Virus record (IMG/VR): IMGVR_UViG_3300037585_000217 | Coordinates: 1-37,806 of that record | Strand: one strand, 5' to 3' | DNA length: 37,806 nucleotides | Origin: a virus | Shown: positions 1 through 37,806 of the stretch, one piece after another | Layout of the letters: every line of letters begins with the position of its first letter | Position numbering within the stretch: the stretch's first letter is position 1 | Translations under genes and position numbers: made by a program | Notes under the pieces: generated by a model | The model's database searches: none | Told to the model about the DNA's origin: nothing | Seen by the model: the letters and a program-made list of their open reading frames with translations, nothing else

Positions 1-375
1 AGCCAAAGACTTATGCAATTTATGCAGGTATCTTCCAGCCCAGCACTTGCACCCTTTGCTAAGTTTCAATATATTATTAGAGAGATTGCTAAGTCTCTTG
101 ACCTTGACCCTGATAAAGTAACAAACAATATGGATGAAGCAGCTATACAAGCTGAGTTAATGAAGCAGTTCCAACAACCTGCTCCAACTCCAGAACAAGG
201 TGCAGCACCAGCAGGTGCAAACCCAATGGACCCATCAGGTGCAGGTGGTGGTACAATAGGCACAGGCCAAGTACCATTACCACAGGAACAAGGATTTAGT
301 GGAAATGGACAAGGAAATATTCAGCAAGCTCAAGGGGCTGGTCAACAACCCCAAGCAGTGGACCCACTTCAATAG
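1..375 (+). CDS. Portal protein, C-terminal fragment (5' end outside the window)
   Basis: The reading frame is open from base 1, so this is the tail end of a longer gene and the Met at base 13 is not its start. The visible residues include an amphipathic stretch (KFQYIIREIAKSLDLDPDKV) followed by NNMDEAAIQAELMKQF and a low-complexity Pro/Gln/Gly tail. This is how the portal (head-tail connector) proteins of marine T7-like podoviruses end. A portal forms the dodecameric ring at one capsid vertex and docks the terminase. The position, upstream of scaffold and capsid genes, supports the call. Only about 125 residues are present, so the core portal fold cannot be checked. Confidence 0.7.
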   Translation, partial: SQRLMQFMQVSSSPALAPFAKFQYIIREIAKSLDLDPDKVTNNMDEAAIQAELMKQFQQPAPTPEQGAAPAGANPMDPSGAGGGTIGTGQVPLPQEQGFSGNGQGNIQQAQGAGQQPQAVDPLQ

Positions 376-517
376 TTATTTAGAAGAGCTTGTTAAACAA
401 CAACATCGTTTGATGGAACAAACAGACGATATGATTACAATACATAGAGCGCAAGGTGCTGTTCATATGTTACGTAATATACAAAGACTAAGGGATAGTG
501 TAATAGCCAATGGCTGA
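299..517 (+). CDS. Small charged helical protein downstream of portal
   Basis: This is a 72-residue frame that starts inside the end of the portal gene (77-base overlap) and runs 8 bases into the next gene. The start is ambiguous. A GTG at 299 sits 4 bases after an AAGGA, and an ATG at 305 sits 10 bases after it and would give 70 residues. The product is almost entirely predicted helix with many charged residues (NSYLEELVKQQHRLMEQ) and a conserved-looking tail (HRAQGAVHMLRNIQRLRDSV). Marine podoviruses often carry a short helical protein of this kind directly after portal, with no established function. A role in head assembly is inferred from position only. Confidence 0.6.
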   Translation: MEMDKEIFSKLKGLVNNPKQWTHFNSYLEELVKQQHRLMEQTDDMITIHRAQGAVHMLRNIQRLRDSVIANG

Positions 518-3500
518 CAAAGAAAATAAATATACTAATAAAGAAAATGTTTTTGGAAAAAAATATGAAATAAATTCTAAAGAATATGACGGAAAAGAAC
601 ACTATGTAATAAAATTCAAAGATGGTAAAGAAATGCCAATGTTTGAAGTTGAAGATTTATTATTTAAATATAAAACCGCAGAAGAACCTTTAGCAGGTAG
701 AGAAACTTCAAAACGTATTAGCAAATTTCTTGAAGATAAAAACCCTACTAAAAAAGAGTTTATACAATATTTTTCTGAAATAGAACTTAATAAAGGTGGA
801 ACTCCCACAAAAGGATTAATGGGAAAAACAGCAGACTTTCTAAAAAAACTAGACTATGGAGAGTTAGCTGCAGAATCCCTACCTATTGCAGGAGAAACTG
901 CAGCAATTAAACGAGCTTCTGATGCTTTTAGAGAAAAAGACTATTTAGGAGCAGGTATTGAAACTGCAGCAGGAGCATTAGGTGTAGTTCCTGTCGTTGG
1001 TGACTTAGCTGGTAAAGCATTACGTACTGCTACTAAAAAGTTTCGTAATGTAAAACCTCTTGAAATTGGGTCTAGTGAACTATTTCAGTCAGGAAAATTG
1101 TTAAAAAATTATACTCCGCTAAATACAAAACAGATACTAAAGAAAGTTAACAAAGCTACAGCAGGTAGTAAAGAGGCTAATAAATTAATTAACGCACCAT
1201 TAACAGAAGGAACTAAAGTAGGTGTTAGATTAAATTTAAACTCTACTATACCTGATATGCCTAAAGGCTTAGATAAATTACAAACATTACATAAAAATAA
1301 TTATAATGGTAAAGCACTTTCTTACAAGGGTTTTGCGACAGTAGAAAATGTTACATTTAATGTAAGCCAAAAAGGTAGGCAAGGTATTGCTGCTAACATT
1401 AAAAAATTAGATGTTCCAGAAGCAAAAAGTAAATTTCCTGCTATGTCTGTAGATGGTAATTATAATAGCACAAGAAATGTACTAGAAGAAATTGATGATA
1501 CAGTAGTAGAAATTGGTTTTAATCCAGCAAGTGGACATTTATTTGTTGATATGTCAACAGGACAAGCAGTTAAAGGCGCAGATGTTGCTACTGTTGTAGG
1601 AGATAGAGTTTTTGCAAAAGGTGTTACTTATATAAAAAAAGCGGATGCACCAAAACCTCTTAATGCAACAGATGGAACAATACTTCCTAGTGAAGTACGA
1701 TATAGAATGAATAAAGGTGGAGCAGTTACAATGAATAAACAAATGAAACTTTTTGAAGAAGGTGGTCTTAATCAAGAAGGCGGCATGATAGATGCAGAAT
1801 CAGGTAATGAAGTTCCTGTAGGAAGCACTCGTGAAGAAGTAAGAGATGACATCCCTGCTAAACTTAGTGAGGGTGAATTTGTTATGCCAGCAGACGTTGT
1901 ACGCTATCATGGGTTAGATAAAATGATGGCACTACGAGATGAAGCCAAAATGGGATTACGTAAAATGGAAGCTATGGGTCAAATGGGAAACTCAGATGAA
2001 GCTACATTACCAGAAGAAATGCCTTTTAGTATGGCAGATTTAATTGTTGTTGCGGAAGATGGTAAAGAAGTTGAAATGGCTGAAGGTGGTTATGTAACTA
2101 TGGCTAATGGTGGTGACCCATCTGCAAGTGTTAGACAACTTGGACCTACATATACTCCTCCAATTTCACAACCAATAGACTTTAAAAAAGTAATGGGTGA
2201 TGCAAATATTTCTTTTAAAGAATATAGAAATGCAGATGGTAAAAATATTTTAGTTGCATTTATTGGGGGTAAACCAATATACCCTATTCCTGAAGGGTAC
2301 TCAGAATATACACCTATAACAGGTGAACCTATTAGCCCAGTACAAGAAGTTGTAGAAGCAAGTCCACCGCTGCCACAAGAAGAGGAAGGTGCTAGAGACA
2401 GGTTTGGAAATCGTTACGATGGTAGTTATCAGTTAGATATGAGTACCGCAACAAATGCTCAATTAGCAGAAGAAACAAAAAGACAAAACAGTATATCTGC
2501 AAAAGCAGCAAGTGGTATTGCTTTTTTAGTTGGTGGTCCAGCCGTATCTGCATTGTATGAATCTGGAAAATCTATTAGTGCAAATAAATTAACAGCAGAA
2601 TTAGAAAGAAGATTAGAAAATGGTTTAATAGATCCTGCAAATGCTGCACAAGTTAGAGCAGATATAGCGGCATTAAAAGATAATTATGGATATGGAATTG
2701 CAGGAAATCTTGTAAAGTATGCTAATAAAGGTGTAGATGCTTTGAGTGAGTTTTTAGGTATTAACTTAAAAGATAAACCACTTGTACAAAACGTATTAAA
2801 TGCCTTAAGTGGTGGTGCGAATCCTAATAGTTTACAGGCAGACTTTACAGCAAACAAAGGACAAATAACTAGAGGTCCAGATGGATTAGATTCTAGAGTT
2901 ACAGATTATATAGCAGATAGAAGAAGACGACAACCTGAGTTTGATAGAATGAGTCGTATTAATGATGTACAAGGTAGAGGACCAACAAATTTTTATAGAC
3001 AGTTAGAGCAGTCACAAGGAACTGACGCACAGGCTGTAGCACCTGCAAATGAGTTTGTAGATTCTTTACCACAAGTAGATGTAACACCTGCAGGTGGTGG
3101 TGGTGGAATGAGCCAAAAAGATGCAAATAGAGCTAACCTGTATGTAGATACTGCTTTTAGAGACGATGTTAAAGGAAGTGACGTAGGACTTGCTCAAGCA
3201 AGAGAAGGTATTCAAGGCCAAACAATAAGAATGTTAAACGAAGATCCTAGTAGATATCGTATGAGAGACCCAAGATTTAGCACAGCAGATCAGCAAAGAG
3301 TAGGCGAAGAAAGTGGTTTAGCTGACATGACTGCAGCAGAATCAATAGCCTATAATAAAAAATTACAAGATGCTCGTGAATCTTTACCAAGTGCTTCCCA
3401 GTCACAAGTAAATATGACAAATTTATCTAACCAACAACAGGTTGGTTTATCTAACTTAATGCCAATTACGCCAGCAAGAGATGTTCAAGGTTTTTTAGAT

Positions 3501-5219
3501 GCTGGTAATCAAATGAATCTTATTCCAACAGCAGACCCAAGAGGACCAAGTCAAATTCCACCTTCAACTACACCTTTTCCAATAATTGGAACACAACCTG
3601 TAGGTACAAAAATGGGAGCTAATGTGGCTGGTACTAGTGGCAGACAGAATGTTTATAGAAGAGATATTTTTCCTCCTGTTTCTGGTGGTAGTCGTGATGA
3701 AATAGTAACGGACGCTGCAGCTTCTATTTATGGGCCTGATGTTAAACTGTATCCAGCAGCAGATTATACTAGCAGCAACCTTTATGGAACAGGTACTCGT
3801 GTTCCATCTGTTGGACAAGAAGAATTTTCAGCGTTACGAAGAACAGATAGTGGTGTTAGAGATGTTCCTTCGTTTGGAGATACAGACCCTATTTTAGAGT
3901 ATGACGATCCTGAAGAACTAAGAGATGCGGCTACTTACAGAGATCCAAGAGGACCAAGTCAAATTCCCTCAACACGAACACCTTTTCCATCTCAAACAGA
4001 TGTTTCTGCACCATCTGCAGCAGGTGAGTTTGTTGGATCATTACCGACTACAAACAAATTAATACCTACTCCTGCAGATGATGCTGGTATGGGCGCAGCT
4101 ATTCAAGACCAACAAAGACGTAGAGAAAGCACTTTCGGACAAATGACTACACCTAAACTTGATCCATCTAGTATACCACTTCGTGGTGCAGACGTTATAG
4201 GAACTACGAGTAAAACTGCAGATCAAATGGGACGTATAAATGAACCACTAGCGTCAGGTTTATCTGCACCATCTGCACCAGCCGTAGCTGCAAGACCTAC
4301 AACAGTAGACTACAGAGATGCCCGTGATAAAGGAAATCTAGTATCTGGAGTTCCTTTAACGGCTAGAGGCAATAAAACATATGGTGGAGATAGAGTATAC
4401 GATATTTCAGTAGGTAATAATACTGGAGACAGTTTTGGTAGAGCGCAACTTAACAATGATATTAAATTTGCAGCAGCTACAGGTAAAGCCCCACCAGTAT
4501 ACATACTATCATCAGGAAGAGAAGTTCCTGCAGACTCTGCTATTGCAGCAGATGATAGAGACAATATACAAACAGGATACACAGGAACTGATGCAGAAAA
4601 AAATGTAATAGGTAAAATTTCTGGTGTAGATGGTCTTGCTGGTGTTGTTAGAAAATCTGCTGATAGTAACAAAGCTGCAAAAGCAGATGGCAAAACAGTG
4701 TACAAAGACTCATCAGGTAAAGCATATACTCGTAGCACGTTTGGTAATAAAGTAGAAGTAGAATTTAAAAACGGTAATTGGTCTAATAAAACAGATGCTA
4801 AAGGTGAACCTGTAAAATACTCAAAAGGTAAAGGTGTTACAAGTGGACATGGTACAAAAAGTGAGCAAGATAATAGTGACGAAAAAGAAGATTCAAAAAT
4901 TATTTGTACAGCTATGAATGCTTCTTATGGATTTGGTTCTTATCGTCAGGCAATTTGGTTAAACTATTCAAATAAACACTTGACAAAAGCACACGAAGTA
5001 GGTTATCATACATTGTTCCTTCCGTTAGTACATTTAGCATATACTAAGAATAACAAATTTATCCGTAAAATATTAGAACATGGTACACGAAGACGTACTG
5101 CAGATTTACGTGCAGAGTTAAAGGGTACTAAACGAAACACTTTAGGTCGTATATATCGTTCTATATTTGAGCCACTCTGTTATGGAGTAGGTAAAATTAA
5201 AATGGCATTTGGAGAATAA
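510..5219 (+). CDS. Giant mosaic virion-associated protein (1569 aa)
   Basis: Function not known. Several modules can be seen. Residues 1-75 are Lys-rich. Residues 147-171 form a Gly/Ala/Val hydrophobic stretch. Residues 280-395 resemble a domain I recall from large polyvalent phage proteins (VTFNVSQKGRQGIA, then VVEIGFNPASGHLFVD, then ATVVGDRVFAKGVTY). Residues 440-540 hold the motif GEFVMPADVVRYHG, common in marine phage structural proteins, and the glycine motif AEGGYVTMANGG. Residues 667-686 form a second hydrophobic stretch. A long low-complexity linker follows with a duplicated DPRGPSQIP motif (residues 1009 and 1145). The C-terminal domain (1466-1569) starts CTAMNASYGFGSYRQAIWL and ends TLGRIYRSIFEPLCYGVGKI, a block I recognise from many marine phages. 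It lies between portal and scaffold, and the start overlaps the previous gene by 8 bases. It could be an internal or ejection protein; this is inference. Confidence 0.75.
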   Translation: MADKENKYTNKENVFGKKYEINSKEYDGKEHYVIKFKDGKEMPMFEVEDLLFKYKTAEEPLAGRETSKRISKFLEDKNPTKKEFIQYFSEIELNKGGTPTKGLMGKTADFLKKLDYGELAAESLPIAGETAAIKRASDAFREKDYLGAGIETAAGALGVVPVVGDLAGKALRTATKKFRNVKPLEIGSSELFQSGKLLKNYTPLNTKQILKKVNKATAGSKEANKLINAPLTEGTKVGVRLNLNSTIPDMPKGLDKLQTLHKNNYNGKALSYKGFATVENVTFNVSQKGRQGIAANIKKLDVPEAKSKFPAMSVDGNYNSTRNVLEEIDDTVVEIGFNPASGHLFVDMSTGQAVKGADVATVVGDRVFAKGVTYIKKADAPKPLNATDGTILPSEVRYRMNKGGAVTMNKQMKLFEEGGLNQEGGMIDAESGNEVPVGSTREEVRDDIPAKLSEGEFVMPADVVRYHGLDKMMALRDEAKMGLRKMEAMGQMGNSDEATLPEEMPFSMADLIVVAEDGKEVEMAEGGYVTMANGGDPSASVRQLGPTYTPPISQPIDFKKVMGDANISFKEYRNADGKNILVAFIGGKPIYPIPEGYSEYTPITGEPISPVQEVVEASPPLPQEEEGARDRFGNRYDGSYQLDMSTATNAQLAEETKRQNSISAKAASGIAFLVGGPAVSALYESGKSISANKLTAELERRLENGLIDPANAAQVRADIAALKDNYGYGIAGNLVKYANKGVDALSEFLGINLKDKPLVQNVLNALSGGANPNSLQADFTANKGQITRGPDGLDSRVTDYIADRRRRQPEFDRMSRINDVQGRGPTNFYRQLEQSQGTDAQAVAPANEFVDSLPQVDVTPAGGGGGMSQKDANRANLYVDTAFRDDVKGSDVGLAQAREGIQGQTIRMLNEDPSRYRMRDPRFSTADQQRVGEESGLADMTAAESIAYNKKLQDARESLPSASQSQVNMTNLSNQQQVGLSNLMPITPARDVQGFLDAGNQMNLIPTADPRGPSQIPPSTTPFPIIGTQPVGTKMGANVAGTSGRQNVYRRDIFPPVSGGSRDEIVTDAAASIYGPDVKLYPAADYTSSNLYGTGTRVPSVGQEEFSALRRTDSGVRDVPSFGDTDPILEYDDPEELRDAATYRDPRGPSQIPSTRTPFPSQTDVSAPSAAGEFVGSLPTTNKLIPTPADDAGMGAAIQDQQRRRESTFGQMTTPKLDPSSIPLRGADVIGTTSKTADQMGRINEPLASGLSAPSAPAVAARPTTVDYRDARDKGNLVSGVPLTARGNKTYGGDRVYDISVGNNTGDSFGRAQLNNDIKFAAATGKAPPVYILSSGREVPADSAIAADDRDNIQTGYTGTDAEKNVIGKISGVDGLAGVVRKSADSNKAAKADGKTVYKDSSGKAYTRSTFGNKVEVEFKNGNWSNKTDAKGEPVKYSKGKGVTSGHGTKSEQDNSDEKEDSKIICTAMNASYGFGSYRQAIWLNYSNKHLTKAHEVGYHTLFLPLVHLAYTKNNKFIRKILEHGTRRRTADLRAELKGTKRNTLGRIYRSIFEPLCYGVGKIKMAFGE
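3537..3967 (+). repeat. Direct repeat pair of 23 bases inside the giant gene
   Basis: The same 23 bases occur at 3537-3559 and 3945-3967 in the same reading frame. Both encode the core of DPRGPSQIP followed by a similar TPFP. Flanking sequence is also partly alike (EFVDSLP near residue 850, EFVGSLP near residue 1175; repeated SAPSA). The linker region has therefore grown by duplication of short segments. Confidence 0.8.
4980..5009 (+). promoter_or_regulatory. Possible sigma-70 promoter inside the giant gene
   Basis: A perfect TTGACA (4980-4985) is followed after 18 bases by TATCAT (5004-5009), five of six matches to consensus. It would read into the 73-residue gene and the scaffold gene. It lies in codons of a conserved protein domain, so it may be chance. 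The same -35 hexamer is used at the two better promoters in this window. Confidence 0.25.
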
Positions 5220-5220
5220 C

Positions 5221-5442
5221 ATGGAAGAAGATACACTTCAAGAATATAAATCAACTTTAATGTCACGATATGATGGCTTACAAGATGAAGAGAAAGCCAC
5301 ATTGCGTGGTTTAAATGGTACTGCAGAATCTATGGTTTTAGAAAAATTACTAGGTCCAGAGATGGAAGATGTAGGAATGATGATAGCATCAAGACCTGCA
5401 CCAACTGCAATGCCTAGAAAACGTGGTTTAGCTACACGATAA
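5221..5442 (+). CDS. Small conserved-looking protein before scaffold (73 aa)
   Basis: I place the start at the ATG at 5221, because GGAG (5211-5214) lies 6 bases upstream. A TTG at 5209 is in frame but would put the ribosome site inside the gene. The preceding stop is at 5217-5219, so the genes almost abut. The product has an acidic helical N-terminus (LQEYKSTLMSRYDGLQDEEK), a middle helix (ESMVLEKLLGPEMEDVGMM) and a basic tail (PRKRGLATR). Function unknown. Its place between the giant protein and the scaffold suggests a minor head component or assembly factor, but nothing in the sequence proves that. Confidence 0.65.
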   Translation: MEEDTLQEYKSTLMSRYDGLQDEEKATLRGLNGTAESMVLEKLLGPEMEDVGMMIASRPAPTAMPRKRGLATR

Positions 5443-5511
5443 ACTAGCTTATTTGCTGGCTACTCATCCCCCTACCAACATAGGCTACGGTGGCCCCAGT
5501 TAGGAAATAAC
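5443..5511 (+). other. Short intergenic leader before scaffold gene
   Basis: This 69-base gap holds small inverted repeats (TAGC/GCTA; CCTA then TAGG) and the 9-mer GCCCCAGTT at 5493-5501, which recurs in the capsid leader at 6439-6447. The scaffold ribosome site AGGA follows. No promoter of recognisable strength is visible in the gap itself. Confidence 0.4.
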
Positions 5512-6384
5512 ATGAACGAAACAGTAATGGCTGAAGAGCCAAAAGCAGAAGTTAAAGTTGCATTTGCAACACGTAAATACTCAAATGATGAAAAGCGTAA
5601 AGCTGAAGAGGAAGAACTAGAAGCCCTTATAAAAGAAAATAAAGGTGAGGGTGAAGAAGAAAAGGTAGAAGCCGAAGAAGCTGAACCAGATAGTGCAGAA
5701 GAAAAAACATTTAAGAAACGATATGGAGACCTACGTAGACATTCTCAAGAAACAAAAACATCCTTAGAAAAACAAATTAATGACCTTCGTAAACAACTTG
5801 ATAAAAGCACTAAACAAGAAATTAAATTACCAAAGTCAGATGACGATATAGATGCATGGGCAGAGCAATATCCTGATGTAGCAGCAATCGTAGAAACCAT
5901 TGCAATTAAAAAAGCACGAGAACAGTCTAAAGATTTAGAAGATCGTGTAAAAGAAATAGATGCAATGCGTGAGACTGCTAATAAAGAAAAAGCAGAAGTA
6001 GAGTTAATGAAACTCCACCCTGACTTTGGTGAAATAAGAGACAGTGATGACTTTCATAACTGGGCAACAGAACAACCTAAGTGGGTTCAAGAAGCTCTAT
6101 ATGAAAATGATGAAGATGCTAGATCTGCAGCAAGGGCAATAGACCTTTACAAGATAGATAAAAACATCACACCTAAAAAGTCATCAACCAATAAAGAAGC
6201 TGCACGTTCTGTAAATAGTAAACAGACACGTAATACTCCAGAAACTGACAGAAGTAGTGGTGGCTTTAAGGAATCTCAAGTGTCTAAAATGACGGCACAA
6301 GAGTATGAGCGAAACGCAGATGCTATAATGGAAGCTATCCGTTCAGGACGTTTTGATTACGATGTATCTGGAAATGCTCGTTAA
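5512..6384 (+). CDS. Capsid scaffolding (assembly) protein
   Basis: This 290-residue protein is very acidic and Lys/Glu-rich, with long predicted coiled coil (residues 35-150, including EKQINDLRKQLDKSTKQE). It has the DAWAEQYPDVAAIVETIAIKKA segment and the WATEQPKWVQEALYENDED segment, split here by about 60 residues. These features, and the place directly before the major capsid gene, match the scaffolding proteins of marine T7-like podoviruses. Such proteins guide procapsid assembly and are then lost. The start is the ATG after TAGGAAATAAC; AGGA is 7 bases upstream. The C-terminus (EYERNADAIMEAIRSGRFDY) is a short helix plus an aromatic tail, which in other scaffolds binds coat protein. Confidence 0.85.
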   Translation: MNETVMAEEPKAEVKVAFATRKYSNDEKRKAEEEELEALIKENKGEGEEEKVEAEEAEPDSAEEKTFKKRYGDLRRHSQETKTSLEKQINDLRKQLDKSTKQEIKLPKSDDDIDAWAEQYPDVAAIVETIAIKKAREQSKDLEDRVKEIDAMRETANKEKAEVELMKLHPDFGEIRDSDDFHNWATEQPKWVQEALYENDEDARSAARAIDLYKIDKNITPKKSSTNKEAARSVNSKQTRNTPETDRSSGGFKESQVSKMTAQEYERNADAIMEAIRSGRFDYDVSGNAR

Positions 6385-6390
6385 AAGAGA

Positions 6391-6418
6391 TTGACAAATA
6401 GAAAAAAATAGATATAAC
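6391..6418 (+). promoter_or_regulatory. Sigma-70-type promoter for the capsid gene
   Basis: The -35 hexamer TTGACA (6391-6396) is perfect, the spacer is 16 bases, and the -10 hexamer is TATAAC (6413-6418). It starts 7 bases after the scaffold stop and precedes a leader of about 210 bases. The -10 context GATATAAC recurs in the leftward promoter at 30985-31013. This is consistent with extra capsid transcription by host RNA polymerase. Confidence 0.75.
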
Positions 6419-6433
6419 TATAGTCATACTCTT

Positions 6434-6464
6434 TAGTAGCCCCAGTTTAACTGGTTACCTACTA
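6434..6464 (+). promoter_or_regulatory. Two-part hairpin in the capsid mRNA leader
   Basis: TAGTAG (6434-6439) can pair with CTACTA (6459-6464), and inside it CCAGT (6442-6446) pairs with ACTGG (6450-6454) around a 3-base loop. It lies about 10 bases after the expected transcription start, so it would form the 5' end of the capsid mRNA. A stabilising 5' stem-loop is a reasonable inference. The rest of the leader (6465-6635) holds no gene I can support, only the ribosome site AGGAG before 6636. Confidence 0.5.
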
Positions 6465-6635
6465 CACTAACTAAATCGCAAAACAAGAAAAGACTTTAAG
6501 ATTACCTGATAAACATGGCCTATCAAATACATAGTAGCGCAACCTTGTAAGAGATACACCCTACGTAAATCAGCCCCGTGAGTACATTTGATTGATTTGC
6601 ATCTGTGAAATATGCTATAAATAGGAGATTATAAA

Positions 6636-7709
6636 ATGGCATTTAGTTCCGCAGCAGGTTATGGAAACCTGCCTAACGGTAATTTTAGTCCAGTAATCTA
6701 CAGCAAACAGGTGCAACTTGCTTTCCGCAAGTCATCTGTTGTAGAAGCAGTCACCAATAACGATTACTTTGGTGAAATTGCTAACATGGGCGATACCGTT
6801 AAAATAATAAAAGAACCAGAAATCACAGTTAAGGCCTACACACGTGGTACAACAATTCTACCACAAGATCTTGACGATGAAGATTTCTCGTTGACAATAG
6901 ATAAATCTAATTACTATGCTTTTAAGATTGATGATATTGAAGACGCACATAGCCACGTAAACTTTATGAGCCTTGCTTCTGATAGAGCAGCTTATAGATT
7001 GGCTGACCAGTTTGACCAAGACGTACTTGGTTACCTATCAGGTTACAAACAATCATCCATTCACGGATCACCAGACACAGTTAACGCAACTGTAAATGGT
7101 TCTGTGGCAGTTTCAACTGCAGGAACAGATGAACTTCTTTCCAGCATGAAACTAACTAAAGGTGATTTTGGTAACATCACTACCAGTTCAGCAGGAAATC
7201 ACTCAATTCCTCTGACTCCACGTATGCCGGGTGCAACATCCTTGCCAACAGCTACAGCGTCACCAATCATGGTGATATCTCGTATGGCTAGACTACTTGA
7301 TCAACAGCAAGTTGACACCAATGGTCGTTGGCTAGTTGTAGATCCTGTGTTTATGGAAATGCTTCGTGACGAAGACTCACGCTTACATAACGCAGACTTT
7401 GGAGAATCAGGAAGTATACGAAACGGCCTAGTTATTAATAACTTGGGTGGTTTCAGAGTGTATAGTTCAAGCAATTTACCATCAGTAGGAACAGGTCCGG
7501 GAACTTCAGGTTCTGCAAACCAACTTACTAACTATGGTGTAATTGTAGCTGGACACGATTCTGCTGTTGCTACTGCAGAGCAGATCAATAAGACTGAGAC
7601 ATATCGTGACCCTGACAGTTTCTCTGACATTGTTCGTGGTATGCATTTGTATGGCAGAAAGATCCTTCGTCCAGAAGCTCTTGTTAATGCCGTATATAAC
7701 GCAGCTTAG
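6636..7709 (+). CDS. Major capsid protein
   Basis: This 357-residue protein has the layout of HK97-fold coat proteins from marine podoviruses. An N-arm (NGNFSPVIYSKQVQLAFRKS) leads to an acidic loop, TRGTTILPQDLDDEDFSLTI, and then a spine-helix region (AAYRLADQFDQDVLGYLSGY). Near residues 208-265 comes the A-domain sequence (MARLLDQQQV, GRWLVVDPVFMEML, NADFGESGSIRNGLV, NNLGGFRVYSSSNLP). It assembles the icosahedral shell. AGGAG lies 8 bases before the ATG, and the gene has its own promoter and leader hairpin, as expected for the most abundant virion protein. I do not see a cleavable propeptide. The exact coat subfamily needs a profile search. Confidence 0.9.
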   Translation: MAFSSAAGYGNLPNGNFSPVIYSKQVQLAFRKSSVVEAVTNNDYFGEIANMGDTVKIIKEPEITVKAYTRGTTILPQDLDDEDFSLTIDKSNYYAFKIDDIEDAHSHVNFMSLASDRAAYRLADQFDQDVLGYLSGYKQSSIHGSPDTVNATVNGSVAVSTAGTDELLSSMKLTKGDFGNITTSSAGNHSIPLTPRMPGATSLPTATASPIMVISRMARLLDQQQVDTNGRWLVVDPVFMEMLRDEDSRLHNADFGESGSIRNGLVINNLGGFRVYSSSNLPSVGTGPGTSGSANQLTNYGVIVAGHDSAVATAEQINKTETYRDPDSFSDIVRGMHLYGRKILRPEALVNAVYNAA

Positions 7710-7723
7710 AGGGAGATTAAAAA

Positions 7724-8203
7724 ATGGCTACTATAACATCACTTTTACTTCCTGCAACAGGTAACTCCAACAGAGGACGTATGCCTTATCAAGTTGAATT
7801 AATAATTGACTTGACTGCACAAGCTATTGATTGTTCGTCAGCAGATGTAGTACAATGTATTACACTACCAGCGAATACTCATATACTTCACGCAGGTGTT
7901 CAAGTTGTAGAATCTGCAACAATGAACACAGGTACAAATGCAACTATAACATTGGGTGCAGCAGACGTTGACGAATATGTTACAGCATTTGACATTGATG
8001 GTGCATCAGACTTGGCATATGCTCCAAGCGTTACACCTTCAGCAGAAGTTGTTTTGTCTTCAGCAGACACACTAGACCTGACTTTTGCAGGTGACGGTGC
8101 TACCTTCTCAGCAGGTAAACTTAGAGTTTACGCTCTATTGATGGACGTTTCTGAACAAGGAAGTACATCAGCTAATGAAGTTGATAGAGACACATTAGCA
8201 TAA
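7724..8203 (+). CDS. Capsid-associated (decoration-like) virion protein
   Basis: This 159-residue protein follows the capsid gene after 14 bases, with GGGAG as ribosome site. The sequence is almost all beta-prone. Thr/Ala/Val-rich strands alternate with short turns (DVVQCITLPANTHILHAGVQVV, split over residues 40-62; AFDIDGASDLAY; TLDLTFAGDGATFSAGKLRV). This resembles the small beta-sandwich proteins that marine phages encode next to the coat gene and that are thought to decorate or stabilise the head. I have not recognised a named family. The terminator-like hairpin just after it makes it the last gene of a capsid transcription unit, which fits a high-copy virion protein. Confidence 0.6.
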   Translation: MATITSLLLPATGNSNRGRMPYQVELIIDLTAQAIDCSSADVVQCITLPANTHILHAGVQVVESATMNTGTNATITLGAADVDEYVTAFDIDGASDLAYAPSVTPSAEVVLSSADTLDLTFAGDGATFSAGKLRVYALLMDVSEQGSTSANEVDRDTLA

Positions 8204-8214
8204 ATATACTAACT

Positions 8215-8239
8215 GGGGGCTGGGTCTAACTTGGCCCCC
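8215..8239 (+). terminator. Terminator-like hairpin after the capsid unit
   Basis: GGGGGC (8215-8220) pairs perfectly with GCCCCC (8234-8239) around a 13-base loop. A TTTTT run comes only after 8 further bases. The delayed U-tract suggests partial termination, which would lower expression of the tail genes below that of the capsid genes. Confidence 0.5.
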
Positions 8240-8268
8240 TAACAAGATTTTTATGAAAGATTGTATCT

Positions 8269-9204
8269 ATGGCAGAATCCTATTTAACCTTAACTAATAA
8301 AGTACTTGCACGATTAAACGAAGTTGAATTAACAAGTTCAACCTTTTCTTCGTCTAGAGGTATTCAAACTCAAGCTAAAACAGCTATTAATGAATCTGTT
8401 AGATACATAAACCAAAGAGAATTTAATTATCCATTTAATCATGCAACAGACTCAGAAACACTTGTTGCAGGTACATTTAAATATAGTTTACCAACAACAG
8501 CTAAGTTAGCTGACTATGATACATTTCGTATCGTCAAAGATTCTGACTTAGGTACAAGTGGCGGTAAATTAAATAGTATGAACTACAAAGAGTATATTGA
8601 GAATCATGTTACTCACGAAGATGAAATTGTAACCACAACATTAAATGGATCACACTCTAGTTCTGTAACTACACTAACACTTACATCTACCACAAACTTT
8701 GATTCTGCAGGTAGTGCTTATATAGGTAGTGAGATTATATCTTATACAGGTGTAAGTGGAAATGACTTAACAGGTGTTACACGTGGAACACAATCTACTA
8801 CTGCGGCTACACATGCTAGCGGTGTACAGGTAGCACAGTTTGACAATGGTAGTGCGCCAACACATGTAGTAAGAACACTAGATAACAATTATATATTGTA
8901 TCCTTGCCCAGAAAAAGCATACACTATAAAGTATGATTACTTTACATTTCCTACTGATATGGATGCACATGGAGATACAACTACTATACCTGATAGATTT
9001 GCAGCCGTTATTGTAGATGGTGCAACTGCATTTATATATCAGTATCGTGGTGAAACACAGCAATATGCAATTAACTTTACTAGATTTGAGCAAGGCATAA
9101 AAAATATGCAAACTCTTCTAATAAATAAATATGACTATTTAAGGTCTACTTATATAACTAGAAATCATATAGGAAGTCCTACTTCAACTTTTAGGTCTAT
9201 TTAA
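8269..9204 (+). CDS. Tail tubular protein A-like adaptor (head-tail connector)
   Basis: The N-terminus (TLTNKVLARLNEVEL, then AINESVRYINQREFNYPF) and the C-terminal part (PDRFAAVIVDGATAFIYQYRGE, split across the 240-262 region) match the T7 gp11-type adaptor ring that joins portal to nozzle. At 311 residues it is longer than T7 gp11 (196 residues). The extra length is mostly a beta-rich insert at residues 122-190 (SAYIGSEIISYTGVSGNDL, GVTRGTQSTTAATHASGVQV). The same insert type occurs in the next gene. The start ATG at 8269 has only a weak ribosome site. The next gene begins 2 bases after the stop, which suggests translational coupling. Confidence 0.8.
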   Translation: MAESYLTLTNKVLARLNEVELTSSTFSSSRGIQTQAKTAINESVRYINQREFNYPFNHATDSETLVAGTFKYSLPTTAKLADYDTFRIVKDSDLGTSGGKLNSMNYKEYIENHVTHEDEIVTTTLNGSHSSSVTTLTLTSTTNFDSAGSAYIGSEIISYTGVSGNDLTGVTRGTQSTTAATHASGVQVAQFDNGSAPTHVVRTLDNNYILYPCPEKAYTIKYDYFTFPTDMDAHGDTTTIPDRFAAVIVDGATAFIYQYRGETQQYAINFTRFEQGIKNMQTLLINKYDYLRSTYITRNHIGSPTSTFRSI

Positions 9205-9206
9205 AT

Positions 9207-10955
9207 ATGCCTGATCAATCACAAGTCCAACCGTTTTCGTTTAACTGTGAAGGCGGTTTAGTTTTAAACAAGTCTACATTTATTATGGAACCCGGACAGG
9301 CACTAGAGTTAACTAACTTTGAGCCAGATGTTGAGGGTGGCTACAGACGAATTAATGGATACAAACCTTATATAATACAACAAGTTCCTGAAACAGCACT
9401 TAGTAGTGAGCCAATGTTAATGACAGCATTATTTCACGACTACATAGTTGCTGCTAGAGGAGAAAAGATATTTAGTTCTGCTAGTACAACACTGTCACAA
9501 AAAATAACTTCTAGTGCTACAATGTCAGGGTCAGGAACTATCAATGCAAAAAGCACTACATCTTTTAGTTCTAGTGGTACTTTGTATATAGACTCAGAAA
9601 TATTTACATATACAGGAGTAACAGCTACAACTTTTACTGGGGTAACAAGAGCTACAAGTAGCACTACAGCAGCAGTCCACGAAGCTAATGTTGTTATATC
9701 TGAAAGTTGGACAGAAAGAGATACAGGTAGAACAAGTGCTGCAAAGTATAAGTTTGAAAGATTTAACTTTGATGGCAACGATAAATTTATTGTAGTAGAT
9801 CAGGCAAATGCACCAACTATATTTAACACATCCCTATCTGCAACAGATGTATCATCTGCAGGTGGTGGAGAAGTAACTACAGCAGTTACAGGTGCTAAAC
9901 ACGTAGCTGCATTTAAGAGCCATATGTTCTATTCAGGAATGTCTAGTACACCACAAGAGTTAGTATTTAGTGTTCCATTTGATGAGGATAACTTTGCTAC
10001 AGCTAGTGGTGCAGGTAGTATTAAAGTAGATGACACAATCGTAGGACTAAAAGTTTTCCGTGAAGATTTATTTATCTTCTGTGAAAATAGAATATTTAAA
10101 CTGTCAGGCACAACAAGTTCTAACTTTGCTATTGTACCCGTTACAAGAAACATTGGGTGTGTAAATGGTGATACAATACAGGAATTTGCTGGTGACTTAA
10201 TATTCTTAGGACCAGACGGGTTACGTACTATTGCTGGTACTGCAAGAATTGGTGACGTTGAACTTGGTACAATTAGTTCTCCTGTACAGCCTTTATTTAA
10301 AGAACAATTAAGTGATTCTGGAAACTTTACTTCATTAGTTATTCCAGACAAAACACAATACAGAATATTTTTTTCTAAAGCTGTTGGTGCAGAAAAAACT
10401 ACTACAGGTGTAATATGTGTATTAAGAGGACAGTCTTTTGAATTTTCACAGATAAAAGGTATTAAACCTGCTTGTACAGACAGTGTTGTAGAATTAGGCA
10501 ATGTTATACCTATACATGGAAGTTTTGATGGATATGTATACAGGCAAGATCAAGGAAACACTTTTAATGGTACACTAGTAGACGCTAAGTACCGTAGCCC
10601 AGACTTAACCTTTGGAGATCCGGGTATAAGAAAACATATGCAAAGGGTAAATATTAACTACGCACCTGAATCAACTATTGACGCAGACATGTTTGTAAGG
10701 TATGATTACGAAGCAAAAGATTCATCAAGACCAGCAGCGTATCCACTAGACACAACAGACGTTGCAGGTACATACGGTGCAGTATCAGTTTATGGTAATG
10801 CTACTTACGGTGGTCCATCACAACCTATTGTAAGAAAATCAGTAGAAGGTTCTGGGTTTGCTGTAGCATTAAGAGTAGAAGATGGATCTAATTCAACAGG
10901 TCCATATTCATTAAAAGGATTTCAAATGGAATTTCAATTAGGGGCTAGAAGATAA
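9207..10955 (+). CDS. Tail tubular protein B-like nozzle protein
   Basis: The 582 residues begin with PFSFNCEGGLVLNKSTFIME and PGQALELTNFEPDVEGGYRR, a signature at the start of marine podovirus nozzle proteins (T7 gp12 position). The central part looks like a beta-propeller, with repeated strand-turn units (KHVAAFKSHMFYSG; DTIVGLKVFREDLFIFCENR; GDLIFLGPDGLRTIAGT). The late part has a C-terminal strand-rich region (FQMEFQLGARR). A beta insert at residues 101-165 is homologous in pattern to the insert in the preceding gene. The protein forms the hexameric tail nozzle through which DNA leaves. Its stop overlaps the fibre start (TAATG). Confidence 0.85.
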   Translation: MPDQSQVQPFSFNCEGGLVLNKSTFIMEPGQALELTNFEPDVEGGYRRINGYKPYIIQQVPETALSSEPMLMTALFHDYIVAARGEKIFSSASTTLSQKITSSATMSGSGTINAKSTTSFSSSGTLYIDSEIFTYTGVTATTFTGVTRATSSTTAAVHEANVVISESWTERDTGRTSAAKYKFERFNFDGNDKFIVVDQANAPTIFNTSLSATDVSSAGGGEVTTAVTGAKHVAAFKSHMFYSGMSSTPQELVFSVPFDEDNFATASGAGSIKVDDTIVGLKVFREDLFIFCENRIFKLSGTTSSNFAIVPVTRNIGCVNGDTIQEFAGDLIFLGPDGLRTIAGTARIGDVELGTISSPVQPLFKEQLSDSGNFTSLVIPDKTQYRIFFSKAVGAEKTTTGVICVLRGQSFEFSQIKGIKPACTDSVVELGNVIPIHGSFDGYVYRQDQGNTFNGTLVDAKYRSPDLTFGDPGIRKHMQRVNINYAPESTIDADMFVRYDYEAKDSSRPAAYPLDTTDVAGTYGAVSVYGNATYGGPSQPIVRKSVEGSGFAVALRVEDGSNSTGPYSLKGFQMEFQLGARR

Positions 10956-13900
10956 TGGGTGCTACGTACACAAGACAATCAGACTATTCAGATGGAGATA
11001 CCATCGTTGCAGCAGATACTAACGATGAGTTTGATCAGCTTCTAGCTGCTTTTGCTGCAAGTTCAGGACATACACATGACGGTACTGCTGCAGAGGGTGG
11101 ACCAATAACGAAGTTATTAGGTCATACTCTTACCTTTGGTACAGGCAGTACAGGAACAGATATTACTATCACTTTTGATGGTGAAACAAATGATGGTGTA
11201 TTAAAATGGATGGAAGATGAAGATTACTTTGAGTTTTCTGATGACATACTTGTAGCATCTACAGAAAAAATACAGTTTGGTGATACTGCTAGTTTTATAC
11301 AACAAAGCTCTAATGGTGTTCTTAGGATAGATGGTGAAGCTACAGTAGACATTAATGCTTCTACAGCCGTACTGGTTAGTAATGATTTAAAATTAGATAG
11401 TGATGCAGCTATACTAGGTATGGGTGTTGATAATGATGTTACCTTAACACACGTTGCTGACACAGGTATATTGTTAAACAGCACTAGACAATTACAATTT
11501 GGTGACAGTGGTACATACATACATCAATCTGCAGATGGTGTACTTGACTTAGTATCTGACACAGAGATTGAGATAAACGCTACAACTATAGATATAAATG
11601 GTGCAGTAGATGTTAGTGGTGAGATAGCCGCAGCTTCATTAGACATATCAGGAGCCATAGACGTTGATGGTACTACAAACTTAGATGTTGTAGACATTGA
11701 TGGTGCAGTAGACATGGCATCAACCCTTACAGTTGCAGGTGTAGTTGACATAACAGATACTACAGATTCAAGTGATGCTACAGGTGATACAGGAGCTTTA
11801 CGAACTGAAGGTGGGGCAAGTATAGCTAAAAAGTTGTACGTTGGTACAGATCTAGATGTAGACGGTACAGCTAATCTTGACGCTGTTGACATTGATGGTG
11901 CAGTAGACATGGCTAGTACATTAGCTACAGGAGGTTTATATACTGCAGGTGCAGGTATTACTTCTACTGCTGCAGCTAACACATTTGGTGCTACATCCTT
12001 TAATGATGCTGACATTACTAACGTAGGAGGCATTGCACTAGATACTATTACTAATGATGGAACAGACATTACATTAGATTCGTCAGGAGATATTATTCTT
12101 GATGCTGCTGGCAATAATATAACTATTAAATCTGCTGGAACATCTATACTTGACATAGCTAATAACTCTACAGATGTAGAGCTAACAGTAAGTACAGCAG
12201 ATAAAAACTTTGCTATTAAAGGAACTGACGGCTCCAGTGCAATCACTGCACTAGACATTGATATGGCTCTTGCTGGTAAAGCTACATTTAGCGGTGACGT
12301 TGTTGTAACAGGTGATCTAACTATAACAGGTGATGACTTAGTTATGGGTACTAATACATCAGGACATATTTTAGTTGCTGACGGTACAAACTTTAATCCA
12401 ATAGCAGTAGGTGATTTATCTGAAATAAGCACTGTTGCAAATGACGATGTATTTTTAGCTGTAGACACATCTGGTGGTGGCTTAAAGAAAATTACAAGAA
12501 GTGCAGTTGTTTCTGGTCTTGCAACAAGTTCTGGTATATCAAACATAGTAGAAGATACTTCTCCTCAACTAGGTGCTAACTTAGATACAAACTCACACAA
12601 CATTCTTATTGATGACGCACACTTTATTGCTGATGAAAATGGTAATGAACAAATAATATTTCAGACAACAAGTTCAGCAGTAAATCAATTTGATGTTACT
12701 AATGCTGCAACAGGTAGTGGACCTACTATATCCTCTACTGGAAGTGATACAAATATTAATCTTAATTTAACTCCAAAAGGTTCAGGAGTTGTTATGATTG
12801 ACGGTAATGTTGGTATTGATTCTGGAACAATAGATCTTAAAAATGGTGGTTCAGTATCTAATATTAAATTTTATTGTGAGTCATCTAATGCTCACTATAC
12901 AGCATTACAGTCAGCGGCACACTCTGCTTATTCTGGTAACGTGACATTAACATTACCTGCTTCTACAGATACTATTGTAGGTAGAGCAACTACAGATACA
13001 TTTACAAATAAAACTTTTGGTGGACACACTAGCTTTGGTGATTATAATATTACAAATGTAGGTGATATTGCATTAGATTCTATTAGTGCTGACGGTACAG
13101 ATATTAATGTGGCTGTGTCAGATAACTCAGCTACAGCCCTTACAATTAAACAAGGGTCAGATGCTTATCTTATAATTGATACTGCTAACAGCAGTGAGTC
13201 TGTATCTATTGGTACAGGTATATCTGGTACAGCTATTACTATAGGACACGGTACATCTGAAGTTACTTTTGGAGACAATGTTACAGTAACAGGTGATTTT
13301 ACTGTCAACGGTACAACTACTACAGTTGCTACAACTAATTTAACTGTTGAAGACCCACTTGTTAAGTACGGACAAGGTTATACTGGCACTGCGTATGATC
13401 AAGGTTTCATTATTACACGTGGTGATGGTTCAAGTAGTAACACTGCAAACAGAGGTTTTATCTGGGATGAGTCTGCAGATGAGTTTGCAACCATTGCAGC
13501 TAACACAGAAGCAGGAACTACTGCAGGTAACGTAACTATAAATGATTATGTACCCTTACACGTAGGAGCAATAACAGCAGATGATAACTCTACGTTCTCA
13601 GGTGAAATTGCTGCAGCATCTCTTGATATTTCAGGTAACGTAGATGTAGACGGTACAACTAACCTAGACGTTGTTGACATTGATGGTGCTGTAGATTTTG
13701 CATCTACTACGGCTCATGCTGGAAACGCTACTTTTGCAGATAGTGCAAAAGTTCAACTAGGTGCAGGAGCAGATTTACAAATTTTTTATGATGGGTCTAA
13801 TGCTTTTATTAATAACACTGTAGCAGGTGCGCTTTCTATTAAATCAGATGACATTAATCTTATGAGTTCTGCCTCAGAAACTATGGCAACATTTGTAGAA

Positions 13901-14896
13901 AATGGTGCAGTTACTCTTTACCACGACAACGCGGCAAAACTAGCTACTGCCTCAGGTGGTGTAACAGTTACAGGAACTTTTGAACCCTCAGGCAAAATCA
14001 CCGCAGACGCAGGGATAGACATTGATAACTTCAACATAGATGGCACTACGATTGCGCTGTCTTCTGGTCATATGACACTTGATGCAGCAGGGCAGGTTAT
14101 TTTAGATTCAGCAGATGCTGGTTCTACTGGATTTGCGGATAGTGGAACTACTTACGGTAATATTTACGCATCGTCAGGTAGTATGGTGCTAAAGTCAACA
14201 CAATCTGACAAAGATATGCTTTTTCAAGGCAACGATGGCGGATCTCAAATAACAGCCCTCACCCTTGATATGTCAGACGCTGGTGCGGCTACGTTTAACG
14301 GAAAAATCACCGCAGACGCTGGCATAGACATAGACAACTTCAACATTGATGGCACTACTATTGGTTTAAGTTCTGGCAATCTTACCCTTGATGTCGCTGG
14401 AGAGATAAACATTGATGCAGGTGGTGGTAATATCAATATCTTAGATGATGGTACGAGTATAGCTTATTTTGGTAATAGTTCTAGTAATTTTGTTATTCAG
14501 AGTACAGTTTCTGATAAAGACTTGATTTTTAAAGGTAACGATGGTGGCTCAACAATCACAGCCCTGACCTTAGATATGTCTGCGGCAGGTGCGGCTACGT
14601 TTAATAATGATGTTACTGCGTTCTCTGATGAACGACTAAAATCTAACATAACTACAATCCCAGATGCTTTATCCAAAGTAAGCGAGATGAGAGGCGTACA
14701 TTATGTGCGTGATGCAACAGGTAAAGATTCATCAGGTGTCATCGCACAAGAACTACAAAAGATTGCTCCAGAACTTGTACTCACCGCAGACGACGAGATG
14801 GGTACACTGAGTGTAAACTACGGCAATATCACTGGTTATTTGATTGAAGCAATTAAAGAATTAAAAGCTGAGATTGAAGTATTGAAAGGAAAATAA
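10955..14896 (+). CDS. Tail fibre protein with S74-type intramolecular chaperone domain
   Basis: A 1313-residue fibre. The N-terminus (YSDGDTIVAADTNDEFDQLL, then SGHTHDGTAAEGGPI) is the virion-anchoring block seen in many marine podovirus fibres. A long beta-helical shaft of Asp/Thr/Ala/Ile repeats follows, with near-identical units (DVDGTTNLDVVDIDGAVD at three places; DAGIDIDNFNIDGTTI at two). A segment near residues 800-850 (GFIITRGDGSSSNTANRGFI) is found in other phage fibres. Residues about 1219-1313 form a Peptidase_S74-type domain (FSDERLKSNITTIPDALSKV, GVIAQELQKIAPELV, GYLIEAIKELKAEIEVL). This domain trimerises the fibre and usually cleaves itself off. The fibre recognises the host surface. 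The region after about 13980 has visibly more G and C than the shaft. Confidence 0.9.
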   Translation: MGATYTRQSDYSDGDTIVAADTNDEFDQLLAAFAASSGHTHDGTAAEGGPITKLLGHTLTFGTGSTGTDITITFDGETNDGVLKWMEDEDYFEFSDDILVASTEKIQFGDTASFIQQSSNGVLRIDGEATVDINASTAVLVSNDLKLDSDAAILGMGVDNDVTLTHVADTGILLNSTRQLQFGDSGTYIHQSADGVLDLVSDTEIEINATTIDINGAVDVSGEIAAASLDISGAIDVDGTTNLDVVDIDGAVDMASTLTVAGVVDITDTTDSSDATGDTGALRTEGGASIAKKLYVGTDLDVDGTANLDAVDIDGAVDMASTLATGGLYTAGAGITSTAAANTFGATSFNDADITNVGGIALDTITNDGTDITLDSSGDIILDAAGNNITIKSAGTSILDIANNSTDVELTVSTADKNFAIKGTDGSSAITALDIDMALAGKATFSGDVVVTGDLTITGDDLVMGTNTSGHILVADGTNFNPIAVGDLSEISTVANDDVFLAVDTSGGGLKKITRSAVVSGLATSSGISNIVEDTSPQLGANLDTNSHNILIDDAHFIADENGNEQIIFQTTSSAVNQFDVTNAATGSGPTISSTGSDTNINLNLTPKGSGVVMIDGNVGIDSGTIDLKNGGSVSNIKFYCESSNAHYTALQSAAHSAYSGNVTLTLPASTDTIVGRATTDTFTNKTFGGHTSFGDYNITNVGDIALDSISADGTDINVAVSDNSATALTIKQGSDAYLIIDTANSSESVSIGTGISGTAITIGHGTSEVTFGDNVTVTGDFTVNGTTTTVATTNLTVEDPLVKYGQGYTGTAYDQGFIITRGDGSSSNTANRGFIWDESADEFATIAANTEAGTTAGNVTINDYVPLHVGAITADDNSTFSGEIAAASLDISGNVDVDGTTNLDVVDIDGAVDFASTTAHAGNATFADSAKVQLGAGADLQIFYDGSNAFINNTVAGALSIKSDDINLMSSASETMATFVENGAVTLYHDNAAKLATASGGVTVTGTFEPSGKITADAGIDIDNFNIDGTTIALSSGHMTLDAAGQVILDSADAGSTGFADSGTTYGNIYASSGSMVLKSTQSDKDMLFQGNDGGSQITALTLDMSDAGAATFNGKITADAGIDIDNFNIDGTTIGLSSGNLTLDVAGEINIDAGGGNINILDDGTSIAYFGNSSSNFVIQSTVSDKDLIFKGNDGGSTITALTLDMSAAGAATFNNDVTAFSDERLKSNITTIPDALSKVSEMRGVHYVRDATGKDSSGVIAQELQKIAPELVLTADDEMGTLSVNYGNITGYLIEAIKELKAEIEVLKGK
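11611..13710 (+). repeat. Long imperfect repeat in the fibre shaft
   Basis: A unit of about 110 bases occurs at 11611-11725 and 13597-13710, encoding SGEIAAASLDISG followed by VDGTTNLDVVDIDGAVD. A shorter copy lies at 11857-11930 (DVDGTANLDAVDIDGAVDMA). Most differences are at third codon positions, so the repeats are old or diversified under protein-level constraint. Confidence 0.8.
13995..14610 (+). repeat. Tandem-type repeats near the fibre tip
   Basis: Two linked units recur: DAGIDIDNFNIDGTTI at 13995-14053 and 14302-14363, and NDGGS(Q/T)ITALTLDMS with GAATFN at about 14231-14300 and 14540-14606. These copies are closer to each other at DNA level than the shaft repeats. They lie in the GC-richer end of the gene. 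Confidence 0.8.
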
Positions 14897-14899
14897 AAC

Positions 14900-15847
14900 A
14901 TGGCATTACCATCAGCAGGTAATTCAATTTCTTTACAGCAAGTAAACGTAGAACTTGGTAATTCAGCTACTGCCACAATCAATATGGGCAATTCTGATTT
15001 ACGTGACTTATTTGACGATACTTCTGGTGCTATTTCAATGTCTGATGGATTTGGTAAATCAGCAGTTACTTTTTATGCTGCTACTGGTGGCACAGTAACT
15101 ACATCAGGTAATTATAAATACCATGCATTTACTGGTGCTGGAACATTTGAAATAACAACTCAAGGTAATGCTGCATCAAACCATCTTGACTACGTAATCG
15201 TTGCAGGTGGTGGTGGTTCAGGAGATGACAACTCAGGTGGTGGTGGTGCTGGTGGTATGATTACTGCTACAGGACAATCAAAATCTGCCACAACATATTC
15301 TGTTGTAGTTGGTGGTGGTGGTGCTGGTACTAGCTCCGTAGGAACGCAGGGTAGCAACTCTTCTATTTTTGGAGTAACTTCTACTGGTGGAGGACACGGT
15401 TCTGAATGGGATAATCGTCAAGCTGGTAATGGTGGTTCTGGTGGAGGTTCTTCAGGAGGCTATACTGGTGGTGAAGGTATTTCAGGACAAGGTAATGACG
15501 GTGGTAATGGCGGCCCAGATGGTAGTGCTGGAGGCGGTGGCGGTAAAGGTGCTGCAGGAGCTAACGGAACTTCAACAGAAGGTGGTGACGGCGGTGTTGG
15601 CGCACAGTGGTTAAACGGAACATACTACGCAGGTGGCGGTGGCGGTTGTGGTGAAGATACCACAAACGGTGGCGGTGAAGGTGGAAACGGTGGAGGAGGC
15701 GATGGTTCTGACGAAAGAGGTGGTGGTGCAAATGGTGGTTCATCAGGTACAGCAAACACAGGTGGTGGTGGCGGTGGCCCTCGTTTGAGTAATGGTACAT
15801 TTAATGGTGGATCTGGTATTGTAATAATACGATATGAGTACCAGTAG
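14900..15847 (+). CDS. Glycine-rich adhesin-like tail protein
   Basis: The N-terminus (ALPSAGNSISLQQVNVELGN, then ISMSDGFGKS) is a block I recognise from tail tip and fibre accessory proteins of marine phages. Residues 100-300 are dominated by Gly runs with Ser, Asn, Asp and Thr between them (IVAGGGGSGDDNSGGGGAGG and many similar). The C-terminus returns to strands (SGIVIIRYEYQ). Gly-rich blocks of this type form polyglycine II helix bundles in the gp38 adhesin of phage S16, and their variable loops bind the host receptor. Its place 3 bases after the fibre gene fits a receptor-binding tip protein. The adhesin function is inference from composition and position. Confidence 0.7.
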   Translation: MALPSAGNSISLQQVNVELGNSATATINMGNSDLRDLFDDTSGAISMSDGFGKSAVTFYAATGGTVTTSGNYKYHAFTGAGTFEITTQGNAASNHLDYVIVAGGGGSGDDNSGGGGAGGMITATGQSKSATTYSVVVGGGGAGTSSVGTQGSNSSIFGVTSTGGGHGSEWDNRQAGNGGSGGGSSGGYTGGEGISGQGNDGGNGGPDGSAGGGGGKGAAGANGTSTEGGDGGVGAQWLNGTYYAGGGGGCGEDTTNGGGEGGNGGGGDGSDERGGGANGGSSGTANTGGGGGGPRLSNGTFNGGSGIVIIRYEYQ

Positions 15848-15855
15848 GAAATTAT

Positions 15856-16236
15856 ATGGCACATTTTGCAGAGATAAATGAAAGTAATATAGTACTAAGA
15901 GTAGTTGTTATTGACAATAGTGATTGCCTTGATGAATCTAATAACGAATCTGAAGCAGTAGGTGCTTTATATTGTCATAATTTATTAGGTGGTACTTGGA
16001 AACAAACATCGTACAATCATAATATGCGTAAAAATTATGCCTGTGTTGGTGCTGAGTATAGAGCAGATTTAGATGCTTTTATTCATCCTACTCCGTTTGC
16101 TTCTTGGGTATTAAATGAAACCACTTGTAAGTGGGAAGCTCCTACAGCTTATCCTGCAGACGGTTGGTCTGAAGATAACACAGATGGTTTTGATTATTTT
16201 TGGAACGAGTCTGGTAAAAACTGGGCAAGGAAGTAA
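15856..16236 (+). CDS. Conserved marine-phage protein of unknown function (126 aa)
   Basis: The sequence opens MAHFAEINESNIVLRVVVID and contains LGGTWKQTSYNHNMRKNYAC, then DLDAFIHPTPFASWVLNE and TCKWEAPTAYPADGW. This arrangement is familiar from small proteins that many marine phages, including T4-like cyanophages, encode beside tail-fibre genes. No function is established as far as I know. There are four cysteines. AGGA lies 7 bases before the ATG. The gene sits between the adhesin and the oxygenase, separated by 8 and 3 bases, so it is probably co-expressed and may be a virion or fibre accessory protein. Confidence 0.7.
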   Translation: MAHFAEINESNIVLRVVVIDNSDCLDESNNESEAVGALYCHNLLGGTWKQTSYNHNMRKNYACVGAEYRADLDAFIHPTPFASWVLNETTCKWEAPTAYPADGWSEDNTDGFDYFWNESGKNWARK

Positions 16237-16239
16237 AAA

Positions 16240-16818
16240 ATGGCAATACATGATCTATTTAAAATTGGTATTTACAGAGAACAACTACCATTAGATAATA
16301 AAGAGTTAGAAAAATACTGTTATGGTATTCAAGAAAAACAAGATGGTGTTAATATTTCTAACAGAGGTGGATTTCATTCTGAAAATTTAGATAAAAGCAA
16401 TGCAGAATTAAAAGAACTTATGAAACATATTACTGCATATGGGAATTTTTACTCAAAACAAATTGGTTACGGTGAAGTAGAACTTTATAATATCTGGTGC
16501 AATATAAATTCATATAAAGACTATAACCAATTACATTGTCATCCTAATGCAAAAGTATCAGGCGTTTATTATGTTAAGACTCCTGAAAATTGTGGTGAAA
16601 TTGAATTTCATAACCCAGCTTATCAGATATTACAGCAGTCAGAATTAAGTAGACCAAATAATCATTATACATCTTTATTTTGGTGGATGCCAGCAGTAGA
16701 GGGTATACTATATTTATTTCCTAGTTGGTTAATGCACTCAGTAAGACCTAATATGAACAAAGATGAAGAAAGAATATCTTTTTCATTTAATTTAGATAAC
16801 AAACAGGATAGAAGTTAA
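16240..16818 (+). CDS. 2OG-Fe(II) oxygenase family protein
   Basis: The 192 residues match the 2OG-FeII_Oxy_5 type (also TIGR02466). The sequence YNQLHCHPNAKVSGVYYVKT supplies His99 and His101. IEFHNP follows, then LYLFPSWLMHSVRPN with His166 as the distal iron ligand and ERISFSFN with Arg178, expected to hold 2-oxoglutarate. Such enzymes hydroxylate proteins or small molecules, using iron, oxygen and 2-oxoglutarate. The substrate is unknown. The type is frequent in marine phages, often near tail or fibre genes, where modification of a virion protein or of a host surface component has been suggested. It lies 3 bases after the previous gene and 1 base before the membrane protein. Confidence 0.8.
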   Translation: MAIHDLFKIGIYREQLPLDNKELEKYCYGIQEKQDGVNISNRGGFHSENLDKSNAELKELMKHITAYGNFYSKQIGYGEVELYNIWCNINSYKDYNQLHCHPNAKVSGVYYVKTPENCGEIEFHNPAYQILQQSELSRPNNHYTSLFWWMPAVEGILYLFPSWLMHSVRPNMNKDEERISFSFNLDNKQDRS

Positions 16819-16819
16819 A

Positions 16820-17092
16820 ATGACTGCAGAACAAAACAACAGTTGGCATCTTAGTAAATCTGTACCTGTAACACTTATAGTAGCACTTGTACTACAAGCA
16901 GCCGCAATCGTGTGGACTGTATCACAGATGCAATCTAGCATTGAAGCTAACGCCAGTAATATTATACGACTAGAGACACGAACAGAGAAGCTAGAACTAG
17001 CTGTACAAAGTCAAGCTGTAGCTTTAGCACGAATAGATGAGAACATAAAAGCAATACGAACTCACGTAGAGCGTATAGCATCTAAGGATTAA
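16820..17092 (+). CDS. One-TM coiled-coil membrane protein (holin or spanin candidate)
   Basis: This 90-residue protein has a short polar N-terminus (SWHLSKS) and one clear membrane segment (residues 15-37, PVTLIVALVLQAAAIVWTV). A charged heptad-like helix follows (IIRLETRTEKLELAVQSQAV and on to the end). Proteins with this plan occur in many marine podoviruses near the end of the tail-gene block and are usually guessed to be holins or i-spanins. No lysozyme or endopeptidase gene is visible next to it, so the lysis role stays unproven. It could also be a virion-associated membrane anchor. Confidence 0.6.
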   Translation: MTAEQNNSWHLSKSVPVTLIVALVLQAAAIVWTVSQMQSSIEANASNIIRLETRTEKLELAVQSQAVALARIDENIKAIRTHVERIASKD

Positions 17093-17102
17093 GGATAAAA
17101 GA

Positions 17103-19364
17103 ATGTTACAATTTCAGGGATTTAAACCAGACGCATTGAATCGCATGGCTAAGACTATGGGATACTCAGGAGACATGAAGGAGTTTGATAGATTCCTAAA
17201 TGAGAATCCTGACAAAAAAGAGATGATGGATGTGTACTCTGAAAAAGCTAGAGAGATGATGATGGGTGGCTATGTAAAAGGCTATGCTAATGGTGGTGTT
17301 GTAGAAAAAGATTACAGAGCAGAGTACCAAGCTGCTGTTGAAAGTGCAAGACGACAAAGAGCAGAAGGTTTTATGGGAAGAGAGGTACTTCCGGGTGAAA
17401 TGTCTTATGAAGATTTTGCTGCTAACAGACGAAATATGGATCAATCTGGTGGATTACAGATGGCTCCAGCAGCAGCAACAGTTCTACCTATGGACTATGT
17501 ACCCAATCTTACTGCAGAGAAATTTGGACAAGCAGCCAACTCACCAATGATGGCTAACCCCGGATTACCTAATCAAGGCAGAGAACAAACTATAGGACAA
17601 GCAGCCAACCCACAAGCAACAGCACCCACATCACCAGTAGACTACACACAAGGGCCAGTGCCTCAGTCAACTGGGTATCAGGGTGGTACTATAGCAGAGG
17701 CCATAAGTAATAGGGCTTTTACTCCTGCTTTACCATATGGTACAACTGTACAACCAGTAGGAACTGCTTTTAATCAAAATCAAGCTGTAGACACTACACT
17801 TGGACAAGTATCAGGAACTATTGCACCAACAGCTACAACAGCTACAACTGCACAGGCCACAGGACAAGCAGCAACACCAGCTACAACAATGACTGCAGGT
17901 ACTGCAGCCACTGAGGTTGGCATAGCCACAGACACTCTTACTGCAGCACAAGGAGCCGTAGATCCTAGAGCAGTAGTTGCTGCACAGACAACTGTTAATA
18001 CAGGTGTAAGCAACTTAAATGCTGTACAGGGTACAGGCATTCTTATGAGTAATCCAACACAACGTAAGATTGAGACAGGCGAACTTGTAAGTGGAGCAGC
18101 TAATGCTCAGACAGCAGCTAATTTTACTGAACAGGTGCAAGCTGCAGAGGCCACACCAACGAACAAAGCTACCGTACAAGGACAGTTAGAAGGATTGATG
18201 GCAGCCTTTGAAGGTGGTAATACACCTGCATGGGCAGCAGGGGCAATGCGTAACGTCACTACACAGATGGCTAACAGAGGTTTAGGTGCATCAAGCATGG
18301 CAGCACAGGCTCTTATACAGGGAGCTATGGAATCTGCACTACCAATAGCACAGGCCGATGCATCTATTATTGCACAATTTGAAGCACAGAACTTGTCAAA
18401 CCGTCAACAACGTGCTATGCTTGCAGCACAACAACGTGCCACATTTATGGGTATGGAATTTGATCAAGCATTTCAAGCAAGAGTACAAAACTCTGCACGT
18501 ATAGGTGACATAGCTAATATGAACTTTACTGCAGATCAACAAGTTGCATTAGAGAATAGTCGTGTAGCAAACACTGTTAATCTACAAAACTTAAATAATA
18601 GTCAGGCAATGGTAATGGCAGAAGCTGCTGCATTATCGCAGTTAGATATGGCAAACCTCTCTAATAGACAGCAAGCTGCAGTTATGAATGCTCAAAGCTT
18701 TATGCAAATGGATATGGCAAACTTATCTAGTCAACAGCAAACTGAAATGTTTAAAGCTCAGTCAAGAATACAATCGCTATTTACTGATCAAGCTGCTGAA
18801 AATGCTGCTAGACAGTTTAATGCTACAAGTCAAAATCAAACAGATCAATTCTTTGCATCACTTGCAAATACCACTTCTCAGTTTAACGCTTCACAGTCTA
18901 ATGCCCAAGCTCAGTTTAATGCAGGTCAGACAAATGCAATGGCAGAGTTTCAAGCAAATCTTAAAAACCAACGTGACCAATTTAATGCACAAAATAGATT
19001 AGTTATAGATCAAAATAATGCACAGTGGCGTAGACAAATTGCTACAGCAGATACTGTTGCTATAAATAGAGCAAATGAAATTAATGCAACAAACCTATTA
19101 GGAATGTCTACTCAGGCTTACAACGATCTGTGGCAATATTATTCTGATAGCATGGAATTTGCTTGGACAAGTGTAGAGAATGAACAAGAAAGAATAAATG
19201 AGTTATCACAAATTCAACTTGCAGGTAATATTGAAATGGATCTTTCAGAGTTAGCTTCAGAACAAGCACGATATAATAATAGAGCAAAAGGTTTTGGTAA
19301 TATGATAACTGAAATGTTTGTTGGTGGAACAGGGTTCCTTCCGGGCCTATTTAACAGAGGATAA
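17103..19364 (+). CDS. Internal virion protein candidate, Gln/Ala-rich (753 aa)
   Basis: The N-terminal 70 residues are globular in composition and include the glycine motif GGYVKGYANGG (residues 55-65), similar to GGYVTMANGG in the giant protein at 510-5219. Residues 110-300 are Ala/Thr/Gln/Pro low complexity. Residues 350-680 are a long Asn/Gln/Ala helix array with near-repeats (DMANLSNRQQAAVMNAQSF and DMANLSSQQQTEMFKAQSR; QFNASQSNAQAQFNAGQTNA). This plan is common to putative internal core or ejection proteins of marine podoviruses and differs from T7 gp14/gp15 in sequence. No enzymatic motif was seen. It starts 10 bases after the membrane protein gene. Confidence 0.6.
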   Translation: MLQFQGFKPDALNRMAKTMGYSGDMKEFDRFLNENPDKKEMMDVYSEKAREMMMGGYVKGYANGGVVEKDYRAEYQAAVESARRQRAEGFMGREVLPGEMSYEDFAANRRNMDQSGGLQMAPAAATVLPMDYVPNLTAEKFGQAANSPMMANPGLPNQGREQTIGQAANPQATAPTSPVDYTQGPVPQSTGYQGGTIAEAISNRAFTPALPYGTTVQPVGTAFNQNQAVDTTLGQVSGTIAPTATTATTAQATGQAATPATTMTAGTAATEVGIATDTLTAAQGAVDPRAVVAAQTTVNTGVSNLNAVQGTGILMSNPTQRKIETGELVSGAANAQTAANFTEQVQAAEATPTNKATVQGQLEGLMAAFEGGNTPAWAAGAMRNVTTQMANRGLGASSMAAQALIQGAMESALPIAQADASIIAQFEAQNLSNRQQRAMLAAQQRATFMGMEFDQAFQARVQNSARIGDIANMNFTADQQVALENSRVANTVNLQNLNNSQAMVMAEAAALSQLDMANLSNRQQAAVMNAQSFMQMDMANLSSQQQTEMFKAQSRIQSLFTDQAAENAARQFNATSQNQTDQFFASLANTTSQFNASQSNAQAQFNAGQTNAMAEFQANLKNQRDQFNAQNRLVIDQNNAQWRRQIATADTVAINRANEINATNLLGMSTQAYNDLWQYYSDSMEFAWTSVENEQERINELSQIQLAGNIEMDLSELASEQARYNNRAKGFGNMITEMFVGGTGFLPGLFNRG

Positions 19365-19369
19365 TATAA

Positions 19370-19567
19370 ATGTATGGAACAGAAGCAATAGCAGCATATA
19401 AAAATCTACAGATGCCAAAAGAAGAAATTAAAAAACCTAGTAGAAAAAAGTTTGGATTATTGTCACGCGATGAGGTAGAAGAACCACGTAAAACAAAATT
19501 ATCTCCAGAAGAAACAGTAAGTAGTTTAGTAAATAAACTTAGAAAAGCAAGACAAGGACTAGAATAA
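19370..19567 (+). CDS. Small basic protein (65 aa)
   Basis: The product starts MYGTEAIAAYKNLQMPKEEI and then has Lys-rich segments (KKPSRKKFGLLSRDEVEEPR) and a C-terminal helix (EETVSSLVNKLRKARQGLE). Not recognised. An AGAGGAT element precedes the ATG, and the stop overlaps the next start by one base, so it is translated as part of the internal-protein block. A minor virion component or assembly factor is plausible from context. Confidence 0.6.
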   Translation: MYGTEAIAAYKNLQMPKEEIKKPSRKKFGLLSRDEVEEPRKTKLSPEETVSSLVNKLRKARQGLE

Positions 19568-20094
19568 TGGAACAACCTAATTTTGATGGACCAATAGCAG
19601 GAATGGGGTTAACCCATGAGTTAGGTGCAAGACCTTGGCAACAACCTCCTCAGTATTCTACTGTTGACGAAGCAATGCAATTTTATGGATCTAAACTTGA
19701 AAATGAAAACTTTCAAGATTCTTTATTTGATGTATTAGAATTAGGAATACCTGTTACAACAATAGCCAACTCCATACAAACGAGTGGAACGATGCAGGGA
19801 AAGCACAGTATAGATGTTGGTATCTTGGTTCTTCCTGTACTTATGGAGTCTATTGCACTTCTTGCAGATCAAGCAGGTATAAAGTATGATATGGGTATAG
19901 ATGAAAAACTAGATCCAAATGTAATTAAACCTACAAAATTAGCACTAGCGATGAAAAAAGTTGCAGACCAAGAAAATGAAACTGACAGAATGCTAGATGA
20001 TAGTTTAGAACGTAACATAAATGAGGATATGGTAGAGCCTATTATAGAAGAGCCACAGGTTCCTACTGGTGGACTTATGGGAAGGAGCGTTTAA
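19567..20094 (+). CDS. Conserved marine-phage structural-block protein (175 aa)
   Basis: The sequence PIAGMGLTHELGARPWQQPP leads into EAMQFYGSKLENENFQDSLF, then LELGIPVTTIANSIQTSGTM and GKHSIDVGILVLPVLMESIA. I recognise this order from a family widespread in marine podoviruses and myoviruses, usually annotated only as hypothetical or structural. The middle part is hydrophobic enough (residues 80-105) to be a buried helix pair or a membrane-interacting segment. The C-terminus is acidic and ends in GGLMGRSV. The next gene starts directly at the stop (TAAATG). Function unknown. Confidence 0.65.
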   Translation: MEQPNFDGPIAGMGLTHELGARPWQQPPQYSTVDEAMQFYGSKLENENFQDSLFDVLELGIPVTTIANSIQTSGTMQGKHSIDVGILVLPVLMESIALLADQAGIKYDMGIDEKLDPNVIKPTKLALAMKKVADQENETDRMLDDSLERNINEDMVEPIIEEPQVPTGGLMGRSV

Positions 20095-21294
20095 ATGGGA
20101 TTTATATTAGATACACTTGGATATTCTGCACAACGTGGTGCTGATATTGCAGAACAAAATCGTATAGCAGACAGAAAACAAAAAGAGTCTTTTAGCTTGT
20201 TAGATTATCAATTTGACCAAGATAAAAAAATGTTTGATATAAAACAAACTAGAGCAGAAAAACAAATAGAGGATAAAGCAAAAAGAGATCAAGACAAAGA
20301 ACTCAATGATAAAATAAAAGAGGCAAGTTTATATTTTAAGCCTGATAAAATGAGTGTTATTACATCAAAAGGAATATTAGGTTTAAATCTTGCGATTGAA
20401 CAAGCAAAAAATTATGTTGCAAATGGATATGATCCAAATACCATGATGGACATAAGCGATTTAAATGTTGATCCAAAAGATTTAGATTTAAATACATTTT
20501 CAGGTAGATTTAAAAGAATACCAAAAACAGATTCAAAAACTGCATCTACTTTTGAAGGTGAGTATATAAGGTTAAACAGTTTAGCTTTAAGAGAAACAGA
20601 CCCACAAAAGAAAGAACAATATAATAATCAAGCAAAGAAAATTCTAGCACTCACTAAAGAAAAAGAAAGTGATGGACAATTTTTATCATCTAAACAATCA
20701 ATAAGTGCACTTATACAAGACACTACTACTTCTTTGTTTGAAAATTATAATCAAGTAGAAAGAGATCAAAGTGGAGTTATTATAGGAAGACTAAGAGACG
20801 GAAATTCTGCAAATGCAGCCTATCTATTTAATATGGCTGCGGATCTTTTAACAAAAAAACATGATCGTGATAACACTATGCCCAAACAACAAGGATGGAT
20901 AGATAGAAGTAATACACAATTTTGGGCTGGAGTTGAATCTTTAAGAACACAAGCAACCCAAATACGAGCCGAACATCTAAATAATGTTATTGACAGCTTT
21001 AAAAGACAGACTAATTTACCCGACAATCCTAGTGATATGGATATAGATACGTATAATACGGCAATAAAAAATGCAAGACTAGGTGAGGGTAGCATGTCTT
21101 TTAGGTTACCAGCATCTGCAGAAAAGGCTACAGATTATTATGCAAACAAAGAAGCTCTTTTAAGGGATAAAAATAAATTTAAAGCAAACGATATTGTTCC
21201 CTTTTACGAGCAATTAGATGATGGCACTCAAGTAGTAAAATATTATTTATTTGGCTCTTTTGGTCCACCAACACTTTTAGGCTTTAAAGAGTAA
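20095..21294 (+). CDS. Putative internal virion protein (399 aa)
   Basis: GGAG lies upstream of the ATG, inside the end of the preceding gene. The N-terminus is short and hydrophobic (MGFILDTLGYSAQRG). A long charged coiled-coil follows (residues 20-80, EKQIEDKAKRDQDKELNDKI), then a mixed helical body (residues 90-360). A compact end (DGTQVVKYYLFGSFGPPTLL) looks like strands. No family recognised. Its place between the conserved 175-residue protein and the 1262-residue protein corresponds to T7 gp15, so a role in the internal core and DNA ejection is a positional inference. Confidence 0.55.
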   Translation: MGFILDTLGYSAQRGADIAEQNRIADRKQKESFSLLDYQFDQDKKMFDIKQTRAEKQIEDKAKRDQDKELNDKIKEASLYFKPDKMSVITSKGILGLNLAIEQAKNYVANGYDPNTMMDISDLNVDPKDLDLNTFSGRFKRIPKTDSKTASTFEGEYIRLNSLALRETDPQKKEQYNNQAKKILALTKEKESDGQFLSSKQSISALIQDTTTSLFENYNQVERDQSGVIIGRLRDGNSANAAYLFNMAADLLTKKHDRDNTMPKQQGWIDRSNTQFWAGVESLRTQATQIRAEHLNNVIDSFKRQTNLPDNPSDMDIDTYNTAIKNARLGEGSMSFRLPASAEKATDYYANKEALLRDKNKFKANDIVPFYEQLDDGTQVVKYYLFGSFGPPTLLGFKE

Positions 21295-21300
21295 TTATAA

Positions 21301-24300
21301 ATGGCTGAATTTATAGAGTTAAATGACCCAGATATAAATAAATTTTCTTCGTTTTTATTAGACAATACTAACAAAAATGAAGAAGAAACAAAAGAAGAAA
21401 TTTCTATTGAAACGGGTAATAATGATGCAAAATATGATCAAATCTTTACTTTAGATAACGGTAGAGCTATAACTCAAGAAGACTTAAGTTATTATAATAA
21501 TAATCCTCTTGTACCTGCTCCAAAACACATACAAGATTTAAGGGAACAACTAGAAACGAACCCAAATAAAGTTAATGTAAATTCAGACCCTTGGTTAGAA
21601 GATGCTCTTCAAGAAGATGACAGATCTAGGCGAGAAAAATTTGAGGATAATAGAGATAAACGAGAAGCTCAATGGGAAAGTAATGCAAAAGAACTAGGCA
21701 TGTCTAGATATGATTATGTAGAAAATGTTGTTGGTCCTTCAATGAAATCAGAAGAATCTGCAGCACTCAATGCATGGTTAGAATACATGCCGGGAGGAGC
21801 AAATTTTCTTATTAATCTAGGAGATGATGTAGGTTGGGGAACCAGTGCTTTTACCGATGGAGTAGAGGCTATCTTAGATAATAGTGAAGAAGGGCTAGGT
21901 ATTACGAGTAGTATTATTAATTCAATTCAAAATGTGGAATCTAGAAGAGTTATTAATCCTTTTGATGAACGACTGTACATGGACTCTGGAAATTCAAATG
22001 CAGAGATTGCAGATCAAGTATCAAAACAAATGGGTTCTTTCTTTGAATTTTTAGCTGTATCTCCTGCTACAATTCCGTTACAAGCATCAACAAAAGCTAT
22101 GGGGGCGTATCGTGTAGCTGCCAATCAAACTAAGCAAGCAGAAAGAATACTTAAAAACCCTAAAGAATTAAAAAAATTAACAGAACAAATAGAAGATATA
22201 AATGGTATTTTTTCAACAATATTAAATACAGAAATTAAAACAGTTGATGATGTTTTAGATGCTCAGACAACAATTAAATTAAATAAAATAGAAAAAAACT
22301 ATTTAGGATTATATCTTGGAAATGAAAAAAATGTTCGTGCTGAAAGATTAAGGGCTGCACAACTAACTGCTAGTAAAAATCCAGAAGTAATGGAAGAGTT
22401 AATTTTAGAGTTTGAGTTTAAAGATGGTAAAAGAGTACGAGATATAAGTAAAAGAAACGAAGATGGTAATCTTGTTGTGGACCCAAAAAAAATAAGAGAA
22501 GAAGGAAAAAAATTACTTAAAGAAAAACAAGAGTGGTTAGATAATGATGGTGTTAATTTAGATGATCTAGATTTATTAGATAGCGAGAATCCTTTATTAA
22601 TTCCAATCTTAGAACCAGATAAATTAACAGCTATGACAGCAGTGATATCAGAATTAAAAGTATCATTTCCAAAATCATTTCAAAAAAACAAACCTAATAT
22701 AGATAGTATATTTGAACTCTTAATTAAAGGTGATTTAACTGAAGAGGGAATAAAACACAACACTAAACTTAGAGATATAATGACAAAGTATAATTTAAGT
22801 TTAGATGACTATATTTTAATGAGTATTGGAAGTGCATCAGATGCAGGTAGAGTTCTACAAAAATTTAGAGCAATAAAAGAGGCAGGAGTTAGATCAACAA
22901 GTAAAACAAAAAAAGATATAGCAAAAGAAAACAAAGAAGTAGCAGCCTATGCAAACAGATTTTTTCACGCGGCTCAACGTGTTGAAGGTGTAAGACGAGG
23001 TGCATTAGTATCTAACATATTTACAGCAGCTAGAAACTATCAGTCAATGTTGATTAGAAACCCGATAGAGGGATTACATAATGTAATTGAATCAGCTATT
23101 CTTATGTATGCAGAAAAAGGTTTAAAAGAAGCAGGTAAAGCATATAATCCTTTTGCAGCTATACGGGATAAGGCTATAGGGGCAAAGGGTGTTGCAAGAG
23201 ATAACTACGGATTAGCTTTTAAACATATTGGTTATATTTATAGTAGACCAGATCTAGGAATGGACTTTACAAAATTATTACTAGACAGACCAAAATTTTT
23301 AAAGGAGTTCTCACGTTTAACTGATAACTTAAATGAAATTTTAACTGCTAAAGGAAGAGGAAAAGGAGGCGTATTTGATACTATCATAAGTCCTTATGAA
23401 GACTTTGTCAACGGTATAAATATATTTAATAGAACTCAAGAACAGTGGATACGTCAAGGAGTTGTTATTGCTGAAATGGAACGATTAGTAAAAAGACACT
23501 ATGGTTTAGATTTTTTAGATGTCATTCGTGGTAAACCAGTAAATGGAAAAAAATATTCTATACCAGATTTTATAGATGATAGTCCAGCCTTAGTTCCAAA
23601 AGGTCAACCTAGTTTTGTGAACTTAATTGATTCAGCAGTGCATAAAGCTCTACGTAATACTTACGGTGCAGCACCTGACCTTCCTATTTTTAGAAGATTT
23701 ACTAACTTTCTTACACGAAATCTTGGTACAGCATTTATTCCGTTTCCAAGATATTTATTTACTAATTTAGAATTACTTTCTCAAAATCTGGGTGGTGGAT
23801 TTATTCCTCTTTTCCAGTTTTTAACTAATAAAGTTTTTCTTCCAAAAGGTAAACCTAAATATGATGTAGTAAGTGAAAAAAATAGACAACGAATAGCAAA
23901 TCATATAATTGGGTTAACCATTGTGGGTACTGCGTTTGGAGCTAGACAAGCAGGTGTTCTCTCATCAGTAGATCCCACAAAAATAGAATCCGATGTTTTG
24001 GAAAAAACTTTTGGTAAAGGATCTATGGATATTTCTTTAGTTGGAACAAATGTTGTACCATTAATTTATTTAGGAAATGTTATGGCAGACATATATGAAG
24101 GTGGGGGTGAATATGCTGCAAAGAAATTTGATAGAAAAAAGTTTATGCAAACCATTACTGGTACTTTATTTAGAGCAGGTGCTGCTAGAGACATTGTAGA
24201 TGACTTGTTAGATAGATTAGAGGGTGTAAATTTAGATGATGGAAATGCATTTGCCAGAATTTTTGGATCATGGGTAGGAAGTTATACAAGTGGATTCTTT

Positions 24301-25089
24301 AATTTTATGAACCAAGGATTTGATGCACAAAGATACTTTAATTGGAGAACTCAAACAAAAAAAGAAACTAGACAAGATATATCAGGACTAAATGCTGGTG
24401 AAACATTTAAAGAGTACTTTTTAAGGCCATATAGAAGTAAAGGAATGTTAGACAGCCCCAGTGATGAAAGAAATTACCCAGACAAGATTGTTATGGGAAA
24501 GGGTTATACTGACACAGATCGTTTAGGGCCAGTAGATAGAGGAAATGTAGGTGCAAAATTATTTCTAGGATCAACACTAGAAGAACAAGAAAATTTTGTT
24601 GAAAAATATTTACTTGAAGTAGGCATACCACCTTATACACTTGGTCAAAAAAGTCAGTTAGTATCTGTTCAAACTACAGTAAATGAGTATATAAATAACT
24701 TACTGCCTTCAATAATATTAAACACTTACTCACGAGAAAGAGACGTTTTAATTCCAGAATATAGAAGTAAAACAGAGGAATATAAAAAGGCAAATCCGTA
24801 TAAAAGATGGAGATTTTCTATTATACAAGAAGATATTCTTAATCAAGTTGCAAAACATAGAGATGCAATGACAAAGGTTTCTAAAAATAATAAAATAGCC
24901 TTAAAATATAAAAATACAAAAAAGAATATTTTTATACTGTCTCAACAATACAGAAAGATTCCTCCTAGAATAAAAGATATAGTACAACAAGACTTTGAGG
25001 AGGAACATAGACGAGAGGTAGATACTTCAAAAGAAACAGATCTTGAGTGGTTAATTAAAGAATCAAAAAGAAGAATTTACAATAGGTAG
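21301..25089 (+). CDS. Large internal/ejection protein candidate (1262 aa)
   Basis: This is the last rightward gene and the second largest, occupying the place of T7 gp16. The N-terminal 120 residues are acidic and disordered. A helical body follows with a conserved-looking core (HAAQRVEGVRRGALVSNIFT, RNYQSMLIRNPIEGLHNVIE). A segment TAFIPFPRYLFTNLELLSQN precedes a hydrophobic stretch at about 869-885 (IIGLTIVGTAFGARQAG) that could enter a membrane. The C-terminal third contains PYRSKGMLDSPSDERNYPDK and a helical end. I saw no lysozyme or transglycosylase active-site motif, unlike T7 gp16. It ends 25 bases before the convergent terminator. The ejection role is inferred from size, order and composition. 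Confidence 0.6.
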   Translation: MAEFIELNDPDINKFSSFLLDNTNKNEEETKEEISIETGNNDAKYDQIFTLDNGRAITQEDLSYYNNNPLVPAPKHIQDLREQLETNPNKVNVNSDPWLEDALQEDDRSRREKFEDNRDKREAQWESNAKELGMSRYDYVENVVGPSMKSEESAALNAWLEYMPGGANFLINLGDDVGWGTSAFTDGVEAILDNSEEGLGITSSIINSIQNVESRRVINPFDERLYMDSGNSNAEIADQVSKQMGSFFEFLAVSPATIPLQASTKAMGAYRVAANQTKQAERILKNPKELKKLTEQIEDINGIFSTILNTEIKTVDDVLDAQTTIKLNKIEKNYLGLYLGNEKNVRAERLRAAQLTASKNPEVMEELILEFEFKDGKRVRDISKRNEDGNLVVDPKKIREEGKKLLKEKQEWLDNDGVNLDDLDLLDSENPLLIPILEPDKLTAMTAVISELKVSFPKSFQKNKPNIDSIFELLIKGDLTEEGIKHNTKLRDIMTKYNLSLDDYILMSIGSASDAGRVLQKFRAIKEAGVRSTSKTKKDIAKENKEVAAYANRFFHAAQRVEGVRRGALVSNIFTAARNYQSMLIRNPIEGLHNVIESAILMYAEKGLKEAGKAYNPFAAIRDKAIGAKGVARDNYGLAFKHIGYIYSRPDLGMDFTKLLLDRPKFLKEFSRLTDNLNEILTAKGRGKGGVFDTIISPYEDFVNGINIFNRTQEQWIRQGVVIAEMERLVKRHYGLDFLDVIRGKPVNGKKYSIPDFIDDSPALVPKGQPSFVNLIDSAVHKALRNTYGAAPDLPIFRRFTNFLTRNLGTAFIPFPRYLFTNLELLSQNLGGGFIPLFQFLTNKVFLPKGKPKYDVVSEKNRQRIANHIIGLTIVGTAFGARQAGVLSSVDPTKIESDVLEKTFGKGSMDISLVGTNVVPLIYLGNVMADIYEGGGEYAAKKFDRKKFMQTITGTLFRAGAARDIVDDLLDRLEGVNLDDGNAFARIFGSWVGSYTSGFFNFMNQGFDAQRYFNWRTQTKKETRQDISGLNAGETFKEYFLRPYRSKGMLDSPSDERNYPDKIVMGKGYTDTDRLGPVDRGNVGAKLFLGSTLEEQENFVEKYLLEVGIPPYTLGQKSQLVSVQTTVNEYINNLLPSIILNTYSRERDVLIPEYRSKTEEYKKANPYKRWRFSIIQEDILNQVAKHRDAMTKVSKNNKIALKYKNTKKNIFILSQQYRKIPPRIKDIVQQDFEEEHRREVDTSKETDLEWLIKESKRRIYNR
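23383..23411 (-). promoter_or_regulatory. Antisense sigma-70 promoter candidate with internal inverted repeat
   Basis: On the minus strand, TTGACA (23411-23406), a 17-base spacer and TATGAT (23388-23383) form a near-consensus promoter. It lies antisense within the 1262-residue gene. A perfect 6-base inverted repeat (CATAAG-TC-CTTATG, 23385-23398) overlaps the -10 and spacer. The coding frame runs straight through, so chance cannot be excluded. Confidence 0.3.
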
Positions 25090-25114
25090 GGTAAACTACT
25101 AATAAAATAAATAA

Positions 25115-25140
25115 GGGGGCAACTAAGCCCCCATTTTTTT
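25115..25140. terminator. Bidirectional intrinsic terminator between convergent operons
   Basis: GGGGGC (25115-25120) and GCCCCC (25127-25132) form a perfect stem around AACTAA. A run of T follows on the plus strand (25134-25140), and A-rich sequence on the other side (AATAAAATAAATAA) serves the minus strand. It lies between the last rightward gene and the last leftward gene, and it overlaps the mazG stop. Confidence 0.9.
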
Positions 25141-25468
25141 ATCTCTTATCACCACTTCCACCTATGGTGTTGTTGTCCATCCTATCACGAAGCTTTGCCT
25201 GATTCAAACCTGCAATCGTACCAAGTGATAGATTGAGATCAGTTGCAAGTGCAGCACAGTACCATAACACATCACCTATCTCACTGGCTATGTCATCACG
25301 CCAAGTGGGTGGCATGTTAGCCACACCATCCCTCATTAACTTCTTTACTTTATTTGCTACCTCTCCTGCCTCTCCTGCTAATCCCAATGCAGGATATGAT
25401 ATCTTATACTTGTCATCGTATATTGCTGACTTAGCTGATGATATTTGATATGAATTAAAGTTTGTCAT
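25139..25468 (-). CDS. mazG: MazG-like nucleotide pyrophosphohydrolase
   Basis: The all-alpha NTP-PPase signature is complete. GLAGEAGEVANKVKK gives the E33xxE36 pair, and DIASEIGDVLWYCAALA gives E63xxD66, which together bind magnesium. MazG-type enzymes hydrolyse (d)NTPs, and some lower ppGpp or damaged nucleotides; marine phages carry them often. I start it at 25468 (109 residues) because GAAGGAG lies 9 bases upstream. A longer frame from 25519 would overlap the preceding gene by 50 bases and has a poor ribosome site. It is the last gene of the leftward operon, and its stop touches the terminator. The substrate cannot be read from sequence. Confidence 0.88.
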   Translation of the reverse strand: MTNFNSYQISSAKSAIYDDKYKISYPALGLAGEAGEVANKVKKLMRDGVANMPPTWRDDIASEIGDVLWYCAALATDLNLSLGTIAGLNQAKLRDRMDNNTIGGSGDKR

Positions 25469-25469
25469 T

Positions 25470-25718
25470 TTATATTTCTCCTTCAACCATTTCTCTGCCT
25501 CTTTCTCTAACTTGTTCATGCTTAGTAACTCTCTTTAAATTTTCACTAAACGCTTTATTAAAGCCCCTATTCCACTCCCTAAATTGCATAGTGTCCATAT
25601 GGAAAGGGTTGTTTACCCTACCTCTTTTAAAGTCTTCATAGCCTCGCTGAAATTGAACCTTCAGTGGGGCATCATATTTTCCAAGACCTCTTTCTTTTCG
25701 TGTCAACATACGTTTCAT
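25470..25718 (-). CDS. Rmf-like small protein (82 aa)
   Basis: Residues 22-60 read QFQRGYEDFKRGRVNNPF and then EWNRGFNKAF, the pattern GYxxFxxGxxxNPF...EWxxGFxxA. That matches the ribosome modulation factor (Rmf) and related CrpP-like small domains. In bacteria Rmf binds the 30S subunit and drives 100S ribosome dimers in starvation. Phage and plasmid Rmf-like domains are common, and their roles are mostly unknown. The N-terminus (MKRMLTRKERGLGKYDAP) is basic, as expected for RNA contact. AAAGGAG precedes the ATG. It sits between the 63-residue gene and mazG. Family assignment is by motif; a ribosome role is inference. Confidence 0.65.
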   Translation of the reverse strand: MKRMLTRKERGLGKYDAPLKVQFQRGYEDFKRGRVNNPFHMDTMQFREWNRGFNKAFSENLKRVTKHEQVRERGREMVEGEI

Positions 25719-25910
25719 TTATGTCTCCTTTGATTTAAGTTTTCCTTTAAGTTCATCTGTCTTTGTATTCTGTATTGCCTGTACACATTGTGATATGTGA
25801 CTTAGTATATTCAGTGAGTTACTACCAGTAGACAGAGTACGTACAACACCCATGATGTCTTCATCTTTCTCATCTATTTCATAATCTTTATCTTCTACAG
25901 TTATTTTCAT
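25719..25910 (-). CDS. Small protein (63 aa), possibly DUF6447-like
   Basis: The start MKITVEDKDYEIDEKDEDIM (a strand pair reading xVTVxxxxYxI) followed by one helix (NILSHISQCVQAIQ) and a Lys-rich end resembles small phage proteins of the DUF6447 kind. I hold that only weakly. GAAGGAG lies close before the ATG, and the start overlaps the stop of the upstream gene (ATGA), so the two are translationally coupled. Function unknown. Confidence 0.55.
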   Translation of the reverse strand: MKITVEDKDYEIDEKDEDIMGVVRTLSTGSNSLNILSHISQCVQAIQNTKTDELKGKLKSKET

Positions 25911-26182
25911 TTGCTCTCCTTCTCTAATTGTTTCTCTAAATTAGCCATAGCTCTCCATGCTACTTGCGCCCAGTCTTCATCTAGTAAGTGTCTCATCAAT
26001 GCATCCAACTCATCCTTAGACTTTGTACGATCCCAGAATAAAGTCTCTGGTGTTTGTCCATGTTGTAGTCCACCTGTATATGATATCTTTGCTACTTGTG
26101 CAATAGCTCTAGGAAAGTATTTGATAAATCCTGTATACACAGGTATCGCTTTTCTTTCCTTACTATCAGTTGGTAATATCAT
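25907..26182 (-). CDS. dATP/dGTP diphosphohydrolase-like protein (DUF5664 type)
   Basis: The 91 residues follow the pattern of the dATP/dGTP diphosphohydrolase N-terminal family. DSKERKAIPVYTGFIKYFPR is followed by AIAQVAKISYTGGLQHGQTP, LFWDRTKSKDELDALMRHLL and a final WRAMANLEKQLE. The acidic/His residues of the ELDALMRHLLDED helix are likely metal ligands. The annotated activity is removal of purine deoxynucleotides from the pool. AAGGAG lies 7 bases before the ATG. Immediately upstream is the ribonucleotide reductase, and MazG follows two genes later, so this is a nucleotide-pool block. The reaction in this phage is not known. Confidence 0.75.
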   Translation of the reverse strand: MILPTDSKERKAIPVYTGFIKYFPRAIAQVAKISYTGGLQHGQTPETLFWDRTKSKDELDALMRHLLDEDWAQVAWRAMANLEKQLEKESK

Positions 26183-26192
26183 GCCAATCTCC

Positions 26193-28100
26193 TTATGTTA
26201 TGTCTACTATCTCACAAACATCACCTGAACAGGCGAGTGTCTGCATTGCTACTGTATTATCTTCTTCCTCATAACTAGACAGTAATGACCAGTCAATCTT
26301 CTCTGGAAGCTGTTTTGATAATGCCTGATATTCTTGTTTAGTGCAATCCTGATATGGTGCTTGTTGATAAGTATGATCAGAGTGTGGTAAAAATGACACA
26401 CCTGACATTTCATCAAAATATTTATAGACAAACGCACCAACTTCCATCCACTCTGCATCACGTACTGTTATAGTAACAGATGGTTTATGCTCACAGAAAT
26501 GTCTTTGATATTCTAACCACATCTCAAGCTGATCAATAGCCGTCATATCATTACGAGTGACTGCACCTTTGGGTGACTCAATAGGAAAGCTAAATACAGT
26601 TGTGGTATCTGGCTTCATTACACAGGGTTCTGCAGGAATACCTTGATCAATCATAAACTTTGTTAATGGATCTTTGTTGTCTCCTCGCACAGTTCGTATG
26701 TAATGTTTACTATGCCTCGCATGTATGCCACTTGCACTGTCTACAAGTTGTGAAACAGTACCAGATGGCTTAACACAGGTGACAGAAGTAGATTGCTGTA
26801 TACCTAGTTTATCAGCCCACTCTTTATTTGTGTTGACAGCAATCATTCTAAGATGCTTGAGTGTTTGTTCAAGACCTTTGTTCTTACTGGTCATCAAAGG
26901 ATTATCCATGATACCTGTAAGTGACACACCAAGTAATCTCTCTTCCTCCGTGTTATTCTGCCACACCTTACGTAGGTATGGGAACTTAGTAAACTGTGAT
27001 TGTATTGTACCTAAGATAGTAGCAAGCTTTACCTTGTTAGATAAACTCTTGATGTCATCTGTTGCTCGTACAACTACTTCTGTGAGGTTACAGAATTGAT
27101 ATGGTCGTAATATTATCTCAGAACAAGGGTTGCAAGCAAATTCCCAATCAGGATCACGCCTACCATTCCTAGCTGCTTGCTTCTGTGCAGCCTGTCTGTT
27201 AAAGATACCACGCTCACCAGACTTAGACTCTACAAGTGCAGTCCATTCGCGTAAGAATGTTTCCATATCAGGCTTCTCTGTGTAACAAACTGAGTTATTA
27301 GACAATGCTCTATGAGGTGCTGACTCCCACCAGTTACCAGACTTAGCATGCCTCATACGGTCATCACTTAAATTACTCAAACTAATCATAGCTGACCTAC
27401 GTACACCACCTACAACAACGATCTCACCTATCTTACACATAATGTCGTGACACTCAATGCTTGAAAGCTTACGATTCTGTGCTGACTTAAACGTGCCAAC
27501 AACAAACATGAATAGATCTACAAGTGGAGCAGGGCCAGAGGCTCTACCACCAAACGTCTTTAGCTTTGCACCTGCAGGGCGTACTAAAGACATATCCCAT
27601 TTGGGTATCTCACCTGCCCATAGAAGTGCAAGCAGTTGACGTAGTGCCTTTGCCCAACCTTCTTTACTATCCTTAACCACAATCGTTGTATCACTATCAA
27701 ACAGTTGTGGTATCTCAGGTAGCTTGGAAATAAACTGTCTCTCTACACTAAAACCTACACCTGTACCACACAGTAATACAAACATAGCTTCATCAAAACT
27801 CTTTGGATCATCAACAGGTAGATAGCTACAGTTGTAACCTGCTGTGTTATCACGATCAAGTGCAGGGCCAGCAGTCATCAATGCCCTCATAGAAGGCATA
27901 ACAGAAAGACTAGCAATAGAATCATATAGTTCTTCACGTGTATCAGTATCTAACTCATACCCTATTTTATCGGAAATGTAGTCAACATACCTGCCAACAG
28001 TCTCGCCCCAGTTCTCTCGTCTTTTATCTTTGTCTAACCATCGTGCGTAACGAGATGTATGTATAAACGCCTGATAGTCTGTTGGTAAATAGTTGTTCAT
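26193..28100 (-). CDS. nrdJ: Monomeric class II (B12-dependent) ribonucleotide reductase
   Basis: The 635 residues carry the active-site set of the Lactobacillus-type monomeric ribonucleoside-triphosphate reductase. Cys91 (GYNCSY) and Cys337 (QFCNLTEV) form the redox pair. Cys326 and Glu328 (NPCSEI) are the radical-bearing and acid residues. The 11-residue spacing between Cys326 and Cys337 equals that in the reference enzyme. The C-terminal shuttle pair is Cys624 and Cys629 (LACSGDVCEI). GTGVGFSVE and VKPSGTVSQLVDSASGIH are also typical. No ATP-cone is present at the N-terminus. It makes dNTPs from NTPs using adenosylcobalamin, so it needs no oxygen and no NrdB partner. CGGAG is 8 bases before the ATG, inside the end of the 52-residue gene. 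Confidence 0.93.
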   Translation of the reverse strand: MNNYLPTDYQAFIHTSRYARWLDKDKRRENWGETVGRYVDYISDKIGYELDTDTREELYDSIASLSVMPSMRALMTAGPALDRDNTAGYNCSYLPVDDPKSFDEAMFVLLCGTGVGFSVERQFISKLPEIPQLFDSDTTIVVKDSKEGWAKALRQLLALLWAGEIPKWDMSLVRPAGAKLKTFGGRASGPAPLVDLFMFVVGTFKSAQNRKLSSIECHDIMCKIGEIVVVGGVRRSAMISLSNLSDDRMRHAKSGNWWESAPHRALSNNSVCYTEKPDMETFLREWTALVESKSGERGIFNRQAAQKQAARNGRRDPDWEFACNPCSEIILRPYQFCNLTEVVVRATDDIKSLSNKVKLATILGTIQSQFTKFPYLRKVWQNNTEEERLLGVSLTGIMDNPLMTSKNKGLEQTLKHLRMIAVNTNKEWADKLGIQQSTSVTCVKPSGTVSQLVDSASGIHARHSKHYIRTVRGDNKDPLTKFMIDQGIPAEPCVMKPDTTTVFSFPIESPKGAVTRNDMTAIDQLEMWLEYQRHFCEHKPSVTITVRDAEWMEVGAFVYKYFDEMSGVSFLPHSDHTYQQAPYQDCTKQEYQALSKQLPEKIDWSLLSSYEEEDNTVAMQTLACSGDVCEIVDIT

Positions 28101-28103
28101 TTA

Positions 28104-28262
28104 TTACTCCGATATTATTCTAATTGTTTCTATGGTCATACCATCAATGTCATATATAAATTCATGTAACGCTTCATTTATTTCTTCGTCAACAAATCCA
28201 TCAACAGGTATGGGATAATCGTCTTCATCTAAATTTAAAGTAAGGTATATTTTTATTTTCAT
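28104..28262 (-). CDS. Short acidic protein (52 aa)
   Basis: This frame starts at the ATG at 28262 with AGGGG 5 bases upstream, 8 bases after the previous stop. It ends at 28104, 3 bases before the reductase start. The product (MKIKIYLTLNLDEDDYPIPV, then FVDEEINEALHEFIYDIDGM) has a strand, an acidic loop and a helix. It fills what would otherwise be a 170-base gap in a densely packed operon, and its end supplies the reductase ribosome site. Not recognised. The strand-acid-helix plan and ending resemble small DNA-mimic-like proteins only in charge, which is not evidence of function. Confidence 0.6.
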   Translation of the reverse strand: MKIKIYLTLNLDEDDYPIPVDGFVDEEINEALHEFIYDIDGMTIETIRIISE

Positions 28263-28270
28263 GTTTACCC

Positions 28271-28591
28271 CTAATGAAACTTTAACTTTACAACATTGTC
28301 TTTCACAGATTCTATTGTAGGTTTTGTATCAACAGGTTTTATATTATTTTGTGCATGTAAGTTTAGTTTTTGTCTAAATTCAGCATCCTCTTCCATTAAA
28401 GGAACTGCTGAACTAAGCAAGGTAACTATATACATTAAATGAGAATAATCCTCATCGCTTAAATTATTATCATCAGTAGTTATAGAACCAATCTTTAACT
28501 CCCCTGTCCACGCATGGTTTTCATCTAGTAATGGTGTAATCCTAACAATAAAATCATTAGGTTCAAAGTCTATAAATATTTTATCTTCCAT
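28271..28591 (-). CDS. Acidic protein of unknown function (106 aa)
   Basis: The first half is strand-rich (KIFIDFEPNDFIVRITPLLD, WTGELKIGSI), then comes an acidic helix (DEDYSHLMYIVTLLSSAVPL). A polar tail ends in VKLKFH. It looks like a small alpha/beta phage protein and no family was recognised. AAGGAG lies 8 bases before the ATG. The stop of this gene and the start of the 52-residue gene are 8 bases apart, so they belong to the same transcript as endonuclease I upstream and the reductase downstream. Confidence 0.65.
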   Translation of the reverse strand: MEDKIFIDFEPNDFIVRITPLLDENHAWTGELKIGSITTDDNNLSDEDYSHLMYIVTLLSSAVPLMEEDAEFRQKLNLHAQNNIKPVDTKPTIESVKDNVVKLKFH

Positions 28592-28592
28592 G

Positions 28593-29093
28593 TTATGCTC
28601 TCCTTATCTTCTTTAATGGGAAAGGTATAACACTTTTATCTGCTAGTAGCCATAGTGATAGATACTCTTTCTTCTTTTCTTTCATCCATGACTCAGGAAT
28701 AATCCTGTCGTGATATAAGAAGTTATGTTTTTCACACCAACTGGCATACGTACCCTTTGAACCCTTACTTAACTTACGTTTACTGCTCTCAAAAACAAAA
28801 CGTATGTCAAGTTTCTTATGTTGTTTTTGTATAGCAAGGTGTTTGCGTCTATCTGACGCCACAAAACGACCTTTAGTTTCTATTATAATACCATTAGGTA
28901 GCAGGAAGTCTGGCGTATATGTTCTATACATCAAATCTTCCCACTCTATCTTAAAGCATTCGTATCTAAAGTCTTGTTTTAATTCCTTCAAGTAATCAGA
29001 TACTTTAATCTCTAGACCACTACGATAACCATACTTTAAGGCAGCTTTAAACTGCTTTATATTACGCAATACCTGTCCTAAAAAGACTTTCAT
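28593..29093 (-). CDS. T7-type endonuclease I (Holliday junction resolvase)
   Basis: The 166 residues contain the whole catalytic set of T7 gp3: Glu28 in YRSGLEIKVSDYL, Glu45, Asp62 in TYTPDFLLPNGI, and Glu72 with Lys74 in IIETKGRF. The downstream part (DRRKHLAIQKQHKKLDIRFV, SKRKLSKGSKGTYASWCEKH) also follows T7 gp3. The enzyme resolves four-way junctions and degrades host DNA in T7, acting as a domain-swapped dimer. The only Met that fits is at 29093, which overlaps the preceding gene by 32 bases. No clear ribosome site is seen, so expression probably relies on coupling. The N-terminus is about 8 residues longer than in T7. Confidence 0.92.
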   Translation of the reverse strand: MKVFLGQVLRNIKQFKAALKYGYRSGLEIKVSDYLKELKQDFRYECFKIEWEDLMYRTYTPDFLLPNGIIIETKGRFVASDRRKHLAIQKQHKKLDIRFVFESSKRKLSKGSKGTYASWCEKHNFLYHDRIIPESWMKEKKKEYLSLWLLADKSVIPFPLKKIRRA

Positions 29094-29280
29094 AAGGATT
29101 TTTGTAATTGTACCCTAATGATTTTAGTTCTTCTCGTACAAGTTTGTCTGCTTCATTTCGTTGCTCTATAGCAGAACGAAGACCAGCAGTCTTTTGTTCT
29201 CTATATTCTTTACGAAGTTCGTTGAGTTCACTTTGTTTTTCTTTTATCTCATCAATAAGCGCGTTTAAATTATCCAACAT
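29062..29280 (-). CDS. Small coiled-coil protein (72 aa)
   Basis: I start at the ATG at 29280 because AAAGGAG lies 8 bases upstream and the previous gene stops 1 base before. A Met six codons earlier (29298) would place the ribosome site inside the gene. The product is one long charged helix (LIDEIKEKQSELNELRKEYR, then IEQRNEADKLVREELKSLGY) with a short tail (NYKNPYESLFRTGIA). Its 3' end overlaps endonuclease I by 32 bases. No family recognised. A regulatory or accessory partner of the nucleases on either side is conceivable from position only. Confidence 0.65.
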   Translation of the reverse strand: MLDNLNALIDEIKEKQSELNELRKEYREQKTAGLRSAIEQRNEADKLVREELKSLGYNYKNPYESLFRTGIA

Positions 29281-29281
29281 A

Positions 29282-30055
29282 CTATTTTCTCCTTTCATCT
29301 ATAACAGTAGTTTCAGATGGATCATAGTTCTTAAATAATTTCCAGTATGTCAACAGACTGTTGAACATCTGTAAGTGTTTAGGATGTGTACTCTTATCCC
29401 ATCTGTGTGGAACTATTAATCCTGTATCCTTTCTGTCTACAAAAATGGATACTCTTTCTGGATCATCAAAGCCACAGCCTTCAGCGTAAGCTGATAACTG
29501 CATACCATGTTCATTGAACACAAGCTTAGATCCTTCTTTACCATCTAGGTTGTCTTTAGTTTTAAAGTCAACAAAGATTCCTGATTTAGAATACAAGTCT
29601 ATCTTACCACCATAACCTGCGTCAGCACAGAACGAACTCTCTGCTACCCATTCCTCGTTAGGAAATATTTTATCCAAGTATTCTTTTATAATTAAGTAGG
29701 GCTTGGTTTCCTTACCACCTGCAAAGCCTTGCTCTATCATAGCATGGATAGTTGTACCCATCTCTGCTGCTTGCTTACCTATACTCTTTGAATGCTCCTT
29801 ACATCTGTAGAAGAACTGTGAGTCAGACTCGTCTTTGTTTTTCTTTAATGTAAGTGCAGCAGTAATTGCCTGATTAATTTTCCAGTTTTCAAGTGGTGGT
29901 TTTGATGCAACACCAAGGATGGTAGTAACAGATGGTACATAACCATGCTTCCTAGCATCCTTTAGATTGGTGTTGCGCTCTTTTCCATTAGAGCCAACAA
30001 CTGTGTATGCAGCTTCTCCTGTCTTATCATACCAGTGTTCAGACTCTTTCTCCAT
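29282..30055 (-). CDS. PD-(D/E)XK exonuclease, RecB/Cas4-like
   Basis: The motifs are in order. GTTIHAMIEQ (residues 100-109) has the conserved His. GGKIDLYS has Asp153. FVDFKTK has Asp163-x-Lys165. HGMQLSAYAEG has the QxxxY motif. This is the RecB-family nuclease fold used by many phage recombination exonucleases. The 257 residues are a single domain, without a helicase. The N-terminal motif YVPSVTTILGVASKPPLENW, typical of phage members, is also present. It follows the SSB-like gene with a TAATG overlap, so exonuclease and ssDNA-binding protein are coupled, as in phage recombination modules. Likely role: processing of DNA ends in recombination and host DNA breakdown. Confidence 0.85.
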   Translation of the reverse strand: MEKESEHWYDKTGEAAYTVVGSNGKERNTNLKDARKHGYVPSVTTILGVASKPPLENWKINQAITAALTLKKNKDESDSQFFYRCKEHSKSIGKQAAEMGTTIHAMIEQGFAGGKETKPYLIIKEYLDKIFPNEEWVAESSFCADAGYGGKIDLYSKSGIFVDFKTKDNLDGKEGSKLVFNEHGMQLSAYAEGCGFDDPERVSIFVDRKDTGLIVPHRWDKSTHPKHLQMFNSLLTYWKLFKNYDPSETTVIDERRK

Positions 30056-30951
30056 TATGCAAATTCCTCTGCTGTAATATCAATGAAATCGTCAACAGTT
30101 TCTGTGTCAACATCCTCATGTTTTTTCATATTCTCATCCCATGCATTTGTAATGTATCCATTATAATTAGATACCCATGCTAGGAAGTTTGCAAAGGTTT
30201 CCTGTGCATCATCATCCATTTCAAGAGTTTTTGTCAAGTCAAGTGTTACTGATGGTAGATAAAAACAATTACCATTAGGTAGCTTACGTTCTTCTGTAGC
30301 TAATTTTACATAGTGTTGAATTGGTAGTCGTTTCATCTTATTTAGTTTATTAAATACAACAGTACCAAAAGTCTTAAATGCATCTCTGTTCTCTACTTCC
30401 CAGATAAATGGTGTAGCTCCTATAGAAACTGATGCACCTGTCTCATCAACAGGATTGTCTAGTTCTATTGTACCAAACAGTACACGTACACGCTTTATTT
30501 GTTTAAGTAAATCCTGCATTTTTTCAGGTAATGACTTAAAATCCTGTATGTATCCTGCAGCTTTACCACAGTTAAATCCACCATCATTATCCTTCAGATC
30601 AATGTTAAGATTGTCTGCCATGATAGTTTTAATATACCTATTCGGTGTAGTATCTGTCTTCATTACAAAACGCTTGTACATAAATCTTTGCATGTAAGGT
30701 CTTATAGTAGCTGTATCAGAGTAGTATGTTGGCCCATCTGGTATGTCCAACTTATATGTACCACCACTTACAACTTCTACGTTGACCATTTTACCATTAA
30801 CTTCTGACCTACCCATGATAGGTGCATGGTTAATACGCACACGAGCCAGTGCGTCTGCTTTTTCTTTATTAGATCCTGTATCCATAACCATGCCCATAGC
30901 CTTTGCCATTGCTGCATAGTCCTTAGTATTTATATTTGCTACTTCATTCAT
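30055..30951 (-). CDS. Single-stranded DNA-binding protein candidate (298 aa)
   Basis: A strand-rich body (NGKMVNVEVVSGGTYKLDIP, KRVRVLFGTIEL, GASVSIGATPFIWEVENRDA) is followed by an acidic C-terminal tail (KKHEDVDTETVDDFIDITAE) ending in an aromatic-containing EFA. An OB-like middle plus an acidic tail is the plan of phage SSBs such as T7 gp2.5, and the gene precedes the exonuclease in the same place as in phage recombination pairs. Sequence similarity to a named SSB family was not recognised, so the function is inference. AAAGGAG precedes the ATG. A strong promoter sits about 35 bases upstream, so this gene heads a second leftward transcript. Confidence 0.5.
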   Translation of the reverse strand: MNEVANINTKDYAAMAKAMGMVMDTGSNKEKADALARVRINHAPIMGRSEVNGKMVNVEVVSGGTYKLDIPDGPTYYSDTATIRPYMQRFMYKRFVMKTDTTPNRYIKTIMADNLNIDLKDNDGGFNCGKAAGYIQDFKSLPEKMQDLLKQIKRVRVLFGTIELDNPVDETGASVSIGATPFIWEVENRDAFKTFGTVVFNKLNKMKRLPIQHYVKLATEERKLPNGNCFYLPSVTLDLTKTLEMDDDAQETFANFLAWVSNYNGYITNAWDENMKKHEDVDTETVDDFIDITAEEFA

Positions 30952-30984
30952 TTATTTCTCCTTTTGTATACTGTAAGGTTTCTA

Positions 30985-31013
30985 GTTATATCATGCCACA
31001 TCTTTTGTGTCAA
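30985..31013 (-). promoter_or_regulatory. Strong sigma-70-type promoter for the SSB-to-mazG half of the operon
   Basis: On the minus strand the -35 hexamer TTGACA (31013-31008) is perfect, the spacer is 17 bases and the -10 hexamer is TATAAC (30990-30985) with an extended TGA in front. It overlaps the last codons of the DNA polymerase gene. The expected transcript starts near 30978, about 27 bases before the SSB-like ATG. It shares GATATAAC with the capsid promoter. Confidence 0.75.
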
Positions 31014-33039
31014 GCCAATTATCTCCTATTTTTGCTTCTAATAATAATGGCACGTTAAAGTCTATATTCCATCTACTATTTATTATATTTATTAAGTTAT
31101 CGTTCGTTGCTTTTACTATTCTTATTACCTTATCTGTTTCATCTGGATGTACATCAATAACAATACTATCATGCACTGTATTTACTACACAACTTTGCAT
31201 AGAGTTTTTCTCCAGTAGCTTATCTATGTATATCAGAGATATAGGTACGATGTCAGCAGTTGCAAAGGATTGAACAGGATAATTCTTTATCTGTGTGAAA
31301 AATGTCACACTTCCATTACGTCTACGCTGTACATTAGGCCATGTAAATTCTCGTCCAGATGGTGTTTTAATTCTACCTGTACTTAATATCTCACTTGCTA
31401 ATCTTTTATGCCATTCAGATATACCTTTATACTTAGTTGTAAACTGTTTATAGTAGGCAGCTTCTGCTTCTGTTCTACCAAACCCACTTGCACCATACAA
31501 AGGAGCAAACGTATGTGCCTTGGCCTCTTGTCTAGACATAGGCTGACCTGCATCACTAATAACTTTAGCTGTATAACTATGCACATCAAAGCCTGTGGAT
31601 ACTTCTTCTATAGCTACCTTGTCCTGACTAAGGAATGCAGCTACACGAAACTCTAGCTGTGCAAAGTCTGCTTCCATGATCTGTCCACCTTCCCATCGTG
31701 ATACAAATACTTTCTTTACTGGAAATGTACCACCTCTAGGCATGTTTTGCATGTTAGGATTAGCACCCGACAGCCTACCTGTACCTGTTCTATGCTGTAG
31801 TAATTGAACATGTAGCATACCATCGGACTTAATATGTGTAGATATACCTTCAACAAAGCTAGATAAATATGTATCTAGTGCTGATAATCTTCTAACACGT
31901 TGCAAGAATACCACAGCATCTTGAAAGTTACGTTCTCTGGCATTTGTCTCTAGCTTTATAAGATTGTCCTTACTTGTACTAAATCCATGTGCGCTTACCC
32001 AATCAGGGTTAGGAGCTATAAACTTCAAACCTGCTATCTCTTTAGTATCTGTAAATAAATAACCTTCGGCCTTACACTCTAAACACTTACTAGTATTAAC
32101 AAAAGGCTTACCATTCTTTTTAGTTCTACGTACCTTACCTGTACCCTTACAACTAGTACACTGTCTTGCCTTCTGTTTATATAACACAGATGATTTGTTT
32201 TTTATAACTGATTTAAACTCTGAGTCAGTAAATCTAGGTTCAAACGAGTTAGCCCACATAGGTTTGTCATGTGGCTTTCTACTATATATAATCCACGATA
32301 ATTGTTCAGGACTATTTAGATTAATTGGTCTATCTCCCATCAATTCATGCACTTGAGACTGTAATTTTGTTAATAACTCCTGTTTTTCCTGTTCAAACTC
32401 CTTACGTACCTCTTCTAATGTATCTGTATTAACATTAAAACCTCTCTGATATATACGTGCAAGCTGTACACATATCTGATTAGTTAATTTAGTAGTAGAT
32501 TCTAATCCTTTATCTTCTTGGCTTAGTTTGTAGTCTAACTTCTTATATAATTCCATAGTTGCATGTAAATCTGCTGATAAATACTGTGATAACTCTGCGT
32601 GAGGTATATCTCTAGTTGTATATCCCTTATTAAAGTAATCTTTTAGTGTACCCATCTTCTGTGTATCACACTTATATCTTTCGGCTAGATATTCAAGGCT
32701 TAAAGGTTCTTTCTGTCCTCTTTGTATGATGTATGCACCTAACATGGTATCAAATATCTCACCATTGTAGGTAAAACCTGACTCCCATAGCCATGTTAAG
32801 TCATGCACTGCATTCTGCATCACCAAGAGGTGGGTATCATCCAGAATGTTCTGGACAATACTTCCACCCTCAGTGGTAGGTTGTTGCTCACTGTGATCAA
32901 ACGTAATAATATTTTCTCCAGAGTGATTTAACATGCCTACCATAGTCAATGAGTTTTCTGATTCAAAAGGATCAAGCATAAGCTTATTGTTACGTTTAAT
33001 AGTAGTATTTTCTACATCTAAAACTGTTACAACTTTCAT
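30991..33039 (-). CDS. Family A DNA polymerase with partial DnaJ zinc-finger insert
   Basis: The 682 residues include a 3'-5' exonuclease with Asp8/Glu10 (VLDVENTT), Asn76-Asp80 (NAVHD) and Tyr153-Asp157 (YLSAD). The polymerase domain has motif A Asp458 (EADFAQLEFRV), motif B Lys507, Phe511 and Tyr515 (AKAHTFAPLYGASGFG) and motif C Asp624 (TVHDSIV). Between the thumb sequence LNSPEQLSWIIY and FSTSKDNL lies an insert of about 100 residues. It holds CTSCKGTG (Cys294, Cys297) and CLECKAEG (Cys319, Cys322), the core of the DnaJ central domain. This polymerase type is known from HMO-2011-like phages. It replicates the genome. The start ATG overlaps the previous stop (ATGA). The residue equal to E. 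coli Pol I 762 is Phe. Confidence 0.95.
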   Translation of the reverse strand: MKVVTVLDVENTTIKRNNKLMLDPFESENSLTMVGMLNHSGENIITFDHSEQQPTTEGGSIVQNILDDTHLLVMQNAVHDLTWLWESGFTYNGEIFDTMLGAYIIQRGQKEPLSLEYLAERYKCDTQKMGTLKDYFNKGYTTRDIPHAELSQYLSADLHATMELYKKLDYKLSQEDKGLESTTKLTNQICVQLARIYQRGFNVNTDTLEEVRKEFEQEKQELLTKLQSQVHELMGDRPINLNSPEQLSWIIYSRKPHDKPMWANSFEPRFTDSEFKSVIKNKSSVLYKQKARQCTSCKGTGKVRRTKKNGKPFVNTSKCLECKAEGYLFTDTKEIAGLKFIAPNPDWVSAHGFSTSKDNLIKLETNARERNFQDAVVFLQRVRRLSALDTYLSSFVEGISTHIKSDGMLHVQLLQHRTGTGRLSGANPNMQNMPRGGTFPVKKVFVSRWEGGQIMEADFAQLEFRVAAFLSQDKVAIEEVSTGFDVHSYTAKVISDAGQPMSRQEAKAHTFAPLYGASGFGRTEAEAAYYKQFTTKYKGISEWHKRLASEILSTGRIKTPSGREFTWPNVQRRRNGSVTFFTQIKNYPVQSFATADIVPISLIYIDKLLEKNSMQSCVVNTVHDSIVIDVHPDETDKVIRIVKATNDNLINIINSRWNIDFNVPLLLEAKIGDNWLDTKDVA

Positions 33040-33191
33040 TTCATTTCCTCTATCTTTACCACAATATAACTATCAAGTATATCTCGTACCATTTGTGGGC
33101 CATGAGCAAACAAAGTTATACTTTCTGTATCATGCTCTGCATTTATCTCATACTCCACGTAGTATTTAATCCTTGGTGATTTTAACATCAT
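33036..33191 (-). CDS. Small protein upstream of the polymerase (51 aa)
   Basis: The start is the ATG at 33191 (a second ATG follows at 33188). GAGGAG lies 7 bases upstream, and any longer frame would reach further into the endonuclease VII gene. The product has a strand-turn-strand start (PRIKYYVEYEINAEHDTESI), a helix (GPQMVRDILDSYIV) and a final strand with VKIEEMK. That is a small alpha/beta fold of about 50 residues with an acidic end. Its stop overlaps the polymerase start (ATGA), so the two are translationally coupled. No family recognised. A polymerase accessory role is conceivable from position only. Confidence 0.6.
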   Translation of the reverse strand: MMLKSPRIKYYVEYEINAEHDTESITLFAHGPQMVRDILDSYIVVKIEEMK

Positions 33192-33633
33192 GTAACTTCT
33201 CCTCATGTCTTTCCATATATTTAACAGCATTCTTTATTGTTGTCAAGTCATCTCTAAATCCACCTAAACCATCGTTACAGTGTTTACATATGTATCCACG
33301 AAACGTATCTGTATCGTGGCAATGATCTAACACCCATGTACCTAAAAGTTTTTGATTGTATTTATTAACCTCATCTATCTTTCTTATACAAATAGGACAT
33401 GCATAGTCTTTATCCTGTGGGTATATATTTTTCTTTCTTAGGTCAGAAATTACTCGCCTATGCCCAGAACTACATGATTTACATGTTCTCTTTACTTCTG
33501 CATTCTCTGTATTCTTATAACTCATTTGTTGAAAGTTACTGAGTGGCTGTCTTATATCACATTTTATACATACATAACCATCCTCATTAATCTCTTGGAC
33601 AATTTCTAAGTCAAACAACTCACCCTGACTCAT
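33166..33633 (-). CDS. Recombination endonuclease VII
   Basis: The C-terminal half is a clear Endonuclease VII domain. Cys79-x-x-Cys82 and Cys116-x-x-Cys119 are expected to bind zinc, with LDHCHDTDTFRGYICKHCN carrying Asp103, His104 and Asn120 of the His-Me finger active site. The GLGGFRDD that follows is also typical. The N-terminal half has another four-cysteine element (CIKC, Cys22/25, and CKSC, Cys51/54), probably a second zinc ribbon. The enzyme cuts branched DNA before packaging. It overlaps the helicase by ATGA. This is a second resolvase besides endonuclease I at 28593-29093, which belongs to a different fold. Confidence 0.88.
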   Translation of the reverse strand: MSQGELFDLEIVQEINEDGYVCIKCDIRQPLSNFQQMSYKNTENAEVKRTCKSCSSGHRRVISDLRKKNIYPQDKDYACPICIRKIDEVNKYNQKLLGTWVLDHCHDTDTFRGYICKHCNDGLGGFRDDLTTIKNAVKYMERHEEKLHDVKITKD

Positions 33634-34853
33634 ACTTCGTACCTTGCTGTCCTGTAGTTCAGTTCACAATGAACTATACCATGCCACCCTGATAGTTTAT
33701 TCTTTACTACGTTTAGGTGACGCTGTGTATCCTCTTCTTCCTGACCTTCTACAGGTGGATTCTTTGCTATGAGTATCATTAGGTCAGCTTCAGCAGCTTT
33801 ACCTGTACGTGATCCTTCCATCATAGCCTGATTCAATACAACCTTGTTCTCTGCATCAGCAGATAGCTGTGACATATAAAAGATAGCACATTCATGTTGC
33901 TTGGCTATCTGTCGTGCATGTATTGCATTTGCCTTGAGTGCTTCATCTGCTCTGGCAAACCCTTGTGTCCTAGCAAACTTATCACCCATATCTAGAATCA
34001 CTACATCAGGTTTATATGACTTACAGATACTTTCTACCCATGCCATGTCTCGTCCTGTCGCATCTTTTACTTTTATGTTATCACTAATGTGTTGATATAT
34101 ATCTCTGGCCTTACTTGGATTACTTTTAACTTCCTGCATGGTCATACCTGTAGCTGCTGTAAGATATCTAGCACCAACACGATGTGTACCTTCTTCGTTA
34201 CACAACACAATACACTTCGCTCCTTGCTGTGCAAAACCATTCGGCCCTGCCACTAAACTCGCATGGAAAGATGTCTTACCTGTGTTAGGTCTCGCACCTA
34301 TCTCAATCAAGTGTCCTTCATTCACACCTTCTATCTTACGTGTAAGAGTCGGTATGTTAAATGTCCACTGTGCTTCCAGATCATTCTTAGCAAGTAATGT
34401 TTCAATATCCATGTCATCCCACTCAATGTTTAGGTCAGGCGTAAAGTCATCACCATACTGTTCAAGTATATTTCGGATTGGCTCAAGATTATACATACTA
34501 CCATTGACCATTTCAAAACCAATGTTGGCTATGTCTTCTCCAACTACTTGTTGAAACAGTTTAGACAACACTTCCTGTGCCACATCGCCACCCATAGGTG
34601 ATTCTTTCTTGACTTGGTTAAACAACGAACTGTAAGCATTCTTTTGTGCTGTTGTTAACTGTGCATTATTTGACATAAATAATGCCTCAACTTCAGCAGG
34701 TGTTACAGTACGTTCGTATCTCTCCATAGCTGCATCTATGGTATGTTTAATTTTACGTACATCTTTACTGAACAAACGATCTGGGCAACGTGCGCCACGA
34801 TGATCATCATAAAAGCCTCTGTCCATGAGGCTACGTATTAAAGATAGTTCCAT
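33630..34853 (-). CDS. DnaB-like replicative helicase
   Basis: The 407 residues contain Walker A GARPNTGKT (186-194), a Glu in VLCNEEG, Walker B VVILDMGD with Asp288, the MSQLS sensor element and EGSRTGKAAEADLMILIAKN with the DnaB-type arginine region. The N-terminal 150 residues are helical, as in DnaB N-domains. It unwinds DNA ahead of the polymerase as a ring. Unlike T7 gp4 it is not fused to the primase, which is the separate gene immediately upstream. The primase stop is 1 base before this start, and AGGAG lies inside the primase end. The stop overlaps endonuclease VII. Confidence 0.9.
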   Translation of the reverse strand: MELSLIRSLMDRGFYDDHRGARCPDRLFSKDVRKIKHTIDAAMERYERTVTPAEVEALFMSNNAQLTTAQKNAYSSLFNQVKKESPMGGDVAQEVLSKLFQQVVGEDIANIGFEMVNGSMYNLEPIRNILEQYGDDFTPDLNIEWDDMDIETLLAKNDLEAQWTFNIPTLTRKIEGVNEGHLIEIGARPNTGKTSFHASLVAGPNGFAQQGAKCIVLCNEEGTHRVGARYLTAATGMTMQEVKSNPSKARDIYQHISDNIKVKDATGRDMAWVESICKSYKPDVVILDMGDKFARTQGFARADEALKANAIHARQIAKQHECAIFYMSQLSADAENKVVLNQAMMEGSRTGKAAEADLMILIAKNPPVEGQEEEDTQRHLNVVKNKLSGWHGIVHCELNYRTARYEV

Positions 34854-34854
34854 T

Positions 34855-35619
34855 TTATACTCCTAATGCTGTTAGTTTTTCAATGTCGTTAGGTTTTTTA
34901 TATTTTAGATCGTCAGTTAGTCGTAAGGCAAGTACATTATTTACATAGCCTCGTAGTTCTTTCGTAAATTGTAGCGTCTTTGGTAGTGCGTCAGGGTCAA
35001 GAGCTATTATTGCTGTTGAGAACTGTGATAAGAACCTCTTGTGTCCTTCGGATAGGGATGTACCCAACACAGCGACCCCGACATATACATCACCACCTAC
35101 AAATGCAGCACTTATACAGTCCTCAACAACTACAGCGACTTTACCATTACCATGACTATAAGGCAAGTCGCTTTTACCATATCGTTTCCATTTTGGTAGT
35201 CTATGTGTGATACTTCTGCCACTAGCATCTATCATCACACCCGATTTAACCACAGGAAATACGACACGATTCTCCTTTACATCATACAACAAACCCAACT
35301 CATCAGGATCTAAATCCCACTCAGTACAGAATGGTTCTATAGCTTGATTATCTTTTACTAACCATTCGGGCTTACTAAATTGTACTTCTTCTACTTCTCT
35401 AGTTGTACGACTAAAGTATTCACGTATATCATTCTTACTTAGTTGTACCTTTATTCTTCCACCTTTGTGTAAGTTACAGCTATTTCTATAACACCTATAC
35501 AATACAGTACCCATGTCATTTGTAACTGAGAACTCTCTCTTATTACAAGAAGGACACTTAACTCTTACACTTTCTCCCACTGTAAGTGATAAATCATTTA
35601 TATAATTATTTACATTCAT
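34855..35619 (-). CDS. TOPRIM DNA primase with zinc finger
   Basis: The N-terminal zinc finger has CPSC (Cys22, Cys25) and YRCYRNSCNLHKGG (Cys43, Cys48). The TOPRIM core has Glu166 in VAVVVEDCISA and Asp208-x-Asp210 in IIALDPDA. At 254 residues it has the parts of the T7 gp4 primase half and nothing of the helicase half. The segment RVVFPVVKSGVMIDASGRSI is the RNA-polymerase-like strand block also found in T7-type primases. It makes RNA primers for the lagging strand. The helicase follows in the next reading frame after 1 base. The ATG at 35619 has only a weak GAAAG ribosome site, and the integrase stop is 21 bases upstream. Confidence 0.88.
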   Translation of the reverse strand: MNVNNYINDLSLTVGESVRVKCPSCNKREFSVTNDMGTVLYRCYRNSCNLHKGGRIKVQLSKNDIREYFSRTTREVEEVQFSKPEWLVKDNQAIEPFCTEWDLDPDELGLLYDVKENRVVFPVVKSGVMIDASGRSITHRLPKWKRYGKSDLPYSHGNGKVAVVVEDCISAAFVGGDVYVGVAVLGTSLSEGHKRFLSQFSTAIIALDPDALPKTLQFTKELRGYVNNVLALRLTDDLKYKKPNDIEKLTALGV

Positions 35620-35640
35620 AGTGTATCACTTTCTTTGTTA

Positions 35641-36726
35641 CTACTTCGTAGATTTTAAACTATCTGTTCTCTGTGTCAAGGCATTATTTGCACTGAGATA
35701 TGTATGTTTCATATATGGTTGCACAGAAGACACATGTGTATGTCCTGTCACTGCCATTACTTGTGGCAATGGTACTCCTGCATCCACCATTTGTGTCACT
35801 CCTGTCCTTCTCAAGTCCATTAATCTTAGTGTCTCAGGTAACATGGCTTCACGCATGATAGCCCTTCCATTTTTAGATAGTCGCTCTAAAGGATAGGGTC
35901 TAAACACACCCTGTATGGGGCTAGGATGAGGTGCTACGTACCTTTGAAAGCCGAAGTCTTTGTGTTGATCTTCTAACATGCCCAATAAGTCCTCTGAAAT
36001 GGGTAAAAATACCTCTGCTCTACGCTTACTTTGTTCAAGGTGTAACTGCTTATCTTCCCAGTGTATATTATCCCATTCTAGTGTCCTCATGTCACCTAAT
36101 CTTTGACACCATTCATATGCCATTTGTATAATCAGACCAACATTACGATACTGAAACTTAGAATATGCAACATCAAGAAATTTACGTACATTATCCTCTG
36201 TCCATACAACCTTTCTCTTTTTTACTGCCTTACGTTTTATATTAGAGAATGGATTTAGTATGGCGTGTTCCATCTCAATCGCATAATTAAATACACGTGA
36301 TGCACAGGTAGCTGTGTGATTTGCAAGGCTCACACCACGCAAAACCCACTCTTCATATATACCCTTGGCAACCTTTGTTGTTACATTTTTATATTTAACT
36401 GTGCCAATTTTGTCACACACTATACTTAGGAAGTATTTGTAATCCACTTTAGTTGTATCACGTAACATATTGAAATCATTAGACATATAGTATAACTCAA
36501 TCAAATCTTTTACTGTACTCTTTTCTGTGATTACAAATACCTGCGACTGTGTGTCACGCCACTCATCTATTGCCTTGTTGTCTTCACGTACAAGTTTACG
36601 CACCTCTTGCAGGTCAGTGCCAAAGGTTTTTCTGGTCACTACACCTGCATCAACAAGGTTTTGAGGTGGGTTGTAACGATACTCCCCACTCTCTCTTTTT
36701 TGTACATATCTTGGTAGTTTAATCAT
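35641..36726 (-). CDS. Tyrosine recombinase (phage integrase)
   Basis: Residues 60-160 form a SAM-like core-binding domain and 170-350 the catalytic domain. Box I Arg209 is in QRLGDMRTLEW and the beta-hairpin Lys234 in EQSKRRAEV. Box II is MDLRRTG with Arg306, where the usual His of HxxR is Met303. His329 is in TGHTHVS and the nucleophile Tyr338 follows exactly 9 residues later. The enzyme would integrate phage DNA at an attachment site. The start overlaps the DUF932 stop (ATGA) with GAGGT in front. It is in the replication operon, as in many marine podoviruses. I found no tRNA-like att sequence next to it. Confidence 0.88.
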   Translation of the reverse strand: MIKLPRYVQKRESGEYRYNPPQNLVDAGVVTRKTFGTDLQEVRKLVREDNKAIDEWRDTQSQVFVITEKSTVKDLIELYYMSNDFNMLRDTTKVDYKYFLSIVCDKIGTVKYKNVTTKVAKGIYEEWVLRGVSLANHTATCASRVFNYAIEMEHAILNPFSNIKRKAVKKRKVVWTEDNVRKFLDVAYSKFQYRNVGLIIQMAYEWCQRLGDMRTLEWDNIHWEDKQLHLEQSKRRAEVFLPISEDLLGMLEDQHKDFGFQRYVAPHPSPIQGVFRPYPLERLSKNGRAIMREAMLPETLRLMDLRRTGVTQMVDAGVPLPQVMAVTGHTHVSSVQPYMKHTYLSANNALTQRTDSLKSTK

Positions 36727-37565
36727 GCTACCTCAAGAAACTGTGGTGTACTGATCCACTTGGATACTTCTTGCTCACGTGCAAACATACTCACAGCCTG
36801 TGTATCATTACCTGTATTACGTAGGCTGAAACCATTACGCTCGTCAGCATAGGAAGCATAGTTAGTGAACGCACTGTACAATGCGAACTTATTGTGACCA
36901 CGTACACCTGCCTCTTGCATATACAACTCATACATCTTCTTAGCTTTACGCTCTGACTTGATGATGTCCTCAAGCAATTTGTTTACACTCACATATGTCA
37001 GGTCAGTGTCAGCCCATAGCTGTAGCTTCTTACCTTGAGTATCAAAGTCTGTCTTAGCTTTGGTCAACTCATGCTGAAAGCCTGACAGTGTGAAGCCTGA
37101 TGTATTCTTCTTACGCACCTTGTCGTAATCACCAGTGATCATACCATTCGTGCAGAAGAAATCTATTGCACCAAACCATGTGGCAGGTGAGGCTGTACCA
37201 TCTATACCATGCACAGCTATCAATCTCTGTGATATTTCAGTGGCATGTTTAGTTGTATGAATAGTTGTCTTGATCTTAGGTAATGTGACATCAAGCATAG
37301 TCCATCCATTGTTACGTGCTGACTTAAAGTTTACACTCGCATCCTCTAGGTCAGATGCAGGTAGGTCATTGGACATTACATCCCATACACTACGATAGAA
37401 ATCACCATGACTTCTAGCTGTAGCACCTTCACCTATGATTGCAATAGGCTTACCTGTCTGCGTGTTGATGACATACTTCTTATCTGCAACTCTGGTAGGT
37501 TCAAAGTCTACATCAAAGTCTAGGTCATATGGTACGTCTAGTTCTTTTGTTAAATCAAATGGCAT
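36723..37565 (-). CDS. DUF932 (phage/plasmid-like TIGR03299) protein
   Basis: The 280 residues show the DUF932 pattern: an N-terminal strand block (KKYVINTQTGKPIAIIGEG), AVHGIDGTASPATWFGAIDF, then FFCTNGMITGDYDKVRKKNT and a helical second half (LEDIIKSERKAKKMYELY) with a C-terminal NYASYADERNGFSLRN. Such proteins are frequent in phages, plasmids and integrative elements, often near replication genes, and their function is not established. AAAGGAG lies before the ATG. The stop overlaps the integrase start. A 98-base gap with repeated elements precedes it. Confidence 0.75.
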   Translation of the reverse strand: MPFDLTKELDVPYDLDFDVDFEPTRVADKKYVINTQTGKPIAIIGEGATARSHGDFYRSVWDVMSNDLPASDLEDASVNFKSARNNGWTMLDVTLPKIKTTIHTTKHATEISQRLIAVHGIDGTASPATWFGAIDFFCTNGMITGDYDKVRKKNTSGFTLSGFQHELTKAKTDFDTQGKKLQLWADTDLTYVSVNKLLEDIIKSERKAKKMYELYMQEAGVRGHNKFALYSAFTNYASYADERNGFSLRNTGNDTQAVSMFAREQEVSKWISTPQFLEVA

Positions 37566-37575
37566 TATATATTCT

Positions 37576-37653
37576 CCTTTGTTATGGCAACTGTGCCTTT
37601 GTTATATCACTACTTGATGATACAAGATAGCAATAAATTTCTTTTGTTATATC
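37576..37653 (-). repeat. Three copies of a short element upstream of the DUF932 gene
   Basis: CCTTTGTTAT occurs at 37576-37585 and 37596-37605, exactly 20 bases apart. A third copy (CTTTTGTTATATC) is at 37641-37653; the second also continues as ATATC. On the coding strand these read GATATAACAAAG, which includes the -10 form used by the two strong promoters, but no -35 hexamer is found at a proper distance. They could be operator or upstream control sites for the DUF932-integrase transcript. Confidence 0.5.
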
Positions 37654-37663
37654 TGTGTGGCTA

Positions 37664-37806
37664 CTATGCAACAGCTTGCAACCATTCAGGCATGGCTCTG
37701 TTCTTGTTCCATCTAGCAAAGCCCATCTTGTCACGCTTGTAGAATGCACGATAGGCTTCAACAGGATAGTTCTCCTCTGTCTTACAGTCATCATGCCCAC
37801 TAAAAC
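37664..37806 (-). CDS. C-terminal end of an unidentified gene (runs off the window)
   Basis: A minus-strand frame open at the window edge encodes 46 residues (FSGHDDCKTEENYPVEAYRA, then FYKRDKMGFARWNKNRAMPE, then WLQAVA) and ends in two TAG codons. Its composition is protein-like, with charged and aromatic residues in normal balance. The competing frame at 37582-37800 is rich in Thr, Leu and Ser and looks like a shadow. The RAFYKRDKMGFARWN part suggests a nucleic-acid-binding or small enzyme C-terminus, but I do not recognise the family. The N-terminus is outside the window. Confidence 0.55.
   Translation of the reverse strand, partial: FSGHDDCKTEENYPVEAYRAFYKRDKMGFARWNKNRAMPEWLQAVA

Follow-up and report, generated by a model that had tools for sequence, protein, structure and literature searches.

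An HMO-2011-type phage encodes a family A DNA polymerase whose thumb carries a small cysteine-rich finger, conserved within a single clade of polymerases, matching the zinc module of DnaJ and containing a strongly basic hairpin. By analogy with thumb insertions of other family A polymerases, we give roughly even odds (a probability of about 0.5) to the reading that this finger, braced by zinc at the thumb tip, would serve as a DNA-holding processivity element. The position, conservation, charge and distribution of the finger are described below, together with the other roles that might account for them.

The phage and its polymerase

The window, that is the whole stretch of DNA that was analysed, is a viral record of 37.8 kb. 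Its polymerase is 65–72% identical to those of CRP-345, CRP-1 and HMO-2011, its coat protein shares 81% identity with that of CRP-345 and 79% with that of HMO-2011, and its genes for primase, helicase and polymerase follow the HMO-2011 order; these three features together identify the window as an HMO-2011-type phage. Between helicase and polymerase lie an endonuclease VII gene (155 aa, PF02945, E 3.8e-13) and a 64-aa ORF (33036–33633, minus strand), whereas the two genes directly adjoin in HMO-2011. A tyrosine integrase gene (35641–36726, minus strand) lies beside that of the primase and hints at a temperate phage, a lifestyle reported for CRP-3. Since phage contigs identical in name and length are present in both Flavobacteriales and Neomarinimicrobiota metagenome bins, the bin names are uninformative about the host.

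The polymerase gene (30991–33039, minus strand, as are all features below) encodes 682 aa, and its product is a family A (Pol I type) enzyme with a polymerase domain, its catalytic residues and a 3′–5′ exonuclease. In Pfam, DNA_pol_A (PF00476, E 5.6e-57) extends to aa 676 and the exonuclease match (PF01612, E 6.2e-10) spans aa 60–172 (32524–32862). Among 94 aligned relatives, the polymerase residues D458, E463, R503, K507, F511, H623 and D624 are invariant, as are Y153 and D157 of the exonuclease, and D8, E10 and D80 are kept in at least 90%. Foldseek places Bst and Klenow polymerases at the top of the matches to the AlphaFold2 model, with TM scores of about 0.7–0.8. HMO-2011-type polymerases have been described as carrying, between exonuclease and polymerase, a partial DnaJ domain in which the CXXCXGXG motif occurs twice (PMC6918029, PMC9038755), in line with the remark in the initial annotation that such enzymes are known in HMO-2011-like phages. 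The window polymerase shares this domain, although its second motif, CLECKAEG, is degenerate, A replacing G. It is the same gene as in HMO-2011, CRP-1, CRP-2, CRP-3 and HTVC033P, with 35–72% identity, the partial DnaJ domain and the primase–helicase–polymerase order in common.

Position of the insert in the thumb

The interval singled out by the initial annotation (31950–32330) encodes polymerase residues ~237–363, and the motifs read there are all present: LNSPEQLSWIIY (helix H1, residues 244–252), CTSCKGTG (294–301), CLECKAEG (319–326) and FSTSKDNL (353–360). The structure was predicted with AlphaFold2 on the 94-sequence alignment for the polymerase chain alone, and the model reached a mean pLDDT of 93.4 and a pTM of 0.87, the blocks of the finger lying at about 88–93. 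The predicted thumb comprises the long helix H (aa 205–234, 32338–32427, assigned from the model with DSSP and aligned to the E. coli Pol I thumb), H1 (PEQLSWIIY, 32284–32310, aligned to Klenow STKQLQTILF), H2 (aa 357–369, 31933–31971, following GFSTS and aligned to Klenow STSEEVLEEL) and the long helix I (aa 373–402, 31834–31923). The insert of about 99 residues (aa 253–351, 31987–32283), delimited by alignments and by comparison with sister polymerases, sits between H1 and H2 in the model, where the stretch is folded into two short helices and the strands 287–293 and 327–335, which flank the zinc module.

At this site bacterial Pol I reads NINSPKQLGVILFEK, a tip of ~14 residues and GYSTD, and the phage polymerase reads NLNSPEQLSWIIY, 99 residues and GFSTS; pairwise alignment equates the site with approximately Klenow 594–606 of E. 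coli Pol I. Sister phage polymerases have a tip of ~21 residues here, against ~14 for E. coli Pol I. A full-length MAFFT alignment of T7 with the finger polymerases wrongly laid the thioredoxin-binding domain (TBD) of T7 polymerase on the finger. The segments were therefore aligned pairwise with Pol I instead. In these alignments a single gap ahead of the FNxSS/H1 motif accommodates the TBD (T7 residues ~264–332), and the insert of the window polymerase opens past H1. Both are basic thumb insertions of ~70–100 aa in phage family A polymerases, and they differ in that the TBD precedes H1 and has no zinc motif; homology between them is rejected on position, the window insert lying after H1 and not between H and H1. 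Alignments with Pol I and T7, the short tips of fingerless sisters and the model of the polymerase alone thus concur with the initial placement of the insert in the thumb, one helix away from the TBD site. Its location at the thumb tip, just beyond that helix, is well supported by alignment and prediction, and is new relative to the published descriptions consulted.

A single DnaJ-type zinc module

The zinc-finger module with its flanking predicted strands occupies aa 287–335 (32035–32181). Within it, DnaJ_CXXCXGXG (PF00684) matches aa 289–330 over profile positions 13–55 of 65, with an E value of 1.6e-5 and a score of 25.5 bits, below the Pfam gathering score of 32.7. The first cysteine knuckle, CTSCKGTG, lies at 32137–32160 and the second, CLECKAEG, at 32062–32085; C294 and C297 in the former and C319, C322 and G326 in the latter are invariant in the 94 relatives. 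As a single-sequence query against the PDB, the finger returned no convincing match. A profile of 24 fingers has as its best PDB match the Cys-rich domain of E. coli DnaJ (1exk, E 8.4e-6), over motifs 2–3. All 24 fingers match PF00684, and seven of them also match the anti-TRAP family (PF15777). The Cys-rich domain of DnaJ/Hsp40, anti-TRAP-like modules and the phage finger have in common a CxxCxGxG–hairpin–CxxCxGxG layout.

The resemblance to DnaJ goes no further. DnaJ has four motifs forming two zinc centres and the finger only two motifs, hence one module against two, its hairpin is lysine-rich, and no J-domain was matched in the polymerase by Pfam at E 1. The sole HPD tripeptide of the polymerase, at residue 631, falls in its C-terminal polymerase region. 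Membership of the DnaJ/Hsp40 family is therefore rejected for want of a J-domain and of two of the motifs, and the insert, judged by its sequence, is best described as a single DnaJ-type zinc module with otherwise nothing of DnaJ.

Conservation and origin of the finger

Relatives were collected from IMG/VR with peptide patterns, keeping the best 80 per scan. Some of these patterns overlapped the insert; DFAQLEFR-like and VYDTMLAEY-like patterns did not, and with patterns outside the finger all 70 distinct full-length relatives listed have the paired CxxC. A separate scan, made with two exonuclease patterns and a fingerless sequence first, involved no selection for the finger; among its best 80 sequences, 64 carry the paired CxxC and the remaining 16 are fingerless sisters. 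Across the 94 aligned relatives, the four invariant cysteines rank second to fifth in conservation of 682 positions. The ratio dN/dS is 0.085 in the finger, 0.128 in the whole insert and 0.072 in palm and fingers. The first and third cysteines are 25 residues apart in 196 sequences and 37 apart in 11; in the latter, CRP-738-like variant, the hairpin holds 12 extra residues. The paired-cysteine finger is not a product of chance, and the fact that all full-length members of the clade recovered possess it is consistent with a role linked to the polymerase.

In a tblastn search of a phage collection at E values up to 1, the finger was found in 12 records only, all of HMO-2011 type. A FastTree phylogeny built without the insert columns unites 61 finger polymerases in one clade with a support of 1.0, whose sister is a group of 18 fingerless phage polymerases with tips mostly of 20–27 residues, and of 47 in two. 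The simplest reading of this tree is that the finger was acquired a single time, at the root of the clade. The nearest family A relatives of the finger polymerases are StenR_269-like polymerases and those of MEP402 and Alcaligenes phages, which have at the finger site a tip of ~21 residues or a zinc-free β-hairpin; for StenR_269, a single-sequence query yielded one relative only, and an alignment query was used instead.

The hairpin is predicted at residues 243–276 of the MEP402-like polymerase, at the same thumb site and with the basic turn KTGVRAGE, in an AlphaFold2 model of moderate quality (mean pLDDT 78.4, below 60 at the tip). This polymerase is split into two ORFs, between which MEP402 has an ORF of 78 aa. 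Direct descent of the finger from such a hairpin is not supported, because the sister clade is short-tipped. The two 47-residue tips of the fingerless clade contain three cysteines (GKCDAKGNPCKKPCKG) and are perhaps an independent small metal site at the finger position, and the polymerase of Alteromonas phage R8W has a thumb-tip insert of 125 residues devoid of Cys pairs. Given this last insert, the H1–H2 loop of phage polymerases has the look of a hot spot for insertions.

Possible roles of the finger

The two knuckles enclose the hairpin KVRRTKKNGKPFVNTSK (aa 302–318, 32086–32136). It ranks first in basicity among the 666 stretches of 17 residues in the polymerase, and its G310 is invariant in the 94 relatives. 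Net charge over residues 298–318 is positive in 94 of 94; K288, K305, K307 and K318 are conserved, with R at position 305 in the window. Per 100 aa, the insert carries a charge of +9.8, compared with −4.3 in the exonuclease and +0.9 in palm and fingers, and the equivalent hairpin of E. coli DnaJ has one basic residue in the profile alignment. Thumb insertions of other enzymes offer models for such a hairpin. According to PMC13365964, insert 1 (Ins1) at the thumb tip of Pol θ and Pol ν contacts DNA, with a role in binding and processivity, and insertion 1 of plant organellar polymerases also contacts DNA. Truncating the Klenow thumb cost the enzyme processivity and fidelity (Minnick 1996, cited by PMC10061031), and in the TBD of T7, basic residues lie on the DNA backbone (PMC5984650).

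A possible mechanism is that one zinc, held by the pair of CxxC knuckles, braces the lysine-rich hairpin; the basic finger would then reach across the product duplex behind the active site and grip its backbone, which would raise DNA affinity and processivity. The finger would thus be a built-in counterpart of the T7 TBD with thioredoxin and of insert 1 of Pol θ and Pol ν. Like insert 1 and the plant insertion 1, it is a thumb or thumb-tip insertion, its site being equated with that of Ins1 from the published description. The likeness is one of position, and the passages of PMC13365964 consulted describe no zinc finger for insert 1. The basic hairpin, the DNA contacts of the Pol θ, Pol ν and plant inserts and the effect of thumb truncation together favour the DNA-holding role. 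Counting against it are the polymerases of the sister clade, whose short tips show that the core enzyme can do without the finger, and the mobile thumb β-turn of phiVC8 DpoZ described below, which moves without DNA contact.

Acidic protein tails are also bound by basic hairpins, and the main rival to DNA holding is that the finger chiefly docks the product of the adjacent downstream gene by its acidic C-terminal tail. This gene (30055–30951) encodes 298 aa with a net charge of −7 in the last 25 residues, and from its position and tail the product is a candidate phage ssDNA-binding protein (SSB), an identity for which Pfam, PHROG and NCBIfam give no family match. Among the downstream neighbours of finger polymerases listed, the last 25 residues have a median charge of −7 and reach −5 or lower in 85% of 186 distinct proteins, whereas the gene on the upstream side, which encodes the helicase in both the window and HMO-2011, has a product whose tail is not acidic (median +2, 52 distinct). 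Outgroups have SSB-like tails at the same gene position, DDIPF in MEP402 and Alcaligenes phages, and the T7 SSB, gp2.5, docks on the TBD via its C-terminal tail (PMC7699545). The neighbours of fingerless sister polymerases are, however, acidic-tailed too (median −5, n = 14), and such a tail is therefore no special mark of finger polymerases. Docking by analogy with T7 appears unlikely to be the main role. DNA holding and docking are mutually compatible, and we tentatively entertain a broader scenario, somewhat less probable than DNA holding by itself, in which a zinc-braced basic thumb-tip finger, gained once, replaced a borrowed host clamp and also docks the phage SSB tail.

A finger that is mainly structural, or that regulates primer transfer between polymerase and exonuclease as a rigid lever with no direct gain in DNA holding, is a more doubtful proposition than docking. 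In the phiVC8 polymerase DpoZ, thumb tip and exonuclease move jointly and a mobile thumb β-turn swings without contacting DNA (PMC8599892), and the zinc-free hairpin modelled at the same spot in the MEP402-like outgroup indicates that a protruding tip need not carry zinc; but a passive lever needs neither conserved lysines nor the highest basic charge of the enzyme. Recruitment of host DnaK, as by DnaJ in lambda replication, or of another host clamp factor is very improbable. The match to the DnaJ module over motifs 2–3 and the mention of the role of DnaJ in lambda replication for HMO-2011 phages (PMC9038755) speak for it; yet the finger has two of four DnaJ motifs, there is no J-domain, the HPD tripeptide falls outside the finger at residue 631, proteins with no link to DnaK, such as the anti-TRAP family, have comparable single modules, and the hairpin is far more basic than that of DnaJ. 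The DnaK-type partner first suggested for the finger is accordingly weak.

Relation to published work and significance

Published accounts of HMO-2011-type polymerases give no thumb position, charge, outgroup or mechanism; in the literature checked on them (including PMC6918029 and PMC9038755) the word ‘thumb’ is absent, and no function was found assigned to the partial DnaJ domain. Among the open-access texts searched, none linked a zinc finger, the thumb and phage DNA polymerases of family A. As sequences in PMC9038755 were picked by the CXXCXGXG motifs, its statement that all members have them is partly circular. What is added here is that the finger corresponds to DnaJ motifs 2–3 only, with no J-domain; that its four cysteines occur in every full-length clade member recovered, as one group beside short-tipped sisters; and that no stretch of the polymerase is more basic than its hairpin.

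In surface-ocean virome sets, HMO-2011-type enzymes account for as much as 19.7% of the family A polymerases (PMC9038755). Now that the domain is placed at the thumb tip, a specific and testable role in processivity or replisome docking can be proposed for it, with the fingerless sisters as natural controls, and the finger could serve as a graft module for Pol I-type enzymes. It would add a zinc-based route to the ways in which family A polymerases turn replicative. If the broader scenario above is true, it would be a self-contained processivity element of one of the most widespread marine phage groups, and no zinc finger would have been known before in a family A polymerase thumb.
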